From Limisphaerales bacterium (GTDB lineage Bacteria > Verrucomicrobiota > Verrucomicrobiia > Limisphaerales > SXTU01), in contig WRPG01000061.1 of the NCBI GenBank assembly GCA_009773355.1, positions 1 through 48,815 of the forward strand: 48,815 nt of DNA. Direction: 5' to 3'. Position 1 is the first letter of the stretch; every line of letters begins with the position of its first letter. Below are positions 1 to 48,815 of this stretch, piece by piece. The position numbers and the translations under genes were made by a program. The notes under the pieces were generated by a model. That model worked only from the letters and a program-made list of their open reading frames with translations. It was not told the origin of the DNA and searched no databases.

Positions 1-10
1 TCCCACCCCG

Positions 11-886
11 GTGAGTCGCCCGTCTGGCTTCACCCTCATCGAACTGCTCGTCGTCATCGCCATCATCGCCATTCTGGCGGGGATGCTCCTGCCGGCGCTC
101 TCCAAGGCGAAGCTGAAGGCCGCCGGCACCGCGTGCCTGAACAACACCAAGCAGATCGGCCTGGCCTCGACAATTTACTCGTCCGACCACGACGACAAGA
201 TGGCTGCCCAAGGTTGGATTAACCCCGACACGACTCCGCCGATAAACAGCCGGGGTCAAAGATGCGGGAACGAATGGCGCGCCACGCCGGCCCGCTTGCT
301 GACCAATTATCTGGGCAATAACACCGTGGTTTATGTCTGCCCCTCCAAGCAGCGCGGTCTGACTTACTCCACTGAACAAGGGCGTTTCGAACCTTCCATC
401 ACTGGCTTCCTGTCCTATGGATTCAATTATTACGGAGTTTACAGTGTCGTCGGCCAGACGAGGCGCACCATCCAATTCGCCAAGCCCGCAGACTCCGTGG
501 CCATGTCCGAAATCGGCGGCAACGACGATGTCTTGGACATGAATGCGGGCAAGGGTGAAACAGCGTTCTTGGATGGTTGGTGGATTTCGCGTGGCTACCC
601 GTTCCAAGAAACCCCCACACCTGCCGGTCGGCTGAAGGGAACCGCCGCCGCCCAAAACGGCAACTACCGCATGCAGGAGCAGCCCAAGAAACACAACAAA
701 TCCGTGGCTCTGGTGTTTGTGGACGGGCACTCGGAATTGAAGGCTCCCAGCAAGCTCACTTGGGGGCAGTTCCGCGCTGACGGTGCGCCGAGTTGGAGTG
801 TCAGCGGCCCGTATGGCTCGCGCACATTTCGCGATGCTGACCCAGTGAGCAGTCCCAATCTCGACGGCATGTCCATGGCTCCGTGA
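11..886 (+). CDS. Type II secretion/pilus pseudopilin (DUF1559, H-X9-DG family)
   Basis: The protein begins with a prepilin leader: [19 protein letters not shown] follows a six-residue leader, so cleavage before Phe and N-methylation by a prepilin peptidase are expected. The hydrophobic helix spans about residues 7-27. Near the C-terminus an H-x9-DG signature is visible (His of HNKS, then VDGH), which defines the DUF1559-type pseudopilins abundant in Planctomycetota and Verrucomicrobiota. The start taken here is a GTG 10 bases into the window; a longer N-terminus beginning before the window cannot be excluded. Such proteins are usually minor pseudopilins or surface proteins of a type II secretion-like machine. 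The next gene encodes a GspF-type platform protein, but no ATPase gene lies beside them, so a single operon is not shown. Confidence 0.9.
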
Positions 887-1030
887 CGAGCTTTCAGCCG
901 ATGGCGGATGCCTCGCTGGATGGGTTCGACTTCGTCCGATAGGCGAGGAACTCCCGGCCCCGGCTTGCCACAACCGGCTACACCTTAGGCTTGAAAACCC
1001 CCGCCCACCGGTTATCTACAGGCCAACGAT

Positions 1031-2245
1031 ATGCCTTCCTTCAGCTACGTCGCCCGCGAAGCCGCCTCCGGACGCGAGATCCGCAACGTCCTCGAGGCCA
1101 ACTCCGAGCAGGAGGCCATCGCCAATCTGCTGGGACGCAACCTCCTCGTCGTCACCATCCAGGAGGCCAGCGGCAAGAAGGGCAAGGCCGCCAGCGGGGC
1201 CGTGCCGTTGCAGGATCTGGTGATGTTCACCCGCCAGCTCGCCACGATGATTGACGCGGGCATCGCCATCGTGGGCGCGCTCCAGGGGCTGGCCGAGCAG
1301 ACGGACAACAAGATCATGCGCGATGTCATCCGCGACATCTGCGCGCGGGTGGAGAGCGGCGACAACTTCTCCATGGCGCTGACGAAACACCCCAAAACCT
1401 TCGAGCGCCTCTACTGCTGCATGGTTGACGCCGGTGAGAAGGGCGGCCTGCTCGCGGAGATTCTCGCCCGCCTCGCCACCTACCTGGAGAACACCGTCCG
1501 GCTGCAGAAGAAGGTCAAGTCGGCGATGATGTATCCCACCATCGTCACGCTGGTCGCCGTCACGATCACCATCTTCCTGCTGGTCAAGGTGGTGCCCACG
1601 TTCGGCGAGATTTTCTCCGGCTTCGGCGCAAAGCTGCCCGCGCCCACGCAGTTCCTGATTGACCTGTCCGAGTGGATGAAAAAGTGGTGGTGGCTGATCG
1701 GCCTCTGCGCGGGCGCGGTGGTCTATGGATGGCTGGCCTTCATCAAGACCAAGGTCGGCCTGGAGTTCTGGGACCGGAACCGCATCCGCCTGCCCGTCTT
1801 CGGCCACATCGCGCACAAGATCTGCCTCGCCCGCTTTGCGCGCACGCTTGCCTCGCTCATCCGCTCCGGCGTGCCCATCCTCGAGGTGCTCAACATCACC
1901 GCCAACTGCGTCGGCAATGTCGTCATGGAGAAGGCCATTCGCTCCGCCTCCGCCGACATCGAGAAGGGCGACGGCATCTCCGCCGCGCTGGGCCGGCACC
2001 CGATCTTCCCCACGATGATCATCCGCATGCTCTCGGCGGGCGAGCAGACGGGCAAGATTGACGCCATGCTGGAGCGCGTCGCGGACTTCCTCGATGACGA
2101 GATCGAGACCATCCTCGACGGCCTGACCTCGCTGATCGAGCCGTTGCTGATCGTGTTCCTCGGCGTGACCGTCGGCAGCATCGTCATCGCGATGTTCCTG
2201 CCCATCTTCAAGATGAGCGAGATCATCAACCCGCCGGGCCGCTAG
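1031..2245 (+). CDS. Type II secretion system F family / type IV pilus platform protein
   Basis: This 404-residue protein matches the usual length and layout of GspF/PilC inner-membrane platform proteins. The N-terminus (MPSFSYVAREAASGRE) is the typical opening of the family. Two T2SSF helical domains follow, about residues 60-185 and 265-390. Hydrophobic segments lie near residues 170-195 (TIVTLVAVTITIFLLVKVVP), 217-240 and 370-395 (LLIVFLGVTVGSIVIAMFLP). The protein would sit in the cytoplasmic membrane and couple the assembly ATPase to pseudopilin insertion. The pseudopilin gene 145 bases upstream fits this role, although gspE/pilB is not in the window. The ATG start at 1031 follows a short untranslated gap without a strong Shine-Dalgarno. 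Confidence 0.93.
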   Translation: MPSFSYVAREAASGREIRNVLEANSEQEAIANLLGRNLLVVTIQEASGKKGKAASGAVPLQDLVMFTRQLATMIDAGIAIVGALQGLAEQTDNKIMRDVIRDICARVESGDNFSMALTKHPKTFERLYCCMVDAGEKGGLLAEILARLATYLENTVRLQKKVKSAMMYPTIVTLVAVTITIFLLVKVVPTFGEIFSGFGAKLPAPTQFLIDLSEWMKKWWWLIGLCAGAVVYGWLAFIKTKVGLEFWDRNRIRLPVFGHIAHKICLARFARTLASLIRSGVPILEVLNITANCVGNVVMEKAIRSASADIEKGDGISAALGRHPIFPTMIIRMLSAGEQTGKIDAMLERVADFLDDEIETILDGLTSLIEPLLIVFLGVTVGSIVIAMFLPIFKMSEIINPPGR

Positions 2246-2432
2246 CCGGCGGTGGTTGCTCCGGCGCGCGGTCCAGACGCTCCGCGCAGCTCAGGCCAAC
2301 GGCGAATTCATCCCCCTGTCCGCAGTGAGTTTGCACACAGCCTGTTCAGGCCGCAGAAACGCACGAGTTTCGTTGACTTACGAACACGCACTTCCTGCCC
2401 AGCCTTCTGTGGCGTGAACGCCGCGCTCCAAA

Positions 2433-4238
2433 TCACGCCCGCACTTCCACGATGGTGCCTTTGAAGACCTCCAGCGCCTTCTGGATGAGCGGGTCGTTCT
2501 TGAAGCTCTCCTTGTCGAAGACGAAGGGCTGCGGCTTGTCGGACTTCGCCGCGCCGGGGATGGGTTTGAGTGCGGAGGCGGGCGCGTGCTGGCCGACCGG
2601 CGGGTCGGTCCTGCCGGGAGCGGGCGCGGCGGACGGCGGCTGCAAACCGCCGGCCCGGGCGGGGGCCTCGGCCTTGATGAACTTCACCTGGCAACCGTGG
2701 TGGCCGAGTTCGCCCAACTTGGTTTGCAGCACGGTGTGGTTCTTCGCGTTGTCCACCAGCGCCATGTGGTCGGCGAACTCGGGGTCGAAGCCGATGGTGA
2801 AGAGCTTGCCGTTGAACGAGACGGGGTGCGCCTCCAGCAGGTAGCCGCGCGTGAACTGGCTCACGCGGCCCACGGCCTCGAGGAGCTGCGACCAAAGGGC
2901 ATCGAGATCGGCAGAGCCACCGGACTTCGGCGCGGGAGCGGGCGAAGGCGTCTCGGCCAAGGTCATCGCAGGCGCAGCGGACACGGCAGGCGCGGTAGGG
3001 ACGCGCTGCCGCGCGTCCTGGCCGACCGGCAGGTCGGCCCTGCCGGCAGCGGGCGCGGCGGACGGCGGTTGCAAACCGCCGGCACTGGCCCCGGCGGCTT
3101 CCGTCCGCAACTGCTGAAGCTGCCGCAACACCGTGTCCATCGGGACCGCGTTGCGGGCCTGGATGGCCTTGAGCAGCGAGACTTCAATGAGGATTTTCTT
3201 CGAGGTCGTGTCGCGCAGGCGACTTTCGCAGTCGGAGAGCACTTCCATCACGCGCGTCACGGCGTCACTGGGGGCGAGCTTCACTTGCTCGGCCAGCGCG
3301 GTGGCCTCGGCCTCGGAGACTTCGAGCAGCTTCAGGTCGCCCTTCGAGACCTGGAAGATGAGCAGGTTGCGGAAATGGTTGAGCAGGTCGGTGACGAGGC
3401 GGCCGAGGTCCTTGCCGTTCTTGGCGAGGTCGTTCAGCTCGCGCAGCGCGGTGTCCACCTCGCCCGCGAGCACGGCACGGGTGAGCGCGAGTAGTTGCGC
3501 GCGCGCGGTGAGGCCGAACATCGAGAGCACGTCGGCCTCGGCGATTTCGTTGCCGCAAAAGCTGATGAGCTGGTCGAGCGTGGACTCGGCGTCGCGCATG
3601 CCGCCGTCCGCGCCGCGCGCGATGGCGTGCAGCGCGGCATCATCAATCTTCACACCCTCCTGCTTTGCAATGGTGGTGAGGTGGCTGACGATGAGCGCGG
3701 CGGGGATGCGCCGGAGGTCGAAGCGCTGGCAACGGGAGAGAATCGTGGGCAGCACCTTCTCCGGGTCGGTGGTGGCGAACATGAACTTCACATGCGCCGG
3801 CGGCTCCTCGAGGGTCTTCAGCAGCGCGTTGAACGCCGCCGTCGAGAGCATGTGGACCTCGTCAATGATGTAGATTTTGAACTTCGAGGAGGCGGGCGAG
3901 AACTTGCACGTCTCGCGCAGCTCGCGCACCTGCTCGACGCCGTTGTTGCTCGCGCCGTCAATTTCCATCACGTCGAGCGAGCGCCCTTCCGCAATTTCGA
4001 CGCACTTGGAGTCGGCCATGTCGAAGTCTGCGGTCGGGCCGCCGGTGCAGTTGAGCGCCTTGGCAAAGATGCGCGCGAGCGTGGTCTTGCCCGTGCCGCG
4101 CGGCCCGCAGAAGAGGTAGGCGTGCGCGATGCGCCCGGCGGCGATGGCATTCGCGAGCGTGGTGGAGACGTGCTCCTGGCCGATGACATCCGCGAAGCGC
4201 TGCGGGCGGTATTTGCGGGCGATGACCTGGTAGCTCAT
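2433..4238 (-). CDS. dnaX: DNA polymerase III subunit gamma/tau
   Basis: This is the clamp-loader ATPase of the replicative polymerase. The 601-residue protein opens with the conserved YQVIARKYRPQRFADVIGQ. Walker A is GPRGTGKT (45-52), Walker B is IIDEVH (124-129), the sensor region is FATTDPEKVLPTILSRCQRF (153-173), and domain III follows to about residue 365. The zinc module is unusual: Cys64 and Cys79 are kept, but the two central positions equivalent to E. coli Cys73 and Cys76 are Asp. The tau-like C-terminal part (about 365-601) has low complexity and contains two copies of a ~24-residue segment (386-409 and 529-552) encoded by a palindromic DNA repeat. The SRP RNA gene lies about 100 bases upstream on the same strand. 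Identification is secure; the linker architecture is the odd part. Confidence 0.96.
   Translation of the reverse strand: MSYQVIARKYRPQRFADVIGQEHVSTTLANAIAAGRIAHAYLFCGPRGTGKTTLARIFAKALNCTGGPTADFDMADSKCVEIAEGRSLDVMEIDGASNNGVEQVRELRETCKFSPASSKFKIYIIDEVHMLSTAAFNALLKTLEEPPAHVKFMFATTDPEKVLPTILSRCQRFDLRRIPAALIVSHLTTIAKQEGVKIDDAALHAIARGADGGMRDAESTLDQLISFCGNEIAEADVLSMFGLTARAQLLALTRAVLAGEVDTALRELNDLAKNGKDLGRLVTDLLNHFRNLLIFQVSKGDLKLLEVSEAEATALAEQVKLAPSDAVTRVMEVLSDCESRLRDTTSKKILIEVSLLKAIQARNAVPMDTVLRQLQQLRTEAAGASAGGLQPPSAAPAAGRADLPVGQDARQRVPTAPAVSAAPAMTLAETPSPAPAPKSGGSADLDALWSQLLEAVGRVSQFTRGYLLEAHPVSFNGKLFTIGFDPEFADHMALVDNAKNHTVLQTKLGELGHHGCQVKFIKAEAPARAGGLQPPSAAPAPGRTDPPVGQHAPASALKPIPGAAKSDKPQPFVFDKESFKNDPLIQKALEVFKGTIVEVRA
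2584..2654 (-). repeat. Palindromic repeat copy A inside dnaX
   Basis: A 71-bp segment matches 3013-3083 with 5 mismatches (about 93% identity). It contains two palindromic cores: one around GGCGG-TTTGCA-CCGCC type sequence, and one around GGCCGACC..GGTCGGCC, degenerate in this copy. It is read in frame and gives residues about 529-552 of DnaX (AGGLQPPSAAPAPGR...). Confidence 0.85.
3013..3083 (-). repeat. Palindromic repeat copy B inside dnaX
   Basis: This is the second copy of the 71-bp repeat, in the same orientation and reading frame as copy A, encoding residues about 386-409 of DnaX (AGGLQPPSAAPAAGRADLPV). The two cores are more perfectly palindromic here: GCCGACCGGCAGGTCGGC is a near-perfect inverted repeat, and GGCGGTTTGCAAACCGCC-like symmetry surrounds the other core. 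The resemblance to intergenic palindromes elsewhere in the window suggests insertion of a mobile or spreading REP-like element. Confidence 0.85.
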
Positions 4239-4337
4239 GGGAACGCGGAAGCCGGAACGCGGAGCGCGGAAACCAGAAGAAAGCGTCGAGGTGAAGTCAT
4301 TTCCGCGTTCAGCATTCCGAGTTCCGAGTTAGAAAAT

Positions 4338-4428
4338 GCCAGGGTGACCACGGCAGATGCGAGCAAGTTACCGTTGCTGCCTTCCGGCCCTGGCGGGGTT
4401 GGCCTGTCAACATTCCGCGGGCCCTGGC
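4338..4428 (-). ncRNA. ffs: Small bacterial signal recognition particle RNA (4.5S-type)
   Basis: On the minus strand the conserved SRP domain IV sequence is present: CAGGGCCGGAAGGCAGCAAC, with the GGAAGGCAGCA apical and internal-loop signature bound by Ffh. Flanking arms GCCAGGG and CCCTGGC (outermost bases 4428 and 4338) close a single long hairpin of about 91 nt, the size of the small eubacterial type without an Alu domain. The exact 5' and 3' ends may extend a few bases. It lies about 100 bases upstream of dnaX on the same strand, a gene order also seen in Bacillus. The RNA pairs with Ffh to target membrane and secreted proteins co-translationally. Confidence 0.92.
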
Positions 4429-4534
4429 CCGGCGATTAAGCCGAAGCGCCACCGGGACAGCAAGCGAATTGGCTGCGGAGTTGCACGCCACGCGGCGATT
4501 CGCCAGAGTCCGCCCGACTCAACGAACGCAAACC

Positions 4535-5812
4535 ATGAGAACCCGTCTTGTCCTCCCGCTGCTCGCCGCCACCCTGCTTGCCGCGCCCGCGCTCTTCGCC
4601 GCGTCGCAGCTTCCGCCCAACACCCGCGTCGCCATCATTGGCGATTCCATCACCGAGCAGAAGCTCTACAGCAAATACATGGAGGCCTACCTGCTGGCCT
4701 GCACGGGGCGGAAGGACATTCACGTCATGCAGTTCGGCTGGAGCGGCGAGACGGCCAGCGGTTTTGCGGCGCGCTGCCTGAACGACCTTGCGGCCTTCGC
4801 GCCCAATGTTGCCACCACTTGCTACGGCATGAACGACGGCGGCTATCAGCCGTGGAAGGACAGCATCGGGCAGGGCTACGAGGCCAACATGCGCCGGGTC
4901 ATCCAGCAGCTCACCGCCGCCGGCGTGAAGCACATCGTCGTCGGCTCGCCCGGCGCGGTGGACTCGAAGTTCTTCGGCAAGCGGCCCGTCTTCGGGGACA
5001 AGGACTCGGCCGCCGGCTACAATGACACGCTCGCCCATCTCCGCGACATTGCGCAGAAGCTCGCCGCCGGGAACAAGCAGACCTTCGCCAATGTCCACAA
5101 CGCCATGTTCGACGCCATGCCCAAGGCCAAGGCCGCGTTGGGCAACGACTATCCGGTCTGCGGCAACGACGGCTTCCACCCCGGCCCGAACGGCCAGCTC
5201 CTCATGGCCTACGCGTTCCTCAAGGCCCTCGGCGTGGACGGCGACATCGGCACCATCACCGTGGACGCGAAGGGCATGACCACCGCGACGGACGGCCACA
5301 AAGTTCTCAGTAGCGGCGCGGGCAAGGCCGAGCTGGAGAGCACGCGCTGGCCGTTCTGCTTCGATGCAGACCCGAAGAACGCCAACAGCACGCGCAGCAT
5401 CACGCCCTTCGCGCCGTTCAACCAGGACTTGAACCGGCTCACGCTCAAGGTGAAGAACCTCGGCGCGGCCAGGGCGAAGGTCACTTGGGGCGCGGTGAGC
5501 AAGGACTTCAGCAAGGAGCAACTCGAAGCCGGAGTGAACCTCGCCGCCGAGTTCCCCGCGACGCCGTTCGACGCGCAGTTCGCCAAGCTCGTGGGTGTCC
5601 TCGGCCAGAAGCAGGCCTTTGAGACCACGATGATCAAGAACCTCGTGACCAACTTCCGCCAGTTCGCCAACGATGCGAAGGCCGATCCGGAACTCGCGAA
5701 GGCCTTCGACACCGTCCGCGCCAAGCTCCAAGCCCGCCAGCAGGCCCTCGATGCCGAGGCCCGCAAAACCCTCGTGCCCGTGAAGCACACGCTGACGGTG
5801 ACGGCGCTGTGA
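4535..5812 (+). CDS. Secreted SGNH/GDSL-type hydrolase
   Basis: The chosen ATG gives a clear signal peptide (MRTRLVLPLLAATLLAAPALFAA), which an earlier TTG at 4469 would bury. Block I of the SGNH fold is IIGDSITE, with the catalytic Ser in GDS at about residue 35. The block III-like sequence is TTCYGMNDGGY (Asn in the GxND position), and block V is DGFHPGPNGQ, supplying the Asp and His (D-x-x-H). The C-terminal ~170 residues form an extra, less conserved region with charged helices. Homologues are esterases or lipases acting on acylated carbohydrates or lipids. The substrate cannot be told from sequence. The gene is divergent from the SRP RNA and dnaX. Confidence 0.85.
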   Translation: MRTRLVLPLLAATLLAAPALFAASQLPPNTRVAIIGDSITEQKLYSKYMEAYLLACTGRKDIHVMQFGWSGETASGFAARCLNDLAAFAPNVATTCYGMNDGGYQPWKDSIGQGYEANMRRVIQQLTAAGVKHIVVGSPGAVDSKFFGKRPVFGDKDSAAGYNDTLAHLRDIAQKLAAGNKQTFANVHNAMFDAMPKAKAALGNDYPVCGNDGFHPGPNGQLLMAYAFLKALGVDGDIGTITVDAKGMTTATDGHKVLSSGAGKAELESTRWPFCFDADPKNANSTRSITPFAPFNQDLNRLTLKVKNLGAARAKVTWGAVSKDFSKEQLEAGVNLAAEFPATPFDAQFAKLVGVLGQKQAFETTMIKNLVTNFRQFANDAKADPELAKAFDTVRAKLQARQQALDAEARKTLVPVKHTLTVTAL

Positions 5813-5815
5813 GGT

Positions 5816-5850
5816 GGAGCGCCGGTCTCCAGCCCGGCTTTGCGCGTCCG
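5816..5850 (+). repeat. Short dispersed repeat after a stop codon (GGAGCGCC...GCGCGTCCG family)
   Basis: The sequence begins GGAGCGCCGG, continues through a CCGGCTTTGCGCGTCCG end, and starts four bases after the stop of the hydrolase gene. The reverse complement of 23162-23197 has the same order of blocks with a few differences. It therefore looks like one member of a dispersed intergenic repeat family. Confidence 0.6.
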
Positions 5851-5872
5851 AATGGCGCGCACGCTCGCAGCT

Positions 5873-6355
5873 TCAGGCCGGCGGGTTTTCCTTGTCCTCG
5901 ACCGGACGCTTCGCCTCCGTCTGCGCCGCGTCGCGTTCGAGGAACAGCACCACCTTCCAGAAGGCGAAGCCCACGACGCTCAAAGCCATCACGGCCCAGA
6001 TCGTTCCCACCGCCATGTCGTGCCGCCGCTCGGAGGACACGCCGCGCAGCGCCAGCACGAAGCCCGCGAGCGTGCCGATGGTGAGCAGCACGGTGAGGCC
6101 GACGGCCAGCTTCACCGGCGGCTTGCGCCCCGCCAGCAGCGCGCGGAAGAAGACGCGTTCCATCACATACCACGCCGCCCCGGTCACCACGGCGAAGGCC
6201 AGAAGCGTCCAGGACGACACCTCGAACCGCACCGCCGGGTTGACCGACTTGAGCGACTCGACGAATCCGGCGGTGATCCCGAGGCAGCCCGCCCCGGCCC
6301 ATTGCACCAGGCGGAGGAAGTCAGTCTCTGATTTCGGTGGCGGTGGTGGTTCCAT
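5873..6355 (-). CDS. Small four-helix membrane protein of unknown function
   Basis: The 160-residue protein has a short proline-rich N-terminus (MEPPPPPKSETD) and four hydrophobic stretches, around residues 18-30, 48-66, 80-105 and 117-140. The fourth, IWAVMALSVVGFAFWKVVLF, is the clearest. The C-terminal tail is charged and probably cytoplasmic. I do not recognise a family. The gene lies between the SGNH hydrolase (convergent) and the toxin gene, whose stop is 7 bases upstream on the same strand, so read-through from the toxin-antitoxin operon is possible. Shadow frames on the other strand lack membrane character and look non-coding. Confidence 0.65.
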   Translation of the reverse strand: MEPPPPPKSETDFLRLVQWAGAGCLGITAGFVESLKSVNPAVRFEVSSWTLLAFAVVTGAAWYVMERVFFRALLAGRKPPVKLAVGLTVLLTIGTLAGFVLALRGVSSERRHDMAVGTIWAVMALSVVGFAFWKVVLFLERDAAQTEAKRPVEDKENPPA

Positions 6356-6361
6356 GGTGGT

Positions 6362-6625
6362 TCAGCCGAAAAGGTTGTCCAAGTCGTTGTGCGATCCAAC
6401 CCAGACCCAGACGATGGTGTCACCGCGCCGCTCGTCCACGGCGCGGTATTGCTCGTTGATGCGGACGGACCAGACGTGATCGTAACCGCCCAGCGGCTTG
6501 AAGCGGAGAGACGGATGCGCGGGGTTCTCAGCAAAGAGCCGGTAGGCGCGACGAGCCGCTTCGCGCGTTCGCGGATCGAGCGTCGCGTAAGCCCGCCAGA
6601 AACTAGGGCGGGTGAGGGACTTCAC
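6362..6625 (-). CDS. RelE/ParE-superfamily toxin
   Basis: The 87-residue protein has the size and pattern of RelE/ParE toxins: an N-terminal helical hairpin (FWRAYATLDPRTREAARRAYRLF), then a beta sheet with LRFKPLGGYDHVWSVRINEQYRAV and IVWVWVGSHNDLDNLF. The phrase W(S)VRINxxYRAV with a terminal H-x-(D/E)YDxL-like motif (SHNDLDNLF) is typical of mRNA-cleaving RelE relatives. The ATG start overlaps the stop of the upstream gene (ATGA), indicating translational coupling with the antitoxin. The substrate is not provable here; ribosome-dependent mRNA cleavage is the family norm. Confidence 0.8.
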   Translation of the reverse strand: MKSLTRPSFWRAYATLDPRTREAARRAYRLFAENPAHPSLRFKPLGGYDHVWSVRINEQYRAVDERRGDTIVWVWVGSHNDLDNLFG

Positions 6626-6840
6626 AGCCGGTTGGGATCGAGGGGAGTTTCACTCTCGGCGGCGGACTCGCGGAGAAAAACGTCAAGGCGGTGGCGTGGG
6701 GCGGGATAGCTCAACAGGCTTTCCCAGCGGTCGTCATCCTGTCGGGCGGCGAGGAAGCGGGCGAAGTCGGCAACCTCGGTGCGCTTGGCGGGCGGCAGGG
6801 CTTCGCAGATGCGAACCAACTCTTCGGTTTCGACGCTCAT
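6622..6840 (-). CDS. Antitoxin of the RelE-like pair (DUF2281/VapB-like)
   Basis: A 72-residue acidic protein begins MSVETEELVRICEALPPAKR and contains TEVADFARFLAARQDD. The pattern 'LP...EVxDFxxFL' is characteristic of the short DUF2281-type antitoxins. Its stop overlaps the start of the toxin by four bases, and it lies first in the operon, the usual antitoxin-toxin order. The C-terminal half (SETPLDPNRL) is probably the flexible toxin-binding tail. The length and overlap make a two-gene toxin-antitoxin module more likely than two unrelated genes. Confidence 0.75.
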   Translation of the reverse strand: MSVETEELVRICEALPPAKRTEVADFARFLAARQDDDRWESLLSYPAPRHRLDVFLRESAAESETPLDPNRL

Positions 6841-6871
6841 GGCGATTCGATACGCCAGAACCAGCGGCCAA

Positions 6872-8254
6872 TCAATCAAACATCTTGCCCGGATTGAGAA
6901 TGCCGTGCGGATCGAGGGCCTTGCGCAGTTCGCGGTGGACGCGGAGGGAGGCCGGGCCGAGGAACTTAGGGAGGAAGTCCTTCTTTGCCAGCCCGACGCC
7001 GTGTTCGCCGGTGATGGTGCCGCCGAGCTTGATGGCTTCATCGAAGATTTCCTTGAACGCCTCGTGGACGCGGTGCATCTCGGCGTGGTTGCGCTCGTCG
7101 GTGAGGAAGGTCGGGTGCAGGTTGCCGTCGCCCATGTGGCCGAAGGTGCCGACGCGCAGGTTGTATTTCTTCGCCACGACCTCGACGAAGCGAACCATCT
7201 TCGCCAGTTCGCTGCGGGGGACGGTGGCGTCTTCGAGGATGGTCGTGGGCGCGAGGCGGGCGAGCGCGCTGAAGGCGCTGCGGCGCGCGGCGGCAAGCTT
7301 GTTCGCCTCGGCTTCATCCTTCGCGACGCGCACTTCGATTGCGCCGTTCTTCTTCGCCAACTCGACCATCTTGGCGGCCTCGTCCTCGACGGCGGCGGGG
7401 TGGCCGTCGGTTTCCATCAGGAGCAACGCTTCGCAGTCGAGCGGCAGACCGACTTTCGCGAAGTCCTCGACGCAGTGAATCGTCGTGCGGTCGAGGAACT
7501 CCAGCGTGCAGGGGATGATCTGCGCGGCGATGATGTCGCTGACGGTCTGCGCGGCGGCGTCCATCGCGCTGTAGGTGGCGACCATCGTCTTCTTGGCGGC
7601 GGGCTTGGGGATGAGTTTCAGCAACACCTTCGTCATCACGCCCAGCGTGCCTTCGCTGCCGACGAACAGGTCTTTCAGCGAAAAGCCGGCCACATCCTTC
7701 ACGCACTTGTTGCCGGTCCAAAGGACTTCGCCGTCGGGCAAAACCACTTCAAGGCCCATGACGTAGTTGCGGGTGATGCCGTATTTCAGGCCGCGCAGGC
7801 CGCCGGAGTTCTCCGCCACGTTGCCGCCGATGGTGGAAATCTTCATCGAGCCGGGGTCGGGCGGGTAGAAGAGGCCGACCGCCGCCGCCGCGTCCGCAAT
7901 GGCGAGCGTGGTCACGCCCGGCTCGACGAGCATGGTGAGATTGGCGCGGTCCACTTCCAGGATGCGGTTCATTCTCGCCGTGCACATGACGATGCAATCG
8001 GGCGAGGGCAGGCTGCCGCCGGAGAGGCCGGTGCCGGAGCCGCGCGTGACGACGGGGGTTTTCGTTGAGTTGGCCAGCCTGAGCACGCCGGCGATCTGCT
8101 CCGTGCTGGTGACGAACGCGACGCAGCCGGGCATCTGGTTCAGCGCGGCCGTGCCGTCGAACGAGTAGGGAATGAGGTCCTCCTTCGACGTGAGCACTTG
8201 GTCGGCGCCGACCATGGCGCGGAGCTGGGCGAGCGTGGCGGCGGGAAGGGGCAT
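6872..8254 (-). CDS. glcD: FAD-linked oxidase, GlcD-type glycolate/D-lactate dehydrogenase
   Basis: The protein has the PCMH-type FAD-binding domain in its first ~220 residues, with VTRGSGTGLSGG, PPDPGSMKISTIGGNVAEN and LFVGSEGTLGV. The C-terminal FAD-oxidase domain ends with GTFGHMGDGNLHPTFL, GGTITGEHGVGLAKK and ALDPHGILNPGKMF, hallmark strings of GlcD and D-lactate dehydrogenases. It would oxidise a 2-hydroxyacid at the membrane. The start at 8254 (MPLPAATLAQLRAMVG) aligns with usual GlcD N-termini; an upstream in-frame GTG at 8332 would add 26 unconserved residues. GlcE and GlcF partners are not adjacent, so it may act alone or with unlinked subunits. It follows the DUF1232-like gene and may share its transcript. 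Confidence 0.88.
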   Translation of the reverse strand: MPLPAATLAQLRAMVGADQVLTSKEDLIPYSFDGTAALNQMPGCVAFVTSTEQIAGVLRLANSTKTPVVTRGSGTGLSGGSLPSPDCIVMCTARMNRILEVDRANLTMLVEPGVTTLAIADAAAAVGLFYPPDPGSMKISTIGGNVAENSGGLRGLKYGITRNYVMGLEVVLPDGEVLWTGNKCVKDVAGFSLKDLFVGSEGTLGVMTKVLLKLIPKPAAKKTMVATYSAMDAAAQTVSDIIAAQIIPCTLEFLDRTTIHCVEDFAKVGLPLDCEALLLMETDGHPAAVEDEAAKMVELAKKNGAIEVRVAKDEAEANKLAAARRSAFSALARLAPTTILEDATVPRSELAKMVRFVEVVAKKYNLRVGTFGHMGDGNLHPTFLTDERNHAEMHRVHEAFKEIFDEAIKLGGTITGEHGVGLAKKDFLPKFLGPASLRVHRELRKALDPHGILNPGKMFD

Positions 8255-8336
8255 GGAGGAAAAATAATTGGGATTGGCAAGCGGTGGGCGGACGGGTGAC
8301 GGAGCACTAATCACCAACACTTTCCGGGCCACAGGC

Positions 8337-8741
8337 TCACGGCTTCACCGTGATCTTCTTCCAGTTCAGCTTGTGACGTTTGGCGTAGTCGGCCAGCACG
8401 CGCTCGTTCTCCATCAGCACGGCGCGCACGACGGCGGAGTCGTCCGCGTAGCCGAACTGCACGTTGCTGTCGGGAATCAGGTCGCGCTGCTTGTGCGCGT
8501 AGGCCAGGGCGAACGCAGCCTCGGCCACGACGAAGAGCGGGACCTCCTTGTCCGCGCCCTCGACGTTGTCCTCGACCACGTCGGCGAGGAACTCGAGCTG
8601 CTCGACGAGGTGCGGATGGTTGGGCGCGTTGATCTGCGCGAACTCGATCTTGAGCATCGGCAGCTTGCGGTGGATGCCCTCAAGGATTTTGGGCGTCACC
8701 TGCGCGGCCCCGCGATGAACGAACTGGACGATTTCTGCCAT
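8337..8741 (-). CDS. DUF1232/YkvA-like protein
   Basis: The 134-residue protein contains the motif DLIPDSNVQFGYADDSAVVR near the C-terminus. This resembles the DLIPD...GYxDD core of the DUF1232 (YkvA) family, whose members are small, often membrane-associated and of unknown role. The preceding helix (FVVAEAAFALAYAHKQR) is hydrophobic enough to be amphipathic or membrane-inserted. The start at 8741 (MAEIVQFVHRG) is preferred over one six codons earlier. The stop lies 83 bases upstream of the preferred glcD start, on the same strand. Confidence 0.65.
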   Translation of the reverse strand: MAEIVQFVHRGAAQVTPKILEGIHRKLPMLKIEFAQINAPNHPHLVEQLEFLADVVEDNVEGADKEVPLFVVAEAAFALAYAHKQRDLIPDSNVQFGYADDSAVVRAVLMENERVLADYAKRHKLNWKKITVKP

Positions 8742-8799
8742 GCGCGGAGACTGCGGCAAAGCCCCGGCGATGACAAGCGCGCGAGCAGCCGCGCCGCCG

Positions 8800-9348
8800 T
8801 CACTTCAACAGCGGCTTCAGCGCGGCGGTGACTTCGGGGACGTTGGTCTCGTTGATGGACTGCTCGGCGAAGCGCGCCTTCACCTTCGCGCCGTCGGTGA
8901 CGATGGTGGTGACGAACGCGCGGTCGTTGATGGCCCACGCGTTGGGGCCGTTCTTGTCCTCCGCGTAGAAGGCAAAGGTCGTGGCCTCCAGCTTGATGGA
9001 CTGCTGCACCTTGGGCAGATACTCGCGGGTCTTGTCCACGTCGTCGGTGAGCCACACGGCGACGACGTGCGTGTCCTTGCCCAGCTCGGCGAGGGCCTTG
9101 TCCAGAAACTTGAGGTAGCGGCCGATGGGGCGGTCAAACTTGTCCCCCCGCACAAAGACATAAATCGTGGGCTTCCCTTTGCGCGTGGTGGTGAAGGTGA
9201 TTTTCTTGCCGGCGTCGTCACCGGTGGCGGCGTCGGCTTTCAGCTCAGGCAAGGCGCTGTCCAAGGCGGGGCCGGACTCGATGGCCGCGCGGGCGAGGGG
9301 GACGACGGGAAGGAGGACGGCGGCGAGCAGGAGGGCGAGGCGCGACAT
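8800..9348 (-). CDS. Secreted protein of unknown function, possibly thioredoxin-like fold
   Basis: The start at 9348 gives a signal peptide (MSRLALLLAAVLLPVVPLARAA), whereas an upstream start would put 17 polar residues, overlapping the tRNA end, in front of it. The mature part of about 160 residues alternates strands and helices: TIYVFVRGDKFDRP, DKALAELGKDTHVVAVWLTDD and TTFAFYAEDKNGPNAWAIN. These recall a thioredoxin-like redox fold without a CxxC pair. Similar secreted proteins are common in Planctomycetota and Verrucomicrobiota. No catalytic residue can be named. It ends about 60 bases upstream of the DUF1232-like gene on the same strand. Confidence 0.6.
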   Translation of the reverse strand: MSRLALLLAAVLLPVVPLARAAIESGPALDSALPELKADAATGDDAGKKITFTTTRKGKPTIYVFVRGDKFDRPIGRYLKFLDKALAELGKDTHVVAVWLTDDVDKTREYLPKVQQSIKLEATTFAFYAEDKNGPNAWAINDRAFVTTIVTDGAKVKARFAEQSINETNVPEVTAALKPLLK

Positions 9349-9367
9349 AAGACGAGCGGTTGAAGTT

Positions 9368-9441
9368 TGGCTGTCCGGCATGGATTCGAACCATGACAAA
9401 GGCCTCCAAAGGGCCTTGTGCTACCATTACACCACCGGACA
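9368..9441 (-). tRNA. tRNA-Gln (anticodon TTG)
   Basis: Read on the minus strand, a full cloverleaf can be drawn. The acceptor TGTCCGG pairs with CCGGACA, followed by discriminator G and an encoded CCA. The D-arm contains GTGTAATGGTAGCAC. The anticodon stem is AGGCC/GGCCT with loop CTTTGGA, giving anticodon TTG. The T-arm is CATGG-TTCGAAT-CCATG. The U1-A72 pair and the G discriminator agree with glutamine identity. Total length is 74 nt. Confidence 0.95.
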
Positions 9442-9594
9442 AGCCGTGGCGGGAACCTAGCGAACGGGCCGGGGCAGGCAATGGTTTTCTCGGGTGTGGT
9501 GCCCCCCTGATGCGCCGTCGGCCTCACGGCCCATTACGCCAGCAGGCCGCCCGCCGAGGCTCGACAGCCCGGCATCCGTTGGAAACACTCCTGT

Positions 9595-10827
9595 ATGCCT
9601 GTCGCCGCAAGTCTGCTCCCACCACTGCTCGCGGCGGCGCTTTGCTGGGGTGCCGGAGTGGCCGGTGCGGCTCCATTGAAAGTCTTCATCCTCGCCGGCC
9701 AGTCGAACATGCAGGGCCATGCGAAGGCCAGCACGTTCGAGCACATCGGCATGGACCCGGCGACGAAGCCGATGCTCGACGCGATGCTCGGCCCCGACGG
9801 CAAGCCGAAGGTCTGCGAGCGCGTGTGGATTTCGTCCATCGGCTGCGGGCCGGATGAAAAAGCCGAGCAGACCGGGAAGCTCACGGCGGGTTTTGGCGCG
9901 AGCCAGAACGGGCCGAAAATCGGGCCGGAGTTCACGTTTGGCATTTTCATGGAGAAACTCACGGACGCCCCAATCTTGCTCATCAAGACCTCGTGGGGCG
10001 GCAAGAGCCTGCACACGGACTTCCGCCCGCCCAGCGCCGGGCCGTATGTGTTCAACGAGGCGCAACTCGCCCAGTTCCAAAAGCAGGGCAAGGACGTCGC
10101 GGCGATGAAGGTGGAAAAGGAAAAGGCGACGGGCGTCTACTACCGGCGGATGGTCGAGCATGTGAAAATGGTGCTCGGCGACCTCAAGCGCGTGGTGCCC
10201 GGCTACGACGCGGCGCAGGGCCACGAGCTGGCCGGGTTCATCTGGCTGCAAGGCTGGAACGACATGGTGGATTCCGGCGTCTATCCGCGCCGCGACCAGC
10301 CCGGCGGCTACGCGGCTTACAGCGACGCGCTGGCGCACCTCATCCGCGGTGTGCGGCGCGACCTCGGCGCGCCCAAGCTGCCCTTTGTCATCGGCGTCAT
10401 GGGGGTCGCCGGCCCGACGGCGGCCTACGGCCCGGACGAGCAGCGCTACAAGGCGGCGCATCAAAACTTCCGCGACGCGATGGCCGCGCCGGCGAAGTTG
10501 CCGGAGTTCCAGGGCAACGTCACCGCGCTGCTGGCGGAAAAGTATTGGGACCGGGAGCTGACGATGTTGAAGGCGAGGGAAAACGCGCTGCGGCAGCAGG
10601 CGAAGAAACTCGCCACCGACGGCAAGCTGAAGCCCGCCGAGGAGCGCGCCGTCTTCGAGAAACTGCGCGCCGAAGGCCTCACCGACCGCGAGCGCAAGGT
10701 GCTCGAGGTCGGCATCTCCAACTTTGAGTTCCACTATCTCGGCTCCGCGAAAATCCTCGGCGGCATCGGCAAGGGCTTCGCGGAGGCCGCGCATTCGCTG
10801 ATGACCCAGGGACAACGACAGCGCTGA
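9595..10827 (+). CDS. Secreted sialate O-acetylesterase-type esterase (SASA domain)
   Basis: A signal peptide (MPVAASLLPPLLAAALCWGAGVAGA) is followed at once by VFILAGQSNMQG, the block I motif of the SASA/DUF303 carbohydrate-esterase family, with Ser37 the likely nucleophile. Further family features are LLIKTSWGGKSLHTDFRPP and ELAGFIWLQGWNDM (a block with conserved W-Q-G-x-N/D). Members remove acetyl groups from sialic acid or plant polysaccharides such as xylan and pectin. With a pectate-lyase-like enzyme and a sulfatase downstream, a role in polysaccharide deacetylation is plausible but inferred. The 410-residue length includes an alpha-helical C-terminal extension around residues 320-375. 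Confidence 0.88.
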   Translation: MPVAASLLPPLLAAALCWGAGVAGAAPLKVFILAGQSNMQGHAKASTFEHIGMDPATKPMLDAMLGPDGKPKVCERVWISSIGCGPDEKAEQTGKLTAGFGASQNGPKIGPEFTFGIFMEKLTDAPILLIKTSWGGKSLHTDFRPPSAGPYVFNEAQLAQFQKQGKDVAAMKVEKEKATGVYYRRMVEHVKMVLGDLKRVVPGYDAAQGHELAGFIWLQGWNDMVDSGVYPRRDQPGGYAAYSDALAHLIRGVRRDLGAPKLPFVIGVMGVAGPTAAYGPDEQRYKAAHQNFRDAMAAPAKLPEFQGNVTALLAEKYWDRELTMLKARENALRQQAKKLATDGKLKPAEERAVFEKLRAEGLTDRERKVLEVGISNFEFHYLGSAKILGGIGKGFAEAAHSLMTQGQRQR

Positions 10828-10884
10828 CGGAAGTCCGCCAGATGGATGCGACCCACGAATCAACCAACAGCGTGCTTTGACACA

Positions 10885-11667
10885 ATGAACGTCTTCACGA
10901 CCAAGCCCTTTGCAGTTTGCCTGCTCCTCTCTGTTCTCTCTGTGCCTCTGTGGTTAAGCCCTCGGGCTTTCGCCGCCGAGGCCACGAACATCCCGCCCGT
11001 CCGCTTCGACCCCGTCGCACGGGACATCGAGGGCTGGAAGGTCCACGTCGAGCCGGCGCTGGTTGACGGCGAACATCGCGAGGAAGGAACGAAGGCGCTC
11101 ACGATGCTGGCCAATCATTTGCAGCGCATCAAAATCCTCGTGCCCGCCGAGCCGCTGAAGAAGCTGCAGACCCTCGAGCTTTGGCTGGAGCACAGCCACC
11201 CGTTGCTCAAGGCGATGCAGTATCACCCGAGCAAGGGCTGGCTCGTTGCGAACAAGCATGACCCCCGGCTCGCGCGGAAGGTCCACATCCCGCAGGCCCG
11301 CGAACTGTTCTCACGCAGCCAGATGCTCAAGCACCCGGCCGTCATCCTCCACGAGCTGGCCCACGCCTACCACGACCAGATTCTCAGTTTCGACCACCCG
11401 GATATCCTCGCCGCCTACGAGAAGGCCAAGGCCGCCGGCACCTATGAGAACGTCCTCCTCTACACCGGCAAGAAGGTGAAGCACTACGGCCTCACCAACC
11501 ACAAGGAATACTTCGCCGAAGGCACGGAGGCTTTCTTCTACCGCAACGACTTCTACCCCTTCGTCCGTGCGGAGCTGAAGGAGCACGACCCGACGCTGCA
11601 CGACGTGCTGGAGAAAATCTGGGAAAGGCCGAAAGAAGCGAGAGACAGCGAAAAGAAGGGAAAATGA
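10885..11667 (+). CDS. Secreted HExxH zinc-metallopeptidase-like protein
   Basis: The start at 10885 gives a signal peptide ([22 protein letters not shown]). The mature protein contains HELAH (156-160) in the context [14 protein letters not shown], and about 48 residues later [14 protein letters not shown], where Glu208 or Glu212 could be the third zinc ligand as in gluzincins. The arrangement resembles the anthrax-toxin-lethal-factor-like peptidase families. The tail ([11 protein letters not shown]) is highly charged. The gene follows the SASA esterase by 57 bases on the same strand. Whether it cleaves peptides is not shown; catalytic residues are present. Start codons upstream of 10885 add residues without signal character. 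Confidence 0.72.
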
Positions 11668-11701
11668 ACTGCGTCGCCGTTTCTTTCGGCCTCCCTCACC
11701 C

Positions 11702-12805
11702 ATGAAAATCACCCGCATCCTTGCTTACCGCGTTGAGTTGCCGTTGCACGAAGGCTCCTACAAGTGGAGCGGCGGCAAGTCCGTCTCCGTCTTCGACAGC
11801 ACCATTGTCCGCGTGGAGACCGACGCCGGCCTCGTCGGCCACGGCGAGGTTTGTCCGCTCGGGCCGTTCTATCTGCCCGCCTACGCCGAGGGCGTGCGCG
11901 CCGGGCTGCGCGAGCTCGGGCCGCACTTGCTTGGCTGGGACCCGCGTGAACTCACCAAGCTCAACCACCGCATGGACGCCGCGCTCAAGGGCCATCCCTA
12001 CGTGAAGAGCGGCGTGGACATCGCGTGCTGGGACATCCTCGGCCAGGCGAGCGGCCTGCCCGTGTGCGTGCTGATGGGCGGGCGCTTCGGCGAAAGCGTG
12101 CGGCTCTACCGCGCCATTTCGCAGGAAGACCCCGAAGTCATGGCGAAGAAAGTCGCCGGCTATCGCGCCGCCGGCTACACGCGCTTTCAGCTCAAAGTCG
12201 GCGGCGACCCGGACACCGACATCGCGCGCATCCGTGCCGTCCGCGCCATGCTCCAGCCCACCGACCGCCTCGTGGCCGACGCGAACACCGGCTGGACCCA
12301 GCACGAGGCCATGCGCGTGGTCCGCGCCGTGCGCGATGTGGATGCCTACATCGAGCAGCCCTGCCTGACCTACGAGGAATGCCTGTCCGTCCGTCGGCAC
12401 ACGGACCATCCGTTCGTGCTCGATGAAAACGTGGACAGCCTCGACATGCTGCTGCGCGCCAAGGCCGACCTCGCGATGGACGTGGTGAACCTGAAAATCA
12501 GCAAGCTCGGCGGCCTCACCAAGACCCGGCAGGCGCGCGACCTCTGCGTGAGCATGGGCCTCGCGATGACGCTGGAGGACAGTTGGGGCGGCGACATCAC
12601 GACGGCCGCCATCGCGCACCTCGCGCACAGCACGCCGGAGGAATTCCGCTTCACCAGCACGGACTTCAACAGCTATGTGACCGTCAGCACCGCCGAGGGC
12701 GCGCCGCAGCGCGTGAACGGCTTCATGTCCGCCAGCACCGCGCCCGGCCTGGGCATCCAGCCGCGCATGGATGTCCTGGGAAAACCTGCTCTCGTCGTGG
12801 GCTGA
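11702..12805 (+). CDS. Enolase-superfamily enzyme (mandelate racemase/muconate lactonizing group)
   Basis: The 367-residue length is typical. The N-terminal capping domain begins [15 protein letters not shown], and the barrel carries the metal ligands Asp193 (VADANTGW), Glu218 (YIEQP) and Asp241 (VLDENVD), with catalytic Lys265 in NLKISKLGG. The usual K-x-K motif at the end of strand 2 reads Q163-L-K165, so the first lysine is missing. This is seen in some specialised subgroups, for example hydroxyproline-betaine racemase and cis-3-hydroxy-L-proline dehydratase relatives. It probably abstracts a proton alpha to a carboxylate, acting on an amino-acid or sugar acid. The product cannot be assigned safely. 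It lacks a signal peptide, unlike most neighbours. Confidence 0.82.
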
Positions 12806-12824
12806 TATGGCTACGGTCACACCT

Positions 12825-14249
12825 ATGAAAGCTCCGCTGTCACTGCTCCCGTCGCTGGTCGCGTCACTCTGCATTCTGGGCGGCCCCGCCGCTGCCGAGC
12901 CACCGCTCCGCGAGCAGGCAATCACCGCCATGAAGCGCGCCGCTGAGTTCTACCGCGCGAAGGCTTCGGCGCATGGCGGGTATGTCTATTACACCTCGCT
13001 CGACCTCCGGCAGCGTTGGGGCGAGGGCGCGGCCACGGCGGACCAGATTTTCATCCAGCCGCCCGGCACGCCGGCGGTGGGCATGGCATTCCTCAAGGCG
13101 CACGCCGCCACCGGCGACAGGTTCTACCTCGACGCCGCGCAGGCCGCCGCCGAGGCGCTCGTCTTTGGGCAGCTCCAGTCCGGCGGCTGGGCGCAGGTGA
13201 TTGACTTCGACCCGCGCGGCGCGAAGGCCGGCCAGTATCGCAACGGCAAATCGCGCGGACGCAACCACTCGACCTTCGACGACGGCATCTCGCAGAGCGC
13301 GCTGCGCTTCCTCATGCACGCGGACCAGGCGCTGGGCTTCAAGCACGCGGCGATTCACGAGGCCAGCGAGTTCGCGCGCAAGGCCATGCTCGCAGCGCAG
13401 CATCCGAACGGCGCGTTCCCGCAGGTCTGGACCGGCCCCGCACCGCAGTATCCGGCGGCGAAGGCGAGCTTCCCCGATTACGAGTGGCGCACGGAAAACC
13501 GGCAGAAGAACTACTGGGACTTCCCCACGCTCAACGACGACCTCTGCACCTACATCGCGCGCACGCTGGAGGACGGCTGGACGATTTACCAAGACGAGCG
13601 CTGCAAGGCGGCGCTGGCGGAGCTGGGGGATTTCCTCCTGTTAGCGCAGATGCCCGAGCCGCAGCCGGGCTGGGCGCAGCAATATGATTTCAAGACCCGG
13701 CCCATCTGGGCGCGCAAGTTCGAGCCGCCCGCGCTGGCGGGCCGCGAGTCGCAGGACGCCATCGAGACGCTGCTGCAGGTCCACCGCCTCACCGGCGACG
13801 CGAAGTATCTGGAGCCAATCCCCCGCGCGCTCGCGTGGCTCAAGCGCTCCCGCCTGCCCGATGGCCGCCTCGCCCGCTACTACGAGCTGCGCACAAACAA
13901 GCCGCTCTACATGACCTCGGACTACCAGCTCACCAACAGCGATGCTGACGTGCCGCAGCACTACGGCTGGAAAACCGAGGCGCAGGTCGAGAAGTTGGAA
14001 AAGGCCCTCGCCGCCGCGAAGGACGGGAAGTCGAAAGCCCCGCAGCCGAAAGTCCCGACCGAAGCGGCCGTCCGTCAAATCCTCCGCGACCTCGATGCGC
14101 AGGGCCGTTGGGTGAGCACTTACGCGGACGGCATGAAACTCGTTGGCCAGCCCAAGTTCGCCCCGGGCTTTCAGTTCCTCGCGAGCGAGGTGTTCAATAA
14201 GAACTTGGAGGCGTTAAGCGATTACGTGGTCACAACCCCGAATAACTAG
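12825..14249 (+). CDS. Secreted pectate lyase-like protein (PL10-type)
   Basis: From the ATG at 12825 the protein starts with a signal peptide (MKAPLSLLPSLVASLCILGGPAAA); an ATG six codons earlier is also possible. The body is an alpha/alpha-toroid-like pattern with repeated AAxxxL helices and strings such as GGYVYYTS, IQPPGTPAVGMAFL, QSGGWAQVIDFDP, FDDGISQSALRFL, HPNGAFPQVW and NYWDFPTLNDD. These resemble family 10 polysaccharide lyases and related proteins that bind or cleave pectin. The start region follows the enolase-family stop within about 20 bases, suggesting an operon that processes uronic acid-containing glycans. A calcium- or arginine-based active site could not be placed with confidence. 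Confidence 0.72.
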   Translation: MKAPLSLLPSLVASLCILGGPAAAEPPLREQAITAMKRAAEFYRAKASAHGGYVYYTSLDLRQRWGEGAATADQIFIQPPGTPAVGMAFLKAHAATGDRFYLDAAQAAAEALVFGQLQSGGWAQVIDFDPRGAKAGQYRNGKSRGRNHSTFDDGISQSALRFLMHADQALGFKHAAIHEASEFARKAMLAAQHPNGAFPQVWTGPAPQYPAAKASFPDYEWRTENRQKNYWDFPTLNDDLCTYIARTLEDGWTIYQDERCKAALAELGDFLLLAQMPEPQPGWAQQYDFKTRPIWARKFEPPALAGRESQDAIETLLQVHRLTGDAKYLEPIPRALAWLKRSRLPDGRLARYYELRTNKPLYMTSDYQLTNSDADVPQHYGWKTEAQVEKLEKALAAAKDGKSKAPQPKVPTEAAVRQILRDLDAQGRWVSTYADGMKLVGQPKFAPGFQFLASEVFNKNLEALSDYVVTTPNN

Positions 14250-14324
14250 CGACTTACGTCCTCTAACCCGCTGTAAGTCCAGCGCTGTTAAGCTATACTC
14301 CGTCTGTGTCAACGAATCCGAATC

Positions 14325-14741
14325 GTGAATCCTCAATACTACGGATGGACAAAAACTGACGGGGATAGCGTCGCTCAACTGACAGCAATCACTGGTGCTC
14401 CAGGGCAATTGTGGTCATACCCGGTATCGGCGTTGCCGGAAGGAATCCGTAATGGAATGCCGAAGACCGAACAGTGCTTCATTTCTGGATACGTGGATCC
14501 ATCTCAAGTTCATGGAAGTGTGAGCGCAATAGGCGAACTCTTGGTAACGAGGCAGCACGAAAGCCCGGAATCTGGCAAAGCGTATGTGTTCTTGATAGCG
14601 GTAGATGCGGAGTGCAGCCCTTGGATTCGCGGTCCATACAAATCACTTTCTGAGCACTACTTTCAGCGTAGCGCAGGTGTGCCTCTAGGCGACCTTTTCG
14701 GGCGCATCGAGTTGTCCAACTTGGACAAGCTAAAGCTTTGA
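14325..14741 (+). CDS. Hypothetical protein of unusual base composition
   Basis: This 138-residue protein starts at a GTG (MNPQYYGWTKTDGDS) and ends in ELSNLDKLKL. Codons are markedly more AT-rich than those of its neighbours (roughly half G+C by eye), so it is likely a recent acquisition. There is no signal peptide or membrane segment; the content is mixed alpha/beta with aromatic residues. I do not recognise a family. A weak promoter-like TATACT lies about 33 bases upstream. It sits between the PL10-like gene and the sulfatase, whose start is 16 bases after its stop, without obvious functional linkage. Confidence 0.55.
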   Translation: MNPQYYGWTKTDGDSVAQLTAITGAPGQLWSYPVSALPEGIRNGMPKTEQCFISGYVDPSQVHGSVSAIGELLVTRQHESPESGKAYVFLIAVDAECSPWIRGPYKSLSEHYFQRSAGVPLGDLFGRIELSNLDKLKL

Positions 14742-14757
14742 GCGGAGAACATCCTTA

Positions 14758-16257
14758 ATGTCAGCAAAGCCAATTCCAATCCGCTTTCGGTTCGTCTTTA
14801 CGCTCACGCTGCTGCTGGCCTTCGTCTGTGCTGCTATTCCCGCCGCCGAGCCGGCGCGACCGAACATCGTCCTCGTGCTCGCGGATGACCTTGGTTACGG
14901 CGACCTCGCGTGCTACGGCGCGAAGGACGTGCGCACGCCGAACCTGGACAAGTTCGCCGCCGAGGGGCTGCGCTTCACGAGCTGCTACGCCGGCCACGCG
15001 AACTGCTCGCCGTCGCGCTCCGCGCTGATGACCGGGCGCACGCCGACGCGCGTCGGAGTCCGCAACTGGATTCCCGAGGAGTCGCCGGTGCATCTGCGCC
15101 GGAGCGAAATCACCATCGCGACCCTGCTCCAGCGCGCCGGCTACGCGACCTGCCATTCCGGCAAGTGGCATCTGAACGGCGACTTCAACGGGCCGTCGCA
15201 GCCGCAGCCGGGCGACCACGGCTTCGACCACTGGTTTTCCACGCAGAACAACGCGCTGCCGAACCATCGCAACCCGGAGAACTTCATCCGCAACGGCAAG
15301 GCCGTCGGGAAACTCGAAGGCTACGCGGGGCATCTGGTCGCGGACGAGGCCATCCGCTGGCTCGGCTCCGGGCGCGACAAGGCCAAGCCGTTCTTCCTCT
15401 ACGTCTGCTTCCACGAGCCGCACGAGCCGATTGCGTCCGACCCGAAATACGCCGCGCTCTATCCCTCCGCCGACCCGAGCTACACCGCGCACCACGGGAA
15501 CATCACGCAGTTGGACGCCGCCTTTGGCCGGCTGATGACCGCGCTGGACCAGCAGGGCTTGCGCGGGAACACGCTGGTTTTTTTCACGAGCGACAACGGC
15601 CCGGCCATCACGCCGATGCACCCACATGGTTCGGCGGGTCCGCTGCGCGACAAGAAAGGTTCGCTGTGGGAAGGCGGCATCCGCGTGCCCGGCATTCTCC
15701 GCTGGCCGGGCAGGACGAAGCCCGGCAGCGTGAGCGACGAACTGGTCTGCGGCGTGGATTTGCTCCCGACCTTCTGCGCCGCGACCGGCATTCAGCCGCC
15801 GCGCGACCGCAAGCTCGACGGCGCGAGCTTCCTGCCGGTGCTTGAGCTGAAGCCGGTCGTCCGCACCACGCCGCTTTACTGGCACTTCAACAAGGCGACG
15901 GGCGAACCCAAGGTGGCCCTGCGCGCAGGCGACTGGAAGATTCTCGCCACGCTGGACAAGCCGCCGGCGCAGCGCACCAACGACCTCACCGACGAGGAGG
16001 AGCGCGACTTCAAGGCGGCGGAACTGACCGGCTTCGCCCTCTACAACCTGCGCGCGGACATCGCGGAGCAGACCGACCTCGCCGCGAGCGAGCCGGCGAA
16101 GCTGGCCGAGCTGAAGGCGCAGTTGCAGGCGAAGTATCGCGAGGTGCGCGCCGAGTCGCCGACGTGGCCGGCGTGGAAGTTCACCGGCAGCGAAGGCAGG
16201 AAAATCGTCTGGCCGGACTACTGGAAAGCAAAGCAACCTGCGGCGAAGAAGAAGTAG
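14758..16257 (+). CDS. Secreted sulfatase (arylsulfatase family S1)
   Basis: The 499-residue protein has a signal peptide (FVFTLTLLLAFVCAAIPAA) followed by the alkaline-phosphatase-superfamily core. Motifs are NIVLVLADDLGYGDLACYG with metal ligands Asp43-Asp44, the sulfatase signature C83-S-P-S-R87 with Cys83 the site converted to formylglycine, GKWHL, and FFTSDNGPA for the second metal site. This is the cysteine-type signature, so activity would need a formylglycine-generating enzyme encoded elsewhere. The substrate is probably a sulfated polysaccharide or glycan. It is followed 12 bases later by a truncated DUF1592-type gene. Confidence 0.93.
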   Translation: MSAKPIPIRFRFVFTLTLLLAFVCAAIPAAEPARPNIVLVLADDLGYGDLACYGAKDVRTPNLDKFAAEGLRFTSCYAGHANCSPSRSALMTGRTPTRVGVRNWIPEESPVHLRRSEITIATLLQRAGYATCHSGKWHLNGDFNGPSQPQPGDHGFDHWFSTQNNALPNHRNPENFIRNGKAVGKLEGYAGHLVADEAIRWLGSGRDKAKPFFLYVCFHEPHEPIASDPKYAALYPSADPSYTAHHGNITQLDAAFGRLMTALDQQGLRGNTLVFFTSDNGPAITPMHPHGSAGPLRDKKGSLWEGGIRVPGILRWPGRTKPGSVSDELVCGVDLLPTFCAATGIQPPRDRKLDGASFLPVLELKPVVRTTPLYWHFNKATGEPKVALRAGDWKILATLDKPPAQRTNDLTDEEERDFKAAELTGFALYNLRADIAEQTDLAASEPAKLAELKAQLQAKYREVRAESPTWPAWKFTGSEGRKIVWPDYWKAKQPAAKKK

Positions 16258-16269
16258 CGGAGCAACGGA

Positions 16270-16596
16270 ATGAACGTGTTTTCAATTCTCTCAAGCGGGT
16301 CTCGGCGTGTCGTTTTGCTCGCAGCAGCGTTTGGATTCGCGCGCGTGTTGTCCGCCGCCGAGCCTGGCGCGAAGCTGGACTCCCACACCGGCGCATTCCT
16401 CAAGGAGCATTGCCTCCGCTGCCACGGGCCGGAAGAGGTGAAGGGTGACTTGCGCCTCGACCAGTTGGACACGGACTTCTCCAAGCCCAGCACCTTCGAG
16501 CGCAAAGCGAGAGTTCGCTCCGCCTGCTTTACATTCTCGGATGGCCTTTTATCTTCCGGACTACTTCCCGGTGAAAACCGACCCACGCAAATCTAA
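16270..16596 (+). pseudogene. Truncated paralogue of the DUF1592/PSD1-cytochrome gene
   Basis: The frame has a signal-peptide-like start and then AFLKEHCLRCHGPEEVKGDL with a CxxCH haem motif. From 16396 to 16503 the DNA matches 18703-18810 in the intact DUF1592 gene, with only 6 differences in 108 bases. Homology stops abruptly after FER; the remaining ~30 residues (KARVRSACF...) match nothing in the paralogue, and no DUF1592 or DUF1588 domain follows. The 3' part was evidently lost and the delta-60 gene now begins two bases after the stop. A short secreted monohaem protein is conceivable, but a remnant is more likely. Confidence 0.75.
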
Positions 16597-16597
16597 A

Positions 16598-18352
16598 ATG
16601 TCGCTTCCTCCACCCTGTAACTCCGTCCTATGCGCCGGGCTGCTGATCCTGGGCCTGCTGACGGCCGCCGCCCCAGCCCCGGCCGCGCCAGGAGATCTGG
16701 ACCCCGCGTTTGGCACCGGCGGCAAGGTGCTCACGCCCATCGGCAGCGGCAACGACCAAGGCCTCAGCGTGGCCGTGCAAAGTGACGGCCAGATCGTGGT
16801 GGCGGGAATATCCTACAGCGGCACCAACAGCGACTTCGCGCTGGCGCGCTATAGGAGCACGGGTGCCTTGGACACGACCTTCGGCATCGGCGGCAAGGTG
16901 ACCACGCCCATCGGCAGCAGCCAGAACTACGGCTTCAGCGTGGCCGTGCAGAGTGACGGCAAGATCGTGGTGGCGGGGTCGGCGCACAACGGGACCAGCC
17001 TCGATTTCGCGCTGGCGCGCTACACGAGCGCGGGTGCCTTGGACCCGACCTTCGGCACCGGTGGCAAGGTGACCACGCCCATCGCCAGTGGCAACGACTA
17101 CGGCTTCAGCATGGCCTTGCAGAGTGACGGAAAGATCGTGGTGGCGGGGTCCGCCCACAACGGCAACAACAAGGAATTCGCGCTGTTGCGCTACACGAGC
17201 ACGGGCACCTTGGATACCACCTTCGGAACCGGCGGCAAGGTGCTCACGCTTGTCGGCGGCACCGACGCCGAAAGTCACACCGTGACCGTGCAAAGCGACG
17301 GGAAGATCGTGGTGGCGGGGTATGCTTTCAACGGCCTCGCCTACTACGACTTCGCGCTGGTGCGCTATACGAGCACGGGCGCACTGGACCCAACCTTCGG
17401 CTCGGGCGGCATGGTGATAACGCCTTTCATCAGCAACAGCGGCGACTACGGCCGGAGCGTGGCGGTGCAGAGCGACGGGAAGATCGTGGTGGCAGGGTAT
17501 ACCGAGAACGCCACCACCACTGACTTCGCGTTGGTGCGCTACACGAGCGCGGGTGCCTTGGACCCGACCTTCGGCACTGGCGGCAAGGTGACCACGCCCG
17601 TCGGCAGTGCCCGAGCCTACGGCCTCAGCGTGGCTTTGCAGATCAACGGGAAGATCATTGTGGCAGGGTCTGCCGGCGGCGGCACCGGCACCGACTTCGC
17701 GCTGGTGCGCTACACGAGCGCGGGCGTGCTGGATACCACCTTCGGAACCGGCGGCAAGGTGCTCACGCCGGTCGGCAGTGGCGACGACGACGGCCGGAGC
17801 GTGGCCTTGCAGGGTGACGGGAAGATCGTGATGGCGGGGTATGTCGGTCCCAGCTTCGACTTCGCGCTGGTGCGCTATGAGGGTGAGCCGGGTGCCCCCT
17901 CCATCACCACGCCGCCAGCGGGACAGTTCTTCACGCTGGGCGGTGGCGTAGTGCTGACGGTCACGACGGGCGGCATGGAACCGCTCTTCTACCAGTGGCA
18001 GTTCAACGGGACGAACCTCGCAAACGCGACCAACTCAACGCTCACCCTGACGAATCTCACCACGGCGAATGCGGGCGCTTACCGCGTGGTCGTCACGAAT
18101 GCGGTGGGCATCGTCACCAGTCCTGCGGCGGAGCTCTTTTTCTTCGGGGACTTGAAGTTGGTGGCCGCGACGGTGCTCGCCGGGTCGGTGGGGCAGCAGT
18201 TCCGGGTGGATTACGCGGAGGTGCTGGTGCCCGGCACGACGAACTGGCAGGTGCTGACGAACCTCACGTTGCCCAGCAGTCCGTTCGTGGTGGTGGATTA
18301 CAGTTCACCGGGGCAGAGCAAACGCTTCTACCGCGCTGTGCCGCTGCCGTAG
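16598..18352 (+). CDS. Secreted delta-60 repeat protein with Ig-like C-terminus
   Basis: The start at 16598 yields a signal peptide (LCAGLLILGLLTAAAPAPAA). Then come seven repeats of about 57 residues with consensus LDPTFGTGGKVTTPIGS...GxSVAVQSDGKIVVAG...DFALVRYTSTGA, the delta-60 repeat, in all likelihood a seven-bladed beta-propeller. Residues about 400-480 form an Ig-like domain (PLFYQWQFNGTNLANATNST and NAGAYRVVVTNAVG), followed by a ~65-residue C-terminal domain with YSSPGQSKRFYRAV, a common end in Verrucomicrobiota surface proteins. Such proteins are thought to be extracellular. An upstream in-frame ATG at 16541 adds 19 polar residues and is less likely. Confidence 0.88.
   Translation: MSLPPPCNSVLCAGLLILGLLTAAAPAPAAPGDLDPAFGTGGKVLTPIGSGNDQGLSVAVQSDGQIVVAGISYSGTNSDFALARYRSTGALDTTFGIGGKVTTPIGSSQNYGFSVAVQSDGKIVVAGSAHNGTSLDFALARYTSAGALDPTFGTGGKVTTPIASGNDYGFSMALQSDGKIVVAGSAHNGNNKEFALLRYTSTGTLDTTFGTGGKVLTLVGGTDAESHTVTVQSDGKIVVAGYAFNGLAYYDFALVRYTSTGALDPTFGSGGMVITPFISNSGDYGRSVAVQSDGKIVVAGYTENATTTDFALVRYTSAGALDPTFGTGGKVTTPVGSARAYGLSVALQINGKIIVAGSAGGGTGTDFALVRYTSAGVLDTTFGTGGKVLTPVGSGDDDGRSVALQGDGKIVMAGYVGPSFDFALVRYEGEPGAPSITTPPAGQFFTLGGGVVLTVTTGGMEPLFYQWQFNGTNLANATNSTLTLTNLTTANAGAYRVVVTNAVGIVTSPAAELFFFGDLKLVAATVLAGSVGQQFRVDYAEVLVPGTTNWQVLTNLTLPSSPFVVVDYSSPGQSKRFYRAVPLP
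16694..17880 (+). repeat. Seven tandem ~171-174 bp coding repeats
   Basis: Each unit encodes one delta-60 repeat. Strings such as ttcggcaccggcggcaaggt and gacgggaagatcgtggtggc recur with few changes, so the array could recombine and alter repeat number. The seventh unit is the shortest. Confidence 0.85.
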
Positions 18353-18360
18353 AAAGGTAG

Positions 18361-18382
18361 GGCGGGTTGTCCTCAACCCGCC
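18361..18382. repeat. Palindrome just after the delta-60 gene
   Basis: GGCGGGTTG-TCCT-CAACCCGCC is a perfect 9-bp stem with a 4-base loop, preceded by GTA, starting 8 bases after the stop codon. No T-run follows, so it is not a canonical intrinsic terminator. It resembles the palindrome at 25206-25225 in position and flanking GTA-GGGCGG. Confidence 0.7.
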
Positions 18383-18558
18383 GCCCCCGTGGCATCCGCA
18401 CGCCCCGGTGCCCACCGCTGGCGCTGCGGTTCAAAGCGTATGCGCGCGTGTGGCCCAAACGCTCGAACGGTTGATCAACGCCTAACTGCTTCCCAATGCC
18501 CCATTAGGTGTTGCGTGATTGCGCCCGCCTATTGTCCAGCTAGATTCAGCCCCGCACA

Positions 18559-20967
18559 ATGTTCGCCAACTTTTCCATGAAGCCGGTCGCAACAGGCACT
18601 CGCCTTCGGTTCGCCGTCGCCGTCGCCACGGCGGCTTTCACGCTGGGCACGCCGCTGGTTTCCCCCGCCGCTCCGGCACCGTTGGAACCGCCCAGCGCTG
18701 CCTTCCTCAAGGAGCATTGCCTCCGCTGCCACGGGCCGGAAAAGGTGAAGGGCGACCTGCGCCTCGACCAATTGGACACGGGCTTCTCCAAGCCCAGCAC
18801 GTTCGAGCGCTGGCGAGAGGTGGTGTCGCGTGTGCAGTCCGGCGAGATGCCGCCGAAGAAGGAGCCGCGTCCCGACGCGGCGCAGGCGCAGGCGTTCGTG
18901 CGGCAGTTGAACGCGCGGCTGGACGAGGCGGCGGCCAAGCATCGCGCGGCGGGCCGTGTCGTGTTGCGCCGGCTCAACCGCGTGGAATACGAGAACACCG
19001 TGCGCGACCTCTTCGCCGTGAACGTGATGGTGAAGGAGATGCTGCCGGAGGACACCATCGCGCAGGGCTTCGACAACGTCGGCGCGGCGCTGAACGTGTC
19101 GCCGGTGCTGATGGAGCGCTACCTTGAAGCGGCGGATGCAGTCATCACGGCGGCCATCGCGCCCGTGCACAAGCTGGAGAGCAAGCAGGAGCGGTTCGAC
19201 TTCTACGAGTCGCTGCCGAAGTGGTTCGCCAACGGCGTCTATAAGCAGGACGACGGCGTGGTGCTGTTTCGCGGCGGCGCGACTGATGTGCGGCAGTTCA
19301 GAGCGCCCGCGCCGGGCCGCTACAAGTTTCGCATCGCCGTCTCCGCGCACCAGTCGCCGACGCCGCTGCCGCTGGGCCTGCTGCTGGGCAACTTCGTCGT
19401 GAGCGGCAACTACGCGCGGCACCTCGGCTACTTCGACGCGCCGCCCGGCCCGCAGCCGACGATCATCGAGTTCACGGAGCGCCTCGGCGCGAAGAACGAC
19501 ACCGTCAAGCTCATGCCAATGGCGTTGCCCTTCGTGTATCTCAAGCAGGAGACCATGGCGGAATATCCCGGTCCGGGATTGAAAGTTCACTGGGTCGAGA
19601 CCGAGGGGCCGTTCCCCGAGGCGTGGCCTACGGAGAGTTATCGCCTTGTGTTCGGCGACGCCGATCCGAAGAAGGGCACGCTTGCTGACGCGGAGAGGTT
19701 GATTCGTGCGCTGCTGCCGCGCGCGTTCCGCCGCCCTGTGGCCGAGGGGGAGGAGAAGCCCTTCGTCGCCGTTGCGGCGAAGTCGCTTGAGATGGGGCAA
19801 CCGTTCGAGGCTGCCTTGCGCGCGGGCTACAAGGCAGTGCTGGCCTCGCCGAAATTCCTCTACTTCCGGGAGCCGACCGGCCCGCTGGACGACCACGCGC
19901 TGGCCTCGCGGCTCTCGTATTTCCTGTGGAGCACGATGCCGGACGAGCCGCTGCTGGCGCTGGCGGCGAAGGGCGAACTGCGCAAGCCCGACGCGCTCCG
20001 AGCGCAGGTCGAGCGGATGCTGAAGCATCCCAAGGCGCAGGCGTTCACCGAGAATTTCACCGGCCAGTGGCTGAGTTTGCGCGACATCGAGGCCACCACG
20101 CCGGACAAGGCGCTCTATCCCGAGTTCGAGGAACTGCTGCAATGGTCGGCCGTGCGCGAGACGCACTTGTTCTTCGAGGAGCTGCTCAAGAACAACCTCA
20201 GCGTGAAGAACTTTGTGGACTCGGATTTCGCGATGTTGAATGCGCGGCTCGCCACGCACTACGGCATCCCAGACGTGCATGGCGTGGCCTTCCGCAAGGT
20301 CACGCTGAAGCCCGAGTGGTATCGCGGCGGCGTGCTGACCCACGCGAGCGTGCTCAAGGTCACGGCCAACGGCACGACCACCTCACCGGTCCTGCGCGGC
20401 GTGTGGGTGCTGGACCGCATCATGGGCAAGCCCGCGCCGCCCCCGCCGCCGAACGTCCCGGCCATCGAGCCGGACATCCGTGGCGCGCAGACCATCCGCG
20501 ACCAGCTCGCGAAGCATCGGGCGACGGAGAACTGCGCCGGCTGCCACGCGCGGATAGACCCGCCGGGGTTTGCCTTGGAGAACTACGACGTCATCGGCGG
20601 CTGGCGCGAAAAGTATCGCGTCGTCGCCGAGCGCAAGAACTGGGTGAACAACCGCGTGGGCCCGTTGGCGAAATATCTCGCCGCCTGGCAATACGGACTC
20701 GGCCTCCCCGTGGACGCGGGCGACGTTCTGCCCGACGGACGCAAGTTCGCGACGGTGGAGGAGTTCAAGCAACTCCTGCTATCCGACCCCGACCAAATCG
20801 CCCGCTGCTTGACGGAGAAGCTGGTGACTTACGCCACCGGCCAGCCGGTGGGCTTCGGCGACCATCAGGCCGTGAACCGAATTCTGGCTGAGTCAAAGAA
20901 GTCGGACTACGGCTTGCGCATGCTGGTCCACGCGGTCGTCGCGAGCGAACTCTTTCAGCAGAAGTAA
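18559..20967 (+). CDS. DUF1592/DUF1588/DUF1587 protein with PSD1 cytochrome c motif
   Basis: The 802-residue exported protein has the domain order usual for Planctomycetota and Verrucomicrobiota: a PSD1-type cytochrome motif (C54-L-R-C57-H58) after the signal peptide, DUF1587 (LNRVEYENTVRDLF), a carbohydrate-binding-like region, DUF1592 (LASRLSYFLWSTMPDEPLL), DUF1588 with a second CxxCH in NCAGCHARIDPPGFALENYD, and a DUF1585-type end (LVTYATGQPVGF). Function is unknown; association with polysaccharide degradation and electron transfer has been suggested for the family. ATG codons at 18559 and 18577 are both possible, with signal-sequence hydrophobicity after the second. The DUF1552 gene follows 7 bases later, so the two are co-transcribed. 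Confidence 0.9.
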   Translation: MFANFSMKPVATGTRLRFAVAVATAAFTLGTPLVSPAAPAPLEPPSAAFLKEHCLRCHGPEKVKGDLRLDQLDTGFSKPSTFERWREVVSRVQSGEMPPKKEPRPDAAQAQAFVRQLNARLDEAAAKHRAAGRVVLRRLNRVEYENTVRDLFAVNVMVKEMLPEDTIAQGFDNVGAALNVSPVLMERYLEAADAVITAAIAPVHKLESKQERFDFYESLPKWFANGVYKQDDGVVLFRGGATDVRQFRAPAPGRYKFRIAVSAHQSPTPLPLGLLLGNFVVSGNYARHLGYFDAPPGPQPTIIEFTERLGAKNDTVKLMPMALPFVYLKQETMAEYPGPGLKVHWVETEGPFPEAWPTESYRLVFGDADPKKGTLADAERLIRALLPRAFRRPVAEGEEKPFVAVAAKSLEMGQPFEAALRAGYKAVLASPKFLYFREPTGPLDDHALASRLSYFLWSTMPDEPLLALAAKGELRKPDALRAQVERMLKHPKAQAFTENFTGQWLSLRDIEATTPDKALYPEFEELLQWSAVRETHLFFEELLKNNLSVKNFVDSDFAMLNARLATHYGIPDVHGVAFRKVTLKPEWYRGGVLTHASVLKVTANGTTTSPVLRGVWVLDRIMGKPAPPPPPNVPAIEPDIRGAQTIRDQLAKHRATENCAGCHARIDPPGFALENYDVIGGWREKYRVVAERKNWVNNRVGPLAKYLAAWQYGLGLPVDAGDVLPDGRKFATVEEFKQLLLSDPDQIARCLTEKLVTYATGQPVGFGDHQAVNRILAESKKSDYGLRMLVHAVVASELFQQK

Positions 20968-20974
20968 AAAGTCT

Positions 20975-22249
20975 ATGACCACTGCCCGTCGCTTTTCCCG
21001 CCGCACCTTTCTCCGGGGTGCCGGCGTCACGCTCGCGCTGCCGTTGCTGGAGGTGATGTCGCCGTTGCGCGCGCAGGCCGCCGCCGCGCCGCCGCGCCGG
21101 ATGATCTGCATCAACACCACGCTGGGTCTGCACACGCCGAACTTGTTTCCTGAGAAGGCCGGTCGCGATTTCGAGCTGACACCTTACCTCGAACCCATCG
21201 CGGAGTTCCGCCGGGACTTCACGGTCTTCTCCGGCCTCTCGCATCCCGAGGTGGACGGCGGGCATCCGGCCGAGCTGTGTTACCTCACGTCTGCCCCGCA
21301 CCCGCGCGCGGACAACTTCAAGAACACCATCTCGCTCGACCAATACGCCATCGAGAAACTGGTGCCGGACACGCGCTTCGGCTCGCTCGTGCTCGCGTCG
21401 TCGTCGAGCCGGGGCCTGTCCTTCACGCGCAGCGGCGTGCCCATCCCGGCGGATGAAAAGCCATCGCGCGTCTTCAAAAACATGTTCGTGGACGGCACGG
21501 CCAACGAGGTGAACGCCCAAGTGCAGCGCCTCAAGCAGGGCCAGAGCATCATGGACACGGTGCTGGAGGAGGCGAAGGACTTCCAACGCGGCCTGGGCAA
21601 ACCCGACCGCGACAAGCTCGACGAGTATTTCACTTCCGTCCGCGAGGTCGAGCTGCGCATGGTCAAGGCGCAGGACTGGGCGCGCCGCCCGAAGCCGAAG
21701 GTGTCCGCCAAGCCGCCGACCGACATCAACAGCTCCGTGGAAGTGCCCGCGCGCGTGCGGCTGATGATTGACCTGATGCATCTCGCGCTCCAGACCGACT
21801 CGACGCGCTACATCACCTTCGCGCTGAACGGCCTCAACGCCGTGCCCGTCATCCCCGGCGTCACGCAGGACTGGCACAACCTCTCGCACCACGGCCAAGA
21901 TCCGGCAAAGCTTGCCGAGTTGAAGTTCGTGGAACTTCAGCAGATGAAGCTCTTCAGCGAGCTGCTCGCGAAGCTCAAGGGCACGCAGGAGCAGGGCGGC
22001 AACTTGCTCGACCGCACCATCGTCATGTTCGGCAGCAACCTCGGCAACGCCAGCAGCCACGACAACAAGAACCTGCCCATCCTCGTGGCCGGCGGCGGCT
22101 TCCGGCATGGCCAGCACCTCGCCTTCGACCCGCGCAAGAACCCGCCGCTCTGCAATCTCTACGTGCAGTTCCTCCGCCGCCTGGGCGCGGACGTGAACGC
22201 CTTCGGCTCCAGCAGCGGGACGATTCCAGGTTTCGAGCTGGCCGCCTGA
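20975..22249 (+). CDS. DUF1552 protein with Tat signal
   Basis: The N-terminus RRFSRRTFLRGAGVTLALPLLE is a twin-arginine signal (SRRTFL), so a folded, probably cofactor-bound protein is exported. DUF1552 features follow: MICINTTLGLHTPNLFPE, FTVFSGLSHPEVDGGHPAE, and the C-terminal IVMFGSNLGNASSHDNKNLP with GGGFRHGQHL. The family is the standard partner of DUF1592 proteins and is distantly related to the DUF1501/alkaline-phosphatase-like fold. The ATG is 7 bases after the preceding stop. The substrate is unknown. Confidence 0.92.
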   Translation: MTTARRFSRRTFLRGAGVTLALPLLEVMSPLRAQAAAAPPRRMICINTTLGLHTPNLFPEKAGRDFELTPYLEPIAEFRRDFTVFSGLSHPEVDGGHPAELCYLTSAPHPRADNFKNTISLDQYAIEKLVPDTRFGSLVLASSSSRGLSFTRSGVPIPADEKPSRVFKNMFVDGTANEVNAQVQRLKQGQSIMDTVLEEAKDFQRGLGKPDRDKLDEYFTSVREVELRMVKAQDWARRPKPKVSAKPPTDINSSVEVPARVRLMIDLMHLALQTDSTRYITFALNGLNAVPVIPGVTQDWHNLSHHGQDPAKLAELKFVELQQMKLFSELLAKLKGTQEQGGNLLDRTIVMFGSNLGNASSHDNKNLPILVAGGGFRHGQHLAFDPRKNPPLCNLYVQFLRRLGADVNAFGSSSGTIPGFELAA

Positions 22250-22274
22250 CGGCCGCCCCGCTCCGGGCCGGGCG

Positions 22275-23042
22275 TCACTTCAAGCCGCCCGTGATGCTGC
22301 CGAGCGACTTCATCGCCGCCGCTTGGATGACCGCGCTCAAGTCCGCCTGCCTGGCGAAGCCGGCGGGCACCGCGAAATACGCCGCATCCGGCTGGCCGAG
22401 CTTGATGTTGCTCAACTGCAGTTGGTAGGCCTGCTTGTCCTTCGTGATGGCGATTTTGACCGGGAGGTTTTGCAGGTTCGTGGCCTGCCAGACGGTCGCA
22501 GTGCCGTCATCGCCGGGAACCTTGACGGCGTATTTCACCGTGGGCTGGCCGGCGATGTTCTCGCGGCCGATCTCCCGCTTCTCCAGCCGCCCGACTTTCT
22601 CCTGCGCCTGCTGCTGGACGCCTTCCGGCTTGGGCACGGCCATCTCGACAAACGACTTCATGCCGGGAAACCCGAGTGTGAGCGGCTTGCCGGGCAGGTA
22701 GATGAAGAACAGGCGGTCCAGGCCCATGTCCTTGATGCCGGTGATGGCCTCGGGCGGCAGCTCGGCGCTCTTCACGTTCGCGAGGTTCAGCTCCCAGCGC
22801 ATCCTGCCGTCGGCCATCGCCACGCCGAAGGGCAGCTTCATCGCCTGACCGCCGGCCTGGCCCGTGATGGACAACTCCACGCCCGCCGTGAACGCCCGCG
22901 TGTCGCTGAAGAACTCGGACAGCGCGGCGGCGAGGAAGGGAGCCTGCGTGTTGATGGCGGGCAAACCGGTGGCTTGCTGGGCGTGAACAATCGGGGCCAC
23001 GAGCAGCAGCGACGCGCAAAAGCTGGCGAGGAACTTCTTCAT
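22275..23042 (-). CDS. Secreted protein of unknown function (DUF4412-like)
   Basis: The start at 23042 gives MKKFLASFCASLLLVAPIVHAQ, a convincing signal peptide. Upstream in-frame codons fall in a repeat element and are unlikely to be used. The mature ~235-residue protein has beta-rich segments (FTAGVELSITGQAGGQAMKL, MRWELNLANVKSAELP, LFFIYLPGKPLTLGFPGMK and PTVKYAVKV) resembling LolA/DUF4412-type periplasmic proteins that fold as half-barrels. No catalytic motif is seen. It shares orientation with the YceI gene upstream but is separated by an inverted-repeat element. Confidence 0.62.
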   Translation of the reverse strand: MKKFLASFCASLLLVAPIVHAQQATGLPAINTQAPFLAAALSEFFSDTRAFTAGVELSITGQAGGQAMKLPFGVAMADGRMRWELNLANVKSAELPPEAITGIKDMGLDRLFFIYLPGKPLTLGFPGMKSFVEMAVPKPEGVQQQAQEKVGRLEKREIGRENIAGQPTVKYAVKVPGDDGTATVWQATNLQNLPVKIAITKDKQAYQLQLSNIKLGQPDAAYFAVPAGFARQADLSAVIQAAAMKSLGSITGGLK

Positions 23043-23100
23043 GATGCCGGGGAAAGTCGCGTAGGCAGCGGACGACGGCAATCGGTTTCTTTGCGTAGTA

Positions 23101-23197
23101 GGAGCGCCGGCTGCCAGCCGGCTTCGGATGTTGCTCAATGGGAAGCCCAACTTTCTTCCCTCCGGACGCGCAAAGCCGGCTGCCAGCCGGGCGCTCC
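23101..23197. repeat. Inverted pair of palindromic repeats between genes
   Basis: GGAGCGCCGGCTGCCAGCCGG (from 23101) and its near-exact inverse, ending GGCGCTCC at 23197, face each other across about 45 bases. Each arm is itself palindromic (GCCGGCTGCCAGCCGGC). The right arm continues as TCCGGACGCGCAAAGCC, matching in inverse the repeat at 5816-5850. The structure could form a cruciform in DNA or a long RNA hairpin. Confidence 0.75.
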
Positions 23198-23199
23198 GC

Positions 23200-23829
23200 C
23201 TATTTCTTCGCCACAGCCCACTCGAAGGTCAGCTTCACCTCGTCGCCGGTCTTGATGAGGCCGACGGCGGCGGTGGGCGAGGGCGGGGTGATTTTGAAGT
23301 CCGTCATCTTCATCGCCGTGGCCCCGGAGAACGTGACGCGCGACGTGTCCACGCGCCGCGCCATCGTCACGGGGAACGTGATGTCCTTGGTCACGCCGGA
23401 GACAGTCAGGCTGCCCTTGGCCTCGAAGTTGACCTGCGCGCCCTTGGCCTCCTTGAGTGACAACTCGACGAGCTTGAACGTGATGCGCGGGTTTGCCTTC
23501 TCCTTCATCGCCTCCTGCATCACGGCGTCCATCGCCTTGCCGCTGCTGCACTTGAGCGAGCGCACGGCGACGAACGTCTCGCCCTTGGCCGCGACCTTGC
23601 CGGGCTTGACCTTGTCCGGGGCCTCGACCAGCGCGGCGTCCAGCTCGACAAACCCGCCGATGAGCGCGCTCTCCGCGTGCCAGTCGTGAATCGTCGAGGT
23701 GCCGTCCATGCGCATCTTGCTGCCCGGCTGGGACTCGTAGCGGACGAGCGTTTGTGCGGACGCGGCTCCGGCCAGGCAAAGCAACGCGGCGCTCAGGCTG
23801 AGAAATTGGGTCAGGCGGTTCGTTTTCAT
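23200..23829 (-). CDS. YceI-like periplasmic protein
   Basis: A 209-residue protein with signal peptide (FLSLSAALLCLAGAASA) and the YceI pattern: STIHDWHAES near the N-terminus of the mature part, then alternating beta strands with FEAKGSLTVSGVTKDITFPV and VKLTFEWAVAK at the end. YceI proteins form lipocalin-like barrels that bind isoprenoid or fatty-acid ligands. The ligand cannot be predicted. Two cysteines are not seen as a disulfide pair. Upstream lies a GC-rich 242-base intergenic stretch shared with the divergent ABC permease gene, so regulation from that region is possible. Confidence 0.82.
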   Translation of the reverse strand: MKTNRLTQFLSLSAALLCLAGAASAQTLVRYESQPGSKMRMDGTSTIHDWHAESALIGGFVELDAALVEAPDKVKPGKVAAKGETFVAVRSLKCSSGKAMDAVMQEAMKEKANPRITFKLVELSLKEAKGAQVNFEAKGSLTVSGVTKDITFPVTMARRVDTSRVTFSGATAMKMTDFKITPPSPTAAVGLIKTGDEVKLTFEWAVAKK

Positions 23830-24071
23830 CTGGGTGTGATTTGCAATCGGAATGCGGCGCGATTGCAGCGGTTCGACGCGGCGGCGTCAAACACCATTCG
23901 GCGGCGCTCCCCGCTCTCCGAGCCGCAGCAGCCACCCGGGGCGGGCGGGCCACAGTCTTCAAGGCGTCATTGCCAACCCGGCCGCTGCGGCCCGGAGGGC
24001 CGCGCCCCATGGCGTCCACGAGTTCAAGGGTTGCGGCCTGCGCGCCGCTTGCTACTGTCCGCGCCGACATC
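23830..24071. other. GC-rich intergenic stretch with nested palindromes
   Basis: No gene is supported here. The stretch separates two divergent genes and contains hairpin-capable sequence such as GGCCCGGAGGGCC and GGCCGCTGCGGCC. Its style resembles dispersed intergenic repeats of Verrucomicrobiota, but no second copy occurs in this window. Promoters for both genes must lie here; none stands out. Confidence 0.4.
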
Positions 24072-25205
24072 ATGGACACCGCCAAACGCATCACCGTCCG
24101 CGCGCGCACCGCGCTCTTCGGCATGCAGGAGGGCGGCCTGCTGGTGGTCATTTTCCTGCTGGGCGCGATCCTCACGCTGTTCGGCGGCACGGTGAAGGTG
24201 CCCAAGTTCCAGACGAACGCGCAGGGCGAGCGGGAGCGGGTGTTTGAAGTGGTCAAGGGCGAGCGCGTGCCGGTGCTGGAGGAGCGGAACAAGTTCCTCA
24301 ACGCGCAGAATCTCACCCAGCTCGCCAAGGACACGAGCTTCATCGGCATCATGGCGGTGGGCGCGACCTTCGTGATCATCGCCGGACAGATTGACCTGAG
24401 CGTGGCGGCGATCTACGCGCTGGCGTCGGTGGTGGGCGCGATGGTCTTCCGTGCGTTCGGACCAACGGGCGCGCTGGCCGGCGCTGATCCCACCGAGGCG
24501 ATGCTGCTGGGCATGATGGCGTGCCTCACGGTGGCCATCATGTGCGGCGTGCTCAACGGCGCGATGGTCGTCGCGCTCAGGGTGCATCCCTTCATCATCA
24601 CGCTGGGGACGATGGCGATCTATCGGGGCGAAGCCTTCGTCATCACCAACGGCCAGTCGGTCGGCGATTTCCCCGAGACGTTCCGCAACTTGATCCGCTG
24701 GGAGACGGGTGATGGCCTGACCGTGGTGCCGCTCATCGTGCTGCTCGTGGTGGTGGTGATCGCCACGGTCTATCTCGTGTGCCTCGTGCCGGGCCGGCAC
24801 GTCTATGCGGTCGGCGGCAACGAGCTGGCCAGCCAGTTCAGCGGCATCCGCGTGCGCACCATCAAGCTCAAGGTGTTCATCTACTCCGGCCTGACGGCGG
24901 GCGTTGCCGCGCTGCTGGCCATCGGCTACTACGGCAGCGCCACCAGCGGCGACGGGCAGGGCTACGAACTCGATGTCATCGCGGCGGCGGTGGTGGGTGG
25001 CGCGAGCCTCTCCGGCGGCAAAGGCTCCGCGCTCGGCGCGCTCCTCGGCGCGCTCATCATCAAGATGATTGACAACGGCATCGTCATCCTCGGCATAGAC
25101 CAGAACTACAGCCGCATCATCATTGGCGCGGCGGTCATCATCGCCGTGGTGCTGGACCAGTTCGGCGGCTGGTGGACGCGCCGACGGATGGCAAGGGAGG
25201 CGTAG
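24072..25205 (+). CDS. Sugar-type ABC transporter permease (RbsC/BPD_transp_2 family)
   Basis: The 377-residue protein carries about ten hydrophobic segments and the family signature AAAVVGGASLSGGKGSALGALLGAL in its C-terminal third, plus VGATFVIIAGQIDLSV, typical of RbsC/XylH-like permeases. The ATG at 24072 (MDTAKRITVRARTALF) precedes the first membrane helix. Between helix 1 and helix 2 there is a longer hydrophilic loop than usual (residues about 45-80, NAQGERERVFEVVKGERVP). No ATPase or binding-protein gene is adjacent, so the rest of the transporter must be encoded elsewhere. The likely substrate is a monosaccharide. Confidence 0.85.
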   Translation: MDTAKRITVRARTALFGMQEGGLLVVIFLLGAILTLFGGTVKVPKFQTNAQGERERVFEVVKGERVPVLEERNKFLNAQNLTQLAKDTSFIGIMAVGATFVIIAGQIDLSVAAIYALASVVGAMVFRAFGPTGALAGADPTEAMLLGMMACLTVAIMCGVLNGAMVVALRVHPFIITLGTMAIYRGEAFVITNGQSVGDFPETFRNLIRWETGDGLTVVPLIVLLVVVVIATVYLVCLVPGRHVYAVGGNELASQFSGIRVRTIKLKVFIYSGLTAGVAALLAIGYYGSATSGDGQGYELDVIAAAVVGGASLSGGKGSALGALLGALIIKMIDNGIVILGIDQNYSRIIIGAAVIIAVVLDQFGGWWTRRRMAREA

Positions 25206-25225
25206 GGCGGACACTTCTGTCCGCC
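25206..25225. repeat. Palindrome at the stop codon of the permease gene
   Basis: GGCGGACA-CTTC-TGTCCGCC forms a perfect 8-bp stem with a 4-base loop and begins right after the TAG stop. No T-run follows. It shares the GTAGGGCGG lead with the palindrome at 18361 and probably belongs to one dispersed family. Confidence 0.7.
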
Positions 25226-25240
25226 TGCCGGGAAATCCCG

Positions 25241-25522
25241 TCAAGCCAGCTCGACCTTGAGCCGTCGGCCCAACGCCAGTGCCGCCCGCTCCAGAAGCTG
25301 CAACGTCAGGGGAGATTCGGTTTCAGAGAACAGCTCATCGAGCGTCGCACGGCTGGTCTTCATCCGGCTGGCGAGCGCAGCACGGGAGATGCGCCGCCGC
25401 TTCATTTCCTGTTCAAGCTGCCACATCACGACCCGCCGGAGCGCGCCGGCTTCACAATCGGCAAGCAAACCGTCTTCCCTCAGGAAGTCGTCGAAGTTGG
25501 AGCCGACGTGCGCTTTCTTCAT
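25241..25522 (-). CDS. Xre-type antitoxin (HigA-like)
   Basis: The 93-residue protein contains a helix-turn-helix: EMKRRRISRAALASRMKTSR followed by ATLDELFSETESPLTLQLLERAALALGRRLKVEL, the classic Xre pattern ending in a short beta strand as in HigA-type antitoxins. It starts 4 bases after the stop of the toxin gene on the same strand, in the toxin-first order typical of higBA. It should bind the toxin and repress the shared promoter upstream of 25871. The N-terminal ~35 residues (KKAHVGSNFDDFLREDG) are an acidic segment of unclear role. Confidence 0.85.
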   Translation of the reverse strand: MKKAHVGSNFDDFLREDGLLADCEAGALRRVVMWQLEQEMKRRRISRAALASRMKTSRATLDELFSETESPLTLQLLERAALALGRRLKVELA

Positions 25523-25526
25523 GGGG

Positions 25527-25871
25527 TCATTGTAGCAGGCGCAGCCGGGTTTTTGCCAATGCCAAGTCGTCCGCCGGGGTTTTCTGCGACTTTTTGATGA
25601 AGCCATGCAGAAGGACCATGCGGCCTTCGCCGGTTGTGAACACAACGCGTGCGATCCCGTCCGGCAGGCGAATGCGAACCTCCCACAAGTCCCGGTCCAG
25701 TTTGCGGACGAGCGGCATTCCCAGCGGCCAGCCGAATTGCACGGTCTTGATGTCCTCGCCAATGATGCGGCGCTGCTCGCGGGGCAGCGACTTCAGCCAC
25801 TCACGGACGGGTTCGCGCCCGGCCTCGGTCTTGAAGAAACTGACGGACAGGCTGTGAGCAGGGTGGTCCAT
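25527..25871 (-). CDS. HigB/Gp49-type toxin
   Basis: The 114-residue protein has the PF05973-like pattern: FFKTEAGREPVREWLKSLP, IGEDIKTVQFGWPLGMPLVRKL, DLWEVRIRLPDGIARVVFTT and MVLLHGFIKKSQKTPADDLALA. This matches phage-derived Gp49-like/HigB toxins, which cleave mRNA at the ribosome. The pairing with a downstream Xre antitoxin supports the call. It starts at an ATG (MDHPAHSLSV) and lies head to tail with trpE, whose start is far upstream, so it may be served by its own promoter or by read-through from trpE. Confidence 0.87.
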   Translation of the reverse strand: MDHPAHSLSVSFFKTEAGREPVREWLKSLPREQRRIIGEDIKTVQFGWPLGMPLVRKLDRDLWEVRIRLPDGIARVVFTTGEGRMVLLHGFIKKSQKTPADDLALAKTRLRLLQ

Positions 25872-25886
25872 CGGCGTCTGCGCGGA

Positions 25887-27416
25887 CTAGTCCACCCGCG
25901 CAAAACTCTCCGCCAGCGCCACGGCCTTCCGCATCGCCTTGGACTTGTTGATCGTCTCCTGAAACTCCGCCTCGGGGTCGCTGTCCGTCACCCAGCCGCC
26001 ACCGGCCTGCACGAAGACCTTGCCATCCTTCACGAGCGCGGTGCGGATGGTGATGGCGGTGTCGCAGTTGCCGTTGAAGCTGAAGTAGCCCACGCAGCCC
26101 GCGTAAGGCCCGCGCGTGGTGCCTTCCAGCTCGGAGATGAGCTGCATCGCGCGAATCTTTGGCGCGCCACTCACCGTGCCGGCGGGGAATGTCGCACGCA
26201 TCAGGTCGTAAGGCGTCTTACCCGCCGCGAGATGCCCCTCGACCTGCGAGACGATGTGCATGACATGGCTGTAGCGCTCGATGACCATCAGCTCCTTCAC
26301 CTGCACGGAGCCGTAATCGCACACGCGCCCGATGTCGTTGCGCGCGAGGTCCACGAGCATGACGTGCTCGGCGCGTTCCTTCGGGTCGGCGAGCAGCTCC
26401 TTCTCCATCGCGAGATCCTCGTCGTGTGTCGCGCCGCGCGGGCGCGTGCCGGCAATGGGGCGGATTTCAATCAGCTTGTCCTCGCACCGGACGTGAATCT
26501 CCGGCGACGCCCCGACCAGCGCGAAGCCGTCCAGCTCCAGCAGGAACATGTAGGGCGAGGGGTTGATGGTGCGCGCGGCGCGGTAGATGTCCAGCGGGCT
26601 CGCCTTCACCGCCGCGCTGAACCGCTGCGAGCCGACCACCTGGATGATGTCGCCGGCGGTGATGTGGGTCTTCGACTCCAGCACGTTCGCGATGAACTTT
26701 TCCTTCGTGGTGTTCGACTCGAACGGCGCGGGCGCGACCTCAGACGGCAGCGTGGCGGGCAGGTGTTCGCTCGGCTGTTCGAGCAGCGAGACGAGCCGGT
26801 CAATTTCCGCGACGGCGTTCTCGTAGGCTTCCGCCGGCGAGGCGGCATCGTCCAAAACCGCGTTCACCAAAATCGTGATGGTCTGCTGGGCGCGGTCGAA
26901 GATGAGCAGCTCGTCCGCGATGAGGAAATAAAGCGTCGGCGTGCCCAGCTCGTCCTTCGGCGGACGCGGGACAATCGGCTCCACGTCGTGGATGAACTCG
27001 TAGCCGATGAAGCCCACCGCGCCGCCGGTGAAGCGCGGCAGGCCGGGGACGTTCACGGGCCGGTAGCGCGCCAGCACGCGCTCGACGACTTCGAGGCCGT
27101 CGCGCACGCACTGATCGCACGGTGCCTTGCCGGGCGCGGGGATGGCGAACTTCTCGACCACCTTGCCCTCCGCGATGACCTCGATGCGGTTCGCGGTCTG
27201 CTTGATGATCGCGCGCGGGTTGCAGCCGACGAACGAGTAGCGGCCCAGGTGCTCGCCGCCTTCCACCGACTCGAAGAGGAATGACTCGCCCTGCCCGCGA
27301 ATCTTTTTGTAGGCGGACAGCGGCGTCTCGAAATCCGCGAGGATGCGGCGCGTGACCGGGATCAGGTTCCCCTGCGACGCGAGCTTCAGAAAGTCGTCGA
27401 GCTTCGGCGAATACAT
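25887..27416 (-). CDS. trpE: Anthranilate synthase component I
   Basis: The 509-residue chorismate-binding enzyme shows the N-terminal regulatory region with FLFESVEGGEHLGRYSF, equivalent to the LLES tryptophan-binding motif, and a C-terminal chorismate-binding domain with EIRPIAGTRPRGAT, EHVMLVDLARNDIGRV, TFPAGTVSGAPKIRAMQLI and VQAGGGWVTDSDPEAEFQE. It converts chorismate and glutamine-derived ammonia, with TrpG, to anthranilate. TrpG and other trp genes are not adjacent. The RPRG sequence favours anthranilate synthase over aminodeoxychorismate synthase, but this distinction is not absolute. Confidence 0.93.
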   Translation of the reverse strand: MYSPKLDDFLKLASQGNLIPVTRRILADFETPLSAYKKIRGQGESFLFESVEGGEHLGRYSFVGCNPRAIIKQTANRIEVIAEGKVVEKFAIPAPGKAPCDQCVRDGLEVVERVLARYRPVNVPGLPRFTGGAVGFIGYEFIHDVEPIVPRPPKDELGTPTLYFLIADELLIFDRAQQTITILVNAVLDDAASPAEAYENAVAEIDRLVSLLEQPSEHLPATLPSEVAPAPFESNTTKEKFIANVLESKTHITAGDIIQVVGSQRFSAAVKASPLDIYRAARTINPSPYMFLLELDGFALVGASPEIHVRCEDKLIEIRPIAGTRPRGATHDEDLAMEKELLADPKERAEHVMLVDLARNDIGRVCDYGSVQVKELMVIERYSHVMHIVSQVEGHLAAGKTPYDLMRATFPAGTVSGAPKIRAMQLISELEGTTRGPYAGCVGYFSFNGNCDTAITIRTALVKDGKVFVQAGGGWVTDSDPEAEFQETINKSKAMRKAVALAESFARVD

Positions 27417-27577
27417 GTCGTGCCGGACACCTTACCCGAAGCCGGGCGCGCGGCGGAAGCCTCAAGCTGCGCGCTCCGCAGCCGGTCCAATGCCGGAGCA
27501 GTCGGCGGCACCCGCCGGTTGCCAGCTTGTTCAAAAATCGGGTGGTCGAGTCCGTCCCAATCCCGCATCCTCCCGTC

Positions 27578-28558
27578 ATGCACCTGAACCGCCGTCAGTT
27601 TTTCCAGCACTCCGTGGCCGCCACCGCCACCGTGGCCGCCGGCTGCGCCACCGTGAAGCCCGCCGCCCCGGACGCGCTCATCATAGACACGCACCAGCAC
27701 CTCTGGGATCTGACGCAGCAAAACCTTCCGTGGCTCGGGGGTGCCCCGGAGATCCTGCGCCGGAGCTATCGCACCGAGGAATACCGCGCGGCCACCGCCG
27801 GGCTGAACGTCCGCGCGATCTACATGGAGGTGGACGTGGCCGAGACCGAGCTGGGGAACGAGGCCGACTATGTGCTTACGCTGGCGCGCGGCGGCCAGAC
27901 GCCCACGCTCGCGGCGGTCATCGGCGGCCGCCCGGACTCCCCCGCCTTCGCCGCCTACCTGAAGCGCTACCGGGGCGAGCCGCGCTTCAAGGGCGTGCGC
28001 CGCGTGCTGCATTCGCCGGCCACGCCGGCGGGTTACGGCCTGCAGCCCGCGTTCGTGCGCGGCGTGCAACTGCTCGGCAAGGAGGGGCGGAGCTTTGACC
28101 TGTGCATGCGGGCGACCGAACTGATGGACGCCGTGAAGCTCACCGAGCTGTGCCCCGGCACGCGCTTCGTCCTCGACCACTGCGGCAACCCCGACCTCAA
28201 GGCCTTCCGGGCGCCGCGCCCCGGCGAAACCCGGCCCCGCCACACGGCGGACGACTGGAAGCGTGCCATTGACGCCTTCGCCAAGCGGCCCAACGTCATC
28301 GGCAAAATCTCCGGCATCGCGGCCAGCCTCACTCCGGGCGGCGGCGCGGAGGATCTCGCGCCGGTGGTGAACCACTGCCTCGACGCCTTCGGCCCCGACC
28401 GCGTGGTCTTCGGCGGCGACTGGCCGGTGTGCTTGATGGGCGCGACCTATCAGCAGTGGGTGACGATGCTCCGCGAGATCATCGCCAGCCGCCCGGTCGA
28501 GCATCAGCGCAAGCTGTGGTCGGCGAACGCCCTCCGGCACTACGCGGTGCGCGTGTAG
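27578..28558 (+). CDS. Exported amidohydrolase-2 family protein (Tat/lipoprotein signal)
   Basis: The start at 27578 gives MHLNRRQFFQHSVAATATVA followed by AGC, so a twin-arginine motif (NRRQFF) and a lipobox-like Cys23 coexist. The enzyme domain begins IIDTHQHLWDL, the HxH metal motif of amidohydrolase-2 proteins, and continues with FVLDHCGNPD and FGGDWPVC, the distal Asp of the barrel. Homologues include L-fuconolactonases and related lactone hydrolases. A periplasmic sugar-lactone hydrolase is therefore the best guess. An upstream ATG (27527) would obscure the Tat signal. Confidence 0.85.
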   Translation: MHLNRRQFFQHSVAATATVAAGCATVKPAAPDALIIDTHQHLWDLTQQNLPWLGGAPEILRRSYRTEEYRAATAGLNVRAIYMEVDVAETELGNEADYVLTLARGGQTPTLAAVIGGRPDSPAFAAYLKRYRGEPRFKGVRRVLHSPATPAGYGLQPAFVRGVQLLGKEGRSFDLCMRATELMDAVKLTELCPGTRFVLDHCGNPDLKAFRAPRPGETRPRHTADDWKRAIDAFAKRPNVIGKISGIAASLTPGGGAEDLAPVVNHCLDAFGPDRVVFGGDWPVCLMGATYQQWVTMLREIIASRPVEHQRKLWSANALRHYAVRV

Positions 28559-28564
28559 CCGCGC

Positions 28565-30370
28565 TCAGTCCACCGTGTCCATCTGCGCGCCGGGGCAGAA
28601 CTCGGCGCTCGCCATGCGGCGGCGGCTGCCGGTCATGCGCGCCTCGTGCGGCGCGTTGGGCCGGAGCATCCGCTTCTGGCGCTCGCGGTCGCCCGCGCCG
28701 CGCACCACGGGGATGGGCGCGCCGGTGTTGATGTCCAGGCCGGTCACATACATCGCCGCCGAGCCGGTCATGGGCAGGGGGATGAAGTCCTGCACCTGCT
28801 GGAGGTTCCACTTCTCCTCCTTCAAAAACTTCTCCACCGCGCCCATCTCCTCCTCGGTGCAGCCAGGGAAGCTGGAGATGAAATAGGGCACGAGATACTG
28901 CTCCTTGCCCACGGCGTCGCTGAGGTCGAAGAACTTCTCCATGAACGCGGGGAAGTCGCCGGCCGGCTTGCGCATCCGGCGCAGCGTGGCCGGGTCCATG
29001 TGCTCGGGCGCGACCTTCATGTGACCGCTCACATGGTTCTGCACGAGTTCCTTCATGTAGGTGGGCGTGCGCAGTGCCACATCCATGCGGATGCCGGACT
29101 GCACGAAGACGTGCTTCACGCCGGGCTGCGACCGCGCGCCGCGCAACAGGTCGAGGCCGGCCTTTTCGTCAATGCCGAAGACGGGGCAAATGGTCGGCCA
29201 CAGACAGCTCGGGCGGTGGCATTTCTTGCACTCGGGCGCGTGGCCGTTCTTCGCGCCGTAGAGATTGGCCGTCGGCCCGCCGAGGTCGGAGACGGTGCCG
29301 CGAAAGGTGTCGGACTCGGTGAGCTTGCGGATTTCCTTCATCACCGACTCGTTGCTGCGGCTGGAAAGAAACTTGCCCTGATGAAAGCCCAGCCCGCAGA
29401 ACGTGCAGCCGCCCGCGCAGCCGCGCGAGACGATGATGGAGTCCTTGATGGTCGCAAAGCCCGGCACCGGCTCGGCGTAGCTGGGATGCGCCAGCCGCAC
29501 GAACGGCAGCTCGTAAAGGGCGTCGAGCTCGGGGCCGTCCACGGGGAAGGCGGGGGCTTCTTGCAGCACGGCGCGGTTGCCGTGCATCTGCACAAGGCGC
29601 TTGCCGCTGTAGGGCGTCTGCTGCGCCTCGACGACCTTGGTCAGGCGCATGAGGTGCGTCTTGTCCGCCTGCAATTCCTCCCACGACGGCAGGATGATGC
29701 AGTCGGAGAAATCCGCCGCGGCCGTGGCCTTGCCGCCGAGGAAGAGCGCCGTGCCGCGGATGCCGGAGAAATCCTTGTTGCCCGCGCGCAGGCGTTTCAC
29801 GATCTCGCGCACGGCAACTTCGCCCATGCCGTAAACCAGCACGTCGGCCTTCGCGTCGGCCATGATGGAGGGCTTGAGCTTGTCCTCCCAGTAATCGTAG
29901 TGCGCCACGCGCCGCATGGACGCCTCCATGCCGCCGAGCACAACCGGCACGCCGGGGAAGGCCCGCCGCGCCATCTGCGAATACACGACCGCCGCGTGGT
30001 TGGGCCGCCGGCCGGGCACGCCGCCCGCGCTGTAGACGTCGTCCTTCCGCTTGTGCCGCGCGGCGGTGTAGTTGGACAACATCGAATCGAGGTTGCCCGC
30101 CGTGACGCCGACGAAGAGTTTCGGCGCGCCCATGCCGGTGATGGACTCGATCTTCGTCCAGTCCGGCTGCGCGATGATGCCCACGCGGCAGCCATCGGCT
30201 TCCAGCACCCGCCCGATCATCGCCGCGCCGAACGACGGATGGTCCACATACGCGTCGCCGGTGATGAGGAGCACGTCGAGTTCGTCCCAGCCGCGCGCGT
30301 CCATCTCGGCGCGGGTCATGGGCAGGAACGCGGTGGCGTTCGGCGTGGGTTTCTTCGAGGCAGCGGCCAT
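28565..30370 (-). CDS. YgiQ-family radical SAM protein
   Basis: The 601-residue protein matches YgiQ in length and motifs: FLPMTRAEMDARGWDELDVLLITGDAYVDHPSFG at the start, then GNRAVLQEAP and IIVSRGCAGGCTFCGLGFHQG with the CxxxCxxC [4Fe-4S] ligands (about residues 318-325), and DLGGPTANLYG. The C-terminal extension contains QDFIPLPMTGSAAMYVTG. The family role is unknown; it is widespread and conserved. The start at 30370 is supported by homology; upstream codons read into the neighbouring gene. It is convergent with the amidohydrolase gene. Confidence 0.93.
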   Translation of the reverse strand: MAAASKKPTPNATAFLPMTRAEMDARGWDELDVLLITGDAYVDHPSFGAAMIGRVLEADGCRVGIIAQPDWTKIESITGMGAPKLFVGVTAGNLDSMLSNYTAARHKRKDDVYSAGGVPGRRPNHAAVVYSQMARRAFPGVPVVLGGMEASMRRVAHYDYWEDKLKPSIMADAKADVLVYGMGEVAVREIVKRLRAGNKDFSGIRGTALFLGGKATAAADFSDCIILPSWEELQADKTHLMRLTKVVEAQQTPYSGKRLVQMHGNRAVLQEAPAFPVDGPELDALYELPFVRLAHPSYAEPVPGFATIKDSIIVSRGCAGGCTFCGLGFHQGKFLSSRSNESVMKEIRKLTESDTFRGTVSDLGGPTANLYGAKNGHAPECKKCHRPSCLWPTICPVFGIDEKAGLDLLRGARSQPGVKHVFVQSGIRMDVALRTPTYMKELVQNHVSGHMKVAPEHMDPATLRRMRKPAGDFPAFMEKFFDLSDAVGKEQYLVPYFISSFPGCTEEEMGAVEKFLKEEKWNLQQVQDFIPLPMTGSAAMYVTGLDINTGAPIPVVRGAGDRERQKRMLRPNAPHEARMTGSRRRMASAEFCPGAQMDTVD

Positions 30371-30435
30371 GTCAGCCGGGGAGGATGCGTCATGGCGGGC
30401 GGTTAAGCAAACGCCAAGGCCGCCGGCGGCCGCGC

Positions 30436-31047
30436 TCAGGCCCGGCCGTAGAGCTTCTTCAACGCCTCGGCGTTGTAGCTGCGGATGGTGCCGGTCGGGG
30501 ACTGCACCTTGAGCGAGCCTTTCACGATCTCCACCACCACGCCGGAGTAGCCGGGGATGTCCACATGCTTGCCGTAGGCGCACTCCGGAAAGTCCGCCTG
30601 CGCCGCGAACGTGCGGATCGCCCGCACCGGCTGCTCGAAGTCAGGGTTCGTGACGTGCCTCCGCACGGGAGCCGGCGGCTCCGGCTCGTCCCGCGCTGGG
30701 CGCGGCTCGGCGACGGGCTTGGGCCGTTCCATGGAAAGGGTCTGGGGCGCGGGCTTCGTGCGGTCGGGCGGCGCGAAGAGCGTCTTGAGCCGGTAGGCGT
30801 TGAACCGCTGCGTGATACCGTCCTGCGACCGCACCTTGAGGGACTGGTTGACGATCTCCACGACCACGCCCGCGAAGCCGTGGATGCTGACATGCGCCCC
30901 CAGCGCGCACTGGGGAAAGTCCGCCCGCTCGGTCCACTGGCCGATGGGCTGCGGCGGGCCGGAAAAATCCGGCTCCGTGATGACCTTCGGCCCCGGGGCG
31001 GGCGGGGCGGCCTCGGTGTCCTGGTCAGATGTCGTGGGCGACTGCAT
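30436..31047 (-). CDS. Protein with two tandem copies of an unrecognised ~65-residue module
   Basis: With the start at 31047 (MQSPTTSDQDTEAAPP), the protein is 203 residues. Residues about 20-90 and 135-203 are clearly homologous: PDFSGPPQPIG...RADFPQCALGAHVSIHGFAGVVVEIVNQSLKVRS aligns with PDFEQPVRAIR...QADFPECAYGKHVDIPGYSGVVVEIVKGSLKVQS. The core G-x-H-V-x-I-x-G-[FY]-[AS]-G-V-V-V-E-I-V resembles a small beta-barrel (SH3- or KOW-like) by pattern. Each module has one cysteine. The linker is proline-rich. No signal peptide is present. I do not recognise the family; nucleic-acid binding would be a guess. It follows ygiQ upstream on the same strand (66 bases from its start). Confidence 0.7.
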   Translation of the reverse strand: MQSPTTSDQDTEAAPPAPGPKVITEPDFSGPPQPIGQWTERADFPQCALGAHVSIHGFAGVVVEIVNQSLKVRSQDGITQRFNAYRLKTLFAPPDRTKPAPQTLSMERPKPVAEPRPARDEPEPPAPVRRHVTNPDFEQPVRAIRTFAAQADFPECAYGKHVDIPGYSGVVVEIVKGSLKVQSPTGTIRSYNAEALKKLYGRA

Positions 31048-31180
31048 GGGCCGGACATCTTCGCTGCCTACCACCGGGTTGGCGAATGGTTTTTTGGAAA
31101 TTGTGGAGCACGCCACGCGCGCACTCGGCCCGCTTCTGCTGGTCACGCGTCTCAGGAACCAAAGTCATCGCCGTCTGCCC

Positions 31181-31216
31181 GGCCATCGGCCATCGGCCAT
31201 TGGCTTTTGGCTATGC
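31181..31216. repeat. Heptamer repeat cluster, downstream side of the four-helix gene
   Basis: Five consecutive heptamers GGCCATC-GGCCATC-GGCCATT-GGCTTTT-GGCTATG are seen. The TAG stop of the four-helix gene is formed by the last unit (minus strand CTA). The unit is the same degenerate motif as in 31791-32120. Confidence 0.8.
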
Positions 31217-31744
31217 CACCGCCTCGCCCCGCGCCGCCCGTGCCTCCGGTGTGTCGTAGAGCGGATGCTCCGGCCTCAGGCCGCGCAGGAAATTCAGCCG
31301 GAACTCCGTTGCCTTGTCCGCCACCGCGCGCCGCTCCTTCACCTCTGGCGTCAAATGCCGCTTGCCCTGCACCGGCCCGCCCTCGATGGACCCCGTCCAT
31401 GCCGTGAGCTGCTTCGCGCACGACTCCGCCAGCGCCCGGATGCGCGCGAGTTCCCGCGCGACTGGCTTCATCTTCGTCCGGTTCACCACCACCGCCATCA
31501 TCGAGCGCACCTCGCCCGCCGAACCGCGGGCGATGCCGAGGAACTGCGCCAGCTCCGCCGTCGTTGTGCGCTCGAACCCTTCCGCGATGTTGTTCGACAC
31601 CGAGAGCGCCGCGCGGTCGAGCTGGTTGCGGAAGCCCGGCGAGAACGGGCAGCCCGGAGCCTCCAGCACATCCAGCACCGCGTTGTAAAGCCGCGCCGCC
31701 TCCTGCCACGCCGGCAGCTCCTCGAACTTCTGATACTTGGCCAT
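31211..31744 (-). CDS. Four-helix bundle protein (S23/23S rRNA intervening-protein family)
   Basis: Starting at 31744 (MAKYQKFEELPAWQEA), the 177-residue protein shows the S23 pattern: FEELPAWQEAARLYNAV, NQLDRAALSVSNNIAEGFER and LAQFLGIARGSAGEVRSM. This is a helical bundle related to proteins encoded in 23S rRNA intervening sequences and to the Avd accessory protein of diversity-generating retroelements. The C-terminal ~60 residues (KRHLTPEVKERRAVADK...) extend beyond the standard ~120-residue fold. The gene is enclosed by heptamer repeat clusters on both sides. No reverse transcriptase or rRNA is present, so the role is unknown. Confidence 0.88.
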   Translation of the reverse strand: MAKYQKFEELPAWQEAARLYNAVLDVLEAPGCPFSPGFRNQLDRAALSVSNNIAEGFERTTTAELAQFLGIARGSAGEVRSMMAVVVNRTKMKPVARELARIRALAESCAKQLTAWTGSIEGGPVQGKRHLTPEVKERRAVADKATEFRLNFLRGLRPEHPLYDTPEARAARGEAVA

Positions 31745-31790
31745 GGGATTTTTTGGTTGTGGGTGTTTCAGCTCAGTCTGCCGGCCCTCG

Positions 31791-32120
31791 GTTATTGGCA
31801 ATCGGCTATCGGCTATGCGGAACTTTATGCCTCCCTCCCTCCCGCCTTCAATCGCCAATCACCGATAGCCAATCGCCAACCCTGCCCTCGTTCGCCCCAC
31901 CACCGCCCACCGCCATCGGCGATTGGCAATCCTTGATTGGCTATCGCTCCCCTGAAACACACGCGCGCCCCCTCGGCCATTGGCCATCGCCCGCCGTCCC
32001 TCGGACATCGGCCATCGCCGATTGGCGATTCTCCTCGCACCCTGGCCAGAAACCGCACCCAGCCCCCCCATTCTCAACTGCCTCCTCGGCTATTGGCTAT
32101 CGTCCATCGGCTATTCGCTC
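31791..32120. repeat. Array of degenerate heptamer clusters in alternating orientation
   Basis: Six clusters are visible at about 31794-31818, 31848-31880, 31911-31947, 31972-31992, 31999-32032 and 32084-32118. Each has three to five units of a 7-base motif near TCGGCTA (variants ATTGGCA, ATCGGCT, TTGGCGA), and neighbouring clusters are often inverted. The first two could pair into a stem of about 16 bases with few mismatches. No gene is supported in this stretch, which precedes the four-helix gene start. Confidence 0.75.
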
Positions 32121-32261
32121 CTGATAACACAAGCCGCAGCGTCGCGGCTCGCAGCTCCGCCGCCCGAGCTCAGAACCCCGCAAGCGCACCTAAAAGCTCC
32201 GCATCCGAGGCTCTGAGCTGCCCCAATCGGACGACATTTGCATACGGGCGGATAAGAGCTT
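32121..32261. other. Intergenic stretch without gene or repeat
   Basis: Between the heptamer array and the GATC cluster I see no supported gene, no strong hairpin and no tRNA. The composition is GC-rich (for example CCGCAGCGTCGCGGC). It may hold part of the promoter of the methyltransferase operon. Confidence 0.35.
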
Positions 32262-32465
32262 GATCCCGTCACCGTTTCGGGGATCGATCCAGCCGGATGC
32301 CTGAATCGTCGCGGCGCAAGCCTACTGCGAGCAAAGCCGCATCCCGGCGGCGGGATCAGAGATCCGATCCGAAGCCTCCCTATCGCAACGGCCCGCTGCC
32401 CCATCGTGACCTGTGGTGCGCTTCCTGAAACACTTGATCTCCCAAGCCGATCTGATCAATTGATC
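32262..32465. promoter_or_regulatory. Cluster of ten GATC sites upstream of a GATC-type methyltransferase
   Basis: GATC occurs at 32262, 32282, 32286, 32354, 32361, 32366, 32436, 32449, 32454 and 32462, ten times in 204 bases. About one would be expected at random. Symmetric forms include GGATCGATCC (32281-32290) and GATCAATTGATC (32454-32465), the latter ending five bases before the methyltransferase start. Methylation-sensitive control of the operon is a reasonable inference. Confidence 0.6.
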
Positions 32466-32470
32466 CTGAG

Positions 32471-33439
32471 GTGCCAAGACCAACCAAAACGCGCAAACCA
32501 CGCGCCCTTTACGCCTCGCCACCCCCGCCACCGCCGAATGGCCGGCCGCTGGCTGACCTCCACGCCACGCCGCTACCCACCGTCCCATTTGTTCTCCGCG
32601 AGGACGGCACCATTGCGGTCACCGAGGACGCCCCGGTTATCGAGCAGCCCAAGTCCGCCCCGCCTTCGCCGCCCCGGCTCGCCTTCCGCGATGACCAGCG
32701 CAACCTCTGGCTCTACCACGGCAACTGCCTCGAACTTCTCGACGCCATCGCCGCCAAGTATCCCGAGGGCCGCTTCGACTGCATCTTTGCCGACCCGCCC
32801 TACTTCCTCTCCAACGGCGGCATCTCCTGCCACGCCGGACGCATGGTGAAGGTGGACAAGGGCGACTGGGACAAATCCCGCGGCCCGGAGCTGAACCACG
32901 AGTTCAACCTCGAATGGCTCCGCCGCTGCCAGCGCGTCCTCAAGCCCGACGGCACCCTCTGGGTCTCCGGCACACAGCATGTCATCTTTTCCATCGGCTT
33001 CGCCCTGCAACAGCTCGGGTTCAAAATCCTCAACGACATCACTTGGGAGAAACCGAACCCGCCGCCCAATCTCTCTTGCCGCTATTTCACGCATTCTACG
33101 GAGACCGTGCTGTGGGCCGCGAAGAGCGAGAAGAGCAAACACCTTTTCAACTACCAAGAAATGAAAAGTGTCACAGGAAAACAGATGAAATCCGTCTGGC
33201 GGTTCCCCCCCCCCCCCCCCCCCCCCCCCGTGGAGTTGATTGAGCGATGCATTCTCGCTTCCACAAATCCCGGCGGCTTGGTTCTCGATCCGTTTCTTGG
33301 CGGCGGCACGACTGCTGTCGCCTGCCTTCGCCAAAAGCGCGGCTGCGTCGGCATCGAACTCGACGAAGCGCATACAAACCTCTCGATCAAACGAATCAAG
33401 TGGGAAGCCGAACAGAAGGAAGGAGAACTGTTCGCGTGA
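32471..33439 (+). CDS. DpnA-like beta-class adenine-N6 DNA methyltransferase (GATC type) with poly-C tract
   Basis: The 322-residue protein from a GTG start has a ~70-residue proline-rich N-terminal extension, then a beta-class arrangement: target-binding motif IV DPPY (108-111) in FADPPYFLSNGGIS, followed by VDKGDWDK, NLSCRYFTHSTETVLWA and motif I DPFLGGGTT (273-281). These strings match M2.DpnII (DpnA) type enzymes that methylate adenine in GATC, including single-stranded DNA. Between them, residues 246-253 are eight prolines encoded by 25 C residues, where the family normally has a GKHPTQKP-like loop. The stop overlaps the GTG of the next gene (GTGA), indicating coupling to a nuclease. Specificity for GATC is inferred from family resemblance and the upstream GATC cluster. 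Confidence 0.88.
   Translation: MPRPTKTRKPRALYASPPPPPPNGRPLADLHATPLPTVPFVLREDGTIAVTEDAPVIEQPKSAPPSPPRLAFRDDQRNLWLYHGNCLELLDAIAAKYPEGRFDCIFADPPYFLSNGGISCHAGRMVKVDKGDWDKSRGPELNHEFNLEWLRRCQRVLKPDGTLWVSGTQHVIFSIGFALQQLGFKILNDITWEKPNPPPNLSCRYFTHSTETVLWAAKSEKSKHLFNYQEMKSVTGKQMKSVWRFPPPPPPPPVELIERCILASTNPGGLVLDPFLGGGTTAVACLRQKRGCVGIELDEAHTNLSIKRIKWEAEQKEGELFA
33205..33229. repeat. 25-nt poly-C tract inside the methyltransferase gene
   Basis: Twenty-five consecutive C residues give eight in-frame Pro codons after Phe. Adding or removing one C brings an in-frame stop (TGA at 33241 or 33237) within 15 bases. It may be a phase-variable contingency tract or an assembly or sequencing artefact that replaced the normal loop sequence. 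Confidence 0.9.
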
Positions 33440-33972
33440 AAGAGAAAGGATTTGGCGGTGCAAACACTTTGACCGGACTCGATTTCGAGCGCGAGGTTGA
33501 CTTCCAAGACTTGCTCACCGAGAAGCCGGGCTACGAGATCAAACCTGTCATGGGAAAAGCTGGCAAGGGTGTCTTCTTCAAGGGGAAACTCGTCGCCCGT
33601 TGCTTCCGTAAGAACGACTTCTACAAGTTTCTCGAAGAGGAAGGAGTGAACTGGAAAGCAAAAGTTTCCAAGCGGCTACTACCGGACGACGCGCTGCTTG
33701 TCATCGTGCGCGAGACCCTCTACATCATCGAAGTGAAGTATCAGCAGGTCGCCGGCTCGGTGGACGAGAAGCTTCAAACCTGTGACTTTAAGCGCAAGCA
33801 ATACCTCAAACTCGTCGCCGGCCTCGGTCTGAAAGTGGAATACGTTTACGTCTTGAACGACTGGTTCAAAGACCCCGCCTATCAGGACACGCTCGACTAC
33901 ATCCACAGCGTGAACTGCCACTACAAGTTCAACTCGCTGCCCTTGGCCTGGCTCGGCTTGCCGGAGTCCTGA
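33436..33972 (+). CDS. PD-(D/E)xK nuclease, probable restriction endonuclease
   Basis: The start is the GTG at 33436 that overlaps the methyltransferase stop. In the 178-residue product, Pro83-Asp84-Asp85 is followed 14 residues later by Glu99-Val-Lys101 (LYIIEVKYQQVAGSVDEKLQ), a canonical PD-ExK active site. The C-terminal half is aromatic and basic (CDFKRKQYLKLV, YVYVLNDWFKD and YIHSVNCHYKFNSLPL). G+C is lower than in flanking genes. I cannot name the subfamily or cleavage site; genetic context points to a GATC-containing site. An upstream in-frame ATG at 33247, inside the methyltransferase gene, gives an arginine-rich extension that looks spurious. Confidence 0.8.
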   Translation: MKEKGFGGANTLTGLDFEREVDFQDLLTEKPGYEIKPVMGKAGKGVFFKGKLVARCFRKNDFYKFLEEEGVNWKAKVSKRLLPDDALLVIVRETLYIIEVKYQQVAGSVDEKLQTCDFKRKQYLKLVAGLGLKVEYVYVLNDWFKDPAYQDTLDYIHSVNCHYKFNSLPLAWLGLPES

Positions 33973-34024
33973 AACCAGAAACAAAGCGGTTGAACGCCAG
34001 ATCTGGCTCGGATCTACTCTTGGA

Positions 34025-34498
34025 GTGCAATTCGAGACCTTCAGTTACCGCCATGCCGAGGAAATCTTGAACTCACATCTGGCAATTCGACGACAGATCA
34101 ATGAGGTGTTGAGTGCTGTGAAAGAAGCTCCGGTCAAACAAGGTCCCGACGGCTTGACCGCCGCACTCATGGCCGCTTTTGAAGGCCGTGGCTGGGCTAA
34201 GGAAGTGCCGGTTTCCAACAACGAAGACCACGAACAACGCTTTGACTTGGCCAAAGACCGGGTTGCTGTTGAAATCGAATTCTCGCGTTACGAGTTTCTC
34301 TACCGAGATTATTTGCGGTTTCTCTCCGCCTACAACGCAGACAAAATTGATGTCGGCGTTCTGATCACCCATGCTGAGTCAGGGCTGTCGCGCACCAAAC
34401 ACCCATCAGGAGCTCCTTCGATGGCTCGGGTGCAAACTGACTTGGTTTGGTTACGGCCTACCATCACCGTTCCCATTTGGGTCATCGCCTTGAAGTAA
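34025..34498 (+). CDS. Compact BglII/BstYI-like restriction endonuclease
   Basis: The 157-residue protein from a GTG start shares BglII landmarks. FSYRHAEEILN near the N-terminus corresponds to BglII's YNHADEILN. RFDLAKDRVAVEIEFSRYEF places Asp74, Glu83 and Glu85 with exactly the D-x8-E spacing of BglII Asp84-Glu93, while BglII Gln95 is replaced by Glu85, giving the E-x-E form of BamHI. IDVGVLITHAESG follows as a core strand. BglII (AGATCT), BstYI (RGATCY) and BamHI (GGATCC) all contain GATC, consistent with protection by the upstream GATC-type methyltransferase. The protein is shorter than BglII (223 residues), lacking much of the C-terminal subdomain. It is lower in G+C than the genome. Confidence 0.8.
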   Translation: MQFETFSYRHAEEILNSHLAIRRQINEVLSAVKEAPVKQGPDGLTAALMAAFEGRGWAKEVPVSNNEDHEQRFDLAKDRVAVEIEFSRYEFLYRDYLRFLSAYNADKIDVGVLITHAESGLSRTKHPSGAPSMARVQTDLVWLRPTITVPIWVIALK

Positions 34499-34539
34499 GT
34501 AAGGGCAGTCCTTCATTTCGCGCTTGCCCCACGGCCCGG

Positions 34540-34645
34540 CGGCTCGCAGCACGCTGGAAAGCATCGTCACGCCCTGCTCGATGAAGGCGAAGGGCAGGAA
34601 TCTCCGGTGCTGACCGCGTCCGGTCTTTAAGGTCCAGTTTTGGAC
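34540..34645 (-). pseudogene. Fragment of an ORF6N/KilA-N domain gene
   Basis: On the minus strand one frame reads WTLKTGRGQHRRFLPFAFIE followed by QGVTMLSSVLRA. This is the core of the ORF6N domain (usual form: SGRGRHRKYLPYAFTEQGVAMLSSVLRS), found in phage and mobile-element proteins. No start codon, preceding N-terminal half or following C-terminal half is present, and the frame runs on both sides into unrelated sequence. It is a decayed remnant next to the restriction-modification genes, suggesting the island was once part of a mobile or phage-related element. Confidence 0.62.
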
Positions 34646-34662
34646 TTCAAGTTTGACCTCAA

Positions 34663-35928
<1,266 letters not shown>

Positions 35929-35980
35929 GCTTTGCTTGGTTTCAGGTTCAAGGTTTCAGGTTTCAAGTTGCGGTCATCGC

Positions 35981-36202
35981 TCACGCCTCGTCAGGCTTCT
36001 TGGCAAACCAAAGGACGAAGTGGCACTTGCGGCAGGCGAGGTTCACGCCGCCGCCGAGATTGGGCGACTCGTTGAACGCCTTGCCGTGGCAATGCGGGCA
36101 GCTCACCGGAATGCCCGCCGCCCGGTATTCGCCGGGGTTGATGTCGGTCGCGGCCTTGAGGGCGCGCTTGACGGCTTTGAAGGTTCCAGTGATGCCAGCC
36201 AT
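35981..36202 (-). CDS. Small zinc-ribbon protein
   Basis: A 73-residue protein from ATG 36202 (MAGITGTFKAVKRALKAATD) contains two CxxC knuckles, C-P-H-C-H and C-R-K-C-H, about 22 residues apart, with GKAFNESPNLGGGVNLA between them. This is a zinc-ribbon pattern. The N-terminal ~30 residues are basic and helical. Role unknown; nucleic-acid binding or a chaperone-like function is possible. It is divergent from the heptose adenylyltransferase gene, with an inverted-repeat element between them. Confidence 0.65.
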   Translation of the reverse strand: MAGITGTFKAVKRALKAATDINPGEYRAAGIPVSCPHCHGKAFNESPNLGGGVNLACRKCHFVLWFAKKPDEA

Positions 36203-36269
36203 GAGTGAACGCGGGCGCGAGTGTAGGCGCGGGCTTTTGCGGCCAGCAAGTTTCTTCTCCGCCATTGCT

Positions 36270-36330
36270 CTGTAGCGGCGCTCTGTGAGCGCCGAGTGCG
36301 CCGTCCGGCGGTCACAGACCACCGCTACAG
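36270..36330. repeat. Imperfect cruciform-like inverted repeat
   Basis: CTGTAGCGG and CCGCTACAG form the outer arms; inside them CTGTGA and TCACAG pair, and GCGCCG/CGGCG-like sequence forms an inner stem. The element lies between two divergent genes and spans about 61 bases. Confidence 0.7.
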
Positions 36331-36375
36331 CTGCGTGGCTTGCCAAGCTCCGGCCCGTCCCGCAGCATCGGCGCA

Positions 36376-36861
36376 ATGGATTTCCGGGATAAAGTCATCC
36401 CCTTCGCCAGCGTCGCGGCGTGGCGCGAGCGATTGCGCGCGGCGGGCAAACGGCTCGTCGTGACCAATGGCTGCTTCGACATCCTGCACGCCGGACATGT
36501 GACCTACCTCGCGGCGACGCGGGCGCTGGGAGATGCGTTGCTCATCGGCCTGAACAGCGACGCCTCGGTGCGTCAGCTCAAGGGCGCGGGCCGGCCGGTG
36601 AACTCCGAGCAGGACCGCGCCACGGTGCTCGCCGCGCTCGCGGCGGTGGACGGCGTGTGTGTGTTCGAGGAAGTGGACGCGCTGCGCTTCCTTGGCGAGG
36701 TGAAGCCGGACATCTACGCGAAGGGCGGCGACTACACGATTGACACCATCAACCAGCCCGAACGCCGGCTTATCGAAGGCGCGGGTGGCAAGGTGGTCAT
36801 CCTCCCCGGCGTGCCCGGCCGCTCCACGAGCAACGTGTTGGCGAAGATTGCCAAGGGCTGA
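36376..36861 (+). CDS. rfaE2: D-glycero-beta-D-manno-heptose 1-phosphate adenylyltransferase
   Basis: The 161-residue protein is the adenylyltransferase half of HldE (nucleotidyltransferase fold). It has VVTNGCFDILHAGHVTYL with the HxGH motif (H-A-G-H), GLNSDASVRQLKG, RPVNSEQDRATVLAAL and VLPGVPGRSTSNVLAKI. It transfers AMP to heptose-1-phosphate in ADP-heptose synthesis for lipopolysaccharide core, which implies a diderm with heptose-containing LPS. The separate kinase (rfaE1) is not in the window. The start at 36376 matches the usual N-terminus. Confidence 0.93.
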   Translation: MDFRDKVIPFASVAAWRERLRAAGKRLVVTNGCFDILHAGHVTYLAATRALGDALLIGLNSDASVRQLKGAGRPVNSEQDRATVLAALAAVDGVCVFEEVDALRFLGEVKPDIYAKGGDYTIDTINQPERRLIEGAGGKVVILPGVPGRSTSNVLAKIAKG

Positions 36862-36863
36862 CT

Positions 36864-36930
36864 GTGCCGGCGACTTGCAGTCGCCGTCGGTGGGTGATCA
36901 AAAGGAGCGGCGAATGCAAGTCGCCGGCAC
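36864..36930. repeat. Perfect 16-bp inverted repeat after rfaE2
   Basis: GTGCCGGCGACTTGCA (36864-36879) and its exact complement TGCAAGTCGCCGGCAC (36915-36930) flank 35 bases that contain further self-complementary GGCGA/TCGCC. It starts two bases after the rfaE2 stop. No T-run follows, so a classic terminator is unlikely. Confidence 0.85.
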
Positions 36931-36985
36931 GAGCTGCCGCACATTCTGAATGGCCTTTTTCCCCGGCGAGTCGAAAGCTCTGCCT

Positions 36986-39900
36986 ATGACACAGTCTCGA
37001 CTCGCTTGGTCAAGCCTCGCCGTGATCGCGTGGCTTTCCGTGACCACGCCCGCCTCCGCCGCAGCGCGCAAGATTGATTTCAACCGCGACATCCGCCCGA
37101 TCCTTTCTGACAACTGCTACGCCTGCCACGGGCCGGACGAGAAGGCCCGCAAGGCCAAGCTCCGGCTCGACGTGGCGGAGAGCGCGCTCGCCAAGCACGC
37201 CGTCGTGCCGAAGGACTTGAAGAAGTCCGAGCTGTGGTCGCGGGTCACGACCAAGGACGCCAACGACCTGATGCCCCCGGCGGAATCGAACAAGAAGCCG
37301 CTCAAGCCGGAGCAAGTTGCGCTGCTCAAGCAGTGGATCGAGGAAGGCGCGAACTATCAGGGCCACTGGTCCTTCATCGCGCCGGTGAAGCCAAAGGCGC
37401 CTTCAATCGGCAATCGGCAACCGGCAATCGGCAATCCGATAGACGCCTTCATCGCCGCCAAGCTCGCCGAGAAGAAACTCACGCCCAACGCCGAGGCCAG
37501 CCGCGAAGTCCTCATCCGCCGCGTGAGCTTCGACCTCACCGGCCTGCCGCCCACGCCCGCCGAGGTGGACACCTTCCTCGCCGACAAATCCCCCGACGCC
37601 TACGAGAAGCTCGTGGACCGCGTGCTCAAGTCCCCCCACTACGGCGAGCACATGGGCCGCATCTGGCTCGACGCCGCGCGCTACGGCGACACGCACGGGA
37701 TGCACCTCGACAACGAGCGCTCCATGTGGCCTTACCGCGACTGGGTCGTGCGCGCCTTCAACCGCAACCTGCCTTTCGACCAGTTCACCATCGAGCAGCT
37801 CGCTGGCGATTTGCTTCCCAACCCCACGCAGGACCAGCTCATCGCCACCGGCTTCAACCGCTGCAACGTCACCACCGGCGAGGGCGGCAGCATCAACGAG
37901 GAGTGGATTTTCCGTTACGCCGTGGACCGCACGCAGACCGCCGCCGCCGTGTGGATGGGCCTGACCGCCGGCTGCTGCGTCTGCCACGACCACAAATACG
38001 ACCCGGTCACGATGAAGGATTTTTACTCTATGTATGCCTTCTTCCACAGCAACGCCGACCCGGCCATGGACGGCAACGCGCTGTTCACCGCGCCCATCCT
38101 CAAGCTCACCACACCGGAGCAGCAGAAGAAGCTTGATGACTTCAACGCGCAAATCGCTGCCGTGGACAAGCGCATCAAGGCCGCGCTCGGCAAGGTGGCT
38201 TACACCGACCCGTCCACGCTCAACCCGCCGCCGCCGCTCAAGAAGTTCGACACGACCTGGGTGGACGACGACTTCCCGTCCGGTGCAAAGGTGGAGGCCA
38301 GCGGAGCGTCGGCCAAGGCGCAGTGGGTCACGACTCAGGACGGCAAGGTTCTCGCCGGCAAGCGCGCGTTGAAGCGCACCGACCCGGGCGTGGGCCAGGA
38401 CTTCTTCTCCGAGCTGAAGACGCCGTTCACCATCCCGCCGAACGGCAAGGTCTTCCTCAACGTGTTCCTCGACCCGAAAGATCCGCCGAAGTCGGTGATG
38501 CTCCAGTTCAACACCGGCAACTGGTCGCACCGCGCCGTCTGGGGCGACCTCGACGCGATTGACTTCGGCCAGCGCAATACGAACGAACGCAAACGTCTCG
38601 GCGACCTGCCCAAGCTCGGCGAGTGGGTGAAGCTGGAGTTCGCCGCATCGCAGCTTGGCTTCAAGGCGGGCGACAAGATCAAGGGCCTCGCCTTCACGCT
38701 CTTCCGGGGCACGGTGACTTGGGACAAGGTCGGCATCACCGGAGAGAGCAACCCGTCGAAGGATCCGAACGAATCGCTCGCCATCTGGCTCAAGGAAAAC
38801 CAGGGCAAGGCGCTCACGACTGTCCCCGACGACGTGAAGCGCCTCTTCCGCTCCGTGAAGCCGGAGGACCGCAAGCCCGAGGAGACGAAGCGGCTGCACG
38901 AGTATTACTTCGAGTTCGTCTGCAACACGACGCGCCCCGCCTTCGCCAAGCTGCACGGGGAGAAAGACCCGATTGCCAAGGCCCGCGATGACTTCGACAA
39001 GGCCATCCCGGCGACCTTCATCTGGAAGGATTTGGAGAAGCCGCGCGACAGCTTCGTGATGGTGCGCGGCCAATACAACAAGCCCGGCCAGCAGGTCTGG
39101 CCGAACGTCCCCGCCGTGCTCCCGCCGCTGCCCAAGTCCGGCACGACCAACCGCCTCGACTTCGCCAAGTGGCTCGTCAGCCCGCAGCACCCGCTGACGT
39201 CGCGCGTGGCGGTGAACCGCTTCTGGCAGCAGCTCTTCGGCACCGGCCTCGTGAAGACCGCCTCCGACTTCGGCGCGCAAGGCGAGACGCCGTCGCACCC
39301 CGAGCTGCTCGACTGGCTGGCGGTCACGTTCCGCGAGCAGGGCTGGGACGTGAAGCAGTTCATGAAGCTGCTCGTGACCTCCGCGACCTACCGGCAGGAC
39401 TCGAAGGCCACGCCGCAGAAGATTGCCGCCGACCCGGAGAACCGCCTTTACGCGCGCGGCCCGCGTTTCCGCCTCGACGCCGAGCAGGTCCGCGACAACG
39501 CGCTGGCCGTGAGCGGCCTGCTCGTCCCGACCATCGGCGGCAAGGGCGTGCGCACCTATCAGCCCGACAACATCTGGGAGCCTGTGGCCTACTCCGGCAG
39601 CAACACCAAGACCTACAAGCGCGACGACGGCGACGCGCTCTGGCGGCGCAGCCTCTACACCTTCATCAAGCGCACCGCGCCCGCGCCGAGCATGACGACC
39701 TTCGACGCGCCGAGCCGCGAGCAGTCCTGCGTGCGCCGCGAGCGCAGCAACACGCCGCTCCAGGCGCTCGTGCTGATGAACGACGTGCAGCACTTCGAGG
39801 CCGCGCGCGCGTTCGCGCAGCGCATGTTGAAGGAGGGCGGCAGCCACGCCGAGGCCCGGCTCGCCTGGGGCTTCCGCCTCGCCACCGCCCGCCCGCCCAC

Positions 39901-40099
39901 GAAGGCCGAGACCGCCGTCCTCTCCGACACGCTCTTCACCCAATGGGCCAAGTATCAGGGCCGCGCCGACGCAGCGAAGAAAGCCGTCACCTTCGGCGAG
40001 TCGAAGCCGGATGCGTCCCTCGACCCGAGCGAGCTGGCCGCCTACACGATGGTGGCTAACTTGATTCTGAACCTCGACGAAGTCGTGACGAAGAATTGA
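36986..40099 (+). CDS. PSD1-cytochrome / DUF1549 / DUF1553 protein
   Basis: The 1037-residue exported protein (signal WSSLAVIAWLSVTTPASAA) has a PSD1-type cytochrome motif CYACHGPDE, then DUF1549 (LAEKKLTPNAEASREVLIRR, LPPTPAEVDTFLAD, YGEHMGRIWLDAARYGDTHG and NEEWIFRYAVDRTQT), a middle region with a concanavalin-like fold, and DUF1553 at the end (WLVSPQHPLTSRVAVNRFWQ, RRSLYTFIKRTAPAPSMTTF and NTPLQALVLMND). Family function is unproven. The linker between the cytochrome and DUF1549 parts carries a heptamer repeat insertion giving SIGNRQPAIGNPID. Its usual partner, the DUF1501 gene, lies one gene downstream. Confidence 0.93.
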   Translation: MTQSRLAWSSLAVIAWLSVTTPASAAARKIDFNRDIRPILSDNCYACHGPDEKARKAKLRLDVAESALAKHAVVPKDLKKSELWSRVTTKDANDLMPPAESNKKPLKPEQVALLKQWIEEGANYQGHWSFIAPVKPKAPSIGNRQPAIGNPIDAFIAAKLAEKKLTPNAEASREVLIRRVSFDLTGLPPTPAEVDTFLADKSPDAYEKLVDRVLKSPHYGEHMGRIWLDAARYGDTHGMHLDNERSMWPYRDWVVRAFNRNLPFDQFTIEQLAGDLLPNPTQDQLIATGFNRCNVTTGEGGSINEEWIFRYAVDRTQTAAAVWMGLTAGCCVCHDHKYDPVTMKDFYSMYAFFHSNADPAMDGNALFTAPILKLTTPEQQKKLDDFNAQIAAVDKRIKAALGKVAYTDPSTLNPPPPLKKFDTTWVDDDFPSGAKVEASGASAKAQWVTTQDGKVLAGKRALKRTDPGVGQDFFSELKTPFTIPPNGKVFLNVFLDPKDPPKSVMLQFNTGNWSHRAVWGDLDAIDFGQRNTNERKRLGDLPKLGEWVKLEFAASQLGFKAGDKIKGLAFTLFRGTVTWDKVGITGESNPSKDPNESLAIWLKENQGKALTTVPDDVKRLFRSVKPEDRKPEETKRLHEYYFEFVCNTTRPAFAKLHGEKDPIAKARDDFDKAIPATFIWKDLEKPRDSFVMVRGQYNKPGQQVWPNVPAVLPPLPKSGTTNRLDFAKWLVSPQHPLTSRVAVNRFWQQLFGTGLVKTASDFGAQGETPSHPELLDWLAVTFREQGWDVKQFMKLLVTSATYRQDSKATPQKIAADPENRLYARGPRFRLDAEQVRDNALAVSGLLVPTIGGKGVRTYQPDNIWEPVAYSGSNTKTYKRDDGDALWRRSLYTFIKRTAPAPSMTTFDAPSREQSCVRRERSNTPLQALVLMNDVQHFEAARAFAQRMLKEGGSHAEARLAWGFRLATARPPTKAETAVLSDTLFTQWAKYQGRADAAKKAVTFGESKPDASLDPSELAAYTMVANLILNLDEVVTKN
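37404..37438. repeat. Heptamer repeat inside the PSD1 gene
   Basis: Five consecutive 7-base units CAATCGG-CAATCGG-CAACCGG-CAATCGG-CAATCCG match the heptamer of the 31.8-32.1 kb array. They encode the linker (S)IGNRQPAIGNP at about residue 140 of the protein. This is a rare case of the intergenic repeat lying in a gene without breaking the frame. Confidence 0.85.
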
Positions 40100-40596
40100 A
40101 CGCACAGCCGACAACTCAGCAGCGTGCGCCCTCAGAGTTCTCAAAGCTCTTGGGGTGGGCGTCTTTGCTGCCGCTCGTCTTGGGTGGTGGCGCGCTTGCT
40201 GTCTACCGTGCGGTGGTCGGCTACCGCGAGCTTCCAACCTCCGGCTGGTTTCTTGCGTGCAGTTTGGCAACGGGAGTGACAGCCGTGCTGATGTTCGCTG
40301 CGGTGTCAGTTCTGAAACACAAGAAATCCCCACCTAGAGATGCCGGTGAGTTTATTGGTCCGTTTGGCTTCTGGTTTCTTGTAGTAATTGGCGTGGTGCC
40401 CAACCTCTTTCCAGAGATACTTACGGACGTCTTCTACTTCGATTCGGGAGGAGAAAACCGGGCAGTGCGCAACCAAGCGCAAGCCATGATTTGGCTGGGT
40501 ATGTTACTCGCAAGCGCACTCGTGGCGCTTGCGTCACGCAAATTACGCCCGGCCTCGACAAATTCGCTGGGCAGCGACCCAAACTCCGAACACTGA
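40096..40596 (+). CDS. Small membrane protein between the PSD1 and DUF1501 genes
   Basis: The 166-residue protein has four hydrophobic segments, near residues 18-40, 50-75, 88-112 and 128-147 ([18 protein letters not shown] is one). The proposed TTG start overlaps the preceding TGA stop (TTGA), suggesting translational coupling; a later start is possible. G+C is visibly lower than in the flanking genes, so it may have been inserted between the usual PSD1-DUF1501 pair. Family not recognised. Confidence 0.6.
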
Positions 40597-40607
40597 TTAC
40601 TTTTTCC

Positions 40608-42080
40608 ATGAACCCGCTAAACGAATTCCTCCTCGCCCACACACGCCGTCAGTTCTTCCGCGCCGCCGGCTTGAGCGCCGGTTCGCTCGCGCTCGCGGCC
40701 ATGTCACGCGATGCCTTCGGCGCGCCCACGAAGTCCGGCGGGCCGCGTGTCCACCCCATGTTGACGGGGCTGCCGCACCACGCGCCCAAGGCCAAGCGGC
40801 TCATCTACCTGCACATGAACGGCGGGCCGTCGCAGATTGACATGTGGGATTACAAGCCGCAGCTCGAGGCGCACTTCGACAAGGATTTGCCCGAGTCCGT
40901 CCGCAAGGGCCAGCGCATCACCACGATGACCAGCGGCCAGGCGCGGCTGCCGGTCGCGCCCTCGATGTTCAAGTTCGCCCAGCACGGCAAGGCCGGCACC
41001 TGGGTCAGCGAGCTGCTCCCGCACACCGCCAAGATGGCCGATGAACTCGCCGTCATCCGCAGCATCCACACCGAGGCCATCAACCACGACCCGGCCTGCA
41101 CGTTCGTGATGACCGGCAGCGAGGTGCCCGGCCGCGCGAGCCTCGGCTCGTGGTTGAGCTACGGCCTCGGCAGCGAGAACAATGATTTGCCCAGCTTTGT
41201 CGTGCTCACGCCGAGCTGGTCCAGCGGCGCGGCGGCACAGGCGCTCTTCACGCGCATGTGGCAGAGCGGCTTTCTTTCCACCAAGCACAACGGCGTCGCC
41301 CTCCGCAGCGGCGCGGACCCGGTGCTTTACATCCAGAACCCGCCCGGTGTCGCCGCCGACAACCGCCGCGCGATGCTCGACGGCCTCGGCAAGCTCAACG
41401 CGCTGAACCACGCGCGCTTCGGCGACCCCGAGACGGTCACGCGCATCGCGCAGTATGAAATGGCCTTCCGCATGCAGACCAGCGTGCCCGAGCTGGTGGA
41501 CTTGAAGAAGGAGCCGAAGCACATCCTCGAACGCTACGGCCCGGACGTGACCAAGCCCGGCACCTTCGCCCACAGCGCGTTGCTCGCGCGCCGCCTCGCC
41601 GAGCGCGACGTGCGTGTGGTGCAGATTCTCCATCGCGGCTGGGACCAGCACGGCAATCTTCCCAAAGACATCAAGGCCCAGTGCTCCGACGTGGACCAGC
41701 CCACCTACGCGCTGCTCACGGACCTCAAGGAGCGCGGCCTGCTCAAGGACACGCTCGTCGTGTGGGGCGGTGAGTTCGGGCGCACGGTCTATTCGCAGGG
41801 CACGCTGAAGAAGGACCAGTATGGCCGCGACCATCACCCGCGGAACTTCTGCATGTGGATGGCCGGCGGCGGCACGAAAGGCGGCACCGTCTTCGGCGAG
41901 ACTGACGACTTCAGCTACAACGTGGTGAAAGACCCCGTCCACCTGAACGACCTCAACGCCACGCTCCTGCACCTGATGGGAGTGGACCACCTCAAGCTCA
42001 CCTTCAAACACCTCGGCGTGGACATGCGCCTGAGCGGTCTCGAACGCGAGGCAGAGATCGTGAAGGGCGTGCTGGCCTGA
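40608..42080 (+). CDS. DUF1501 protein with Tat signal
   Basis: From ATG 40608, [20 protein letters not shown] is a twin-arginine signal. The mature protein has DUF1501 features: [20 protein letters not shown] near the start, [71 protein letters not shown] and [20 protein letters not shown], with conserved His/Asp residues of an alkaline-phosphatase-like fold (sulfatase-related). The 490-residue length is typical. It would act with the PSD1/DUF1553 protein encoded two genes upstream. Confidence 0.93.
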
Positions 42081-42153
42081 GCCGGCATTTGCCCTGTCTC
42101 CCCCCGGCAGGCGACGGCGTGCCGGCAGGGAATTCGGACTGGCCGTCGCCAAC

Positions 42154-43395
42154 ATGGAACTGACGCCGATCTTCAAGCTGCTGGTCGCTTTGGGGCTGGG
42201 CTTTCTCGTGGGCTTGCAGCGCGAGTGGGTCAAGAACCGCATCGCCGGCATCCGCACGTTTCCGCTGATCACCGTGATGGGGGTCGTCTGCGGGATGCTC
42301 GCCGAGCGGCACGGCGGCTGGATTCTCGCGGCCGCGCTGGTGGCGCTGGCCGCGTTCGCCCTGCTGGGCAAGGCGCTGGGCGTGACCAGCGAGGCGGCGG
42401 GGCCGGGCATGACCACGGAGGTGGCGAGCCTGGTGATGTTCCTGTGCGGCGCGCTGCTGGCGGCTGATTTCGTCAGCGAGGCGGTGGTGACGGCCGGCTG
42501 CCTCGCGGTGCTGCTGCATTGGAAGGAGCCGCTCCATTCCTTCGCGCAGGGCATGGGCCGGGAGGATTTGCGGGCGGTGATCCAACTGGCCCTGCTCGGG
42601 CTGGTCATCCTGCCGGCGCTGCCGGATCGTGACTTCGGCCCCTACAAGGTCATCAATCCCCGCGACATCTGGCTCATGGTCGTGCTGATCGTGGGCATCA
42701 GCCTCGCCGCCTACGCGGCGGGGCGCGTGTTCAGCGCGCGCCGCGGGCTGCTCATCGCCGGCCTGCTGGGCGGGCTGATCTCGAGCACGGCCACCACCGT
42801 GAGCTTTGCGCGGCGGTCGCGGGTGGCGCCCGCCACCGCGCGCCAGACGGCGGTGGTGGTGCTGATCGCCTCGACGGTGGTGTTCCTCCGCGTGCTGATC
42901 GAACTGGCGCTGGTGGCCCCCACGGTCCTGGCGGTCGTGGCCCCGCCCCTGGGCGTGATGATGTCCGGGATGGCGGCGCTCGCGTGGTTTGCGTTTCGCC
43001 GGGCGGGGGCGCTGGACGAGTCCCCGATCACGCCCGAGGCCCCGCCTTCGGAGCTGAAGGGCGCGATCGGCTTCGGGCTGCTTTACCTGCTGGTGCTGCT
43101 CGGCGTGGCGGCGGCCAAGGAGCACTTCGGCCAGGGCGGGCTTTACGTCGTGGCGGCGCTCTCCGGCCTGACGGACATGGACGCCATCACGCTGTCCTCG
43201 GCGCAACTCGTGAACGCCGGCCAGTTGTCCCCGTGGACCTGCTGGCGGGTGGTGATGGTCGGCGCGCTGGCGAACCTGGCGTTCAAGTTCGGCCTGGTCG
43301 CGCTGCTGGGCGACGCACGAATGCGCAAGTGGGTCGGCATCACCTTTGGTCTCGCCGCCGCGATTGGGTCCGCCTTGGTGGCGTGGTGGCCGTAG
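42154..43395 (+). CDS. MgtC/DUF4010 family membrane protein
   Basis: This 413-residue, very hydrophobic protein starts with the MgtC-like segment KLLVALGLGFLVGLQREWV and GIRTFPLITVMGVVCGML, followed by a DUF4010 region (GLISSTATTVSFARRSR, AALSGLTDMDAITLSSAQLV). About 11-12 membrane helices are visible. Members are linked to magnesium or phosphate homeostasis by family naming, but the transported species is unproven. It is a lone gene between the DUF1501 gene and a convergent TerB-like gene. Confidence 0.85.
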   Translation: MELTPIFKLLVALGLGFLVGLQREWVKNRIAGIRTFPLITVMGVVCGMLAERHGGWILAAALVALAAFALLGKALGVTSEAAGPGMTTEVASLVMFLCGALLAADFVSEAVVTAGCLAVLLHWKEPLHSFAQGMGREDLRAVIQLALLGLVILPALPDRDFGPYKVINPRDIWLMVVLIVGISLAAYAAGRVFSARRGLLIAGLLGGLISSTATTVSFARRSRVAPATARQTAVVVLIASTVVFLRVLIELALVAPTVLAVVAPPLGVMMSGMAALAWFAFRRAGALDESPITPEAPPSELKGAIGFGLLYLLVLLGVAAAKEHFGQGGLYVVAALSGLTDMDAITLSSAQLVNAGQLSPWTCWRVVMVGALANLAFKFGLVALLGDARMRKWVGITFGLAAAIGSALVAWWP

Positions 43396-43424
43396 GCGCC
43401 GGGAGCGTGGACGCCCCGGTTCGG

Positions 43425-44573
43425 TCAGCCCGCCGACAGGACGGCCACGTTGTGCTTGCGGAACAGCACGGTGTAGAGCAGGTCCGCCGTCTCCTCCGCG
43501 AGGCGCAGCGTTTCGCGGACGCGCGCGAGGAACGCCTGCTCGCGGCTGCGCAGCGCGCCGTCGGACATGGCGAGCACGATGAGGTTCGCGTAGAGGCAGC
43601 AGCTTTGCTCCGGGGTCAGCAGTTCCGGCAGGCGGGCCAGCAAACCGTCCACGCCACCCGTGTCGAGCACCCGTTGCGCGGCCTCGACCGGGTCGGAGCC
43701 GGCGGCCAGCGAGCGGATCATCGCCAGTTCGCTTTCGCCGGGCTGGCCGTCCGCCTGGACCATCGCGAGCAGCGCGGCGTAAAAGCCTTCCAACGCCCCG
43801 GCGGCCACCTGACCCTCGGCGTCCATGAAGACCGCGAGGTTGTTCTTGCAGTAGAGCACCTGGAGAATCTGGTCGTAATCGGCCTGCGCGATGTGCCATT
43901 CCGCGCGGAGGTTTTCTGTGAACTCCTGCTCCTCGGTGGTCAGCCTGCCGTCGGCCATGATCATCGCGACGACGTTGGCAAGGACGCACCATTGCTGGTC
44001 GGCGTTCAGCCGCTCGCGCACGGTGGCGATGGTTTCGTCCGTGCCGTTTTGCTCCCAGTAAGAAAGTCCCTCCTGCACCGCCTGCGCGTCCGTGATGGCC
44101 TGGGCCAGGAACAATTCCTCTGCCGCGCAACGCTCGCCATCGAGTTGCATGGCCGCTTGCAGCACGGCGCAAAAGAGCGTCAGGGGCGTGAGCGGCACGG
44201 CGTGCGCCGCGTCCCGGCCCACGCGCACGGAACGCCCGGTGGCGGCGGCCCAAGCGGTGGCGATGCGGTCGAGCGCCGGGCGGTCCCAGCCGGAAAACTT
44301 GAGCAGTGCCCGCCGCCGGGCGGAGGCGACCTCAAGCTGGCAGAACGAGCCGTCCGCCAGCAGCGCGAGGCTCTCGACCTCGGTGAACGGGAAGACGTAG
44401 CTGCGCCACGGGCCGCTGAGCTTCTTGCTGAAGACCACCAGCCGGTCCGGCGCGGCGGCGACGTAGGCCTCGCCCATGCCGCCGTCGAGCGGGTAAAGCG
44501 CGCGGGCCACCTCGGCGGACGGGCCGCCGTGCTCGCGCGCAAATTCCTCCGCCAGATTGCCGGGCAAGTGCAT
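43425..44573 (-). CDS. Protein with TerB-like helical repeats
   Basis: The start at 44573 (MHLPGNLAEEFAREHGG) is preferred; upstream codons are arginine- and glycine-rich. The 382-residue product has an N-terminal ~130-residue domain with beta strands (YVAAAPDRLVVFSKK and WRSYVFPFTEVESLALL, resembling a PH-like domain), then about three helical repeats of the TerB type: LANVVAMIMADGRLTTEEQE, FYAALLAMVQADGQPGESEL and YANLIVLAMSDGALRSREQA. TerB domains bind divalent metals through the D-G-x-(x)-x-x-x-E pattern, seen in each repeat. It may be a metal- or stress-sensing scaffold. No tellurite genes are adjacent. Confidence 0.78.
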   Translation of the reverse strand: MHLPGNLAEEFAREHGGPSAEVARALYPLDGGMGEAYVAAAPDRLVVFSKKLSGPWRSYVFPFTEVESLALLADGSFCQLEVASARRRALLKFSGWDRPALDRIATAWAAATGRSVRVGRDAAHAVPLTPLTLFCAVLQAAMQLDGERCAAEELFLAQAITDAQAVQEGLSYWEQNGTDETIATVRERLNADQQWCVLANVVAMIMADGRLTTEEQEFTENLRAEWHIAQADYDQILQVLYCKNNLAVFMDAEGQVAAGALEGFYAALLAMVQADGQPGESELAMIRSLAAGSDPVEAAQRVLDTGGVDGLLARLPELLTPEQSCCLYANLIVLAMSDGALRSREQAFLARVRETLRLAEETADLLYTVLFRKHNVAVLSAG

Positions 44574-44679
44574 GGGGTTGGTTGAGCTGCGTGAGCCTAG
44601 CCAGCCGCCCCGCCGCCGGGCAACGCCGAAAGGCTCCTCGCGTCCGCACCCGCGCCTTCCGCCGACGCCATCTCCCCCG

Positions 44680-44707
44680 TTGACACCTTGCGGCTCCTTG
44701 TTAGTGT
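44680..44707 (+). promoter_or_regulatory. Possible sigma-70-like promoter of ppdK
   Basis: TTGACA (44680-44685) is a perfect -35 hexamer, followed after 16 bases by TAGTGT (44702-44707), a weak -10. It lies about 60 bases upstream of the ppdK start. No Shine-Dalgarno is evident before the ATG. Confidence 0.45.
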
Positions 44708-44767
44708 CGCGCCTCATTTTTCGCGGACTCTCCCGAGAAACAAAACTGCACTCGACACATCCTGTTT

Positions 44768-47515
<2,748 letters not shown>

Positions 47516-47601
47516 ATTTGTCTCCGCAAGGAGACCTTGTGCGGCCGCTTCGGCGTCTAGCACGCAGGGTTAGCCCGCCCCCGTGGTGAGCGCCCAACTG
47601 A

Positions 47602-47630
47602 GCCGCCCCGGGCAACCGGGGCGGCTTTTT
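47602..47630 (+). terminator. Intrinsic terminator of ppdK
   Basis: GCCGCCCCGG-GCAA-CCGGGGCGGC forms a perfect 10-bp GC-rich stem with a 4-base loop, followed immediately by TTTTT. It lies 86 bases after the ppdK stop. A bidirectional role for the convergent comF-like gene is possible but weaker, because no A-run of length precedes it. Confidence 0.9.
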
Positions 47631-47684
47631 CATTCATCATGCTGCATCCGCCGCCATGCTCCCGCGCAGGACTTGGTCAGCGCC

Positions 47685-48431
47685 TCACAATCCGCGCGCC
47701 AGCGTCCAGACGAGGACTTCGCCCGCGCCGCTTTCGCGCAGCACGCGGGCGACGGCGCTGGTGGTCGCGCCGGTGGTCAGCACGTCGTCGAGGACGATGA
47801 GGCGCTCGCCGTTGAGGGACTTGGGCCGCACGGGCGCGAAGGCGCGGCGGACGTTGTCGGCACGGGCGTGCTTGTCGAGCTGGGTCTGGGTGCGGGTGGG
47901 CTGGACGCGTTTGACCAGCTTGGTCAGCACGGGGATGCCGAGCGCGGCGGCGAGGGGTTTCGCGAGGCGTTCGGCCTGGTTGAACTCGCGCTCGCGCTGC
48001 TTCACCGGGTGCAACGGGACCGGGACGATGCCGGCGCAATGCTCGGCGCGCAGGACCGGGACGGCCTGGCGGATGAGCAGGTCGGCGAGGAACGGCTCGA
48101 ACCACAGCTCGCGGTTGTATTTGTAGCGGTGGATGATGTTGCGGAGGAAATCGTTCGCCACCACCGACGCGCGCGCCCAGCGGAAGTGCAGGTCGAGGTC
48201 GCGGCAGTTCGCGCACTCGAAGGCGTTGGTGATGTCACCGGGATACGGCAGGCCGCAGCGCTCGCAGCACGGCGGCGCGATGAAGCGGAGGTTTCGCCAG
48301 CAGCCCGGGCACACGTAGCCCTCGGCGGGCGTGGCGCGGGCGGCGGCGCAGATCTGGCAGACGGACGGGAAAACGAAGCTCAGGCTGGCGTCGAGCCAGT
48401 CACGCGCGAGGTTCGGAGCCACCGGGTTCAT
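47685..48431 (-). CDS. ComF family phosphoribosyltransferase-like protein
   Basis: With the start at 48431 (MNPVAPNLARDWLDA), the 248-residue protein has an N-terminal zinc-ribbon with pairs CQICAA, CPGC, CERC and CANC, then a phosphoribosyltransferase domain with IVPVPLHPVKQREREFNQAE and the PRPP-binding loop LIVLDDVLTTGATTSAV. ComF proteins assist natural transformation by handling incoming single-stranded DNA in the cytoplasm, though many ComF-like proteins are in non-competent species. It overlaps the end of the upstream CPBP-like gene by about 30 bases. Confidence 0.9.
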   Translation of the reverse strand: MNPVAPNLARDWLDASLSFVFPSVCQICAAARATPAEGYVCPGCWRNLRFIAPPCCERCGLPYPGDITNAFECANCRDLDLHFRWARASVVANDFLRNIIHRYKYNRELWFEPFLADLLIRQAVPVLRAEHCAGIVPVPLHPVKQREREFNQAERLAKPLAAALGIPVLTKLVKRVQPTRTQTQLDKHARADNVRRAFAPVRPKSLNGERLIVLDDVLTTGATTSAVARVLRESGAGEVLVWTLARGL

Positions 48432-48815
48432 CGGGAGTGGCGGGAGTCTGCGGTGTCTGCGGCAAACGCGCAACCACGGCGAGGACGGCGGCCATGACGA
48501 GGCAGGCGAGCCAGCCGTCCAGCAGCTTTTCCGTGCCCCAGAACGCGCCGCCCGCGCTCGTGCCCGGCAAAGTCACGGTTTTGAACACTTTCAGCCAGAA
48601 GACCCAGCCCGCGTGCAGGCCGATGGCGAACCAGAGCTTGCCCGTGCGATGGCACGCCAGGCCGAGCGCGACGCCGCCGAGCGCGAGCGTGAGCGCGGGC
48701 AGGAGGTTTTCGGGGGCGGCCAGGCCGCGCGCCATTCGCGGGAGCAGCGCCAGGCCGGAGGCCCACTCGACCGGCCCGGCGTGTTCGACGCGCGCGAGGA
48801 AATGCACCAGCGAGT
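48400..48815 (-). CDS. CPBP-family intramembrane protease, 3' part
   Basis: The reading frame continues past the window end, so only the C-terminal ~138 residues are seen. Helices contain LLPALTLALGGVALGLACHR and LWFAIGLHAGWVFWLK. The last matches the C-terminal H-x-x-[WF]-[NVA] motif of CPBP (Abi) proteases. The upstream E-E-x-x-x-R motif would lie outside the window. The tail (QTPQTPATPDEPGG) is proline-rich. The gene shares strand with the ComF-like gene and overlaps its start. Confidence 0.75.
   Translation of the reverse strand, partial: SLVHFLARVEHAGPVEWASGLALLPRMARGLAAPENLLPALTLALGGVALGLACHRTGKLWFAIGLHAGWVFWLKVFKTVTLPGTSAGGAFWGTEKLLDGWLACLVMAAVLAVVARLPQTPQTPATPDEPGGSEPRA

Follow-up and report, generated by a model that had tools for sequence, protein, structure and literature searches.

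The window, i.e., the whole 48,815-nucleotide stretch of DNA analysed here, contains a gene of the S23 family bordered by clusters of a seven-nucleotide repeat. The gene and the repeat clusters lie at the following positions (strand is given for the gene only):

31211–31744, minus strand: S23 (23S rRNA-IVP family) gene encoding a four-helix bundle protein of 177 aa, matched by PF05635, TIGR02436 and PDB 2gsc
31181–31216: 3' heptamer arm, consisting of GGCCATC GGCCATC GGCCATT and degenerate units that hold the stop codon (from repeat counts and the orthologous loci L190 and L197)
31790–31817: 5' cluster 1, the closest to the start codon (from tandem-heptamer counts, as are all the 5' clusters)
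31850–31877: 5' cluster 2, the sole inverted one, for which clusters 1 and 3 are pairing partners and the 3' arm a weak one (also from pairing)
31911–31945: 5' cluster 3 (also from pairing)
31975–31988: 5' cluster 4
32003–32030: 5' cluster 5
32088–32115: 5' cluster 6, the outermost

The S23 coding sequence runs from 31744 to 31211. That it is a genuine S23-type gene, as the first-pass annotation had proposed, is evidenced by the match to PF05635 (E 3.9e-19) and by a second family match, TIGR02436 (‘four helix bundle protein’). Sequence comparison identified a Xanthomonas protein (PDB 2gsc, E 6.5e-9) as a structural relative; the S23 profile also matched 2rld, and both entries contain five chains. 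PF05635 is the only family found on the enclosed gene, which does not encode a REP-associated tyrosine transposase, and nuclease, transposase and catalytic domains are absent from S23. The window copy encodes an S23-family protein, as the intervening sequences (IVS) of rRNA do, but it adjoins protein genes and is not located inside a 23S rRNA gene.

Avd of diversity-generating retroelements is a member of the S23/four-helix bundle superfamily. Unlike in those retroelements, none of the genes tested around the window S23 gene (25.9–36.4 kb of the window) carries a reverse-transcriptase domain, and the Avd/retroelement association suggested earlier was therefore not seen. PADLOC returned no match for S23, for which a role in a defence system was consequently dropped, and the phage search yielded no S23 match either. 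In eight relatives, the gene located downstream of the window S23 gene is preceded by neither an S23 gene nor a period-7 array.

A BglII-type restriction-modification set, which includes an N6/N4 methylase (PF01555), a PD-(D/E)XK-like ORF and a BglII-family endonuclease (PF09195), adjoins the S23 region at 32471–34498. Its presence suggests that a horizontally acquired island lies beside the S23 region. The C-terminal half of the methylase gene contains a run of about 24 C residues (33206–33229), corresponding to eight prolines; it is either an error of assembly or a tract subject to phase variation.

The heptamer unit surrounding the window S23 gene is GGCNATY. When one mismatch at most is allowed, 23 two-unit tandem matches are found in the window, against 1.4 expected, and 18 of the 23 fall within 31181–32115. 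Exact tandem junctions number 8, compared with 0.02 in a third-order Markov control. The 3' cluster proper covers 31181–31201, and degenerate units extend it to 31216. The TAG stop codon of S23 (31213–31211) falls within one of these degenerate units, in line with the initial observation that the 3' cluster supplies the stop codon. The six upstream clusters reported at that stage were all located (31790–32115); the description of many clusters as inverted was overstated, as only one of the six upstream (31850–31877) is inverted relative to the rest. Residues 31851–31877 pair with 31918–31944 (85%), and residues 31862–31879 pair with 31795–31812 (89%). In contrast, the 3' arm is a direct rather than an inverted copy of the nearest 5' cluster (best direct score 26, best inverted score 15), and in the predicted fold the 5' clusters pair with each other and not with the 3' arm. 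The window copy is best explained as an untidy, rearranged member of its class, in which extra heptamer hairpins are stacked on the 5' side. A solo GGCAATC array is also present in the window at 37409–37436, away from S23 genes.

Three-unit matches of the GGCNATY type occur 63 times in the source genome, in about 40 arrays, and the reversed control pattern gave none. Most arrays are homogeneous (GGCAATC, three to four units), and many are found within coding sequences. The genome contains eight S23-family matches, seven of them above the family cut-off, and GGCNATY clusters lie near one of the eight only; the unit thus occurs mostly away from S23 genes. A search restricted to GGCNATY in this genome implied that there is no link to S23, and it was a sequence-neutral detector, which reports any period-7 tandem array, that then revealed the link.

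Runs of three to four GGCAATC heptamers (L014-L043, L352-L359) are embedded in conserved coding genes, where they occupy variable loops, leaders or termini. For instance, orthologues of a DUF1549-like gene carry GGCCATC, GGCAATC, GCATCCA or GCAGCCA heptamers at one common spot. Clean insertion into coding genes was rejected as an explanation of solo arrays, since one and the same variable loop holds differing heptamers in orthologues.

The survey took in about 200 relatives. Many S23 genes in related genomes have period-7 arrays directly beside them, the sequence of which differs at each locus. In a first set of 101 S23 genes, 49 period-7 arrays were found within 500 bp (0.49/kb), compared with 0.048/kb at a distance of 2–6 kb, while near arrays of periods 6, 8 and 9 numbered 5, 6 and 2, respectively. 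An independent set, made up of 80 loci picked by the S23 protein alone, gave 33 near (0.387/kb) and 9 far (0.018/kb) period-7 arrays; among near arrays, periods 5, 6, 8 and 10 were not represented, and period 9 was found once. Period-7 arrays are accordingly 10–20 fold enriched near S23 genes relative to the 2–6 kb interval. These counts are not independent events, because most loci come from draft genomes related at the order or phylum level; a few loci (e.g., L213 and L264) are common to both sets under different identifiers, and a few members of the first set, L111 and neighbouring loci, had been fetched for their arrays. The contig profile search relied on a narrow S23 alignment, and hence the set is weighted towards one subfamily and towards Verrucomicrobiota and Planctomycetota. 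The heptamer flanks of S23 genes in related genomes, which the first-pass annotation had proposed as a check, are thus strongly supported, and heptamers are far from being equally common away from S23 genes. The association it had described holds; the single repeat sequence does not, since the heptamer is specific to the locus and to the S23 subfamily.

In most cases, the repeats on the two sides of the gene are complementary. Inverted flanks scoring at least 18 were found for 78% of 177 S23 genes, versus 7% when flanks were paired across loci, 2.3% when the test was moved 2 kb outwards at the same loci and 2.6% for 578 other ORFs. We defined 140 elements by strong inverted flanks (loci L103-L292 and the window). 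Seven is the best arm period in 117 of the 140, and arm self-match is 0.60 at lag 7, compared with 0.27–0.32 at other lags. A typical cassette, the median length of which is about 480 bp, consists of an arm of about five tandem heptamers (median arm length 37 nt), the S23 gene and a complementary arm. The 5' arm is located a short way upstream of the S23 start codon, and 59% of cassettes start no more than 30 nt past the end of the upstream ORF. In 99% of 102 cases, the two arms of an element are a better match for one another than for same-subfamily arms elsewhere. The L111 cassette folds into a long terminal stem (z -5.8), whereas in the window copy, with its inverted score of 15, the stem enclosing the ORF is poor. 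The first reading of the locus was correct as to the flanking repeats and overlooked their normal form, i.e., a single pair of inverted arms enclosing the gene. Among the roles it had offered for the repeats, that of a structured RNA is favoured by the complementarity of the arms and by stems that fold far better than shuffled sequences.

It is extremely improbable that simple-sequence heptamers lie near S23 genes by coincidence, with no functional link. Such a reading could draw on the source genome, where one S23-family match in eight has GGCNATY clusters and some 40 arrays lie elsewhere, but it is already contradicted by a period-specific enrichment seen in two sets, by the frequency of inverted arms and by the GGCNATY unit that orthologues share.

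Arm sequence tracks the S23 subfamily and not the genome. Arm composition and the similarity of the S23 proteins are correlated (Mantel r 0.52; the maximum of 300 permutations was 0.165), and arm likeness is 0.22 between members of the same subfamily in different genomes, compared with 0.036 between different subfamilies in one genome (p 1.6e-25). The closest relatives of the window S23 protein, encoded at L190 (82% identical) and L197 (80% identical), come from other families of the order. Both loci carry GGCNATY units on both sides of S23, reading GATNGCC on the S23 sense strand from the stop codon onward. The GGCNATY unit is found with window-type S23 genes from three bacterial families.

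At one operon junction, S23 cassettes as well as heptamer hairpins lacking S23 appear and disappear between genomes. The junction between two VWA-type (Bat-like) genes was compared in ten congeneric genomes, and its contents vary. The two genes overlap with no insert in G000, G001 and G003; about 80–120 bp of complementary heptamers without S23 are present in G004, G007, G002 and G006; a 35-bp remnant is found in G009; and an S23 cassette with GATTGCC/GGCAATC arms occupies the junction in G005 and G010. G004 and G005 are sisters (100/100) yet differ at this site, and G010 clusters with G009 and G007 in the tree. Similarly, the livK-livH junction holds an S23 cassette in five genomes and a plain short spacer in others. 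Target-site duplications did not exceed the chance level at cassettes.

The arms of the S23 element at the Bat junction correspond to the solo array found throughout the genus, GGCAATC x4. This identity, together with the abundance of S23-less arrays and hairpins, even at a junction that holds S23 in other genomes, would fit an arrangement in which heptamer hairpins are an independent, self-expanding class of repeats and S23 cassettes land in them, the arms being targets. We consider this unlikely. Under it, the arms would not be expected to follow the S23 subfamily across genomes, nor the two arms of a locus to match in detail, nor one unit to accompany window-type genes in three families.

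The set examined was extended to other phyla through plasmid records, which provided 20 loci (17 from Cyanobacteriota and one each from Gemmatirosa, Riemerella and Azospirillum). Strong inverted flanks were found at 55% of the 20, whereas the controls gave 3% (flanks paired across loci) and 5% (shifted positions). Such cassettes are a frequent setting for S23 genes in Verrucomicrobiota, Planctomycetota, Cyanobacteriota and, by single members, other phyla. The Azospirillum lipoferum S23 gene is located inside 23S rRNA (LSU rRNA 1777-4975 of L351). Its stem, TCAGAGGACGGATGACAGAGGACGGAGGACAGAAAG, is composed of five heptamers, the complement of which is present on the other side, and the fold is strong (z -10.5). 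In Coxiella, the IVS features a 28-bp terminal stem and tandem GACAGAT heptamers before the S23p start, the number of which varies by strain, and is excised by RNase III (PMC4990558). On the basis of the A. lipoferum heptamer stem and the Coxiella features, operonic S23 elements and rRNA IVS share one anatomy, and the connection between S23 and rRNA IVS that had been raised from the window alone is favoured. As S23 cassettes occur in protein operons too, the rRNA IVS seems to be a single instance of a far broader class of inserts. No paper linking operonic S23 heptamer elements to rRNA IVS was found in the literature searched.

The origin and function of both 23S rRNA IVS and the S23 protein have been a standing question for decades. 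The elements described here resemble the IVS with an S23p ORF known from Coxiella, Leptospira and Brucella (PMC4990558) in that the S23 ORF is in the loop, complementary termini form the stem, heptamers lie on the 5' side, the ORF reads in the same sense as the host transcript and the sizes are close (428 nt versus a median of 480). The A. lipoferum locus ties the two directly. In contrast to IVS, the elements are found between protein genes and fall into many families, each with heptamers of another sequence; RNase III excision is known for the Coxiella IVS.

On balance, the window feature is probably an IVS-type S23 element located outside rRNA, the arms of which would pair into an RNA stem, probably recognised by S23. 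In the proposed mechanism, the arms would act as RNA, the host transcript folding so that a long stem closes off a loop that carries the S23 ORF. This stem may spare the host from the insert, either through RNase III cleavage, as in rRNA, or by plain looping-out. A pentameric S23 protein would recognise its own heptamer stem, perhaps with one 7-nt unit per subunit, an idea prompted solely by the arm length of about five units and the five chains in both solved entries. S23 may further promote the spread or upkeep of its own hairpins, and candidate routes to new copies include reverse transcription, hairpin recombination, or replication slippage with strand switching. Stem binding by S23, RNase III cleavage in mRNA and S23-aided spread are inferences. 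Counting against the IVS-type reading are the poor hairpin of the window copy, the lack of target-site duplications at cassettes, the lack of a catalytic domain in S23 and the S23-less arrays common in the genus.

More tentatively, and with somewhat less than even confidence, most bacterial S23 genes might be the protein part of widespread hairpin elements built of 7-nt units, in which each subfamily recognises and propagates its own heptamer (with arms of about five units, possibly one for each subunit of the pentamer). The rRNA IVS, gene-less hairpins and orphan heptamers would then all be products of one system. If S23 genes generally live in heptamer-armed operon hairpins, rRNA IVS would be one landing place of a general element, and a candidate cause would be available for heptamer repeats described without one in several phyla. 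It predicts directly that an S23 protein should bind the heptamer stem that goes with it.

The orientation and composition of the elements bear on a regulatory alternative, in which the arms are regulatory RNA and S23 binds the stem around its own ORF, controlling translation of its own gene or of the host operon, mobility being incidental. In 68 elements S23 reads in the same direction as both neighbours, against 5 in which it is antisense to both, and the 5' arm closely precedes the start codon. On the S23 sense strand, 89% of elements have a purine-rich 5' arm and 91% have one with a G-over-C skew; such an asymmetry hints that one strand of the RNA is recognised. We do not press the strand bias, because genes between same-strand neighbours are usually sense regardless, and autoregulation alone would leave the presence/absence pattern, the S23-less hairpins and the location in an rRNA loop unexplained. 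We regard this alternative as distinctly unlikely.

A further possibility, very unlikely in our judgement, is a DNA transposon-like unit, with the arms as terminal inverted repeats, a recombinase supplied by the host or by an unlinked gene, and S23 as a DNA-binding accessory. The parallel is provided by REP/RAYT (PMC2817692), in which a gene lies between inverted copies of a repeat, the repeat also occurs without the gene, and repeat and protein co-vary. As in that system, inverted repeats flank the S23 gene and are also dispersed alone, a trait evident for the class and weak in the window copy; occurrence is likewise patchy. However, RAYT is a tyrosine transposase, whereas S23 is a small four-helix bundle without a catalytic domain, and the repeats here are tandem heptamers forming arms of variable length. 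The lack of target-site duplications also argues against such a unit.

TAACTGA-type heptamers of Beggiatoaceae, Cyanobacteria and Bacteroidetes (PMC4679880) are similar in being intergenic tandem heptamers, often located just before start codons, which are also found inside ORFs and are patchily distributed over distant lineages. They differ in that no S23 gene or pairing of inverted arms was described for them, and S23 does not occur in the main text of that paper (PMC4679880).

At some of the cyanobacterial plasmid loci (L293, L300, L348 and L294), S23 is found either within CRISPR operons, in the orders cas6-S23-cas4 and cas10-S23-cmr3, or between the genes for ribonucleotide reductase subunits.
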